41,694 bases of DNA, taken from positions 1 to 41,694 of the forward strand of contig JAAZNB010000090.1 of NCBI GenBank assembly GCA_012798515.1. The letters run 5' to 3'. This document shows, one piece after another, positions 1 through 41,694 of the stretch. The number at the start of each line of letters is the position of its first letter. Positions within the stretch are counted from its first letter, which is position 1. Position numbers and translations under genes: made by a program. Below the pieces are notes generated by a model. That model did not search any database. It was not told where the DNA came from and saw nothing but the letters and a program-made list of their open reading frames with translations. This stretch comes from Chloroflexota bacterium (GTDB lineage Bacteria > Chloroflexota > Anaerolineae > Anaerolineales > Anaerolineaceae).

Positions 1-27
1 AGCACTGCCCAAATTTTGGTGTTGCGA

Positions 28-78
28 GGGATAAGCAGGCTCGCGCGGTGTGTATAATCTATCGAGCCTGCTTATCCC
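28..78 (-). terminator. 16-bp stem-loop downstream of the SDR gene
   Basis: A perfect 16-bp inverted repeat (arms 28-43 and 63-78, 19-nt loop) begins 8 nt past the stop of the minus-strand SDR gene. It is placed to end or protect that mRNA. No U-tract follows directly on the minus strand, so it is not a textbook intrinsic terminator. The loop contains TATAAT on the plus strand, probably by chance. Confidence 0.45.
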
Positions 79-86
79 GACGTTGC

Positions 87-872
87 TTAGGACATGACCA
101 TGCCGCCATCGACTTCGATGGCCTGTCCGGTGATGTAACGGGAATCTTCCGAAGCCAGGAAGGCGGCCACGCCGGCGATTTCCCACGGCTCGGCCAGGCG
201 TTTCATGGGGCAGTCGTTGGCCCGGGAGGCCAGCCATTCGTCGGTGGACAGGCCGTCACGGCCGCCGATCTGGGAGGCCACGAAGCGGACCATGTCGGTC
301 TTGGTGTTGCCCGGGCAGATGGCGTTGACGGTGACATGGCTTTCAGCGACTTCCATGGCGACCGAACGGGTCAGGCCGATGACGCCACTCTTGGAGGCTG
401 AATATTCGGCTGAGCCCGGCCAGCTGGTCTTCCCGGCCATGGAGGCGATGTTGATAATGCTACCGGAGCCCTGTTGGGCCAGGATGGGGGCGATGGCGCG
501 GTTGCAAATAAATACACCGGTTAAATTGATATCGATGGTGCGTTGCCACTGTTTGACCGGTAGTTCGGTCAATAAAGAACCCGAATAGACGCCGGCAGAG
601 GCGACGAGGATGTCGATTCGACCGAAGCGTTCCTGGACGGCCTGGACGGCGCTGTCTACATTGTCAGGATCGGCGACATTGCAATGGATTGCAATGGCTT
701 CGACGCCATTCGCAGTGCATTCTTCCACAGTCTGCGCATTGGCCGCATCATCCATATCCAGGCAGGCAACATTGGCGCCTTCTTGGGCAAATCGGAGGGC
801 GCAGGCTTTCCCAATACCGCGTCCTGCTCCTGTTACGACAGCAACCTGTCCTACAAATCGTTTCATCTCCAT
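87..872 (-). CDS. Short-chain dehydrogenase/reductase (classical SDR)
   Basis: A 261-residue classical SDR, the usual length for the family, which oxidises or reduces alcohol/ketone substrates with NAD(P)(H) in the cytoplasm. The N-terminal TGAGRGIG (residues 14-21) is the Rossmann nucleotide-binding motif. D40, at the end of the second strand (CLDMDD), favours NAD(H) over NADP(H). The catalytic residues S144, Y157 and K161 are all present, as is N116 of the tetrad. The usual NAG motif reads SAG (residues 92-94). The ATG at 872 is chosen because GAGG lies 7 nt upstream; an in-frame ATG two codons later is less well placed. The gene is divergent from the HAD gene and may be a single-gene unit. 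The substrate cannot be read from sequence; proximity to the dehydrogenase/ABC operon makes a catabolic role plausible. Confidence 0.93.
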   Translation of the reverse strand: MEMKRFVGQVAVVTGAGRGIGKACALRFAQEGANVACLDMDDAANAQTVEECTANGVEAIAIHCNVADPDNVDSAVQAVQERFGRIDILVASAGVYSGSLLTELPVKQWQRTIDINLTGVFICNRAIAPILAQQGSGSIINIASMAGKTSWPGSAEYSASKSGVIGLTRSVAMEVAESHVTVNAICPGNTKTDMVRFVASQIGGRDGLSTDEWLASRANDCPMKRLAEPWEIAGVAAFLASEDSRYITGQAIEVDGGMVMS

Positions 873-886
873 GGTTTTACCTCGCT

Positions 887-892
887 ATTATA
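887..892 (-). promoter_or_regulatory. -10 box of the SDR gene
   Basis: A perfect TATAAT on the minus strand lies 14 nt upstream of the SDR start codon. The expected transcription start is near 880, so the leader would be only about 8 nt and would begin at or within the GAGG ribosome-binding site. No good -35 hexamer sits 16-18 nt upstream. Confidence 0.45.
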
Positions 893-1133
893 GACTCAGA
901 TAGAAGATGTTGACTGGGAAGATCGAACGTTCCCGAAGGTCCGGAACTAATCTGTGTTAAAATCTGTGTGGCTCTCAGACTGAGGTGGGTGACTCTCCGC
1001 CCCCCTCTGAGTGGCCATAGATCTTGACCAAACCATTACCCGTAGGATCCAAATTTACGAGCGACAATTCCCTTCACCTGGCCAGCCCGGTCGAGTTGTG
1101 GCTCGGAATCCTTTCATTCATTGAGGCTGCTTC

Positions 1134-1979
1134 ATGAAACCCATTTCCCAAAGCCATCTGGATTTACGCTCCGTGCGCGCGTTGATCCTGGATGCCGATG
1201 GAACGCTGTGGTATGGAGATCGTTCCGTGCCCGGCGTTCCTGAGTTATTTGCCTTTCTTCGCGAACAGCGCATTGCGCACATTATTGCCACCAACAATTC
1301 AGTCCATCCGGCGCCGGTCATCCTGGCCAAGCTGGAACGCTTTGGCGTCCGGCTGGGAGCGGAGCACCTGATCACGTGCACGGAAGTGACGTCGAGCTAT
1401 TTGAAGGATCGTTTTCCCAGGGGCGCCAAAGTGTATCCCATTGGGCAGCGGGGGCTACTGGAGGCGCTCCAGGCAGGTGGCTACGAAATCCTCACCGACG
1501 TCAGCCAGAAGGCGGACGCGGTGGTCGTGGGCGCCGATCCGACCCTGACCTACGAGAAACTCAAATATGCCGTGCTGCACATCCAGCGGGGGGCCATCTT
1601 TGTTGGCACCAATCCGGATGTGGTCTCTCCGAACTCAGAAGGGCTGCTGCCGGAGGCCGGGGCGATCCAGGCCGCAGTGGCGGCCGCCACCGGGATCTCT
1701 CCGGTGGTGATGGGAAAACCGCAGCCTTACCTGTTTCAGATGGCGGTCAAGAAAATCGGCAGCCAGCCGGCAGAGACGGCCGTGATCGGCGACCGGTTGG
1801 ATACCGACATCCTGGGCGGCCACACAGTGGGGCTGCACACCATCCTGGTGGAAACCGGGGTGGACCGTGCCAGCAGCATCTCGGAGAAGCAGGTCAACCC
1901 AGAAATGGTCGTCACCGACCTGGTGGCGCTGGTGCAGGCGTGGAGGGAACAACTCCAATGCGTAGGCTGCGCCGGTTGA
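1134..1979 (+). CDS. HAD-superfamily phosphatase, subfamily IIA (NagD/PGP-like)
   Basis: A 281-residue haloacid-dehalogenase-type phosphatase related to NagD, p-nitrophenylphosphatase and phosphoglycolate phosphatase. Motif I is DADGTLW (residues 20-26), with the nucleophile Asp and the general acid Asp in place. Motif II is the TNN stretch near residue 55. The Lys motif is GKPQP near residue 197, and motif IV is GDRLDTD near residue 222. The large C2-type cap between motifs II and III is typical of subfamily IIA. The ATG at 1134 has GAGG 8 nt upstream. It converges on the dehydrogenase alpha-subunit gene, whose stop is 116 nt away. The phosphorylated substrate is unknown; a sugar phosphate, phosphoglycolate or nucleotide are all possible. 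Confidence 0.92.
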   Translation: MKPISQSHLDLRSVRALILDADGTLWYGDRSVPGVPELFAFLREQRIAHIIATNNSVHPAPVILAKLERFGVRLGAEHLITCTEVTSSYLKDRFPRGAKVYPIGQRGLLEALQAGGYEILTDVSQKADAVVVGADPTLTYEKLKYAVLHIQRGAIFVGTNPDVVSPNSEGLLPEAGAIQAAVAAATGISPVVMGKPQPYLFQMAVKKIGSQPAETAVIGDRLDTDILGGHTVGLHTILVETGVDRASSISEKQVNPEMVVTDLVALVQAWREQLQCVGCAG

Positions 1980-2095
1980 CCGGTTGGGCCCGGGCGGGTG
2001 ATTGGGTCTGTCTGGTTTGATTATTAAAGAACGATCTTCTTGTGGAAGCCTGACGGGCTTCAATCGCATCCTGTGGCGGTTAGACCTCTGCGACC

Positions 2096-3535
2096 TCAGG
2101 GCTCATCATTGGATTCGGCGGCCAGGGCCAGTGCTGAGACTGGTAAAGGCTGCAAGGGGGGCCGGACGGTAAAAGCGCCCAGTGAATCCAAAGTGACCGT
2201 GGGGTCGTCGAGGATACGCTGGATCATTCGGGCGACCCATAGCTCGCAAATGCGCCCCTGGCAGTTCCCCATACCGGTGCGGGTCAGCATCTTCACTTCG
2301 TTGACGCTGCGCGCGCCCATGTGCACCGCTTCCCGGATCTGGCCCAGCGTGACCTCTTCACAGCGGCAGATCACGGTCGTTTCGTCAGGAATGGCTGTCA
2401 GGCCGGGCAGGGGCGCAAACACGTTTTCGAGGAAACGGGCAAAACGCTGCTGGCGTTTCAGAGCCGGTTGGATGCGCTGGTAGGCCGTGTTCAACTGGCC
2501 GTCGCTGATCTGTTGCAGTCGCTGGGCGACGGCCAACCCGGCCACCTGCCCCTCGAGCCGCGCCAGCTCGGCACCACCGATGCCGGCCGCGTCGCCGACC
2601 ACGAACAGGCCGGGCAGCGTGGTTTGGAAGATCTTATCCCGTTCAGGTATCCAGCCTGTCTGGCCCTGGCGCTGGATGTGTTTGCAACCCAACATGCGGC
2701 TCAAGCCTGTATTGGGGATCAATCCAAAACCGGTGATGATCGTGTCCACTGCGAGGGTCTCTTGACTGCCCGGAATAGGATGCCCATCCGGGCTCAGGCG
2801 AGCAATAACTGCTTCTTCGACGCCCGTATCCCCGTGGGCAGCCACGACCGACCAGCCCAGGCGATAGGGCGTCCGGGAGCGCAGCATGGCGTAGCTATAC
2901 TCTCCACCTTCGGCCATCCGTCCCCACTGCCCCCAGGCAGCGGGCAGGTTGCGCAGCCCATTCCACACCGGTTGGGAGGATTCCAAAACGGCGGCAACTT
3001 CGACCCCGGCATGGATCAGCTCGGCCGCGGTGGCCAGCTGGAGAGGCCCGCTACCCGAAATGAGCACCCGTTGTCCGGGGAAGACGCGTTGATTCTTGAT
3101 CAGACCTTGCGCCGCGCCGGCGGTGAACACCCCCGGCAGGGTCCAACCGGGGAAAGGCAGGGGAAAATCATAAGCGCCGCTGGCGATAATCACGGCGTGG
3201 GCTCGTAGCTGGGCAGGGGCATCGGGGCCGTACAACGCCAGGGTATACAGCGGGTCGTCTGGCCGGGTGAATGCTCCCCAGACCAGGGTGTTGTACAGCC
3301 GCCGGATGGGGGCGCTCTCCACCATGTGGATGAGCAGTTGGGCCTCTTTCTGAACGGAGGTCTTCGTATTAGACCCAGCCTCAAAAGGCTCGGGGAACTG
3401 CTGGTAATACTGGCCGCCGGCCTGCGGGCTGCCATCGATGAGGACAACGTCCACCCCGTATTCTGAAGCAGTTAGTGCTGCCTCCAGGCCGGCCGGTCCG
3501 GCGCCAATCACGGCGAGCTGGATATCTGTGCTCAT
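2096..3535 (-). CDS. FAD/[2Fe-2S] alpha subunit of an opine oxidase/HcnB-type dehydrogenase
   Basis: A 479-residue NAD(P)/FAD-type disulfide-oxidoreductase-fold protein matching the alpha subunit of heterotrimeric opine oxidases, HcnB and archaeal proline dehydrogenase. The N-terminus has the dinucleotide motif GAGPAG. A second Rossmann motif (GSGPLQLA) lies mid-protein, and the FAD-closing motif GDAAGIGGAE is near residue 315. The C-terminal BFD-like domain has Cys390, Cys392, Cys425 and Cys430, suited to a [2Fe-2S] cluster. The start used is the ATG at 3535, which overlaps the stop of the ferredoxin-like gene as ATGA, a sign of translational coupling; a start three codons upstream is possible but less likely. 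It is the last gene of the eight-gene operon and probably passes electrons from the flavin beta subunit onward. The true substrate is unknown. Confidence 0.9.
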   Translation of the reverse strand: MSTDIQLAVIGAGPAGLEAALTASEYGVDVVLIDGSPQAGGQYYQQFPEPFEAGSNTKTSVQKEAQLLIHMVESAPIRRLYNTLVWGAFTRPDDPLYTLALYGPDAPAQLRAHAVIIASGAYDFPLPFPGWTLPGVFTAGAAQGLIKNQRVFPGQRVLISGSGPLQLATAAELIHAGVEVAAVLESSQPVWNGLRNLPAAWGQWGRMAEGGEYSYAMLRSRTPYRLGWSVVAAHGDTGVEEAVIARLSPDGHPIPGSQETLAVDTIITGFGLIPNTGLSRMLGCKHIQRQGQTGWIPERDKIFQTTLPGLFVVGDAAGIGGAELARLEGQVAGLAVAQRLQQISDGQLNTAYQRIQPALKRQQRFARFLENVFAPLPGLTAIPDETTVICRCEEVTLGQIREAVHMGARSVNEVKMLTRTGMGNCQGRICELWVARMIQRILDDPTVTLDSLGAFTVRPPLQPLPVSALALAAESNDEP

Positions 3536-3837
3536 AATGACCACTCCGCGCGAGTCTCGACGTGCATCCCTTCGTAAACCTGGGTCATGCAGGCGCGCAC
3601 GGCGTTGACGTGGTCAACGGTGACCAGGCATTCGAAACAAACCCCCATCCCGCAATAGATCCCGCGTGGGCTATTCGTCTTGGGGGTATGGCGAAAGACA
3701 CGCAGACCCGCGGCCAACATCGCCGCGGCGATCGTTTCGCCTTCATAGGCAATCAAGGGATTGCCGTCTACGTAAATTTCTACGGCTTTCCCTCGCTTGA
3801 CCGGCGGGAGCAGGTTGGTAGCCTTTTCGATCCTCAT
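3532..3837 (-). CDS. Small [2Fe-2S] ferredoxin-like subunit (HcnA/OoxC-like)
   Basis: A 101-residue 2Fe-2S protein. Cys62, Cys67, Cys70 and Cys83 form the plant-type C-x4-C-x2-C...C pattern (CGMGVCFEC, then RACMT). The N-terminal half has the beta-grasp sequence expected of this fold. In HcnABC and opine/hydroxyproline dehydrogenases a protein of this size bridges the two flavin subunits. Its gene lies between the genes for those two flavoproteins, 16 nt after the beta subunit and overlapping the alpha subunit by 4 nt, so the three should be made together. The ATG at 3837 gives an N-terminus typical of the family. Confidence 0.9.
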   Translation of the reverse strand: MRIEKATNLLPPVKRGKAVEIYVDGNPLIAYEGETIAAAMLAAGLRVFRHTPKTNSPRGIYCGMGVCFECLVTVDHVNAVRACMTQVYEGMHVETRAEWSL

Positions 3838-3853
3838 CAGACTGATTACCTTC

Positions 3854-5011
3854 TTAAGCTCCGCTGCAAGACGGTGAAAACAACCGGCGCGGAGAAAATG
3901 TCGATTGCCAGTCGGGGGACTCGCCGTTCACGAGCCAGGCGGCTGCCTGCCGGCTGAGCAAGGGGATCGTCGGAATCGCCAGGTGAAAGCCGGCCGTCAC
4001 GAACAGGTTGTCGTATCCCGGCAGCCAGCCCAGTGCGGGGAGGTAATCGGGCAGGTAGGGGCTGGGCGCCGACCAGGTACGCAGGAATCGCACCCGGCGC
4101 AAGTCGGGGAACCTCTCGGCGAACAGGCGGGCAATGGCGGGCATTCCCCACGCAGAACTGCGGGGATCGATCTGCTCGCTTTTTTCGATGGCATTCGAGA
4201 TCAACAGGGTGCCATTGGGATGTTGGCCCAGGCCCAGGGTGACGGTTTGATCCTGGCCGTGTACCACCTCATAGAAACCGGTCATGCCGATGTGGTGGTG
4301 AATCAGGCGTGGCAGCGGTTCGGTAATCACGGCCTCGGCGTGGGAGAACTTCATGGGAAAGTCGATGCCCAGGGAAGCGAGGACCTGCCCGCTCCAGGCG
4401 CCGCAGGCCAGAATCACCGTCCCGGCGGAGTAGCTGGCTTGAGCGGTTTGGACGCCGGTGATATGGCCGTGTTGCTGGAGCCAGCCGGTGACTGCTGCGC
4501 CGGTTTCGATGGCGGCTCCGGCCTGCCGGGCAGCGTGAGCAAAGCCCAGGCAAAAGCGGAACGGATTGAGATGACCTTCCAGGGAGTAAGACGCGCCCAG
4601 GAGGTCTTGCGTATACAGCTGCGGCTCCAGGGATTGCAAAGACTTCCGGTCCAGCATTTCGGCCGGCAGATCGCGGGCACGCAGCCGCTCGACGCAAGCA
4701 CTGTATTCCTGCCATTCCTGTGCATTGCGCAACAAGGTAAGGTGCCCGGGAAGCTCCCACTCCAGGTCCAGGTCCAGTTCCTGTGGAAGCTGGCTGAGAT
4801 AGCGGAAGCCTGCGACGAGCAGGTCGAGGTAATCCTCAGTGTGGGCATCGATGACCTGAGCCCGGCCCGCACAGGCGCCGGAAGTTCCGCTGCCCAGGCG
4901 ATTTGCCTCCAGCAAGCGGACTTCCGACCCGGCGCGGGCCAGGTAATATGCTATTGCCGTCCCCGCAAAACCACCACCGATGATCAAGAATTCGGAAGTG
5001 TTACCCGGCAT
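3854..5011 (-). CDS. FAD-dependent beta subunit (DadA/HcnC/OoxB-like amine dehydrogenase)
   Basis: A 385-residue DAO-family flavoprotein related to sarcosine oxidase beta subunit, HcnC and OoxB. The N-terminal FAD motif is GGGFAG (residues 12-17), followed by an acidic residue at the end of the second strand and a GSGTSGACAG segment. The C-terminal FAD motif lies around LPALGWLPGYDNLFVTAG. This subunit should hold the substrate site and oxidise a C-N bond in an amino acid, N-methyl amino acid or opine. A second homologue of nearly equal length lies at 18792-19940, and the two share a distinctive block (FYE..HG...LGLG.HPNG). The gene follows the permease gene by 24 nt and precedes the Fe-S subunit by 16 nt. 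The gene order beta-gamma-alpha differs from hcnA-B-C. Confidence 0.9.
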   Translation of the reverse strand: MPGNTSEFLIIGGGFAGTAIAYYLARAGSEVRLLEANRLGSGTSGACAGRAQVIDAHTEDYLDLLVAGFRYLSQLPQELDLDLEWELPGHLTLLRNAQEWQEYSACVERLRARDLPAEMLDRKSLQSLEPQLYTQDLLGASYSLEGHLNPFRFCLGFAHAARQAGAAIETGAAVTGWLQQHGHITGVQTAQASYSAGTVILACGAWSGQVLASLGIDFPMKFSHAEAVITEPLPRLIHHHIGMTGFYEVVHGQDQTVTLGLGQHPNGTLLISNAIEKSEQIDPRSSAWGMPAIARLFAERFPDLRRVRFLRTWSAPSPYLPDYLPALGWLPGYDNLFVTAGFHLAIPTIPLLSRQAAAWLVNGESPDWQSTFSPRRLFSPSCSGA

Positions 5012-5035
5012 AGATCGCCTTCTTCGACCTCAAAG

Positions 5036-5995
5036 TTACTTTTCTTCTCTCTGGTAGGGCGCTCCCGATGCGGCCGGCCAGCTGGCCTTGCCTACGAAGA
5101 GCACCAGGGCTAGTAAAGTGACCACATAAGGGAAGGCAACCATGGCCTGGTAGGGAATGTCCAGGTTCAAAGTCTGCATGCGCAGTTGCAATGCATCGGC
5201 GGTGCCGAACAACAATGACCCGAGAAAGGCACCGACGGGTTCCCATTTGCCGAACACAATGGCAGTATAAGCGATGAATCCACGCCCGCTGGTCATGTTC
5301 TGCTGGAAAGTGTTCAAGACGCCGATGGACAGGAAGGCGCCGGCCAGCCCGGCCAGGAAACCGCAGAACAGCAGGCTCAGGTAACGTACTTTGATGACGC
5401 TGATCCCGACCGTATCGGCTGCATGGGGGTGTTCTCCGACGGCGCGGACTTTGAGCCCCCAGGTAGTGCGATAGAGGACGAACCAGATGGTGGGTACCAG
5501 CAGAAAGGCCAGGTAAACCAGGGGTAAATGGTTGAAGAAGATCGGGCCAAGGACGGGGATATCGCCCAACAGCGGGATCTTCCAAACCGAGAGGGAAGGC
5601 ACCTGAATGACGTTTTGGATGACTTCGCCCGACCCGCCTGAGAAAGCCATCACGTAGAGCAGGCTGGACAACCCGGTGGCGCCCATATTCAAGGCCACAC
5701 AGGTCACGATCTGGTTGGCGCCAACCGATACGGCCATGACGGCGTAGATCAATCCCATGATCAGGCCGAACAAACCGGCTACCAGCAGGCCAACCCAGAC
5801 GTTGTTGGTCAAGCCACTGCCGATGATCCCCCCAATGGTGCCCATGAGCATCATGGACTCCATACTAAAGGTGACCAGGCCGGCCCTTTCGGCAATGATA
5901 CCGCCCATGGTTGCCAGGATGAGGGGTGTCGCCATGCGGACGATGGCAGCATAGAATTCTACGGAGCCAAATATCTGTAACAATTGGTCAAGCAT
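5036..5995 (-). CDS. ABC transporter permease (NupQ/BmpD-like, nucleoside family)
   Basis: A 319-residue very hydrophobic inner-membrane permease of the branched-chain/ribose/nucleoside (BPD_transp_2) family. It shows the characteristic N-terminal ILATMGGIIAERAG block, glycine-rich helices with TIGGIIG, and the conserved GLKVRAVGEHPHAADTVGI cytoplasmic loop that docks on the ATPase. The ATG at 5995 is preferred over a longer open frame because GAGGTG sits 6 nt before it. It overlaps the upstream permease gene by 8 nt. It pairs with that permease to form the channel of the BMP-type importer, and the flavoprotein operon continues directly downstream, implying that the imported molecule is what the dehydrogenase oxidises. 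Confidence 0.93.
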   Translation of the reverse strand: MLDQLLQIFGSVEFYAAIVRMATPLILATMGGIIAERAGLVTFSMESMMLMGTIGGIIGSGLTNNVWVGLLVAGLFGLIMGLIYAVMAVSVGANQIVTCVALNMGATGLSSLLYVMAFSGGSGEVIQNVIQVPSLSVWKIPLLGDIPVLGPIFFNHLPLVYLAFLLVPTIWFVLYRTTWGLKVRAVGEHPHAADTVGISVIKVRYLSLLFCGFLAGLAGAFLSIGVLNTFQQNMTSGRGFIAYTAIVFGKWEPVGAFLGSLLFGTADALQLRMQTLNLDIPYQAMVAFPYVVTLLALVLFVGKASWPAASGAPYQREEK

Positions 5996-7247
5996 GGGAC
6001 ACCTCATCCGCGACAGGTTGGGCTTCGACGCTGGCCTTGTTTTGTTTCGACAGGCGAGCGATCTTCAGCCGGGATTGCAAGTCGATGGTAGTTCCGGCGA
6101 TGGCAAATAAGATGGCGAAGGACTGGATGACGTACACTACCGAGATCGGCACGTGGGAGATGATCTGCATCTTGTTCGCCCCGGCACGCAGCGCCCCGAA
6201 GAACACGGCGCTGAGGAAGGCCCCAACCGGGTGTAACTGGCCGATCAAGGCTACCGGAATGCCGGTGAAACCGGCATCGACGAGGAAATTATCGATAATG
6301 CGATGCTGGGTGCCCAACACCTCGGCTGCCCCGGCCAAGCCAGCCAGGCTACCGCTGATGAAGGCCGTGATGATGATGGTGCGTTTGACGTTGATGCCCA
6401 TGAACTTGGCGGCAGTGGGGTTGATCCCAACGGCGCGGGCCTGATAACCGATGGAAGTCTTGAAGAAAATGATGTAGACGACGATGACGGCAAGGATGGC
6501 CAGTAAGGGAGCCATGGTGATACGACCGATGGCAGGGTTGCTGATCAGGCTCTGATACCAGGCTGTCGATCCGAACAGGTTGGCGACCCAGTTGGCGTTC
6601 AATAAGTGTTCCAGGGAAGGCAGCTCGGCGGCTGCAGCGATGGGCGCCGACTTGGGAAAGGGTTGGGATGGGTCTTTGATGCCTAACCAGTTGACGAAGC
6701 TCCAGGCCATATCAATGCCGCGCATGGGATGGTCGACGCGCAGGCTCCAGGCGAAGAATTGGATGGCGATGTAGTTCAAGAGCAGGGTGGTCAACACTTC
6801 GTTGAAACCGCGTGTGGCTTTCAACACGCCCGGGATCAGGGCAAAACAGGCGCCGGCCAGGCCGGCCGCCAGGAGACAGGCCGGCAGGAGGAGCCAGCCC
6901 GGCCAATCGACGAAGGTGACACCCACCCAGGTAGCGGCCAGGGCGCCCATGAAAAGCTGGCCTTCGGCTCCGACGTTGAAGAAACCGCTGCGGTAACCAT
7001 AAGCCACGGCCAGGCCGGTAAAGGCCAGCGGGGTAAGGCGGATCAAAGTGGTCGCAATGGCTGAGGGGCTGCCGAAGGCGCCACTGAACAAGGCGGCGTA
7101 GGCCTCCAATGGATTCGAGCCCCAAATTGCGATCAAGATACCACTGGCAAAGAATGCGGCCAATATCGCCAGTAACGGGACGAGGATGCTGAAGGATTTC
7201 TCGATGTATTCTTGCCAGAGATTGGTAAAGGAATTTTGTCTTTTCAT
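5988..7247 (-). CDS. ABC transporter permease (NupP/BmpC-like, nucleoside family)
   Basis: A 419-residue permease, the longer of the two membrane subunits in BMP/nucleoside importers. The N-terminus carries one helix (residues about 18-40), and the following GSPSAIATTLIRLTPLAFTGLAVAYGYRSGFFNVGAEGQ region is the family's signature. The coupling loop GYQARAVGINPTAAKFMGI is conserved. An insert of about 45 residues between membrane segments (near residues 180-225, rich in Pro, Ala and Ser) probably faces outside. The start ATG overlaps the ATPase stop as ATGA at 7244-7247, so the two genes are translationally coupled. The charged C-terminus (SRLKIARLSKQNKAS) is cytoplasmic. Confidence 0.93.
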   Translation of the reverse strand: MKRQNSFTNLWQEYIEKSFSILVPLLAILAAFFASGILIAIWGSNPLEAYAALFSGAFGSPSAIATTLIRLTPLAFTGLAVAYGYRSGFFNVGAEGQLFMGALAATWVGVTFVDWPGWLLLPACLLAAGLAGACFALIPGVLKATRGFNEVLTTLLLNYIAIQFFAWSLRVDHPMRGIDMAWSFVNWLGIKDPSQPFPKSAPIAAAAELPSLEHLLNANWVANLFGSTAWYQSLISNPAIGRITMAPLLAILAVIVVYIIFFKTSIGYQARAVGINPTAAKFMGINVKRTIIITAFISGSLAGLAGAAEVLGTQHRIIDNFLVDAGFTGIPVALIGQLHPVGAFLSAVFFGALRAGANKMQIISHVPISVVYVIQSFAILFAIAGTTIDLQSRLKIARLSKQNKASVEAQPVADEVSHA

Positions 7248-8797
7248 TTTACTTGCTCTGTTTCGGGTGTGGATGGGGTTCCAGAATCGATGCGGCGTAC
7301 ACCGGCCATCATTTCACCGATGAGCTGAATATCGGCATCTTTGGCAGATACGATGCCCATGATTTCACCTTCATACATGACCGCAATACGGTCAGAGAGC
7401 GAAAGAACTTCTTCCAATTCGGTCGAGATGAGCAGAATGGCGGCGCCGTTCTTACGCGCTTCCAACATTTCACGATGTACGTATTCGGTTGCCCCAATGT
7501 CGAGGCCGCGGGTGGGCTGTGAAGCGATCAGCAGGTCTGGTTTGCGGCTCAGCTCGCGCGCCAGGACAACTTTTTGCTGGTTTCCGCCGGACAGCAGCTT
7601 GACTTTCAAGTCCGAACCCGGAGTGCGGACGTCGAAATCATGAATGGCCTTATCGACGAACTGGTCGATGACCTTCTCCTTCAAGAAAACGCCGTTGGCG
7701 ATTTCTTTGCTCCAGAAAGTCTTCCCGATCAGGTTTTCTTCGATGGTAAAGTCCATCAAGAGCCCCATGTGTTGGCGGTCAGGCGGGATATAGGAGACGT
7801 TCATCTCCAGGATCTCGCGCGGCGAGCGGTTGGTGGCGTCTTTCCCGTTGACGGTGATCTTGCCTTGACGGCTGGAGCGCATCCCGGCAATGGCATCTGC
7901 CAGCTCGGTCTGGCCATTGCCATCCACACCGGCGATGCCAAAGATCTCACCGTGGCGGATCTCGAAAGAGATATCCTTGATGGCGGTCAGCCCGCGGTCG
8001 TCCTCGGCAATGAGATCCTGGATGGAGAGAACCACGTCACCTTTCTCGACCTCGGGTTTGTCGATGTTCAGGAATACTTCACGGCCGACCATCATGCGCG
8101 CCAGTTCTTGTTTGTTGGTGTCCGCCGTGTCGACGGTGGCCACTTTGTGGCCGTCGCGCAGCACGGTCACCCGGTCGCAAACGGCCATCACCTCTTCCAG
8201 CTTGTGGGTGATGAAGATGATCGATAACCCTTCAGCCACCAGGGTCTTGAGGACGTTGAACAGCTCAACCACTTCATTGGGGGTCAAGACAGCGGTGGGT
8301 TCGTCCAGGATCAACAATTGGGCGTTGCGGTACAGCGCTTTAAGGATTTCGACGCGCTGCTGGATCCCAACTGGCAGCTGCCAGATGAAAGCCTTGGGAT
8401 CGACGTTGAGGTGATAACGTTTGGCGCATTCGCGGATATCACCTTCAACGCTGTTCAAGTCCAGGAAGGGCTCTCGACGAGAAGGCAGGCCCAGGATCAC
8501 ATTTTCGGCCACGCTCAACGGGGGCACCAGCATGAAATGTTGGTGAACCATACCAATGCCCAGTTCGATAGCGTCGCGAGCCTGGTGGATGGTTACTTCG
8601 TTTTCTTTCCAGAATATCTTCCCACTGGTGGGAAGATAAACGCCATACACACAGTTCATTAATGTGGATTTCCCGGCGCCGTTTTCGCCCAGCAGTGCAT
8701 GAATCTCACCTTTGCGGATATCCAGGTCGATATTACTGTTGGCAACGACACCTGGAAATGTTTTAGACAACTTTTCCAGCCGGAGGAGTTCAGTCAT
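7244..8797 (-). CDS. Double-domain ABC ATPase (NupO/RbsA-like)
   Basis: A 517-residue protein with two tandem nucleotide-binding domains that powers the BMP importer from the cytoplasmic side. The first domain has a full Walker A (GENGAGKST near residue 38), a degenerate signature (LPVGIQQR) and Walker B LLILDEPTAVLTP. In the second domain the Walker A reads GVDGNGQTE, lacking the usual Lys, the signature is LSGGNQQK, and Walker B ends SQPTRG, with Ser in place of Asp. This asymmetric pattern is normal for the RbsA/NupO family. The ATG at 8797 has AGGG 9 nt upstream. The gene lies 337 nt after the binding-protein gene, separated from it by a strong hairpin. Confidence 0.95.
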   Translation of the reverse strand: MTELLRLEKLSKTFPGVVANSNIDLDIRKGEIHALLGENGAGKSTLMNCVYGVYLPTSGKIFWKENEVTIHQARDAIELGIGMVHQHFMLVPPLSVAENVILGLPSRREPFLDLNSVEGDIRECAKRYHLNVDPKAFIWQLPVGIQQRVEILKALYRNAQLLILDEPTAVLTPNEVVELFNVLKTLVAEGLSIIFITHKLEEVMAVCDRVTVLRDGHKVATVDTADTNKQELARMMVGREVFLNIDKPEVEKGDVVLSIQDLIAEDDRGLTAIKDISFEIRHGEIFGIAGVDGNGQTELADAIAGMRSSRQGKITVNGKDATNRSPREILEMNVSYIPPDRQHMGLLMDFTIEENLIGKTFWSKEIANGVFLKEKVIDQFVDKAIHDFDVRTPGSDLKVKLLSGGNQQKVVLARELSRKPDLLIASQPTRGLDIGATEYVHREMLEARKNGAAILLISTELEEVLSLSDRIAVMYEGEIMGIVSAKDADIQLIGEMMAGVRRIDSGTPSTPETEQVK

Positions 8798-9134
8798 GAC
8801 ATGAGCCCTTTACGCTTATGATGGGTTTCCCTAGTATTTCTACTAGATCGTTTCGTCGAATGCGGATGACCAGCGGCCAAGTCACCCAGCATTATTCGTG
8901 TATCGAGTGGTTTGCAGTCTTTCGATAGAGATCACTCGTTGGATGTTAAGCAAAATGGAATGTTTTTCGGCCACAAGTAGAAAAACACTCAATTTCGCTG
9001 GTATTCCCTTCTCCTGGAAAGAGATACAAAATCGCGAGTCGATCAATGGATGGGGCCATCCCGGTGGGGAATCTCCGGGATGGCCCCGGTTACAGTGTAA
9101 GGGCTATTTCACCTTACGAAGGACTGAGAAAGGT
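8798..9134. other. 337-bp gap between binding-protein and ATPase genes
   Basis: No convincing gene is visible. Besides the 13-bp hairpin at 9052-9087, two smaller inverted repeats occur: CTAGTA/TACTAG at 8831-8846 with a 4-nt loop, and GTTTTTC/GAAAAAC at 8962-8986. All would form in the mRNA running from the binding-protein gene into the ATPase gene. No strong promoter was found here, so the ATPase probably relies on read-through. Confidence 0.6.
9052..9087 (-). terminator. 13-bp stem-loop after the binding-protein gene
   Basis: A perfect 13-bp GC-rich inverted repeat (arms 9052-9064 and 9075-9087, 10-nt loop) starts 48 nt past the stop of the binding-protein gene. No U-tract follows on the minus strand. 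Such hairpins commonly stabilise the 3' end of the binding-protein message or cause partial termination, so that more binding protein than ATPase is made. That role is inferred. Confidence 0.5.
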
Positions 9135-10277
9135 CTAGAGATCTTTGCGGACGACCAGATTCGGGACCGCGGCAGGATCTTCGATGTAAGCCTTCTCCAG
9201 GGAGACGATGTCGTTTTCGACCTCAGCGGGAACCAGGCCGTAGAAGGGGTTCATGTACACAGCGCCTTCGGCCAGGCCGACGGAGAAGTGGCCACCGGGT
9301 TGGCCGGCCGCAATCACGTCGCGCATGAGGTATTCAACTTCTTTGGTCACGTCTTCAGCCCAACCACCGAGGACGAAGTCGGGGCCGAGGTGGTTCTTGT
9401 CTTTCACCCAGGAGATCACGCGCAGGTCGGTGTTGCCGGCTTCGCGAGCTTCCTTGGCGGCTTCGATACCACCGGTATCGCCGGAGTCAGCGTTCAGGAT
9501 CAGCACGTCGCTGCCCTGTTCGATGGCGGCTTTGGCCAGTTCTTTGGTCTTGGCGGGATCAACCCAGCTGCCTACGTAGACGTCGTTGATCTCGGCGTCC
9601 GATTCCAGGTCGGTGCAGGCCTGTTTCATCATCAAGAGATGATGGTCGTTGATCGGGAAGGATTCGCCTGCGATGAGGGTGACCTTGCCGGTCTTGGTGA
9701 TTTCGCAAGCCAGGCGGCCGATGAAGTAACCGCCTTCACCAGCGGAGAAGGTGATGGTGTACAGGTTGGCAACTTCCCCTTCGGCGCCGTTGGTCTGGAT
9801 GAAGGTCACATCGGGGTACTCCAGGGCAACCTCTTTGATCTGGTCGGCGTATTCGTACCCGTGGGCCAGGATCATGTCATAGCCGGCTTCGGCGTAGTCA
9901 CGCATCACCTGGGCGGCATCTTCAACTTTGGTGCTCTCGGTGTAGGCAATTTCCATGCCGAATTTGTCGCGCAGGTTGACCATGGCCAGGTAAGCGTTGG
10001 TGTTCCAACCGGCATCGTTGACGGGGCCGGAGAGGATACCAGCTAACTTCTTGCCTTTGAGGACAGCCGTCGCATCGGCATCGCTCATGCCACCGGTCTG
10101 CGGGCCGGGGGTGGCGGTGACAACGATGGTTTCGGGCTCAGATTCGACCATAACGGTCTCTTCGACCACGACGGTCTTTTCGATAACCTCGGGGGTTGCT
10201 GCCGGGGCGCAAGCCGTAAAGGCGAAGACCAATACGGCCAGCATCGATACAAGGGCTACCACACTTCTATGTTTCAT
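9135..10277 (-). CDS. BMP-family solute-binding lipoprotein
   Basis: A 380-residue secreted lipoprotein of the basic membrane protein/nucleoside-binding family (PnrA/BmpA-like). The N-terminus is a type II signal peptide (Lys/His/Arg, a hydrophobic run, then FAFTAC) with the lipidated Cys at residue 23. A flexible linker rich in Glu, Val and Thr and ending TATPGP follows, a style common in Chloroflexota binding proteins. The domain begins KKLAGILSGPVNDAGWN, and the Asp/Trp and later GGYFIGRLA segments are family hallmarks. The ATG at 10277 has GGAGA 7 nt upstream and gives a correct signal peptide; upstream in-frame starts do not. Family members bind purine nucleosides, but some bind other ligands, so the ligand is open. 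Confidence 0.94.
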   Translation of the reverse strand: MKHRSVVALVSMLAVLVFAFTACAPAATPEVIEKTVVVEETVMVESEPETIVVTATPGPQTGGMSDADATAVLKGKKLAGILSGPVNDAGWNTNAYLAMVNLRDKFGMEIAYTESTKVEDAAQVMRDYAEAGYDMILAHGYEYADQIKEVALEYPDVTFIQTNGAEGEVANLYTITFSAGEGGYFIGRLACEITKTGKVTLIAGESFPINDHHLLMMKQACTDLESDAEINDVYVGSWVDPAKTKELAKAAIEQGSDVLILNADSGDTGGIEAAKEAREAGNTDLRVISWVKDKNHLGPDFVLGGWAEDVTKEVEYLMRDVIAAGQPGGHFSVGLAEGAVYMNPFYGLVPAEVENDIVSLEKAYIEDPAAVPNLVVRKDL

Positions 10278-10427
10278 GGATTGGATCTCCTTCTTTTGTG
10301 ATTGTATTCGGTCAATCATTATCAACGGCACTAAGTTTCGAACGCTCTTTTTCTCCTTTGGAATAACTGGTCACCTCCTTCTGTGTCCGTACAGATTAGA
10401 CCACCTCTCACTCTTTAACCAGATCCG

Positions 10428-11213
10428 TTACGATGCTTGGATAATGTCCAGGGCTTCATCCAGCGAAGCGCCGTGATGCAGAATGGCAGCCACCGCAGCT
10501 GTCATACTTTGTGGGTCCTCAGCCTGGAAGATATTGCGGCCGATGGCCACGCCGCTGGCGCCGTTGTCCACCGCGGCTTTGATATCTGCCAGCATATCCC
10601 GTTCTTTACCCCGTTTGGCGCCCCCCAGGATGACGACAGGACCATAGCAGGCGCTTGTAACCTGGTTAAATCCTGCCACGTAGGGCGTCTTGATGAAATC
10701 TGCGCCCAGCTCGAGGCCCAGCCTGGCCCCGAGGGCGATGTTTTCAACAGTTCTAAACTCTGGCGCGCTATCAAACCCACCGGGAACCATTTCGGCCATG
10801 AGAGCCAGGCCCCAGGCATGGGCTTCACTGGCGATTGCGGCGATATTCTCCAGGGAAGATACTTCCTTAGAGGAGCCGGGATAGCCGGAGACAGCCATGG
10901 CGTCCGCGCCCAGGCGCAGGGCTTCTTCGACGCCAAAGAAAATGGAACCGGGTCCATCGTTGGTGCCCAGCTTGCTGGGACCGCCATCCGAGCGCAGGAT
11001 CAACCCGACGGGCGCCAGTTCGCGGGCGAAGCGGCGGGCTAATCCATAAGAGGTGAGGACCGCATCCGCGCCGCCGGAGACAACCTTTTCAATTGTCTTG
11101 GCTGGATCTTCGAGGCCTTTGCAAGGTCCGTCAATCAGGCCGTGGTCCATAGCAACAATCAGGACTTTTCCGTCAGTACGAAAGATACGATTCAGTCTGC
11201 GACCAGAGATCAT
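10428..11213 (-). CDS. Class I DhnA/LsrF/FbaB-type aldolase
   Basis: A 261-residue (beta/alpha)8 aldolase of the DhnA/LsrF family. K175 in ADFIKTPY is the expected Schiff-base lysine, and MDHG near residue 22 and the C-terminal GAKRGKE and GRNIFQ phosphate-binding segments fit. Relatives cleave fructose-1,6-bisphosphate, act on phosphorylated autoinducer-2 (LsrF), or condense amino-sugar phosphates in archaeal aromatic synthesis. The ATG at 11213 is preferred over one at 11225: GGAGAAG lies 4 nt before it, whereas the earlier ATG has no ribosome-binding site and overlaps this one. It is the first gene of the transporter-dehydrogenase operon, 150 nt before the binding protein, so it may cleave a downstream phosphorylated intermediate. 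Confidence 0.9.
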
Positions 11214-11275
11214 TGTCTTCTCCATAGTTTTGTAAAAATGAAATCTTCTTGCGGTGGTAAAGCTCGAAGAACACT

Positions 11276-11297
11276 GGGCAACCTGTGCAGGTTACCC
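11276..11297 (-). promoter_or_regulatory. Leader hairpin A upstream of the aldolase gene
   Basis: Positions 11276-11284 and 11289-11297 pair as a 9-bp stem with a tetraloop and one G-U wobble in the minus-strand transcript. The stem lies about 63 nt upstream of the aldolase start codon. It would form in the 5' leader if transcription begins further upstream. Confidence 0.4.
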
Positions 11298-11320
11298 CGG
11301 TTCCTGCTTATGAGGTCATA

Positions 11321-11349
11321 CAGGCGAATGGAGATGCTGCATTCGCCTG
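11321..11349 (-). promoter_or_regulatory. Leader hairpin B upstream of the aldolase gene
   Basis: A perfect 9-bp inverted repeat (CAGGCGAAT at 11321-11329, ATTCGCCTG at 11341-11349, 11-nt loop). Together with hairpin A, 23 nt away, it gives the putative leader two strong stems. No known riboswitch consensus was recognised, and no U-tract follows. Confidence 0.4.
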
Positions 11350-11731
11350 GTGTGGCTTAACGACGCGTTTCAAAAGGCTCTAATACGATGGGTAGAAGGG
11401 ATGAGGCAGTTTGCCCGGCGAACCGGCATACGCTATAGAAGAATATGCACCTGGCCAGCTCAACAGCTGGAATCGTTGATCTATTGCCTGTCAAACCTTT
11501 CATACGGACCTCCGAATTGCTCGTTCGACAATTCAGTTCATTTTCCGGGATGCCTCGCCATCATCGAATGCCTAGTTACAGATGGCGGCGCCATTTGAAT
11601 TGAACAGCGGTTTCTGAAAGGTGGAACCTTTTATGTTAACAGTACCGACGTTATTTGGCTTTTGGTAGATACCGGTTGGCGACCGGGGAAGCAGTGAATC
11701 CAGGATGGTAAACGGATGGCACGCGTCTGTT

Positions 11732-11760
11732 CGCGTAAAATGGGGCGCCCCCGTTTTACG
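11732..11760. repeat. 12-bp inverted repeat with A-rich and T-rich arms
   Basis: Arms CGTAAAATGGGG and CCCCGTTTTACG (one G-U pair on the plus-strand RNA) form a 12-bp stem. The core GGGG/CCCC is flanked by AAAA on one side and TTTT on the other, as in bidirectional terminators, but the T run lies inside the stem. Its role is unknown. Confidence 0.4.
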
Positions 11761-12083
11761 GATTGAAAACGACTGATCTACGCTGGAGAAATGTTGGGAG
11801 AATAGGCGATGTTATCCGGGATTGATATCGATCTCGCTGGCTGAAAAGCCCGAGTTTCAACCAGAAGAATGATGTGATGCTTGCTACGGGATGAACAGAG
11901 CTATTCCAATTTGAGCACACCATCCAGGTATTACCTTCCTTGGTTATACTAGCAATCCTATCGCGAAAACCTCATTCTTGCCATGACCTAAAAGTATTAT
12001 AAATGTTGGCCGGCGACAGGATTTGTTTTAATCACACGGGGTTACGTCATTCCTGGGGTCAAAATTGTGCAATAGATAAAATG

Positions 12084-12112
12084 ATTATAGATAGACAAAT
12101 GACATATGTACA
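12084..12112 (-). promoter_or_regulatory. Candidate minus-strand promoter in the gene-free region
   Basis: TGTACA (12107-12112) and TATAAT (12084-12089) are 17 bp apart on the minus strand. The -10 is perfect and the -35 matches 4 of 6 positions. If used, the aldolase operon would have a leader of about 860 nt including all the hairpins. A second TATAAT at 11997-12002 lacks a good -35. Confidence 0.25.
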
Positions 12113-12477
12113 GTGACATTAAACACAATTTTTACACTTATTAACATCGATTAATGGCGAGTACATCCATATTTAACAAAAATTCCATCTGCTGTGAGCT
12201 TCTGGGGCGGATTTAAAGTTGTAATTCGGCGTCCCTGGCGGTAGAAGGGAGAGTCTTGCGGTTAAATAGCGCGAGAAAATGGTAAACACAGTTGGAAAAA
12301 CCGTTTCAAAATTGGGGGCCGGATTGTAAATCGTTAATTTGTATCAATTAAAGGTTAATTAGTGTCTAGCCTTACTTGACAGATGGGACAGAAGGGACCC
12401 TTTCGGGTGACCATCCACCGGGCCAGGTGGGGCTTCTCGCCGCCTCCCGGCCAGCTCATGGGATGAAGTGCAAAGAT

Positions 12478-12503
12478 CCCCGGCCGGTGGAAAATGGCCG
12501 GGG
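12478..12503 (-). terminator. Stem-loop ending the E1/E2/SDR operon
   Basis: A perfect 8-bp GC-only inverted repeat (CCCCGGCC at 12478-12485, GGCCGGGG at 12496-12503, 10-nt loop) lies 28 nt past the stop of the last SDR gene. Only a short U-containing run (AUCUUUG) follows on the minus strand, so it is a moderate terminator candidate. Confidence 0.55.
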
Positions 12504-12530
12504 ACCGATAAAGCTTGGAAAAGACCAGAT

Positions 12531-13283
12531 TTAACCTTCTTCGTGTTTACGATGGCCCAGCCGTTCGCCGCCATCCACTACGAGGACGTCCCCGGTCACG
12601 TAATCGGCCTGGACGAGATACAACACGGCCTGGGAAACGTCATCCGGCGTTCCCCAATGGCCCAACAAGGCCTTTTTAGCCGTGCGTTCGATTTTCTCTG
12701 GGGTGTAGCGCACAGGGGGTAACACCGGCCCGGGAGCCACGGCGTTGACCCGGATCTGCGGAGCCAGGTCGAGCGCCAGCTGGCGGCTGAGGGCCAGCAT
12801 GGCCGATTTGCCGACCACATGGCCGGCAAAATTGGGCCAGGCCTCGTAGATGGAGAGATCGACGATGAAGACCATCGTTCCCTCGCCTTTGGCGAGCATC
12901 AAGGGCGCCACGGCGTTGGCACAGTAAAAAGCGCCATCGATTAATGTGCCGGTGACGCGATGCCATTCACTGAAATCGCGGGTCGGGACGGGGGTGGGGT
13001 TGAAGATCGAGGCGCTGTTGATCAGGATGTCGATGCCGCCGAAACGATCCCTGGCGCCGGCGACCATGGCTTCCACCTGTTCGAAATCCGAAACGTCTGC
13101 CTGGACGGCCAGGGCGCCAACGCCCGATTTCTCCGCCTCAGCAGCGGTTTCCAGGGCATCGTCGGCCGACGAACGATAGTTGATCACCACGTTGGCGCCG
13201 GCATTGGCGAGGGCCAGGGTGATTGCCCGGCCTACCCGGTGAGCGCCGCCCGTAATCAGAGCAGTTTTTCCACGAATGTCCAT
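12531..13283 (-). CDS. PTR1/FolM-like SDR with Asp-His-Lys active site
   Basis: A 250-residue SDR with the TGGAHRVG nucleotide motif (residues 11-18) and INSAS (88-92), both in the style of pteridine reductase PTR1 and FolM. At the catalytic positions PTR1 has Asp, Tyr and Lys spaced 13 and 4 apart; here they are D142, H155 and K159, so the Tyr is replaced by His. The DNA codon is CAT, so this is not a reading-frame artefact. NADPH preference is suggested by R37-S38 after the second strand. The C-terminus is an extra charged tail (GHRKHEEG). AGGAGA lies 4 nt before the ATG. It is the last gene of the E1-E2 operon, 12 nt after its paralogue. Whether it reduces a pterin or another ketone is unknown. 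Confidence 0.88.
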   Translation of the reverse strand: MDIRGKTALITGGAHRVGRAITLALANAGANVVINYRSSADDALETAAEAEKSGVGALAVQADVSDFEQVEAMVAGARDRFGGIDILINSASIFNPTPVPTRDFSEWHRVTGTLIDGAFYCANAVAPLMLAKGEGTMVFIVDLSIYEAWPNFAGHVVGKSAMLALSRQLALDLAPQIRVNAVAPGPVLPPVRYTPEKIERTAKKALLGHWGTPDDVSQAVLYLVQADYVTGDVLVVDGGERLGHRKHEEG

Positions 13284-13295
13284 AGTTCTCCTGGT

Positions 13296-14027
13296 TTATA
13301 CCAATGATCGGCCTCCATCTACAAAGTAGACGGCGCCGGTTGTGAAATCGTTTTCGATGAGAAAGGTGATCATCCTGGCCACGTCTTGCGGGCTGCCGAT
13401 GCGTTTCAGCGTCGATTTCTCGACTGACCAGCGTACTTTTTCGGGGGGAGCGTCTTCAGCCAGCAGCACGGTGCCGGGGGCGATGGCGTTCACACGCACG
13501 CTGGGGGCCAGTTCGACCGCCAGGGCTTTGGTCAGGGCGGCCAGCCCGGCCTTGCTGGCACTGTGATGCGCATAGCCGGGCCAGACCTGGAAGGCGGATA
13601 GATCGGTGATGTTGATGATCACTCCCTGGCCCTGCTTGAGCATGTGCGGGGCGACGGCCTGGGCGGCCAGGAAAGGCCCTTTCAAGTTAACGTCCATGGC
13701 CAGATCCCAGTCCCGTTCACTGATTTCCAGGAAGGGGGATTTCAACCAGATCGAGGCGTTGTTGATCAGGACGTCAATTTTACCAAATTCTTGGACGGTG
13801 CGTTCTACCAGTGCTTTCACCTGGGCTGCGTCGCGCACTTCTGTCTGGGTAGCCAACACTCGGACCCCACAGGCCTCGAGCTCTTTCTGCGTCTCTTGCC
13901 AGGGTTCGTCATCCAGGTAATAGCTGAAACTGATATTTGCGCCGAGGGATGCCAGGTGGAGGGCCACCTGACGGCCAACGCGCATGGCTGCCCCGGTAAT
14001 TAATACGACTGAATCCTTGAGTTCCAT
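13296..14027 (-). CDS. PTR1/FolM-like SDR, tandem paralogue with His in place of Tyr
   Basis: A 243-residue SDR with TGAAMRVG (residues 11-18) and INNAS (88-92), the PTR1/FolM pattern. As in the next gene, D142, H155 and K159 occupy the PTR1 Asp-Tyr-Lys positions, at identical residue numbers, and the local sequence (DLS....WP..A.H...K) is shared. The pair therefore arose by duplication, with the substitution already present, or under the same constraint. The gene starts at an ATG with GAGGGAAA just upstream, ends 12 nt before its paralogue and follows the E2 gene by 68 nt. The function is not known; oxidation or reduction of an intermediate of the E1/E2 pathway is a reasonable guess. Confidence 0.88.
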   Translation of the reverse strand: MELKDSVVLITGAAMRVGRQVALHLASLGANISFSYYLDDEPWQETQKELEACGVRVLATQTEVRDAAQVKALVERTVQEFGKIDVLINNASIWLKSPFLEISERDWDLAMDVNLKGPFLAAQAVAPHMLKQGQGVIINITDLSAFQVWPGYAHHSASKAGLAALTKALAVELAPSVRVNAIAPGTVLLAEDAPPEKVRWSVEKSTLKRIGSPQDVARMITFLIENDFTTGAVYFVDGGRSLV

Positions 14028-14050
14028 TTTCCCTCGATAGAGGATTCCAT

Positions 14051-14079
14051 CCGGCCAGTACCGGTAGCAGTATGGCCGG
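14051..14079 (-). repeat. 7-bp hairpin between the E2 and SDR genes
   Basis: CCGGCCA (14051-14057) and TGGCCGG (14073-14079) pair across a 15-nt loop within the 68-nt gap after the E2 stop codon. It has no U-tract and may act as an mRNA-processing or stability element inside the operon. Confidence 0.35.
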
Positions 14080-14095
14080 CGGAAACCTCGAATGA

Positions 14096-15382
14096 TTATG
14101 CCGATACCAACACAACCGGGCGTTCCAGATATTGGGCCAGGCGCTGTAAGAAGCGCGCCGCCGGCGCACCGTCGACCAGCCGGTGATCGAAGGACAGGCT
14201 GAGGGTGACCGTGTCGCGCGCTACCAGCTGGCCTTCCAGGACCACTGCCCGCGCCATGATGCGGCCAACGCCCAGGATGGCGGTTTCGGGCGGGTTGATC
14301 AGGGGGGTGAAGGCGTCGACGCCGTAGGCGCCCAGGTTGGTCACGGTGAAGGTGCTGCCTTTCATCTCTTCAGGTGAGAGCTGACCGGATTGAGTGCGCT
14401 GGGCCAGGTCGGCGATTTCGCGGTTAATGGTGAAGACTGACTTCTGATCAACATTGCGCAGGACGGGGACGAACAAACCGCGTTCCGTGTCCACGGCCAA
14501 TCCCAGGTCGATGTTGGCGTGTTGGACGTACTGCCCCCGGGTCAAAGAAGCGTTGAGCTGGGGGAATTGTTGTAATGCCCGGGCGGCCGCCAGGAGGATA
14601 AAGGCGTTATAGGATAGCTTGGCGCCGTTCTCGTCCTGGAACTGTTTGCGGGCGCTGACCAGGTTGGTCACGTCGATTTCGCTGATCAGGGTGACCTGGG
14701 GGCGTTCTTGCCAGCTGGCGGCCAGGCGTTCGGCGATGCCGGCCCGGGTGCCGCTCAACCCCGAAGGGGCGGGGACGGCAGTTACACCGGGCGCACTGGG
14801 GGCCGGGGACGGCTGGCGGGAGAGAGCCTGCTCCACGTCGCTGCGGGTGACTGCACCGCGCGGGCCACTGCCGCTGAGGCCTTGCAGTTCCACCCCAGAT
14901 TCGGCCGCCATGCGCCTGGCCAGCGGGGTGGCCTTGATGCGCTCAGGTTGGAGGCGGGCAGCCTTTTGCAGGTCATCCAGGACGATCATGCCACGCGGAC
15001 CGCTTCCCGGGATGCCGGACAGGCTGAGCTGCTGGGATCTGGCAAAATGGCGGGCTTTGGGAGAGGCCAGGATGACCGCCGGCATGTCGGGCTGAGCCGC
15101 GAGTGGAGAAGCTGCCATGGCAGCCTGGCCGGCCGCGTTTGCCGAGAGGGTACCCAGGGGAGTCAGCAGCTCGTAGGTCCCGCCCGCCGGTTGTAAAATG
15201 TGTAAATATCCGCTGGCCGGCGCTTCGATCTCCAGGAGGGTCTTTTCGCTTTCCAGAGAGAACAAGGGCTCTCCTTTTTGGACGTAATCCCCTTCTTGCT
15301 TGAGCCATTCGACCAGGGTCGCTTGGGTGGTGATTAGCCCCAGCTTGGGCATAACCACTTCGTATTGTTTCGAATCGGGCAT
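14096..15382 (-). CDS. Dihydrolipoamide acyltransferase (E2) with two subunit-binding domains
   Basis: A 428-residue E2 of a 2-oxoacid/acetoin dehydrogenase complex, which passes the acyl group from lipoate to CoA. The lipoyl domain (about 8-82) has K47 in ESEKT as the lipoylation site. Two peripheral-subunit-binding domains follow, at about 104-142 (ending GPRGMIVLDDLQKA) and 150-187 (ending GPRGAVTRSDVEQAL), where most E2 chains have one. A Pro/Ala-rich linker leads to the catalytic acetyltransferase domain (about 208-428), with H400 and D404 in DHRLVDG. The ATG at 15382 is chosen because GGAG sits 7 nt before it and the lipoyl domain starts just after; an upstream in-frame start adds an Arg/Trp-rich tail. 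No E3 gene is in the window. Confidence 0.94.
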   Translation of the reverse strand: MPDSKQYEVVMPKLGLITTQATLVEWLKQEGDYVQKGEPLFSLESEKTLLEIEAPASGYLHILQPAGGTYELLTPLGTLSANAAGQAAMAASPLAAQPDMPAVILASPKARHFARSQQLSLSGIPGSGPRGMIVLDDLQKAARLQPERIKATPLARRMAAESGVELQGLSGSGPRGAVTRSDVEQALSRQPSPAPSAPGVTAVPAPSGLSGTRAGIAERLAASWQERPQVTLISEIDVTNLVSARKQFQDENGAKLSYNAFILLAAARALQQFPQLNASLTRGQYVQHANIDLGLAVDTERGLFVPVLRNVDQKSVFTINREIADLAQRTQSGQLSPEEMKGSTFTVTNLGAYGVDAFTPLINPPETAILGVGRIMARAVVLEGQLVARDTVTLSLSFDHRLVDGAPAARFLQRLAQYLERPVVLVSA

Positions 15383-15415
15383 ATACCATCTCCATCTGCG
15401 GGAACGCTCCGGGAA

Positions 15416-15434
15416 CACTGCCGGTTGGGCAGTG
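15416..15434 (-). repeat. 7-bp hairpin before the E2 gene
   Basis: CACTGCC and GGCAGTG pair across a 5-nt loop between the isomerase stop and the E2 start. It may adjust E2 translation or message stability; that function is inferred only. Confidence 0.35.
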
Positions 15435-15458
15435 GCGTAGGGAGCTCGATGGGAAAAA

Positions 15459-16256
15459 TCAGGCGAGGAAGATGTCTTTCACGTTTTGGAAGGCGATCTC
15501 TTCGCTTACCGAAGGCCTGCATTCCAGGCCGATGTAACCATCAAAACCGAGCTGGCGCAGTTTCTTAACCAGGTTCTTGAAGTTGATTTCCCCGGTGCCG
15601 GGTTCCTGGCGGGTGGGAACGTCTCCCACGTGCACAGTGGGATACAGGCCGTAATACGCCTCCAACCCGTAGAACAGGTTGCCGGCGGTGCGCTGCTGGT
15701 GGTAGCAGTCGAAGGCCAGGCGGAACTGGGGATGGTCGATGCGACGCACCCAGTCGGCTGCCAGGTCGTGATCGTGTACCAGGACGCCGCCCTGGATGTG
15801 GAACTGGTTCAGCGCTTCGACCCACACTTCGACTTTGGTCTGTTCGACCAGCCTCATGATTTTCTCAGTCTGATCGAGCAGGTTGGCGTACTGTTCGGCC
15901 TCGGTGACGTTGCGCGACAGGCGCCGGGTCCATTCTTTCCCGTTGATGACGTCTACCTGGTTAGAAAAGATGAACAGGTGCTCCACGCCGTGCTGCTCGG
16001 CCATTTCCAGGCTTTCGGCCCAGGTGCGCAGGGTGAGTTCATTATCCCCCGGATCGGCCAGAGAACCCATGCCTTCGTCGAAGGTCGAATTGATGACACT
16101 GCCGCAGCGCTTGCATTCTGCCGCCAGCTCGGCCATCGGGACACTGCGCCACAACCAGACATCCAGGCGATGGATGCCTAAACCGGCGAAGGCTTCAACC
16201 CGCTCCAACAAGGGGCGGTCGGTGAACCAGAAATCCAGGTATCCGGTGAATTCCAC
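15459..16256 (-). CDS. Hydroxypyruvate isomerase-like TIM-barrel protein (Hyi/OtnI family)
   Basis: A 265-residue xylose-isomerase-like TIM barrel. The stretches AFDCYHQQ (near residue 191), HVGDVPTRQEPGTGEINF (near 220) and IGLECRPS (near 250) closely match hydroxypyruvate isomerase and 2-oxo-tetronate isomerase, and supply metal-binding Glu, Asp, His and Glu. The start is GTG at 16256, with AAGGAG 7 nt upstream. An ATG lying between the two is in another frame and is rejected. The gene sits between E1 beta (27 nt before) and E2 (76 nt after), an unusual place for such an enzyme. It could isomerise a hydroxylated 2-oxoacid that the E1-E2 complex then decarboxylates. Confidence 0.88.
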   Translation of the reverse strand: MEFTGYLDFWFTDRPLLERVEAFAGLGIHRLDVWLWRSVPMAELAAECKRCGSVINSTFDEGMGSLADPGDNELTLRTWAESLEMAEQHGVEHLFIFSNQVDVINGKEWTRRLSRNVTEAEQYANLLDQTEKIMRLVEQTKVEVWVEALNQFHIQGGVLVHDHDLAADWVRRIDHPQFRLAFDCYHQQRTAGNLFYGLEAYYGLYPTVHVGDVPTRQEPGTGEINFKNLVKKLRQLGFDGYIGLECRPSVSEEIAFQNVKDIFLA

Positions 16257-16283
16257 GGCATTACTCCTTTTGAAGGGGTGAAA

Positions 16284-17267
16284 TTATGCTTTGGGCCAAA
16301 ACGATCGGGCAGCATGGACGATATCGTCTGCGCTGGGAAGGACGTATTGTTCCAGAACCGGGCTGTAGGGTAGGGGGACATTCCGGGCGGCAACCCGCAG
16401 AATGGGGCCGTCGAGGTATTCGATGGCTTCACTGGCCAGCATGGCAGCGATTTCGGCGCCCGGGCCAGAACGTTCGTGGGCCTCGTGAGCAATAATGACC
16501 CGGCTGGTCTTCTGAACTGAGCGGATCAAGGTTTCTTTATCCAGCGGCACCAGGGTGCGCACGTCGACCACTTCGGCAGAGATGTGGTCTTCCGCCAGGA
16601 CCTGGCGCGCCTGCAGCGCTTTTTGCAGCAGGATACCGACGGTGATGATGGTCACATCGCTGCCTTCGGCGACGACCTTGGCCTCGCCCAGAGGAATGGT
16701 GAAGTTTTCATCTTCGGGGACGGGGCCAACTTCACCGTATAACATCTTGTGTTCCAGAAAAATCACCGGATCCTGGCCGCGTAACACGGTTTTCAACAGG
16801 CCTTTGGCGTCCGCCGGCGTGGCCGGTACGACGATTTTGAGCCCCGGCACGTTCATGAACCAGGATTCGGGGCTTTGCGAGTGTTGGGCCGCCGATGACC
16901 CCGGGGCGCCGGTGGTGACACGAATGGTCAAGGGCACCTGCGCCTTGCCGCCGCTCATAAAGCGTGCCTTGGCAACCTGATTGACGATCTGGTCGCCGGC
17001 GCACATCAAAAAGTCACCGAACATAATCTCCACGATGGGGCGCATCCCCACCATGGCAGAGCCAAGGCCGGCGCCGACGATGCCGGCTTCGGTGATGGGC
17101 GTATCCACAACCCTGGTTTCACCAAACTCCGCCAACATAGCTTGTGAAACGGCAAACACTCCACCGAAGGTACCTACGTCCTCTCCCATTAAATAGATGG
17201 ATGGGTCGCGGCGCATTTCTTCACACATCGCTTCACGGATGGCTTCGCTAAAACTGATCTCACGCAT
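16284..17267 (-). CDS. 2-oxoacid/acetoin dehydrogenase E1 beta subunit (AcoB/PdhB-like)
   Basis: A 327-residue transketolase-type beta subunit that, with E1 alpha, forms the thiamine-diphosphate heterotetramer. The N-terminus REISFSEAIREAM and GEDVG motif (near residue 30), the catalytic Glu of DTPITEAGIVGAGLGSAMVG (near 62-78), and the C-terminal DLR-like VDVRTLVPLDKET block (near 233) are all in place. The start is the ATG at 17267, with AGGAGA 7 nt upstream; an eight-codon upstream extension is unlikely because it contains the ribosome-binding site. It lies 79 nt after E1 alpha. Confidence 0.95.
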   Translation of the reverse strand: MREISFSEAIREAMCEEMRRDPSIYLMGEDVGTFGGVFAVSQAMLAEFGETRVVDTPITEAGIVGAGLGSAMVGMRPIVEIMFGDFLMCAGDQIVNQVAKARFMSGGKAQVPLTIRVTTGAPGSSAAQHSQSPESWFMNVPGLKIVVPATPADAKGLLKTVLRGQDPVIFLEHKMLYGEVGPVPEDENFTIPLGEAKVVAEGSDVTIITVGILLQKALQARQVLAEDHISAEVVDVRTLVPLDKETLIRSVQKTSRVIIAHEAHERSGPGAEIAAMLASEAIEYLDGPILRVAARNVPLPYSPVLEQYVLPSADDIVHAARSFWPKA

Positions 17268-17346
17268 GCTTCTATCTCCTTGAAGAGTCAATCATCTGGA
17301 CAAACAGCAGTCAGGCCACAAGGTCGCTGCGCCGGAATCGGTACGC

Positions 17347-18345
17347 TCAGAAGACCTTGCCTCCGTGAATGTCAGCGTACACGCCGGCCATGGCTTCCTC
17401 GACCTGGGGGACGGGCGCCGCGGCGGCGAAAGCGACTGCTTCGTCGAGCTGCTGCTGGACCTGGGCTTCGATGTCTGCCAACTCCGTCTCGCTCAAGAAG
17501 TTCCCATCCGCCAGGGTCTTACGGAAAGTGGGGATGGGGTCGCGTTTTTTCCATTGTTCCATCTCACCGGGTTTGCGGTACACCTGGGGATCGCCTTCGT
17601 AGTGGCCGCGGAAGCGGTAGGTCTTGGCCTCAATGAGGGTAGGACCCTGGCCGCTGCGGGCGCGCTCGACTGCCGCAGTGGTCACTTCGTATACGGCCAC
17701 CGGGTCATTGCCGTCCACGATGACGCCGGGGAAGTTGTAGCTCTCGGCGCGTTTGGCCAGATCGGCTACCGGGGCCTGCCTGTCTTGCGGGGTCCCTTCA
17801 CCGTAGAGATTGTTTTCGCAGAAGAAAATGACGGGCAGTTTCCACAGGCCGGCCATGTTGGCCGCTTCGTGGAAAGAGCCTTCGTTACTGGCCCCGTCGC
17901 CAAAAAAGGACAGGGCAACGCGCGGCTCTTTACGCATCGAGAAAGCCAGGGCGGCACCGACGGCGGTCGGGATCCCGCCGCCAACGATGCCGTTGGCGCC
18001 CAGGATGCCCAGGTCATAATCCGAGATGTGCAACGAGCCGCCGCGGCCTTTGCAATAACCGGACGAACGGGCGGCGAGCTCGGCCATCATGTATTTGGGA
18101 TCGCCGCCTTTTCCCAGGCAGTGTCCGTGCCCGCGGTGGGTGCTGGTGATGACGTCATCCTGATTCAAGGTCATGCAAGCCGCAACCGCGGTTGCCTCTT
18201 GCCCGACACACGAATGGATAAATCCCGGGATCATGCCGCGACGGCGTTCTTCAATGGCGCGCAGTTCGAACTGGCGCACCAACACCATACGGCGGTACAT
18301 GTTTGCCAGGAATTCTTTGGGGTAAGAATCGATTTGGGCTTTCAT
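17347..18345 (-). CDS. 2-oxoacid/acetoin dehydrogenase E1 alpha subunit (AcoA-like)
   Basis: A 332-residue thiamine-diphosphate-dependent E1 alpha subunit. The TPP motif GDGASNEGSFHEAANMAG...ENN lies near residues 164-192. The phosphorylation-loop region and RGHGHCLGKG, LGANGIVGGGIP blocks resemble AcoA of acetoin dehydrogenase more than PdhA. The ATG at 18345 has GGAGTG a few nt upstream and yields the family N-terminus. It is the first gene of the six-gene operon and is preceded by a 15-bp palindrome. Substrate assignment (acetoin, pyruvate or a hydroxylated 2-oxoacid) is not settled by sequence; no acetoin-specific regulator or E3 gene lies nearby. Confidence 0.94.
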   Translation of the reverse strand: MKAQIDSYPKEFLANMYRRMVLVRQFELRAIEERRRGMIPGFIHSCVGQEATAVAACMTLNQDDVITSTHRGHGHCLGKGGDPKYMMAELAARSSGYCKGRGGSLHISDYDLGILGANGIVGGGIPTAVGAALAFSMRKEPRVALSFFGDGASNEGSFHEAANMAGLWKLPVIFFCENNLYGEGTPQDRQAPVADLAKRAESYNFPGVIVDGNDPVAVYEVTTAAVERARSGQGPTLIEAKTYRFRGHYEGDPQVYRKPGEMEQWKKRDPIPTFRKTLADGNFLSETELADIEAQVQQQLDEAVAFAAAAPVPQVEEAMAGVYADIHGGKVF

Positions 18346-18358
18346 TAAACACTCCAAC

Positions 18359-18373
18359 TTTCATTGAATGAAA
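18359..18373. promoter_or_regulatory. Palindromic operator candidate upstream of E1 alpha
   Basis: TTTCATTGAATGAAA is a perfect 7+1+7 palindrome lying 13 nt upstream of the E1 alpha start codon, just before the ribosome-binding site. A repressor bound here would block transcription or early elongation of the E1-E2 operon. The binding protein is unknown. Confidence 0.45.
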
Positions 18374-18697
18374 ATCATCGTTCGAAGATGCAACCAGGGG
18401 TTGGTTGGGATGATGGGTCGTCTGAATTGTACAGGATGAGTTCTAATTCTGGGTAGTTGCCGGCAGTCTGGCATCCTTGGATCGTGGAAGTGGATGTTCA
18501 TGGATCCAGTGGCCGTTCCGGCGAAACGGTGTATCCCTGCAGGGGTATTTACACGAACAGGCGGCTCGAGAATTTGCTTAATCGTCCATCAAATCCATTC
18601 TCATTGCCTGGCCGTCCTGCTCGTATGGTGTATGATCCGATGCGGTTCAAACCAAGAATACAATAATCAAAAAAGTGTGTCAAGTTCTATTTACTGT

Positions 18698-18738
18698 TTT
18701 GTGAAGTGTGACTAGAAAAAACATTACATTTGTGAAGT
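18698..18738 (+). repeat. Phased 10-bp direct repeat upstream of the FAD oxidoreductase gene
   Basis: TTTGTGAAGT occurs at 18698-18707 and again at 18729-18738, 31 bp apart, close to three helical turns. The copies lie about 55-95 bp upstream of the start codon, where activators usually bind. Confidence 0.45.
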
Positions 18739-18753
18739 AGGCTTGACCAAATG

Positions 18754-18768
18754 GGTCTGGCCCAGACC
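18754..18768 (+). promoter_or_regulatory. Palindromic operator candidate at the FAD oxidoreductase promoter
   Basis: GGTCTGGCCCAGACC is a perfect 7+1+7 palindrome, 23 nt before the start codon. A -10-like TAAAAT follows at 18776-18781, so the palindrome covers the -35 position. Repression or class II activation would fit; the regulator is not identifiable here. Confidence 0.45.
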
Positions 18769-18791
18769 GGTGTGATAAAATAGGGACGATC

Positions 18792-19940
18792 ATGCAGCAT
18801 TGGGACGTCATAATCGTAGGCGGCGGGATGGTTGGCCTGGCTTCTTCGTACCACCTGGCGAAGAAGGGCGCTAAAACGCTGCTGTTACAGGCCGGGGATT
18901 TTGGCGGGGGAACTTCAGCGGCCAATGCCGGGCGTGCCCAGGTGAGCGAAGGCTATCTTGATCCGGTTAACATACAGGCCGTGCGTGAAGGGGTGGCGCG
19001 CATGGACAACCTGGCCGGGGAGTTGGACAGCGATTTCGAATGGCAGCGCTCCGGTTACTTGTGCCTGATCAAGACCCAACCGCTGTGGGATGAATGGACC
19101 CGCCGGTCACAGATATTGAGCCACAACGGTATCCCTACCGAAGTGATCGATGTGGATACGTTGACCAGGCTGGAGCCTTTCCTTAACACCGAGGGCTTGA
19201 TTGGGGCGGCATACACGCGTGAAGGATTACTTAACCCCTTTAAATTTTGTTGGGCATATCGCCAGGCGGCTTCCCGTCAGGGGGCGACGCTGCTGGCCCA
19301 CAGCCCGGTAACCGGCCTCGAGGTGCAGGACGGGCGCATCACCGCTGTGGAGACACGCACCCAACGCTATGCGGCCAGTGTGGTGGCCGTGATGTGCGGC
19401 GCCTGGACACCGCAGGTCACCCGGCTGGCCGGTGTGGACGTGCCCATCCGGCATACCCACGCCGAGGCCATGATTTTGGAGCCGCTGCCACCCTGGCTGC
19501 TGCGCAATACGATTGGACTGGCCGATTTCTATGAGTTGATCCATGGTCGCCAGCAGGCGGTGGCCATTGGCCTGGGCCCACATCCCAACGGCGGGATCCT
19601 GGTGACTGAGGCCGTGGCCCAAACGGATGAGTTGCACCAGCGCAACTCGGTGTGGGGCATTACCGGTATTGCGCGTGAATTAGTTAAACTCTACCCAACA
19701 CTGGGGAAGGCGCGTGTACTGCGCGCCTGGGGCAGCCCAACGCCTTTTACCCCGGATGGAAACCCTTTGATCGGCTGGGCGCCCGGCCTGGAGAACCTGT
19801 TTCTGGCCGCCAGTTTTATGCAAACCATCAGCGTGGTCCCCGTGGTGAGCGAATGGATCGCCGATATGATCCTGGGAAAAGCGCTTTCGATCGATTTAGG
19901 CCTGTTCTCACCGGCCCGTTTTGTGCCATTTCGCCCCTAA
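18792..19940 (+). CDS. FAD-dependent oxidoreductase, DadA/sarcosine-oxidase beta-like
   Basis: A 382-residue DAO-family flavoprotein. The FAD motif GGGMVG is at residues 11-16, followed by GGGTSAANAG, and the C-terminal block GNPLIGWAPGLENLFLAAS completes the FAD site. It is a clear paralogue of the beta subunit at 3854-5011: length, order of motifs and the FYE.IHG....AIGLG.HPNG.ILVTEA block correspond. Unlike that copy, no Fe-S or alpha-subunit gene is attached, so it may work alone, with oxygen or a quinone, or borrow the partners of the other copy. Substrate probably an amino acid or N-methylated amine. It is divergent from the E1-E2 operon and precedes formate-THF ligase, which would suit a demethylase, but that is inference. 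Confidence 0.9.
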   Translation: MQHWDVIIVGGGMVGLASSYHLAKKGAKTLLLQAGDFGGGTSAANAGRAQVSEGYLDPVNIQAVREGVARMDNLAGELDSDFEWQRSGYLCLIKTQPLWDEWTRRSQILSHNGIPTEVIDVDTLTRLEPFLNTEGLIGAAYTREGLLNPFKFCWAYRQAASRQGATLLAHSPVTGLEVQDGRITAVETRTQRYAASVVAVMCGAWTPQVTRLAGVDVPIRHTHAEAMILEPLPPWLLRNTIGLADFYELIHGRQQAVAIGLGPHPNGGILVTEAVAQTDELHQRNSVWGITGIARELVKLYPTLGKARVLRAWGSPTPFTPDGNPLIGWAPGLENLFLAASFMQTISVVPVVSEWIADMILGKALSIDLGLFSPARFVPFRP

Positions 19941-20148
19941 ATGCCTTTTTCCGGGCGTGATCAGGGCCAGGAACGGCTTTTGTTCGCCCGCATGGCGGGT
20001 AAGAATCCCTTGCAACAGGCCAATCTGCACATACCCTGAACCGGCCGGTTGGGTAAGTCGCCGGGCATATGGACATTAATATACCACCCCGCGCGCGGAT
20101 ATGATTTTCATCCTGTTCCCTGTCATAGTGTAATATGCGCGAATTCAC

Positions 20149-20177
20149 TTGAATTAATGTAATAAATATTTGATAAT
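20149..20177 (+). promoter_or_regulatory. Promoter of the formate-THF ligase gene
   Basis: TTGAAT (20149-20154) and GATAAT (20172-20177) are separated by 17 bp. This sits in an AT-rich stretch 49-77 bp upstream of the start codon, and AAGGAG lies 9 nt before the ATG. It is a good match to a housekeeping sigma-factor promoter. Confidence 0.65.
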
Positions 20178-20225
20178 TTTTATGGGTATTAAGTACAGTT
20201 AAACACCTGAAAGGAGTTTGCTTAG

Positions 20226-22154
20226 ATGACCCGTGATCATGCTCCGGTAAAGAGGAAGCATTTTACCCCCATCCTGCTCGATCGAAAGAGCCCTGTCCCT
20301 ACCGATATCGAAATCGCCCAGGCGGTTCCGCTGAAACCGATTACCCAGGTGGCGGACGAATTAGGGCTTCGGCCCGATGAGCTGGAATTATATGGGCCGT
20401 ATAAAGCCAAAATCAAGCTGGAAGTGTTAGATCGCCTTCGGAATGTTCCTAACGGTAAATATATCGATGTGACCGCCATCACCCCCACCCCGTTGGGGGA
20501 AGGGAAGACGACCACTACGGTCGGTCTGAGTCAGGCTTTAGGGGCTCACCTGGGTTACAGCGTCATGACGGCCATCCGCCAACCCAGCCAGGGACCGACG
20601 TTTGGAATTAAAGGTGGGGCGGCTGGTGGTGGTTACAGCCAGATCGTGCCCATGGAGGACTTCAACTTACACTTGACAGGCGATATTCACGCCATTACGG
20701 CTGCCAACAACCTGCTGGCGGCGGCCATCGACGTGCGGATGCTGCACGAGGCCGGGGCTACGGACGAGCAGTTGTTCGAGCGCCTGTTCCCGGTGGATAA
20801 ACACGGGCAGCGGCACATCAGCCGTGGGATGCAGAGCCGTCTGCGCAAGCTGGCTATTGCCAAACAGAACCCGGACGATTTTACCCCGGAAGAACGCAGT
20901 CAAATCTGCCGCCTGGACATCGATCCGGATTCCGTTACCTGGCGGCGGGTCCTGGATACCAGCGACCGCATGCTGCGCGGCATCACCATCGGGCAAGGCC
21001 CCGATGAGCGCCTGGCGGAAAGGTCGACCGGTTTCGACATCACCGTGGCCAGTGAGATCATGGCCATCCTGGCCTTGACCACCAGCCTGGCCGACATGCG
21101 CCAGCGTTTCGACCGCATCGTGATCGGGGTCAGCCGCAGCGGCGAGGCCATCACCGCCGGTGACCTGGGAGTGGCCGGCGCATTGACAGTGCTGATGCGC
21201 GACGCCATCAAGCCGACCCTGATGCAGACCATCGAAGGAACGCCGGCTCTGGTGCATGCCGGGCCGTTTGCGAACATCGCCCACGGCAACAGCTCGATCC
21301 TGGCGGACATGATCGGCTTGAAGCTGGCCGATTACGTAATCACGGAGTCTGGTTTCGGGGCGGACATGGGCATGGAGAAATTCTTCGACATCAAGTGCCG
21401 TTATTCCGGCCTGATTCCCAACGTCGTCGTCCTGGTGGCCACCGTGCGAGCCTTGAAAATGCACGGCGGCGGTCCCAAGGTTGTGGCGGGTAAGCCATTA
21501 CCTTTCGAATATACCCAGGAAAACCTGGATCTGCTGCGCAAGGGCCTGGGAAATATGGTGCACCATATCCAGACCGCCCGGAAATTCGGTGTGCCGGTAG
21601 TGGTGGCGGTCAACACCTTTGCGACCGATACGGAAGCCGAGCTGGAGATGGTGCGTAAAGCGGCCATCGAAGAAGGCGGAGCCGTGGAAGCGGTCGTCTC
21701 ACGCCACTGGGAACTGGGCGGGGAAGGCGCCATCGAGCTGGCCGAAGCGGTCGTGGCCGCCGCCGACCGGCCATCTGATTTCGAATTCCTCTATCCGCTG
21801 GATATGCCGATCAAAGCCAAGATCGAACGCATCGCCTGCGAAGTGTACGGCGCCGACGGTGTGGATTACTCTCCGGAAGCCGAAGCCCGTATTGCGGAAT
21901 ATACTCAACTGGGCTTCGACCGCTTGCCGATCTGCATGGCCAAGACTCACTTGAGCCTCAGCCACGACCCGGCGTTGAAGGGCGTTCCCACGGGATTCCG
22001 GGTGCCGGTCCGGGATATTCGCGCTTCGGTGGGGGCCGGGTTTATCTATCCCTTGCTGGGGAAGATGAGCACGATGCCAGGGCTGCCGACCCGGCCGGCG
22101 TTCTACGACGTGGATATCGATCTGGAGACGGGTAAGGTCGTCGGTCTGTTCTAA
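20226..22154 (+). CDS. fhs: Formate-tetrahydrofolate ligase, long eukaryote-like form
   Basis: A 642-residue ligase that uses ATP to join formate to tetrahydrofolate, giving 10-formyl-THF in the cytoplasm. The P-loop [11 protein letters not shown] lies near residue 87, and the [11 protein letters not shown] and KCRYSGL...[12 protein letters not shown] blocks are diagnostic. Bacterial enzymes usually have about 560 residues. The extra length includes a segment near residues 185-235 ([14 protein letters not shown]...) that matches the synthetase domain of eukaryotic C1-THF synthase, as do [11 protein letters not shown] and [15 protein letters not shown]. The gene stands alone, with its own promoter and a strong terminator. 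It can feed one-carbon units to the MTHFR and MetH encoded later in the window. Confidence 0.97.
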
Positions 22155-22203
22155 AATTGATCTGAATCGGATCCTGGGCAACAAAGGGTACCGGTGAAAC
22201 TTC

Positions 22204-22244
22204 AGGGCAAACGCATCTAGCCAGATGCGTTTGCTGCCTGTTTT
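22204..22244 (+). terminator. Terminator of the formate-THF ligase gene
   Basis: A perfect 12-bp stem (22207-22218 with 22223-22234, 4-nt loop) starts 53 nt past the stop codon and is followed by CCTGTTTT. The flanking CAGG/CCTG may extend the stem. Confidence 0.75.
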
Positions 22245-22249
22245 ACACC

Positions 22250-22276
22250 CCGCGTCTCTCTCTTCGCGGCGTTTTT
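22250..22276 (+). terminator. Second, tandem terminator candidate
   Basis: CCGCG (22250-22254) pairs with CGCGG (22265-22269) across a 10-nt pyrimidine loop, and TTTTT follows at 22272-22276. An alternative outer pairing ACACCCC/GGGGTGT (22245-22251 with 22277-22283) also exists. Confidence 0.5.
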
Positions 22277-22307
22277 GGGGTGTGGTGAGGGGACGAAAAA
22301 AATATTC

Positions 22308-22363
22308 TGTGAGATGACTGCATCCGGCGGCATTTTTATGCCGCCGGATGCAGTCATCTCACA
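22308..22363. repeat. Perfect 26-bp hairpin with a TTTT loop
   Basis: Arms 22308-22333 and 22338-22363 are exact reverse complements with only four T between them. An A-rich run lies just before (22296-22302) and TTCTTTTT just after, so on either strand it could terminate transcription. The stem is far longer than a normal intrinsic terminator, and a mobile or REP-like origin is possible. No second copy was seen in the window. Confidence 0.7.
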
Positions 22364-22401
22364 TTCTTTTTAAGTCGGGTGGGTGACAGCACTTTTGTTG
22401 A

Positions 22402-22528
22402 AAAAATGGTAACTACTCAGCCTGAGAAGAAAGGTTCTCCGATTTTGGGGGTGAATGGGCTGCGAAGCAGCCCATTCACCCCCAAAATCGGTCTTCTTTG
22501 CGCTAATGGCTGAGTGGTTACAAAAATG
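22402..22528. mobile_element. MITE-like element with terminal inverted repeats and 7-bp flanking duplication
   Basis: A 113-bp unit (22409-22521) is bounded by 14-bp terminal inverted repeats, GTAACTACTCAGCC and its complement with one mismatch (consensus GTAACYACTCAGCC). Its centre is a perfect 25-bp inverted repeat (22439-22463 with 22467-22491, loop GAA). Directly outside the ends the heptamer AAAAATG occurs on both sides (22402-22408 and 22522-22528), as expected for a target-site duplication. The spacers between outer and inner repeats are equal (16 nt each). It has no coding capacity. I cannot assign it to an IS family from memory. Confidence 0.6.
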
Positions 22529-22644
22529 TTTTGATGCCTTTACCCGGGGTGGAACTTTCACCGGGACCCGTTTTGGGTACGGATGGGTTACAATCAAAGC
22601 CTGACAACGTGGTTCAATATGGAACACTGAAGAGGTGAGCCTGT

Positions 22645-23439
22645 ATGTTTGTGTTTCTATCCAAGTTCTTACCCATCTTTGCCTATCCGGTTGGGGCAGC
22701 TGCGGTGTTGCTGGTCCTGTATTTTCTGGTATATAAACGGCGAAGCTGGCAAAATGGGATCGTAGCGTTGGCGCTGATCTTGATCTGGCTGGGGGGGAAT
22801 CGCTGGGTCGCTTACGGCCTCTCTCGCACACTCGAGTGGCGTTATCTGCCGGGGGGAGACATTCCCAGCGCGGACGTGATCGTCGTTCTGGGCGGTGGCA
22901 CAGAGCCGCCCCAATATCCCCGGCCGATGGTCGAGCTGAATGCCGCCGGAGATCGCCTGGTTTATGCGGCGCACCTGTATAATGAAGGTAAGGCACCTAA
23001 CATCCTGGTTAGCGGGGGCAGCATCGAATGGCTGGGAACCGAAGAAGATCAGCCCGCTTCGGACATGCAAGTGATCCTGTCTATGATGGGCGTGCCTGAA
23101 GACGTCGTCTGGCTGCAGCCGGATTCTCAAAATACGTATGAAGACGCCTTGTATACCCGCCAGATGTTGGACCAAAAGGGTATCCAGCGCGTCATCCTGG
23201 TCACTTCGGCCATGCACATGCCGCGGGCAGTGGCCCTGTTCGAAAAACAAGGCATCCAGGTGATCCCTGCCCCGACGGATTTCAAGCTCACTGTGGATGG
23301 GTGGAATAACCTGACCCGCCCGGATTGGGAGGCGCAGTTGATCAACATTTTCCCCAACGTCTCCAATCTCTCTTTGACAACCAACGTATTGAAGGAGTAT
23401 TTTGGTATGGTGGTATACCGGCTGCGCGGCTGGATCTAA
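22645..23439 (+). CDS. DUF218/YdcF-like membrane protein (ElyC/SanA family)
   Basis: A 264-residue protein with two N-terminal membrane helices (about residues 8-30 and 38-56) followed by a DUF218 domain outside the cytoplasm or at the membrane face. Domain motifs are DVIVVLGGGTE (near 78), ILVSGGS (near 120), QNTYEDALYT (near 162) and VTSAMHMPRAV (near 186). Family members such as ElyC and SanA affect envelope integrity, but their biochemical activity is unknown. AGAGGTGAG precedes the ATG. A -10-like TACAAT occurs at 22589-22594. The gene opens a plus-strand group with the XRE-cupin regulator and the decarboxylase. Confidence 0.9.
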   Translation: MFVFLSKFLPIFAYPVGAAAVLLVLYFLVYKRRSWQNGIVALALILIWLGGNRWVAYGLSRTLEWRYLPGGDIPSADVIVVLGGGTEPPQYPRPMVELNAAGDRLVYAAHLYNEGKAPNILVSGGSIEWLGTEEDQPASDMQVILSMMGVPEDVVWLQPDSQNTYEDALYTRQMLDQKGIQRVILVTSAMHMPRAVALFEKQGIQVIPAPTDFKLTVDGWNNLTRPDWEAQLINIFPNVSNLSLTTNVLKEYFGMVVYRLRGWI

Positions 23440-23553
23440 TCCAATGGCCGGCAGTCCCGGAGGATGGAGAGCCAGGCGGGAATCAGGAGCAAGTTTTGCA
23501 GTATCATCATAACCATACGGTTCTTTCACCGGGAACCAGATGAGAGGGTAGCT

Positions 23554-24168
23554 ATGGACATCTATGGTAAAGAAGCGGCATCTATCGACGTCGGCCTGCG
23601 CCTGCGCTTACTGCGTGAAGAGCGGGATATTTCCATGCGGGCGCTGGCGCGGGCCAGCGGGCTGTCGGCCAACGCTTTGAGCATGATCGAGAGAGGGATG
23701 ACGTCTCCATCGATTGGCACCTTGTTCAAGCTGGCCAGCGCATTGGGCGTGCCGATTACTGCCTTTTTCCGTACCCAGCCGGAGAAACAAAAAGTGGTGT
23801 ACTGCAAAGCCGCAGAGCGTTCGCGCATTCCTTTCCTACGCGGCCTGTGGGAAGGCATGGGGGGCGAACTATTTGATGGGCGCATGGAGCCTTTTGCCCT
23901 GACCCTCGAAAATGGGGGTTCCAGCGGCCCAAACGGGATGATGCACTCGGGATACGAATTTGTACTGTGCCTGCGCGGTGTCCTGGAGTATGAAGTCGAT
24001 TCCACCCGCTACAGCCTGGAGCCCGGTGACAGCCTGATGTTTACCGCCCAGCTCAATCACCGCTGGCGCAACCCCGGGAACACAGTGGCCAGCGCCGTGA
24101 TCGTGATCAGCGGATTTGGAGAGGACGAGCGCCCGGCCGAGTTCCATATTTCCTCCGTACAGAAGTAG
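23554..24168 (+). CDS. XRE-family regulator with C-terminal cupin domain
   Basis: A 204-residue DNA-binding protein. An XRE-type helix-turn-helix occupies about residues 12-68 (RLRLLREERDISMRALARASGLSANALSMIERG...PSIGTLFKLASAL). A cupin_2 domain at about 120-195 has the metal/ligand-site segment SGYEFVLCLRGVLEYEV and LEPGDSLMF...HRWRNPG. Such regulators sense a small metabolite, often an amino acid, polyamine or N-methyl compound, and control neighbouring catabolic genes. The ATG at 23554 has GAGAGG about 6 nt upstream; an upstream in-frame start adds 30 residues without domain character. It lies 62 nt before the decarboxylase gene, its most likely local partner or target. Confidence 0.93.
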   Translation: MDIYGKEAASIDVGLRLRLLREERDISMRALARASGLSANALSMIERGMTSPSIGTLFKLASALGVPITAFFRTQPEKQKVVYCKAAERSRIPFLRGLWEGMGGELFDGRMEPFALTLENGGSSGPNGMMHSGYEFVLCLRGVLEYEVDSTRYSLEPGDSLMFTAQLNHRWRNPGNTVASAVIVISGFGEDERPAEFHISSVQK

Positions 24169-24230
24169 GGTGAATCAGGCCATATCCCGACGGTTGGGCG
24201 GGACGACCAGCAAAGCTTGAGGATAGAACC

Positions 24231-25535
24231 ATGAGTGAATTGAAAGATTTGTTCCCCCTGGGGACGACATTGACGCCGGATGGCCACCTGCAAATTGCTG
24301 GTCACGAGCTGGGCGCCCTGGCCGGGCAGTGGGGCACGCCGTTGTACGTGTACGACGCGTTGACGGTTCGCACGCACATCCAGGACTTACAGGCCTGGCT
24401 GAAGCAAGCATATCCGGGCGCTGCTGAAATTACCTACGCCGCCAAAGCCTACTTCTCCGCCGGTTTTGCCAGAAAGCTGGCTGCGATGGACATTGGAGTG
24501 GATGTGGTCAGCCTGGGGGAAATGGAGGTAGCGCGCCTGGGTGGGTTCCAGCCGGAGCGGGTACACCTGCATGGAAACAATAAATCGGAGCAAGAGCTTT
24601 GCCGGGCCCTGGAATTGGGCTTACACAACGTGGTATTGGACAGCCTGGAGGAGATCGATTTTCTGGAAGAAATCGCCGGCCGGCTGGGGAAGAGCATGCG
24701 CGTCTGGCTGCGGCTGACCCCCGGGGTGAACATCCACACCCATCCCCACATCCAGACCGGCCACGCGGCCAGTAAGTTTGGCTTTTCCATTCACGGCGGC
24801 CAGGCGGCGGAAGGGATTCACCGTCTGAGAGGAAGCCGCTGGCTGAAACTAACCGGACTGCACACTCACCTGGGATCCCAGATCACTGAGCCGGAGGCAT
24901 ATCGCCAGGCCATCCACAGCATGTATGCCCTGGCCGGGCAGGAAGGGTTTATTCCCCAGGAATTCAGTCCCGGCGGCGGGTGGGGTGTGGCGTATACTTT
25001 CGAAGACCAACCCCAGGATGGGGAGACGTGGATCCGCACCGTGGCGGACGCGCTGGCCCAGGAATGTAGCCGGCGTGACTGGCCACTGCCCAGGCTGTAC
25101 CTGGAACCGGGCCGCTGGCTGGCCGGCCGGGCCGGGGTGGCCCTGTATACGGCTGGCACCGGCAAGGTTCTTGAAGATGGCACCTACATTGTGGCAGTGG
25201 ATGGGGGCATGGCCGATAACCCGCGCCCGGCGTTGTATCAGGCGCGTTACCAGGCCTTCGTGGTCGACCGTCCCCAGGCGCCGGCTTCCCGGCGGACCTC
25301 GCTGGTAGGCAAGTTTTGCGAGAGCGGGGATAAACTCATCCCGGAAACGTTCTTACCGCCTGTACAACGCGGTGACGTTCTGGCGCTGCCGGTTGCCGGG
25401 GCGTACCAGCTCAGCATGGCCTCCAATTACAACCTGGCGGCGCGCCCGACCGTCTTATGGCTGGATGCGGGCCAGGTGGAGGTGCTGCAAAAACAAGAAC
25501 GGCCCGAGATTTCGGGGTGGTGGGTGGACGTTTAG
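24231..25535 (+). CDS. lysA: Diaminopimelate decarboxylase-type PLP enzyme
   Basis: A 434-residue fold-type III PLP decarboxylase of normal length for LysA. K72 in YAAKAY is the PLP-binding lysine. HTHLGSQ (near 205), SPGGGWGVAY (near 246) for the phosphate, EPGRW (near 288), CESGDKL (near 362) with the catalytic Cys, and AYQLSMASNYN (near 386) complete the active site. It should decarboxylate meso-diaminopimelate to lysine in the cytoplasm. Closely related enzymes act on other D-configured or polyamine substrates, and the adjacent XRE-cupin gene leaves that open. Its stop codon overlaps that of the convergent helicase gene. Confidence 0.88.
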   Translation: MSELKDLFPLGTTLTPDGHLQIAGHELGALAGQWGTPLYVYDALTVRTHIQDLQAWLKQAYPGAAEITYAAKAYFSAGFARKLAAMDIGVDVVSLGEMEVARLGGFQPERVHLHGNNKSEQELCRALELGLHNVVLDSLEEIDFLEEIAGRLGKSMRVWLRLTPGVNIHTHPHIQTGHAASKFGFSIHGGQAAEGIHRLRGSRWLKLTGLHTHLGSQITEPEAYRQAIHSMYALAGQEGFIPQEFSPGGGWGVAYTFEDQPQDGETWIRTVADALAQECSRRDWPLPRLYLEPGRWLAGRAGVALYTAGTGKVLEDGTYIVAVDGGMADNPRPALYQARYQAFVVDRPQAPASRRTSLVGKFCESGDKLIPETFLPPVQRGDVLALPVAGAYQLSMASNYNLAARPTVLWLDAGQVEVLQKQERPEISGWWVDV

Positions 25536-28330
25536 AGGTTCAACCAGCGGGCGGCCCGGGAAGGCAGCTCGCTCATAGGGCCGATGCGGGTCGTACAGTG
25601 GGGAATGGATTGGATAAAGGATTTCCCATAGCGCTTGGTCAAGATACGTCGGTCCAGAATGGCCACCACCCCCCGATCCGATTGGGTGCGGATCAGACGC
25701 CCGAAGCCCTGCCGGAAACGCAGGATGGCTTCGGGCAGGTTGTATTCATTGAAGGGATCCTCGAAGGTCTCGGAGCGAGCCGCGATGATGGGATCCGAAG
25801 GGACGTCGAAGGGCAGTTTGACGATGACCAGGGTAGACAGGGCCGCACCCGGAATATCGACACCCTCCCAAAAGGCGCGGGTGCCCAAAAGAATGGCTTT
25901 GTCGGCCTCTTTGAACGTCTCTAACAGGGTGTTGGCCGAGGCCCCTTCGCCCTGCTCGTAAATGATGATCCCAGCCTCGGCCAGGGAAGGACCGATGGAT
26001 TGTGAAGTGCGCTTGAGCTGGGCATACGAGGTAAACAGGGCCAACAGGCGCCCGCCGGTGGCTTTGCTGAGGCGAATAAGCGTCTGTTCTACGGCGCGTT
26101 GGTACTGGTTGACGTCGGAGGGTTCGGGAATGTCGTTGACCAGGTAGAGCAAGGCCGAACTCTCGTAATCAAAGGGGGAACCCAGGGTGAGCTCGTCTGC
26201 TTCGTCGGCGTTGAGCCGGTCGCGTAAATAATCGAAATGACCATCGGCAGTGAGCGTGGCCGAAGTGAGGATTACGCAAGACTTGGTGTGCCACAGATAT
26301 TCCTCCATCAGCGGGCCGATGTGTAAGGGGGCCATCTGGAGGACGAGCTGGTTATTATTGGGCTGGATCTCGATCCAGTAGACGAAGTCGTTGGATGGGT
26401 CATTGACCAGGGCGGAGACGTTGGCTTCGATTTCTGACAGGCGGCGGTGGGCCGTGCTGAGTGAATTCTGTGCGTCTTCGATCTCCTCGTTGAAGTTTTG
26501 ATCCAGATCGGCGATAGATTGGTAGATCTGGGAGACGAGGTTCAGCAACAAACGCATGGTTTCATCGGCCGTATCCCAGGCGACTTCGACTTCTACCCAG
26601 GCCGGTAAGGTGCGCGTCGCGGCCAGGACGCGTTCCTGCTGGCCATAGCCACTGACCGGGCGGCCGTCACGTTGCTCGCTCAAGAAAAAGTCCAGCGAAC
26701 GGTAAAATTCTTTGAAGTCGTGTTCCAGGCGGAAGGCCAGGTCGGTGGCTCGCTGGATGGCCTGCTGGTGAGCAGCCAGGTCGGCGGGGGGCAGCACGTC
26801 TTTGAGTAAATTCAACTCATGTCCCAGGATACCGCTGGAGACGCTACCCAATTCACGGATCAGCCGGGCGAGGTCCCCTTGGGTGACCCGGAAACTCAGT
26901 GCGCTGGTGGTGGCCGATTCGAGGTGGTGGGCCTCGTCGACGATGAGGTATTCGTAGTCAGGCAAGACGCGACTGCCGGAAGCGACGTCGGCCAACAGCA
27001 GGGCGTGGTTGACGATGATCAAGTGGGCAGATTGGGCGGCCATCTTCACCCGGTAAAACGGGCAGGCGCCGCCGGTGCGGGCCACGCAGACTTCTGCTTT
27101 GCAGCCTTCATCTTCGGCAGAAATACTGTTCCAGATGTCGCGCTCGACCGGGCCATTAAGGTTAATCTCGGTGCGGTCCCCGCTGCCACTGGCATAGAGC
27201 CACACCAGCACCTTGGCCAACACCCGCATCTGGTCGGCCGAATCGGGGCCACGCTGGCGCAGGGCTTCCAGACGCCGGGGACACAGGTAGTTCGAACGAC
27301 CCTTGACCACGGTGGCGCGCAGGTCGAGGTTGAGCGCATTGCACAGGTCGGGGATGTCTTTCTTGATCAGCTGGTCTTGCAAATTGATCGTGTTGGTGGA
27401 AATGACCACCCGGCGCTGGTTTTCGGCAGCCCACAACGCGGCCGGCACCAGGTAGGCAAAGGATTTCCCGGTCCCGGTCCCGGCTTCTACCATCAGGTGT
27501 TGGTCTTCGCTGATGGCCGTGGTGATGGCGCGCAGCATTTCGACCTGTTGGGGGCGCTGCTCATAGTTCTGGAAGTAGTGCGAAAACGGCCCGCCGTATT
27601 CTAACAGGGCGGCGATCTCTTCCGGGTCCAGCGCCTGGGGAGGGTTGCGAGGAGCTAGTGGGGGGTAGAGCGCCTCGTTAGCCGGCGTGAATAAGGGTGT
27701 GGTTTCCCTGTCCTGGGAAACCCTGGCCCCACCGGGCTGGTTGATGCGGGCGCGTAAGATCTGGCTGAACACCCAGGATGCACCCCAATCGAAGGGCTCG
27801 CTCAGGCGGACGAACTCGGCCAGCAGGTCCAAAGGCAGGTGCTGAGCAACTTCGTATAGACGAATATATACGGCGTGCGTCACCCGGGCGTCATCGAGGG
27901 CGCGGTGGGTGGCAGGAAGCAGAATGCCCAGGGACTGCCCCAAGGCGCCCAGGTTGTAGCGGCTGGAGGTGGGCAGCAGTACCGAGGCCAGTTCGTAAGT
28001 GTCGAGGACATGATTGAGCCCCAGGATGTTTTGGCGTTGCAGAAAGGCCAGGTCAAAACGTACGTTATGTCCCAAGACCGGGGCGTCACCCACGAAATCC
28101 ACCAGCTCGTGCAGGACGGCCTTGATGGGTGGGGCGTTGCGCACCATTTCATTGCTGATTCCCGTCAATTGGGTGATGGCCGGTGGGATAGGTCTTCCCG
28201 GGTTGATCAGGGTAGACCATTCCGCTTCGACACGACTTCCATTGAACCGTACGGCGCCAATTTCGATGATGGCATCGGATTCTGGATTGAGGCCGGTGGT
28301 TTCGATATCCAGGGCAACGATTGCAGGCAT
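25532..28330 (-). CDS. dinG: DinG-type Fe-S helicase with N-terminal DEDDh exonuclease
   Basis: A 932-residue superfamily 2 (XPD-like) DNA helicase fused to a DnaQ-like 3'-5' exonuclease. Exonuclease residues are D8 and E10 (ALDIETTG), D93, H142 and D147. The helicase has Walker A AGTGTGKS (283-290, K289) and DEAH (465-468). C350, C410, C415 and C423 form the four-cysteine pattern of an Fe-S cluster, so it should be a true Fe-S helicase. The C-terminal ATPase motifs GRLIRTQSDRGVVAILDRR fit DinG. It probably resolves R-loops, G4 or repair intermediates. The ATG at 28330 starts the exonuclease domain as in homologues; no ribosome-binding site precedes it. A start at 28399 or 28384 would add up to 23 residues of no clear character. 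Confidence 0.95.
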   Translation of the reverse strand: MPAIVALDIETTGLNPESDAIIEIGAVRFNGSRVEAEWSTLINPGRPIPPAITQLTGISNEMVRNAPPIKAVLHELVDFVGDAPVLGHNVRFDLAFLQRQNILGLNHVLDTYELASVLLPTSSRYNLGALGQSLGILLPATHRALDDARVTHAVYIRLYEVAQHLPLDLLAEFVRLSEPFDWGASWVFSQILRARINQPGGARVSQDRETTPLFTPANEALYPPLAPRNPPQALDPEEIAALLEYGGPFSHYFQNYEQRPQQVEMLRAITTAISEDQHLMVEAGTGTGKSFAYLVPAALWAAENQRRVVISTNTINLQDQLIKKDIPDLCNALNLDLRATVVKGRSNYLCPRRLEALRQRGPDSADQMRVLAKVLVWLYASGSGDRTEINLNGPVERDIWNSISAEDEGCKAEVCVARTGGACPFYRVKMAAQSAHLIIVNHALLLADVASGSRVLPDYEYLIVDEAHHLESATTSALSFRVTQGDLARLIRELGSVSSGILGHELNLLKDVLPPADLAAHQQAIQRATDLAFRLEHDFKEFYRSLDFFLSEQRDGRPVSGYGQQERVLAATRTLPAWVEVEVAWDTADETMRLLLNLVSQIYQSIADLDQNFNEEIEDAQNSLSTAHRRLSEIEANVSALVNDPSNDFVYWIEIQPNNNQLVLQMAPLHIGPLMEEYLWHTKSCVILTSATLTADGHFDYLRDRLNADEADELTLGSPFDYESSALLYLVNDIPEPSDVNQYQRAVEQTLIRLSKATGGRLLALFTSYAQLKRTSQSIGPSLAEAGIIIYEQGEGASANTLLETFKEADKAILLGTRAFWEGVDIPGAALSTLVIVKLPFDVPSDPIIAARSETFEDPFNEYNLPEAILRFRQGFGRLIRTQSDRGVVAILDRRILTKRYGKSFIQSIPHCTTRIGPMSELPSRAARWLNL

Positions 28331-28337
28331 GGGATCG

Positions 28338-28346
28338 ATTATACCA
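28338..28346 (-). promoter_or_regulatory. Extended -10 promoter giving a leaderless dinG mRNA
   Basis: TGgTATAAT on the minus strand is a perfect extended -10 element. It ends only 7 nt before the chosen ATG, so transcription would begin at or next to the start codon. No Shine-Dalgarno sequence and no good -35 are present, both consistent with a leaderless message. Confidence 0.6.
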
Positions 28347-28504
28347 TCCAGGTTTATATTTTCTGCCCGAACCGGACAAGTCATGCTAAGATAAGTCATC
28401 CCGAGCGTGGATTCAGCCCAACCAGAAAAGGGCGTTTGGCGCGTTATCGGGAGCGGTGAGAGCGTAGATAACCCCGGACCTTTCCAACACGTACATTCAA
28501 ACCC

Positions 28505-30862
28505 ATGAACAATATTTCGAACCCCTACTACACATTCTCATGCGACCCCGATCAGGGTAAGTTTTCGGTACGGGCAGCGGACAGTCATTTGCACATCGAA
28601 AACGCCGGCCTGGCCATCCACTACCGCACGAACGGGAAATCGAAGGTTTTGTTGGCTTCCGGTTGGCGTCCGGTGCGCCAGGAGACCCGGTGGGTCGATT
28701 CGGCGCTAGGCCGTATGCAGGAAATGGTATTCGAAGCTGCCCCGGATGCCACGGGTATCAAGGCTTTCGTAACCTTTGCCCTGCCGGAGGAAACGCCGCT
28801 GTTCGTGTGGAAGCTGGCGGTCGAGAACTGCGGAGGCCGGCCGGTAAGGCTGCGACGCTTCGAGCTGCTGCGCCTGCGCCAGGCCGTGACGAGCATGCTG
28901 AATGATCTGCTCGTGTGTGTGGGCGACGAAGCGCCGGCGTTTTATTCACAGGGTTGGCAGTCGTGGTCTTATAGTGCGGTGTACGGGCGGGAACAGGGGC
29001 AGCGCATGACCCGTCTGCCGGGCATCCAGACACCTTTGTACGCTAACCCCGGCACACCGCAGTACCGCCGCCCCGGATATTATGCCAGTGATTTCTTTGG
29101 AATCCTCGGCGACCGGAAGCTCCGCCGGGCCTGCCTGATGGGCTTTCTGGCACAGCGCTGCCAGTTCGGCACATTGGAAGCCATCTTGCCCGCTGGCGGG
29201 GCGCAGCTGACTTTGTGGGCTAACGGCGACGATACCCGCCTGGACCCTGGAATGCGTATGGAGACGGATTGGGCCGTGCTGTTCCCCTTCGGGGTGGACG
29301 ATCCGGATCCGCTGGGGCCCTATCTGTCGGCCGTTGCCAGGGAGCATGGCGTGGCGATGCGGCGGGAAACGCCCTCCGGTTGGTGCTCCTGGTATCACTT
29401 CTATCAGAACCTGCGCCAGGAGGACATCCGCGCCAACCTGGAGGCCATCCGGCGCATGCAGACAAAGCTGCCCCTGCAACTGGTGCAGATCGACGATGGG
29501 TTCGAGCACCAGGTGGGTGACTGGTTCAACTTTGCCCCGGGTTTTCCCCACGGGGTGGCTCCCCTGGCAGATGAAATTCGTACAGCTGGCCTGACCCCGG
29601 GCCTGTGGTTGGCGCCTTTCATCGTGCATCCGGGCTCCCAACTGGCCCGGGAACATCCGGACTACCTGTTGAAAGGCGCAGCCGGGAGAGCGGTCAACGC
29701 CGGTTTTATCTGGGACGTCTTTACTCACGCCCTGGATTTAACCCATCCGGGCGCCCTGGATTACGCTGCCCGCAGTGTGTCCACTGCGGCTCACGAATGG
29801 GGTTTCCCATATTTAAAGCTGGACTTCCTGTATGCCGGGGCCCTGAAGGGCAAACGCAGGGACGAGACCCGCACCCGGGCGCAGATCTACCGCCAGGGTT
29901 TACAGACCTTGCGTGAGGCGGCCGGGATGGATACGTTTCTGTTGGGCTGCGGGGCGCCGCTGGGGGCGTCGATTGGTTTCTTTGAAGCCATGCGCATCGG
30001 AGCGGACGTCAGCGGAGACTGGAAACCGCGTTATTTTGGCACTGAGCTGTTCTTTGGAGACGAACCCAACATGCCTTCAGCGCGCAATTCGGTGCACAAT
30101 ATCTTGACGCGCAGCCAGTTCCACCGCCAATGGTGGATCAACGACCCGGACTGCTTGTTGGTGCGTGAAGACACGCGCCTTACTTTAGAAGAGGTACGTT
30201 CCCTGGCGACAGCCATCGGGTTGACCGGCGGATCCCTGTTGGTCTCGGACGATATGCCTGTCTTGCCGCCCGAACGGCTGCGTATCGCCCAGGTCTTGCT
30301 GCCGGTTATCGGGAAGCGCGCCCGGGTGATCGATTGGTTCGACCGCATCACACCGCGCTATCTGCGCCTGGATTTACATGGCCCGGTGGGGGAATGGAGC
30401 CTGCTGGCATATTTCAATTGGGAAGATCACCCCCAGCAGGTGGATCTACGGCCTTCTGACTTTCACCTGGGGCCGGGGCCCTATTGGGCCAGATCCTTCT
30501 GGCATGGAGTCAGCCGGAGATTGGCCGAGGACCAGCCTTTTGTCTCGGCGCTGGCGCCGCATGGGGTGGTTTTGCTGGCGGTCCGCCGGCAAACTGCCGG
30601 CCTCCCCCAATACCTGGGCAGCAACCTGCACCTCTCGCAGGGCCTGGAAGTGCAGCATTGGGAAGCCCAGCCACGGGGGATAGAAATGGAACTGGCGTGT
30701 GGTCAGGAAATGGAAGGAGAGGTCGAGCTGTACCTTCCGGGGCCGCCGGCTGAATTTACCATCCAGCCTGGTACGGCCAACCTGCGCCTGGCCGGAGACA
30801 GCCGTTACCTGCTCCACCTGGCGATCCATGGCCGGGCCCGGGTCCGGATTTCTATTCTCTAA
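28505..30862 (+). CDS. Alpha-galactosidase, GH36 family
   Basis: A 785-residue glycoside hydrolase family 36 enzyme that removes terminal alpha-1,6-galactose from raffinose-type sugars or galactomannan. An N-terminal beta-sandwich domain (about 1-290) precedes the (beta/alpha)8 barrel, which opens with GWCSWYHFYQ and LVQIDDGFE. By comparison with Thermotoga GalA, D440 in LKLDFLYAG is the nucleophile and D501 in MRIGADVSGDW the acid/base, 61 residues apart. A C-terminal beta domain follows. No signal peptide is seen, so it is probably cytoplasmic. The ATG at 28505 has no obvious ribosome-binding site. It is divergent from dinG, and no sugar transporter lies next to it. Related activities such as alpha-N-acetylgalactosaminidase cannot be excluded. 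Confidence 0.92.
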   Translation: MNNISNPYYTFSCDPDQGKFSVRAADSHLHIENAGLAIHYRTNGKSKVLLASGWRPVRQETRWVDSALGRMQEMVFEAAPDATGIKAFVTFALPEETPLFVWKLAVENCGGRPVRLRRFELLRLRQAVTSMLNDLLVCVGDEAPAFYSQGWQSWSYSAVYGREQGQRMTRLPGIQTPLYANPGTPQYRRPGYYASDFFGILGDRKLRRACLMGFLAQRCQFGTLEAILPAGGAQLTLWANGDDTRLDPGMRMETDWAVLFPFGVDDPDPLGPYLSAVAREHGVAMRRETPSGWCSWYHFYQNLRQEDIRANLEAIRRMQTKLPLQLVQIDDGFEHQVGDWFNFAPGFPHGVAPLADEIRTAGLTPGLWLAPFIVHPGSQLAREHPDYLLKGAAGRAVNAGFIWDVFTHALDLTHPGALDYAARSVSTAAHEWGFPYLKLDFLYAGALKGKRRDETRTRAQIYRQGLQTLREAAGMDTFLLGCGAPLGASIGFFEAMRIGADVSGDWKPRYFGTELFFGDEPNMPSARNSVHNILTRSQFHRQWWINDPDCLLVREDTRLTLEEVRSLATAIGLTGGSLLVSDDMPVLPPERLRIAQVLLPVIGKRARVIDWFDRITPRYLRLDLHGPVGEWSLLAYFNWEDHPQQVDLRPSDFHLGPGPYWARSFWHGVSRRLAEDQPFVSALAPHGVVLLAVRRQTAGLPQYLGSNLHLSQGLEVQHWEAQPRGIEMELACGQEMEGEVELYLPGPPAEFTIQPGTANLRLAGDSRYLLHLAIHGRARVRISIL

Positions 30863-30880
30863 TGACCTGAAAACTACCGG

Positions 30881-30915
30881 AATTAAAAATCCGGCGCAGG
30901 TAAATCCTGCGCCGG
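30881..30915 (-). terminator. Terminator between galactosidase and DUF4349 genes
   Basis: A perfect 10-bp stem CCGGCGCAGG/CCTGCGCCGG (30891-30900 with 30906-30915, 5-nt loop). On the minus strand it is followed by ATTTTTAATT, an excellent U-tract for ending the DUF4349 message. On the plus strand only TTG follows, but it may also act on the galactosidase mRNA. Confidence 0.8.
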
Positions 30916-30931
30916 TTGAAGGGTTAAGAAA

Positions 30932-31921
30932 TTATGCTTTTTCTGCCGGCGGAGCGGGCGGGGCAGGCGGAACAGCCCTGGCGGCCTTACGCTTGGCAAA
31001 CCATTTGCGGATGAACACCCACAGGAGGCGCACAGGAATAACGATGATCAATGCCACCGGCACCAGGAAGAGCACCAGCCAGATGGCGGCGTTGGCCAGG
31101 AATTTAAGGGCGTTGATCAGGGCCTGGATGGCATCCCGGGCGACCCCTACCGGTTCCCAGCTGCCAATCGTCAGCGGAGCCACAGCAGCCTGAGACATAA
31201 TGCGAATCGAAATTGCCGAGAGGCTGGAAGCCTCATCGTAGTATTGGATCTGGCCCTTGAGAACTTCGATTTGCTCTTCGATGGAAACCAGCTGGTTGTA
31301 TACCGAGAGCACGTCTTCGGTGCGATTGGCCGAGGCCATGATCTCGCGCAGTTGGGCATCGGCCTGTTCCAGGTTGCGTAGCCGGGATTTTAGATCGGTG
31401 TACTCGCGGGTGACATCCTGGCCGGAAACGTTTTCCGAGCGAATGTCTTGAGTGGGATCTTCTACCAGGCCTTTGATCTGGTCCATGGCGCTGGTCAACT
31501 GCTCTGCCGGGACGCGCACGGTAATCGACGCTTCGGGGATTTCGACGCCTTCATCGGTGTAGGTTTTGTATAGATTCGAGCTGACGATGAAGCCGCCCAT
31601 GCCTTCGGCCATCTTGCCAATCGAGGCCATGGCTTCTCCCGGGTCGGCGACGACGATGGTGAGATCGGCGTTTTTGATCACCACACGTTCGACGGCGGCG
31701 CCCAAATCGCCGCCGCTGGCTTTATCGGCCATCATGGGCACCGGCGCAGAGGTGGCAAAGGGAGCGGCGTATTCGGCTGAGCTCTCGACCCGGCTTTCGT
31801 CCATCAGGTACATATCTGGGGCGCTGGGGGCAAAATTGGTAGGGCTGGATGCGGACTGGCAGGCGCTCAACAACAGGGTAACGATCAGGATTAGTACGAC
31901 GGGGGCAAGCTTCTTCTTCAT
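30932..31921 (-). CDS. DUF4349 domain lipoprotein
   Basis: A 329-residue membrane-anchored protein. The N-terminus KKKLAPVVLILIVTLLLSAC is a lipoprotein signal with Cys at residue 21. The DUF4349 core runs from about residue 80 to the end, with coiled-coil-prone segments around 165-225 (TDLKSRLRNLEQADAQLREIM). A single membrane helix lies near 285-308, followed by basic residues and a Pro/Ala-rich tail. The start is the ATG at 31921: the GGAGG that serves it overlaps an earlier in-frame ATG at 31936, which has no site of its own. Function of the family is unknown; an envelope role is likely. It ends a minus-strand group, 104 nt after the phosphoesterase. Confidence 0.9.
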   Translation of the reverse strand: MKKKLAPVVLILIVTLLLSACQSASSPTNFAPSAPDMYLMDESRVESSAEYAAPFATSAPVPMMADKASGGDLGAAVERVVIKNADLTIVVADPGEAMASIGKMAEGMGGFIVSSNLYKTYTDEGVEIPEASITVRVPAEQLTSAMDQIKGLVEDPTQDIRSENVSGQDVTREYTDLKSRLRNLEQADAQLREIMASANRTEDVLSVYNQLVSIEEQIEVLKGQIQYYDEASSLSAISIRIMSQAAVAPLTIGSWEPVGVARDAIQALINALKFLANAAIWLVLFLVPVALIIVIPVRLLWVFIRKWFAKRKAARAVPPAPPAPPAEKA

Positions 31922-32025
31922 TTGTTTTTCCTCCATGAGTTCGCTTCTCTACATTTTTGACGCTTGCAGGAAGAAAAAGTTCCGGAGATTGTCCCGGCAG
32001 AGGGTAAAGCGGTACAGACCAGGGG

Positions 32026-32754
32026 CTACCAACCTTGCAGCAAACGCAGGGCGTGGCGCGAAGGCAGCCCGGCTTTGTAGATGCGCTCCTGGACACTGTG
32101 AATGTCGTATTCAACCCGCATGGGTTCCCAGGTCAATTCATCGCTGTGGAAGATAGCAAACGCGGCGCGCGGGTCGTGGTCCCGGGGTTGGCCGACGGAC
32201 CCGGGATTGAGGATGGCGCGACCTTCCAGCTGGAAGACCTGACCCACCGGCGGCATTTTTAAAGTCACTCCGGCCTGGGCATCAGGGCAAAGGTACGCGG
32301 CCGGCAGGTGGCTGTGGCCAATGAAACAAAATTGAGTATCGAAGGCGGAAAAGTTTGCTGCTGCGGTGTTGGTGTCCAGGATGTACTCCCACACCGGGTT
32401 GCGCGGGCTGCCATGCACCAGGGTGACCGGATCGATGACCTTGCGGTTGGGGAGTTCCTCCAGGAATTGAATGCTATCGTAGGTCAGGTGTTCCCGCATC
32501 CAATGAGCGGACTGGCGAGCTTCCTTGTTGAACACTTCCAGGTTGATCTGCCCCAGCGCGGCAGCGTCGTGGTTGCCTACCAGACAGACCAGATTGGGGA
32601 TCTGGCGGATGCGCTCGATGCATTCGTTGGGGTCTGGTCCATAGCCGACGACGTCTCCCAGGCACCAGGCGGCGTCGAACGTCCCGGCGGCTTCCAAAAC
32701 GGCTTCTAGTGCGGTCAGGTTAGCGTGGATATCAGAGAAAACTAAGATGCGCAT
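32026..32754 (-). CDS. Calcineurin-like metallophosphoesterase (YfcE/MJ0936-like)
   Basis: A 242-residue metal-dependent phosphodiesterase. The five blocks are complete: DIHAN near residue 8, LGDVVGYGPDP near 32, GNHDAA near 60, a VHGSPRN His near 114, and GHSHLP near 145. The start ATG at 32754 places the first metal ligand at the usual position; a longer open frame upstream lacks support. Relatives hydrolyse cyclic or bis-phosphodiester substrates, but the physiological one is unknown. It lies 104 nt after the DUF3048 gene and could belong to the same transcription unit. Confidence 0.92.
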   Translation of the reverse strand: MRILVFSDIHANLTALEAVLEAAGTFDAAWCLGDVVGYGPDPNECIERIRQIPNLVCLVGNHDAAALGQINLEVFNKEARQSAHWMREHLTYDSIQFLEELPNRKVIDPVTLVHGSPRNPVWEYILDTNTAAANFSAFDTQFCFIGHSHLPAAYLCPDAQAGVTLKMPPVGQVFQLEGRAILNPGSVGQPRDHDPRAAFAIFHSDELTWEPMRVEYDIHSVQERIYKAGLPSRHALRLLQGW

Positions 32755-32800
32755 TGGATTGTGTCCCGTTGTTCGGTCATGAAGCCTGGCCAATAAGTTG

Positions 32801-32837
32801 AGGGCAGAAGGGATAGGCGTTGGCAGGTGCCTCTGCC
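32801..32837 (-). terminator. Weak stem-loop after the DUF3048 gene
   Basis: GGGCAGA (32801-32807) and TCTGCCC (32831-32837) form a 7-bp stem in the gap after the DUF3048 stop codon. Only a weak U-containing run follows on the minus strand, so partial termination of the metH operon is possible. Confidence 0.35.
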
Positions 32838-32858
32838 CGGTGATTGAACCGGTATTTA

Positions 32859-34013
32859 TTATAGATCGAAATTCAAATTCCAAATTCCGGAAGAACTCTC
32901 TTCCAGAGTGGAATGATCGCCTACCAGCACCAGCCACGTCTTACCCGGTTTCAAGGGCATGGGAAGGCCCCACTGGTCGAAGAACTGCATGGGGCGGTCT
33001 TTTTCTACCGTACGCCACGACCCTGCGATCATCAACCCGTCGCGAAAGAAGAGGGCGCGTTTGCCGGTGGGATTGGGCCATATGGTAATGTCGTGTAGGG
33101 TCTCAGCATATTCGGTATAGGTGGTAAACAGGATGATGATATTGGCGTAGGAAAGCTGCTCACCGGTCAGATAATCGGTCAGGGGCACCATTTCATCTTT
33201 ATCCAGGTTGGATTCTTCCCAACGTAAATACCGGCTGGTTTGTGGATCGTAGCGCCATTCACCGCGGTCGAAAGCACTGTACTCGATGCCCACCTGGATG
33301 GCAAACTGATCACTTTGCGGCGGGTGATCCTCGAAAATCATACCATCCAACTGGGGGAAGTAAGGAGGAATACCGCTCTGCGCAGCGTACTGAGTGATGC
33401 GCGCGGTGTTGGCGTATACCCAGGGGGATTGGTGAGTGTCTTTGGCTCCGCAGATTACCGGGCAGCCGGCTTCCAGATGGGAGATGGCGCGCTCGCCCAG
33501 GGCCTGGATGATAACGTCATCCACGCGCGGGTCGGCGCTGCCGTAAACCAGCAACCCCTGATACAGGTCGACCAGCTGGGCGTCGACCAGGCGGCCGGAA
33601 CGTAACGAGCCGGCCTGTTCCGCGTTTTGACCATAAAAGACGGCCAGGAAGCGGTTCATGCCCTCGCCGATGTAATATTCGAAGACCATGTCGGCAAAAG
33701 ACAGCCCGGATTGGGGCCGCACACTGGGCGGGTAATTGGAAATCTTTACCATCACCGGGCGGCGGTTGAGCAGCCCAGGGTCTGTAACGGGTTGGCCGGT
33801 CAGCGGGTTGGTGCCGGCGCTAAAACCATAAACCCCTACGACACCAGGCGTAGGGGTAGAAATCTGGGATGGGGATACCGCGCGGTCTGCAGAAGCATTT
33901 CCAACCGGCAGAATCCGAGATGAACTCCCTTCCGGCCCGGAGGCGGCGAAAGGGAAGAGCAAGAAGATCAAAAGGACGGCGCGAACCAGCGCATTGTTCA
34001 GGCCAGCAGCCAT
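32859..34013 (-). CDS. DUF3048 (YerB-like) exported protein
   Basis: A 384-residue protein with an N-terminal signal or membrane helix (about residues 9-26), a Ser/Thr/Pro-rich spacer, and two DUF3048 regions. Recognisable blocks are NPLTGQPV (near 70), RPVMVKISNYPPSVRPQSGLSFADMVFEYYIGEGMNRFLAVFYG (from about 84), and the C-terminal GxW-like IAGSWRTVEKDRPMQFFD...LKPGKTWLVLV. The family is common in Gram-positive and Chloroflexota envelopes, and its activity is unknown. The ATG overlaps the coaBC 3' end by 16 nt, so the gene is probably coupled to it. Confidence 0.9.
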   Translation of the reverse strand: MAAGLNNALVRAVLLIFLLFPFAASGPEGSSSRILPVGNASADRAVSPSQISTPTPGVVGVYGFSAGTNPLTGQPVTDPGLLNRRPVMVKISNYPPSVRPQSGLSFADMVFEYYIGEGMNRFLAVFYGQNAEQAGSLRSGRLVDAQLVDLYQGLLVYGSADPRVDDVIIQALGERAISHLEAGCPVICGAKDTHQSPWVYANTARITQYAAQSGIPPYFPQLDGMIFEDHPPQSDQFAIQVGIEYSAFDRGEWRYDPQTSRYLRWEESNLDKDEMVPLTDYLTGEQLSYANIIILFTTYTEYAETLHDITIWPNPTGKRALFFRDGLMIAGSWRTVEKDRPMQFFDQWGLPMPLKPGKTWLVLVGDHSTLEESSSGIWNLNFDL

Positions 34014-35215
34014 TGAACGATCTGCTCCATGATACGGTCGGCAACTTCCTGTTTCGAAAGCAGCGGCAAGGTCTCTTGCCGGCCGCCGGCAAACAGCAAA
34101 GTGACCCGGTTGGTATCCACTTCGAAACCGGCATCTTTGGCCGAGATGTCATTGGCCACAATCATATCCAGGTGTTTGGCTTGCAGCTTGGATTGAGCGT
34201 TGTGTAGCAGATCCTGGCTTTCGGCGGCAAACCCGACCACACAGCGGGGCCCTTCACCGGCGGTGCGCCGGGCAGCTACTTCGGCCAGGATGTCCGTGGT
34301 GGGGGCCAGGTTCAGTTGGGTGAAGCCACTTTGTTTCTTGATTTTCTGATCGGCAAAATCAGCGGGACGGAAGTCGGCTACGGCGGCGGCCATCAACAGG
34401 GCGTCGGCGCCGGCCGTCTCGCGCAGCACGACTGCGAGCATCTCGGCCGCGGTGTGGATCTCCAGGCGATGGGCTCCGCCCGGTGTGGGCAAAGCGTTGG
34501 GCCCGGTGATGAGGGTCACGTCGGCTCCGGCGTCGATAGCAGCCTGCGCCAGGGCAAAGCCCTGTTTACCCGAAGAGCGGTTGGAGATGAAACGCACCGG
34601 GTCGATGGGTTCCTGGGTACCGCCGGCCGTCACGACGATTTTCTTTCTGGCCAGCGGGCCGCCGCGGCTGAGCACGTAGCGGGCGAAGCCCAGGATTTCG
34701 AGTGGCTCGACCATACGGCCGGGACCTACCAGGCCGGAAGCCAGGTGCCCGGAAGCCGGTCCGATGGTGTGGGCGCCGCGTTGGCGTAACAGTTCCAGGT
34801 TGGCCTGGGTGGCGGGATGAGCGTACATGCCTCCATCCATGGCCGGCGCCAACAGCAGCGGGCAGTCCGAAGCCAGGTGGGCCAGGACCAGCAGATTATC
34901 CGCCTGGCCACTGGCCAGCTTGGAGATCGTGCTGGCGCTGGCCGGGGCAACGACGATCAGGTCGGCCGACCGGCCCAGAGTGATGTGCGCCACGTGTCCC
35001 TCGCCGCCCCATAGGTCCTGATCGGTGTAAGCCTTCCGGGAGGTGACGGATTGAAACGTGAGGGGGTGAATGAAGTGCAGCGCGCCCTGGGTGAGGACGA
35101 CGTCTACCACAGCACCTGCCTGGTGGAGTTTGGAGGCCAGGTCGGCGCCCTTATAGGCCGCAATCGAACCGGTGATTCCAAGGATGATGGTTTTGCCGGC
35201 AAACGGGTTAGACAT
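33998..35215 (-). CDS. coaBC: Phosphopantothenoylcysteine decarboxylase/phosphopantothenate-cysteine ligase
   Basis: A 405-residue bifunctional CoA-pathway enzyme: the C-terminal half joins cysteine to 4'-phosphopantothenate and the N-terminal flavoprotein half decarboxylates the product. The CoaC half has GSIAAYK, catalytic H77 (VAHITLGR) and APAMDGGM. The usual Asn of that motif is D127, and the Cys that E. coli uses as acid is S160 (LASGLVGPGRM). The CoaB half carries TAGGTQEPIDPVRFISNRSSGKQG (near 192), AAAVADFRP, KIKK and GFAAES. Both halves are full length. The ATG lies 2 nt after the coaX stop. Variant CoaC residues occur in other phyla, so activity is still expected. Confidence 0.95.
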   Translation of the reverse strand: MSNPFAGKTIILGITGSIAAYKGADLASKLHQAGAVVDVVLTQGALHFIHPLTFQSVTSRKAYTDQDLWGGEGHVAHITLGRSADLIVVAPASASTISKLASGQADNLLVLAHLASDCPLLLAPAMDGGMYAHPATQANLELLRQRGAHTIGPASGHLASGLVGPGRMVEPLEILGFARYVLSRGGPLARKKIVVTAGGTQEPIDPVRFISNRSSGKQGFALAQAAIDAGADVTLITGPNALPTPGGAHRLEIHTAAEMLAVVLRETAGADALLMAAAVADFRPADFADQKIKKQSGFTQLNLAPTTDILAEVAARRTAGEGPRCVVGFAAESQDLLHNAQSKLQAKHLDMIVANDISAKDAGFEVDTNRVTLLFAGGRQETLPLLSKQEVADRIMEQIVQWLLA

Positions 35216-35217
35216 TG

Positions 35218-35982
35218 TCAGTGGTTCAGCTCCCAGATCAAACGAATGCCTTCCAGGGTGAGCCAGGGCGACACGACCTGGATGACCGGCGTCTCCTTAG
35301 CGATGATTTCGGCAAAGCCGCCTGTAGCGATGACTTTCATGTCCGGGCCCAGGGTGTGTGAAAAGCGCTCCACCATGCCCTCCACCATGGCTACGTAACC
35401 GAACAGCAGCCCGGATTGGATGGCGTGCACGGTATTGCGACCGATCACCGCCGGCGGGCGCTGAATGTCCACACGGGGAAGCTTGGCTGTGCGCTGGAAG
35501 AGCGCCTGGGTGGCGATGCCGATGCCGGGAGCGATGGCCCCGCCCAGGTAGCCGCCTTCTTCGGTGATGGCGTTGAAGGTGGTAGCGGTGCCGAAATCGA
35601 TAATGCAGGCCGGCCCGCCGTGGTGGTGCAATACGGCAACCGCATCGGCGATACGATCTACGCCCACGGCGTTCGGCTCTTCGTACAGGATTTCCAGATC
35701 GAACTTGAGACCGTGATCGATGACCAGGGCATCCAGTTTGAGGTATTGTTTTATCGCTTTGACGATCCGGCCCGTCAGGGGCGGGACGACCGAAGCGATA
35801 CATACCCCCTGGATCTGTTCGATGGAGGTGCCGCTGTTCTGGAGTAAGCCGAGCATTTGCAGGCCGTATTCATCGGGCATACGGTCGTGATCGGTTGCCA
35901 GACGCCAACGCGAGCCCAGGGTCTTGCCTTCGTAGAGGCCCAGGGTCAGGTTGGTATTGCCAATATCGATGGCCAGTAGCAT
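35218..35982 (-). CDS. coaX: Type III pantothenate kinase
   Basis: A 254-residue CoaX kinase that phosphorylates pantothenate, the first step of CoA synthesis. The N-terminal LLAIDIGNTNLTLG is the ASKHA phosphate-1 motif. GVDRIADAVAV and DFGTATTFNAI contain the catalytic Asp and the phosphate-2 loop, and GGAIAPGIGIATQALFQRTAKLP the substrate lid. The ATG at 35982 is chosen because it gives the standard CoaX N-terminus; a TTG at 36006, right after the upstream stop codon, would add eight residues. Its neighbours are the homocysteine methyltransferase-MTHFR gene and coaBC, spaced so closely that they must share an mRNA. Confidence 0.95.
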   Translation of the reverse strand: MLLAIDIGNTNLTLGLYEGKTLGSRWRLATDHDRMPDEYGLQMLGLLQNSGTSIEQIQGVCIASVVPPLTGRIVKAIKQYLKLDALVIDHGLKFDLEILYEEPNAVGVDRIADAVAVLHHHGGPACIIDFGTATTFNAITEEGGYLGGAIAPGIGIATQALFQRTAKLPRVDIQRPPAVIGRNTVHAIQSGLLFGYVAMVEGMVERFSHTLGPDMKVIATGGFAEIIAKETPVIQVVSPWLTLEGIRLIWELNH

Positions 35983-36006
35983 GCGTTTTCCCGTAAGGTT
36001 AATCAA

Positions 36007-37887
36007 TCAGGTCTCTGCTTTGAGGATGGGTTGGATACTTTCGATGATTTCAGCGGCGTAATCGAAGCGGTTGAAGGCCGGCATGATGTAGACGCCTTGG
36101 GCAAAAGCGTGTATCTGCTCTACTAATTCTATCGCAATTTCGATCCCCGTCCGGGCTGGTTTTTCGCCGGCCTGTTCCATGCGGTACAGGATCTCCTCCG
36201 GGATGATGATCCCGGGGACTTCATGATGCAAGAACCGGGCGTGACGGGCGCTGGCCAGGGGCAGGATTCCTACCACCACGGGGACATTGAGCGGGCCATT
36301 CTCGGACTCGTAATGCTTCAAGAAATCCCGGGCGCGCTGCAAGTCGTACACCGGTTGTGAGAGCACAAAGTCGGCTCCGGCGCGCAACTTGCGGCGCAGG
36401 TTCTTGATCTCCTGGGCCGGGTCTGGCGGGTTAAGATTGAGGGCACATCCCACCAGGAAAGAAGTCGGCTGCCCGATGTTCGAGCCGGAGTGGTCGACGC
36501 CGGCGTTGAACCCCTGTTTGATCAACTTGATCAACCCGGAGGGGACCAGGTCATAGTTATCCATGGCTTCAGGGTAATCCCCGATGGCGGTGGGGTCGCC
36601 CATAACGACAAACACATTGCGTACCATCAGGGCGTGGGCGGCCAGCAGGTCTCCCTGGACGCGCAGCAGATTGCGCCCGCGGGTGGGAAAATGCAGCACC
36701 GTTTCCACCCCAACGTTGCGCTGGATCAGGTCGCACACCGCCCAGGGACTCATGCGCATGCGCGCCATGGGGCTATCCGCGACGTCGATCACGTCTACCC
36801 CGGCTTCAGCCAGCATGCTGGCCCCGGCCAGCAGCTTGTGGGTGGACAGGCCCCGCGGTGGGTCCATCTCTACCGCGGTGACGAACTTGCCGGCGGCTAG
36901 TTTCTGCGCCAGGCGGGTGGGCTGTTCGGCGGAAGAGATGTCTACCGGTTCGGGGGTACGCAGGCTGGGGCCGTTGAAGGTAGAGGACGCTTCGGCGTTT
37001 TCCATGGCGCTGCACATGGCGGCGATATGGCGGGGAGTCGTACCGCAGCAGCCGCCGATGACCCTGGCCCCGGCCTGCCAGAACAAGGGCGCATATTCGC
37101 CAAAATAATCCGGGGCATCCGGGTACATGATGCGCCCACTGACCTGTTCAGGCCAGCCGGCGTTGGGCATGGCCGAGAACAAAGCTTCGGGTACGGCCTG
37201 GCGCATTTGCTTCAAGATGCGTAATACCTGATTGGGCCCGCCGGAGCAATTAACCCCGATGACGTCTGCCCCGGCTTCTTGCAGCCAGTGGGCCACGCGG
37301 CGGGGGTCGTCGCCCAACAAGGTGCGATCGTCGCGGGTGTAAGTCATCGAGGCCAGGATAGGCAGGTGGCCGGCAGCCTGGCGAGCGGCCTGAATGGCCT
37401 CGCGAATCTCGTACAGGTCGGTCATGGTCTCGATAATGAACAGATCTACGCCGGCCTCGGCCAGGGCGCCGGCCTGTTCCAGAAAAGCCTGGCGGGCCTC
37501 TTCGGGCTGTACACGGCCAAACGGCGAGAGACGGACTCCCAACGGGCCGATGTCACCGGCGATGAATACGTTTTGGAAAGAAGCCAGAACGACGCGCCGG
37601 GCCAGCTCGACCCCGGCACGATTGATCTCGGCCACTTTGTCCCCCAGGCCAAAACGTCCCAGCTTGTACCGATTGGCGCTGAACGTGTTGGTCTGGACGA
37701 CCTCGGCTCCGGCGTCGATGTACTCACGGTGGACTTCGCCGACCAGGGCAGGTTGGGCCAGATTGAGCTCGTCAAAACAGTGGTTAAACTCGACGCCGCG
37801 CTGGTTGAGCACGGTGCCCATGGCGCCATCGAACAGCACCGGTCGGGTTTTATTGTGTAAATAGTGCAGAAAACCTTGCTCACTCAT
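36007..37887 (-). CDS. Homocysteine S-methyltransferase / methylenetetrahydrofolate reductase fusion
   Basis: A 626-residue bifunctional protein like Bacillus YitJ. The N-terminal domain (about 1-295) is a zinc-dependent homocysteine methyltransferase, with FDGAMGT, GVNCSGGP and GGCCGTTP carrying the Zn-binding Cys residues. The C-terminal domain (about 325-610) is a flavin-dependent MTHFR that makes 5-methyl-THF, with VEMDPPRG, the FMN/FAD-side VFVVMGDPTAIGDYP, and LSQPVYD. It can both produce methyl-THF and transfer methyl to homocysteine from some donor. The methyl donor of the first domain is not known. The ATG lies 11 nt after the metH stop and there is no terminator between, so the two are co-transcribed. 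Confidence 0.95.
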   Translation of the reverse strand: MSEQGFLHYLHNKTRPVLFDGAMGTVLNQRGVEFNHCFDELNLAQPALVGEVHREYIDAGAEVVQTNTFSANRYKLGRFGLGDKVAEINRAGVELARRVVLASFQNVFIAGDIGPLGVRLSPFGRVQPEEARQAFLEQAGALAEAGVDLFIIETMTDLYEIREAIQAARQAAGHLPILASMTYTRDDRTLLGDDPRRVAHWLQEAGADVIGVNCSGGPNQVLRILKQMRQAVPEALFSAMPNAGWPEQVSGRIMYPDAPDYFGEYAPLFWQAGARVIGGCCGTTPRHIAAMCSAMENAEASSTFNGPSLRTPEPVDISSAEQPTRLAQKLAAGKFVTAVEMDPPRGLSTHKLLAGASMLAEAGVDVIDVADSPMARMRMSPWAVCDLIQRNVGVETVLHFPTRGRNLLRVQGDLLAAHALMVRNVFVVMGDPTAIGDYPEAMDNYDLVPSGLIKLIKQGFNAGVDHSGSNIGQPTSFLVGCALNLNPPDPAQEIKNLRRKLRAGADFVLSQPVYDLQRARDFLKHYESENGPLNVPVVVGILPLASARHARFLHHEVPGIIIPEEILYRMEQAGEKPARTGIEIAIELVEQIHAFAQGVYIMPAFNRFDYAAEIIESIQPILKAET

Positions 37888-37898
37888 AAAATTATCCG

Positions 37899-40800
37899 TT
37901 ACGACTGGCCCATCGATTTGACCAACTGTTCGATGCGTGTCTCACCGATGTTGTAATATTTCGCCTGCGGGTGGTGCAGGGTGATGGCGGCCGTGGACTG
38001 CTCGGGGACGAGCTGGAAGGCCGGGGTCAACTGCATCCCCAGGTCGCGCTCGGCCGGCAGCAGCTGGAACACTTTTTGGTGATCGTCCAGGTCAGGAATG
38101 GCGGGGTAACCCCAGGAATAGCGTTTGCCTTGCTCGGCTTCCAGGCCTAATTCGCGGCGCACGTGTTGGTGCAGGTAATCGGCGGCGGCTTCGGCCATCT
38201 GTACGGCCAGGCCGTGGGTGAAATAGGCTTCGCTGTAATCACCGGCTTCTTGCAGGCGTTCAAAGCGCCGGCTGGCTTCTTCGCCAATGGTCACAATCTG
38301 GAAAGCGGCCACGTCCATCTTCCCGGACTCGACCGGGGCGAAGTAGTCGGCCAGGCAGAGGAATTCTCCACCCGCCTGGCGGGGGAAGGTGAAGCGCATC
38401 CGTTCGACCGGGGCGCCGCTCTGCACGGATTCGGGCTCATAGATCAGCAGGTCGTCGCCCTGGGATTGGACCGGCCAGTAACCATAGATGCCCTGGGGGA
38501 ACAGCCAGGGATCCTTTTGGGCCTGGCGGCGCATCTGGTCCAGGCGCTGTTCATATTCTGCTTGCAGCTTTTCCCAGGCTTCACCGTGGGTGTTCTTGGC
38601 GCCCCACGACAGGCGGAACAACTCGTTCTTGGCCAGGTGTTGGAAGACGATCTCCAGCGGCATCTGGCGCACCAGACGGGGCCCGTAATGGGGTGGGGAG
38701 GGAATGCGACCGGCCGGCAGCACCGAGGAGTGCCGCGCACCGGCGTTGGAAGCGGGAGCTGTGCGCATCTTGCGCCCCAATTCCATCTCGGACTCCTGGC
38801 GCATACGCTCGTTCAATACCTGGCGCTGCTCGGGATGGCTCAGCTGGTCCATGGTTTCCAGCCCTTCGAAAGCGTCCTTGCAATAGAATACCCCTGCCGG
38901 GTAGAAAGCTTCCTGGTCGGTGAGCAGAATGCGGCGCCCAAAACGGCGGTTGATGGCGGCGCCGCCGATCAGGACGGGGAAATCCAGCCCGCGGCGGTGC
39001 AGCTCGTTGACGATGAGGGGCATTTGTTTGCTGGTGCTGACCAGCAGGGCGCTCAGGCCGATGGCGCTGGCGTGCACTTCGACCGCCTTGGAGATGATCG
39101 TCTCGGCCGGCACCTGTTTGCCCAGGTCGATTACGTCGTAGCCGTTGTTGGAGAGGATGGTTTTCACCAGGTTCTTCCCGATGTCGTGTACGTCGCCGTA
39201 CACGGTGGCCAGCACGATCAGGCCCTTGCTGGTGCCTTCCTTGCGTTCCAGGTAATTTTCCAGGTGGGCCACAGACTTCTTCATCACCTCGGCGGACTGC
39301 AGGACGAACGGCAGGATCAGCTCGCCGCTACCGAAGCGGTCGCCGACCTCCTTCATCGCAGGGAGCAGCACGGTGTTCAAAACTGTCACTGCGGTGTCCG
39401 ATTTCTTGGCCTGGGGATCGCGGGCGAGAATCTCGTCGATATCCTGCTCGACGTTCTCTTTCTGGCGATGCAAGATGCGCCAGTGCAGGCGCTGTTCGGG
39501 GCTCATTGCCTCCAGCTCGGCCTGTTGGTGGTCGGTTTTGGCCTGGGGCGTACCGGCGCTGTTCTGGAAATATTCGATCAGGCGCTGCAGCGCGTCTGGG
39601 TGGCGATAATAGATCAGGTCTTCGGCCAACTGGCGCTCTTCGGGAGAGATGTCGGCGTAGGGGGTGATGTGGGCCGGGTTGACGATGGCCATATCCAGCC
39701 CGGACTGTACGGCGTGGTAGAGCATGATGCTGTTGAGCACGGCCCGCGCGTTCTGTGCCAGGCCAAAGGACACGTTACTCAGGCCCAACGAAGTCAACAC
39801 GCCCGGCAAGGCAGCCTTGATGCGGCGGATGCCTTCTATCGTCTCGATGGCCGACAGGTTGAACTCGGCGTCGCCGGTGGCCAGGGTGAAGGTCAGGTCG
39901 TCGAAGACCAGGTCTTCGGGGCGCAGGCCGTATTGGTTGACGGCCAGGTCGTAGATGCGCTGGGCCACCTCAAGTTTGCGATCGGCGGTTTTGGCCATGC
40001 CTTGCTCGTCGATGGTCAGGGCGATCACGGCGGCGTTGTATTTCCGGGCCAGGTCGAGGATGCGTTCGGCTTTGGCCGGGCCGGCCTCCAGGTTGATGGA
40101 GTTGATCAGGCAGCGCCCGGGGGCCGTCTTGAGCGCCGTTTCGATCACCTCGACCTCGGTCGAGTCGATCACGAAGGGCGCCGATACCACCGGGGAGAGG
40201 GCTTTGATCACCCGCTGCATGGTTTCGGATTCGTTGGCCCGTTCAGTCAGCGCCACGCACAGGTCCAGGCCATGGGCGCCGCGATCGACCTGCTGGCGGG
40301 CGATGGTGAGGATGTCATCATAGGCCTCGGCCAGGATCAGTTCCTTGAATTTGCGGCTGCCCTGTGTGTTGAGACGTTCTCCGATGAGGAACGGCCGCGG
40401 CTCTTGCAGCATGGGCACGGCCTGGATGGATGAGGCCAGGTTGGGCGTAGCCGGCAGGGACACGTGCTGGCGAGGCCGCCCATGGACACTGTCTACCAGG
40501 GCGCGCAGATGTTCGGGTGTGGTGCCGCAACAGCCACCGATCACGCTGACGCCAAATTTGTCGACGTATTCGGTCAGCGCATCCGCGAAGGGTTGGGGCT
40601 CCAACGGATAAACCGCCTGGCCATCCACGTTCAAGGGCAGGCCGGCGTTGGGGATGCAGGAGACCGGCAGGTGGGCGTGCTCACCCAGGTATTGGATCGG
40701 GTCGCGCATGTAATCCGGCCCGGTGGAACAGTTCAGCCCGACCACGTCGATAGGCATGCCTTCCAGAATGGCCAGCACGGCGGAAATGTCGGTGCCCAGC

Positions 40801-41432
40801 AGCATACGCCCGGTGGTGTCCAGCGTGACCTGGGCCTGAATGGGCAGGTAGATACCCGTTTCGGTGAAGGCTTGCTGCAAGCCGGTGATGGCAGCTTTGA
40901 CTTCCAGGATGTCTTGTGAAGTTTCGATCAACAACACGTCCACGCCGCCTTCGATCAGGCCACGCGCCTGCTCACGGAACACATCGGCCAGATCGTCGAA
41001 AGTGACGTTTGAGAGCTCGGGATCGCTCATCGAGGGCAGCTTGCCGGAAGGGCCGATGGAACCGGCGACGAAACGGGGCTGCCCGTTATGGCTGTATTCG
41101 TCCGCCAGGCGGCGCGCCAGGCGGGCAGCCTGCTGGTTGATCTCGATCACCTGATCTTGCAGGCCATATTCGGCCATGGTGATGCGATTGGAGCGAAAGG
41201 TGCAGGTCTCGACCACGTCGACGCCGGCTTCATAGAAAGAGCGGTGCACGGCTTCCACCGCCTGCGGGTAGCTGATTACCAGGTAATCGTTACAGCCGAC
41301 CGTGCGGGCGCCACCAAACTCTATCTCGCCCAGGTTCATCTTTTGCAGGCTGGTGCCCATGGCGCCATCGTAGATGAGGACGTTGTGGTTGAGGTGGTCC
41401 AGGTAGCGGCGGTTGGTATATTTTCTTGCCAT
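37899..41432 (-). CDS. metH: Cobalamin-dependent methionine synthase
   Basis: A 1177-residue MetH that transfers methyl from 5-methyl-THF to homocysteine through cobalamin. Domains in order are the homocysteine-binding barrel (about 1-310; GLNCSTGP and GGCCGTTP zinc Cys), the pterin-binding barrel (about 330-610; ERLNTQG...), the cobalamin cap and Rossmann domain (about 650-860; H749 in DVHDIG is the lower axial ligand, GGAAINRRFG follows), and the AdoMet-binding reactivation domain (about 920-1177; RYSWGYPAIPDLDD near 1105). All key residues are present. The ATG at 41432 is used because GGAGAG lies just upstream and the longer open frame runs into the riboswitch. It opens the operon with the MTHFR fusion, coaX, coaBC and the DUF3048 gene. 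Confidence 0.97.
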   Translation of the reverse strand: MARKYTNRRYLDHLNHNVLIYDGAMGTSLQKMNLGEIEFGGARTVGCNDYLVISYPQAVEAVHRSFYEAGVDVVETCTFRSNRITMAEYGLQDQVIEINQQAARLARRLADEYSHNGQPRFVAGSIGPSGKLPSMSDPELSNVTFDDLADVFREQARGLIEGGVDVLLIETSQDILEVKAAITGLQQAFTETGIYLPIQAQVTLDTTGRMLLGTDISAVLAILEGMPIDVVGLNCSTGPDYMRDPIQYLGEHAHLPVSCIPNAGLPLNVDGQAVYPLEPQPFADALTEYVDKFGVSVIGGCCGTTPEHLRALVDSVHGRPRQHVSLPATPNLASSIQAVPMLQEPRPFLIGERLNTQGSRKFKELILAEAYDDILTIARQQVDRGAHGLDLCVALTERANESETMQRVIKALSPVVSAPFVIDSTEVEVIETALKTAPGRCLINSINLEAGPAKAERILDLARKYNAAVIALTIDEQGMAKTADRKLEVAQRIYDLAVNQYGLRPEDLVFDDLTFTLATGDAEFNLSAIETIEGIRRIKAALPGVLTSLGLSNVSFGLAQNARAVLNSIMLYHAVQSGLDMAIVNPAHITPYADISPEERQLAEDLIYYRHPDALQRLIEYFQNSAGTPQAKTDHQQAELEAMSPEQRLHWRILHRQKENVEQDIDEILARDPQAKKSDTAVTVLNTVLLPAMKEVGDRFGSGELILPFVLQSAEVMKKSVAHLENYLERKEGTSKGLIVLATVYGDVHDIGKNLVKTILSNNGYDVIDLGKQVPAETIISKAVEVHASAIGLSALLVSTSKQMPLIVNELHRRGLDFPVLIGGAAINRRFGRRILLTDQEAFYPAGVFYCKDAFEGLETMDQLSHPEQRQVLNERMRQESEMELGRKMRTAPASNAGARHSSVLPAGRIPSPPHYGPRLVRQMPLEIVFQHLAKNELFRLSWGAKNTHGEAWEKLQAEYEQRLDQMRRQAQKDPWLFPQGIYGYWPVQSQGDDLLIYEPESVQSGAPVERMRFTFPRQAGGEFLCLADYFAPVESGKMDVAAFQIVTIGEEASRRFERLQEAGDYSEAYFTHGLAVQMAEAAADYLHQHVRRELGLEAEQGKRYSWGYPAIPDLDDHQKVFQLLPAERDLGMQLTPAFQLVPEQSTAAITLHHPQAKYYNIGETRIEQLVKSMGQS

Positions 41433-41485
41433 GATGTCTCTCCGGTAGCGGCAGAAAGCGTTTGAAGGGCTTTCCGCCCTGGTGG

Positions 41486-41514
41486 TTAAATAAAAATCCT
41501 CTCGGGAGAGAGGC
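41486..41514 (-). terminator. Riboswitch-controlled terminator upstream of metH
   Basis: CCTCTC/GAGAGG (41498-41503 with 41508-41513, 4-nt loop) followed on the minus strand by ATTTTTATTT. It lies between the SAM aptamer and metH. The GAGAG at the 3' end of the aptamer P1 can pair with the CUCUC of this stem, giving an alternative antiterminator. Confidence 0.85.
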
Positions 41515-41527
41515 ATAGACTGCGCAG

Positions 41528-41636
41528 CACTCTCATCTTCCAGGAAATCGTCGGGATTTCCTGCCGGAATTGGCACCGCACTCGCGGTTGCCGAGGTTTC
41601 ATTGGGCCGGTCCCTCCACCTCTCTGGATGAGCTTC
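41528..41636 (-). ncRNA. SAM-I (S-box) riboswitch
   Basis: On the minus strand the sequence has the S-box signature: P1 CUCAUC (41627-41632) with GAUGAG (41532-41537), then AGAGAGGUGGAGGGAC with the kink-turn, CCCAAUGAAACCUCGGCAACC, GGUGCCAAUUCC, and a P4 hairpin GGAAAUC/GAUUUCC. With SAM bound, P1 forms, the downstream terminator folds and metH and the following genes are turned off. It lies about 96 nt upstream of the metH start. Confidence 0.95.
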
Positions 41637-41661
41637 AAGGACAATTTTGTTCCTGGCAAAA

Positions 41662-41690
41662 ATTCTACCACATTAGTAATAATTGTCCAA
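41662..41690 (-). promoter_or_regulatory. Promoter of the metH operon
   Basis: TTGGAC (41685-41690) and TAGAAT (41662-41667) are 17 bp apart on the minus strand, in an AT-rich stretch. The predicted transcription start, near 41655, lies some 20 nt before the riboswitch aptamer. Confidence 0.75.
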
Positions 41691-41694
41691 GGAA

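Follow-up and report, generated by a model that had tools for sequence, protein, structure and literature searches.

SAM-I (S-box) riboswitches that join an aptamer to a terminator act as OFF switches, since bound SAM favours the terminator. The methionine operons that they lead are the closest described systems to the locus reported here, which has the same RF00162 aptamer, the same terminator platform and the same metH and MTHFR cargo, with coaX and coaBC added to the downstream string. The adjacency of coaX and coaBC is itself shared with other coaX-coaBC pairs; what sets this pair apart is its placement behind metH and a riboswitch. The riboswitch itself is ordinary; the genes that it leads are an unusual set, and a conserved one.

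SahR is a protein regulator that responds to SAH. In some genomes, SahR regulons of Proteobacteria include panC of pantothenate synthesis, according to the available text of PMC4239095, and are thus an earlier case of a different regulator that connects the methionine cycle with CoA precursors. As is proposed for the present locus, a methionine-cycle regulator reaches a step upstream of CoA, but that regulator is a protein rather than a riboswitch, its target is panC rather than coaX-coaBC, and the phylum is a different one.

The excerpts of open-licence literature returned by our search contain no report of SAM-riboswitch control of coaX or coaBC. The main text of a survey of SAM riboswitch-regulated genes that includes five Chloroflexi genomes has, in the form available, no word beginning with "pantothen" and names no CoA genes with the Chloroflexi SAM riboswitches (PMC3766115). 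In the available passages of PMC5670726 a pan motif precedes panBC, and a SAM riboswitch precedes methionine genes as a separate case; in those of PMC6925170 coaX and metH occur only in a gene list. The accessible part of a review (PMC12570885) describes type III pantothenate kinases as lacking feedback inhibition by CoA, so that there is scope for regulating their expression instead.

The riboswitch-led gene string of the window

The window, meaning the whole stretch of 41,694 nt that was analysed, comes from a Chloroflexota bacterium of the Anaerolineaceae (assembly GCA_012798515.1, contig JAAZNB010000090.1, positions 1-41,694). An earlier note on this DNA had proposed that a promoter and an S-box lead metH, a methyltransferase-MTHFR fusion gene, coaX, coaBC and a DUF3048 gene, and the RF00162 score together with Pfam and NCBIfam matches bears this out (Table 1). 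The aptamer is complete (model positions 1-108 are covered), is the sole Rfam family member that gathering scores pick out in the window, and reaches 106.5 bits when scored against a model of 15 sites, the window site among them. Consensus scans of the window are at chance level for both promoters (3 found vs 2.8 expected) and terminators (10 vs 9.0), and the case therefore rests on how well the aptamer scores and on what is conserved in relatives.

Table 1. Predicted features of the metH-coaX-coaBC locus, in window coordinates
Feature	Position	Strand	Basis
Promoter-like site, TGGACA-16-TAGAAT, extended -10 TG	41662..41689	-	Similar sites before the riboswitch in relatives
SAM-I riboswitch aptamer	41530..41634	-	RF00162, 83.8 bits vs gathering score 44.4
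Riboswitch intrinsic terminator, CCTCTC-TCCC-GAGAGG then ATTTTTATTT	41498..41513	-	Rule-based match
metH, cobalamin-dependent methionine synthase, 1177 aa	37899..41432	-	TIGR02082, 1138 bits
Homocysteine S-methyltransferase / MTHFR fusion, 626 aa	36007..37887	-	NF006396, 680 bits
coaX, type III pantothenate kinase of 254 aa (ATG start)	35218..35982	-	PF03309, NF009855
coaBC, 405 aa	33998..35215	-	TIGR00521, 406 bits vs cut-off 220
DUF3048 protein, 384 aa	32859..34013	-	PF11258, PF17479 (Pfam only)
Metallophosphoesterase, conserved tail gene, 104-nt gap before	32026..32754	-	PF12850; follows in relatives
DUF4349 protein, conserved tail gene	30932..31936	-	PF14257; follows in relatives

The coaX product scores above its family cut-off (NF009855, 307 bits vs 233), and coaBC carries both of its domains (PF02441 and PF04127). 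The DUF3048 gene has no NCBIfam match, and the N-terminus of its protein looks hydrophobic by eye. The genes are closely packed, with gaps of 11 nt between metH and the fusion, 24 nt between the fusion and coaX and 2 nt between coaX and coaBC, and a 16-nt overlap of coaBC with the DUF3048 gene, as the earlier note had stated in giving gaps of 11 nt or less after metH apart from an uncertain 24 nt at coaX. That uncertain stretch proves to run from the fusion stop to the ATG at 35982, which is taken as the coaX start because homologs align from there; a TTG at 36006, in frame and leaving a 0-nt gap, was rejected on the same alignment. The metallophosphoesterase and DUF4349 genes are perhaps carried on the same transcript as the metH string.

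Among 29 riboswitch leaders, a rule-based terminator is found in 21 and none in 8, and the 5' arm is of the CCTCTC type in most. Folding gives some hairpin in all 29, and the strongest hairpin is not the terminator in L095, L100 and the window; in the window leader it is a different one lying downstream of the terminator. An analysis of antiterminators gave mixed pairing partners and was set aside as evidence. SAM binding and SAM-dependent termination are predicted for the window element, which, judged by its riboswitch family and its terminator, would be an OFF switch. Transcription attenuation may be over-represented in Chloroflexi, according to the available part of PMC2258182, which fits the terminators of these leaders.

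As a separate observation, 8/29 leaders, L064, L065, L076, L082 and L089 among them, have after the aptamer a second copy of 8 nt or more from its 5' portion (ATCCAGAGAGG, for example), as if the 5' arm of the terminator could pair with either copy; the window leader repeats just 6 nt, which does not exceed what shuffles give.

Conservation of the gene order and departures from it

Among 147 genomes of the same family, a SAM riboswitch is found in 137, a coaX match in 88, the fusion gene in 96 (threshold 1e-100) and PF04127 in 69 (threshold 1e-20). Sixty of the 88 coaX loci were retrieved, leaving out 28; the sixty were mostly the best-scoring ones, so the sample leans to true orthologs. In six of them the coaX match is a distant paralog (42-45% identity) beside which no coaBC was seen; with these six set aside, 54 remain. 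The earlier note had called for a check of whether coaX-coaBC follow metH in relatives, and they do so widely: in 38/54 loci coaX follows the fusion or metH on the same strand at a distance of 700 nt or less (taken from metH in L058, L061 and L069), and 26 of these 38 have a riboswitch before metH. As to the rest of the 38, eight end at a contig edge before the upstream region, L084 has a partial metH match only, and an intact riboswitch is absent from L069, L071 and L099. The 16 loci outside the 38 comprise five with 1.5-1.9 kb or a DUF3048 gene in between, one cut by a contig end, and ten in which coaX is unlinked. Within the pair, coaX and coaBC are adjacent and often overlapping (40 nt or less in 52/54 family ortholog loci, those not cut at coaX). 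With the window included, riboswitch-led operons number 27, in 18 genera, and chance adjacency of the metH block and coaX-coaBC was rejected on this retention of the order with the riboswitch. In L071, whose operon is the same as that of L010, a decayed SAM riboswitch (3002-3110, 23.4 bits) stands before an intact metH-fusion-coaX-coaBC operon.

The departures take several forms. In genus g29 (L091, L094, L101, L104) coaX-coaBC stand apart from metH, in the company of the phosphoesterase and DUF4349 genes, and riboswitch, metH and fusion remain together elsewhere (L138-L141). In genus g23 about 1.9 kb separates the fusion from coaX at the three loci with metH in view (L074, L075, L079), none of which has a riboswitch match before metH; in L075 this interval (5837-7788) holds two ORFs, the 470-aa one of which resembles a membrane protein by eye. 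In genus g40 the gene after the fusion is coaBC, without coaX (L145; from coordinates also G140, G141 and G144). Where metH and fusion lack an adjacent coaX, a riboswitch was present in 17/17 retrieved loci, which is not a fair rate since some were chosen where the riboswitch was already listed; the same tail genes follow metH and fusion in 12 of these 17.

A second family of the same order, with 23/25 coaX loci retrieved, shows part of the arrangement. There coaX trails the fusion by no more than 700 nt in 10/23 loci, the riboswitch model matches in 5 of the 8 loci in which the metH start is visible, and both features occur in four (L122, L129, L131, L137), with about 0.7 kb between riboswitch and metH in L122 and about 2.3 kb between metH and fusion in L129; coaBC was not found beside coaX in any of the 23. 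The string of riboswitch, metH, fusion and coaX in this second family suggests that the link may be older than the family of the window. In the remaining families of the order coaX looks mostly unlinked, from coordinates glanced at and uncounted, and in a wider search of 51 named coaBC loci, many from other families and phyla, a metH block stands beside coaX-coaBC only in L010, from a MAG, where no riboswitch was found at gathering score.

Shared or separate transcripts

In linked loci with a riboswitch (n=25), the gap between fusion and coaX is 3-110 nt, with a median of 20, and that between coaX and coaBC has a median of -4 nt, often an overlap; in two further loci the gene next to coaX is metH itself, 75 and 666 nt away. 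For L068 the value between metH and fusion (-1869) is an artefact of stop finding and is omitted from the count. With a generic sigma70 matrix and a shuffle p of 0.05 or less, a site is found in 20/26 regions before the riboswitch vs 1/27 before coaX. A second matrix, trained on 29 riboswitch promoters, finds none in 25 regions within 300 nt before linked coaX and none in two more (L058 and L086), against a background of 0/402 windows in metH. The same two matrices find a site before unlinked coaX in only 3/10 regions (generic) and 0/10 (trained), from which it follows that weak promoters escape both scans, and that the negative of the trained matrix before linked coaX is weak evidence. On these results it is unlikely that any promoter before coaX equals the riboswitch promoter in strength, though a weak one may be there. 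The earlier note had held that a strong internal promoter would count against its reading: almost none appears in the scans, and many weak ones would go undetected by them.

Two transcripts would arise if coaX and the genes beyond it had their own promoter within the last part of the fusion gene. We think this highly improbable, although one good promoter match does occur before coaX, in L067, and terminator-like sites lie between the methionine and CoA blocks in 3/39 loci (L058, L085 and L086), those of L058 and L086, both linked and with a riboswitch, being strong. At the window itself the gap is 24 nt, the sigma70 matrix gives no site in the 120 nt before coaX more than 4.8 (shuffle p 0.57), and the rule-based scan finds no terminator between fusion and coaX. 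Very probably, then, the CoA genes share the SAM-attenuated transcript, because the order is conserved, the gaps are short and promoter or terminator signals between the blocks are few; on this comparative footing the single transcript under S-box control that had been proposed is well supported.

SAM and the supply of CoA

We favour, with fair though not high confidence, a single polycistronic mRNA carrying metH, the fusion, coaX, coaBC and the DUF3048 gene and controlled by a transcription-attenuating SAM-I riboswitch, with joint control of methionine and CoA steps. At low SAM, transcription would read through, and methionine synthesis and the steps from pantothenate to phosphopantetheine would rise together; at high SAM, the aptamer would be stabilised, the terminator would form, and the whole string would fall to a basal level. 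Two more riboswitches were found in the window genome, one before metA and one before metK, and the metH switch is therefore part of a normal methionine regulon. A sulfur amino acid rationale may underlie the link of CoA genes to the S-box.

The window genome shows a single match for coaX and a single one for PF04127. No CoaA is found above cut-off, the sole TIGR00554 match scoring 30.8 bits vs 235, and a search with PF03630 (type II kinase) gave no match, as did its controls. The assembly is 97.75% complete with 8.96% contamination and lies in 768 contigs, so a missing copy of a CoA gene is possible. If co-transcribed with metH, the only pantothenate kinase and CoaBC found would drop at SAM excess, and the cell would pay a high price for turning off its one pantothenate kinase whenever SAM is high, unless read-through were substantial. 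The CoA genes could instead share the transcript and escape its regulation, with basal read-through or a weak internal promoter keeping CoA nearly independent of SAM. CoA is needed at all times, coaX-coaBC lie away from metH in 10/54 loci, weak promoters are missed by the scans, and coaX-coaBC share the operon tail with DUF3048, phosphoesterase and DUF4349 genes, for which we know of no role in sulfur metabolism. The conserved short gaps and the scarcity of promoter and terminator signals between the blocks speak against such an escape, which we judge unlikely while still a serious contender. That CoA synthesis is lowered at high SAM accordingly stands as a qualified expectation, with possible weak promoters and read-through, the unlinked loci and the lack of a coaBC match in about half the family weighing against it. 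It is doubtful that SAM serves in this family as a dedicated control signal for CoA synthesis, making CoA output depend on sulfur amino acid status in place of the CoA feedback inhibition that type III kinases reportedly lack.

Elsewhere in the family, 78/147 genomes, for example G004, G005 and G007, have no PF04127 (CoaBC) match at 1e-20, some of the 78 being about 99% complete, and in G007 a coaX paralog is present with the CoaBC match absent. None of ten family genomes tested, seven of them without a PF04127 match, has CoaA above cut-off. The genomes without a CoaBC match may depend on imported CoA precursors.

If the favoured reading is right, a well-studied riboswitch class would control a central cofactor pathway, a link new to the open-licence papers searched, in so far as their available text extends, and this control would sit in a lineage whose type of pantothenate kinase reportedly escapes feedback by CoA. 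In these bacteria, CoA supply may follow methionine status.
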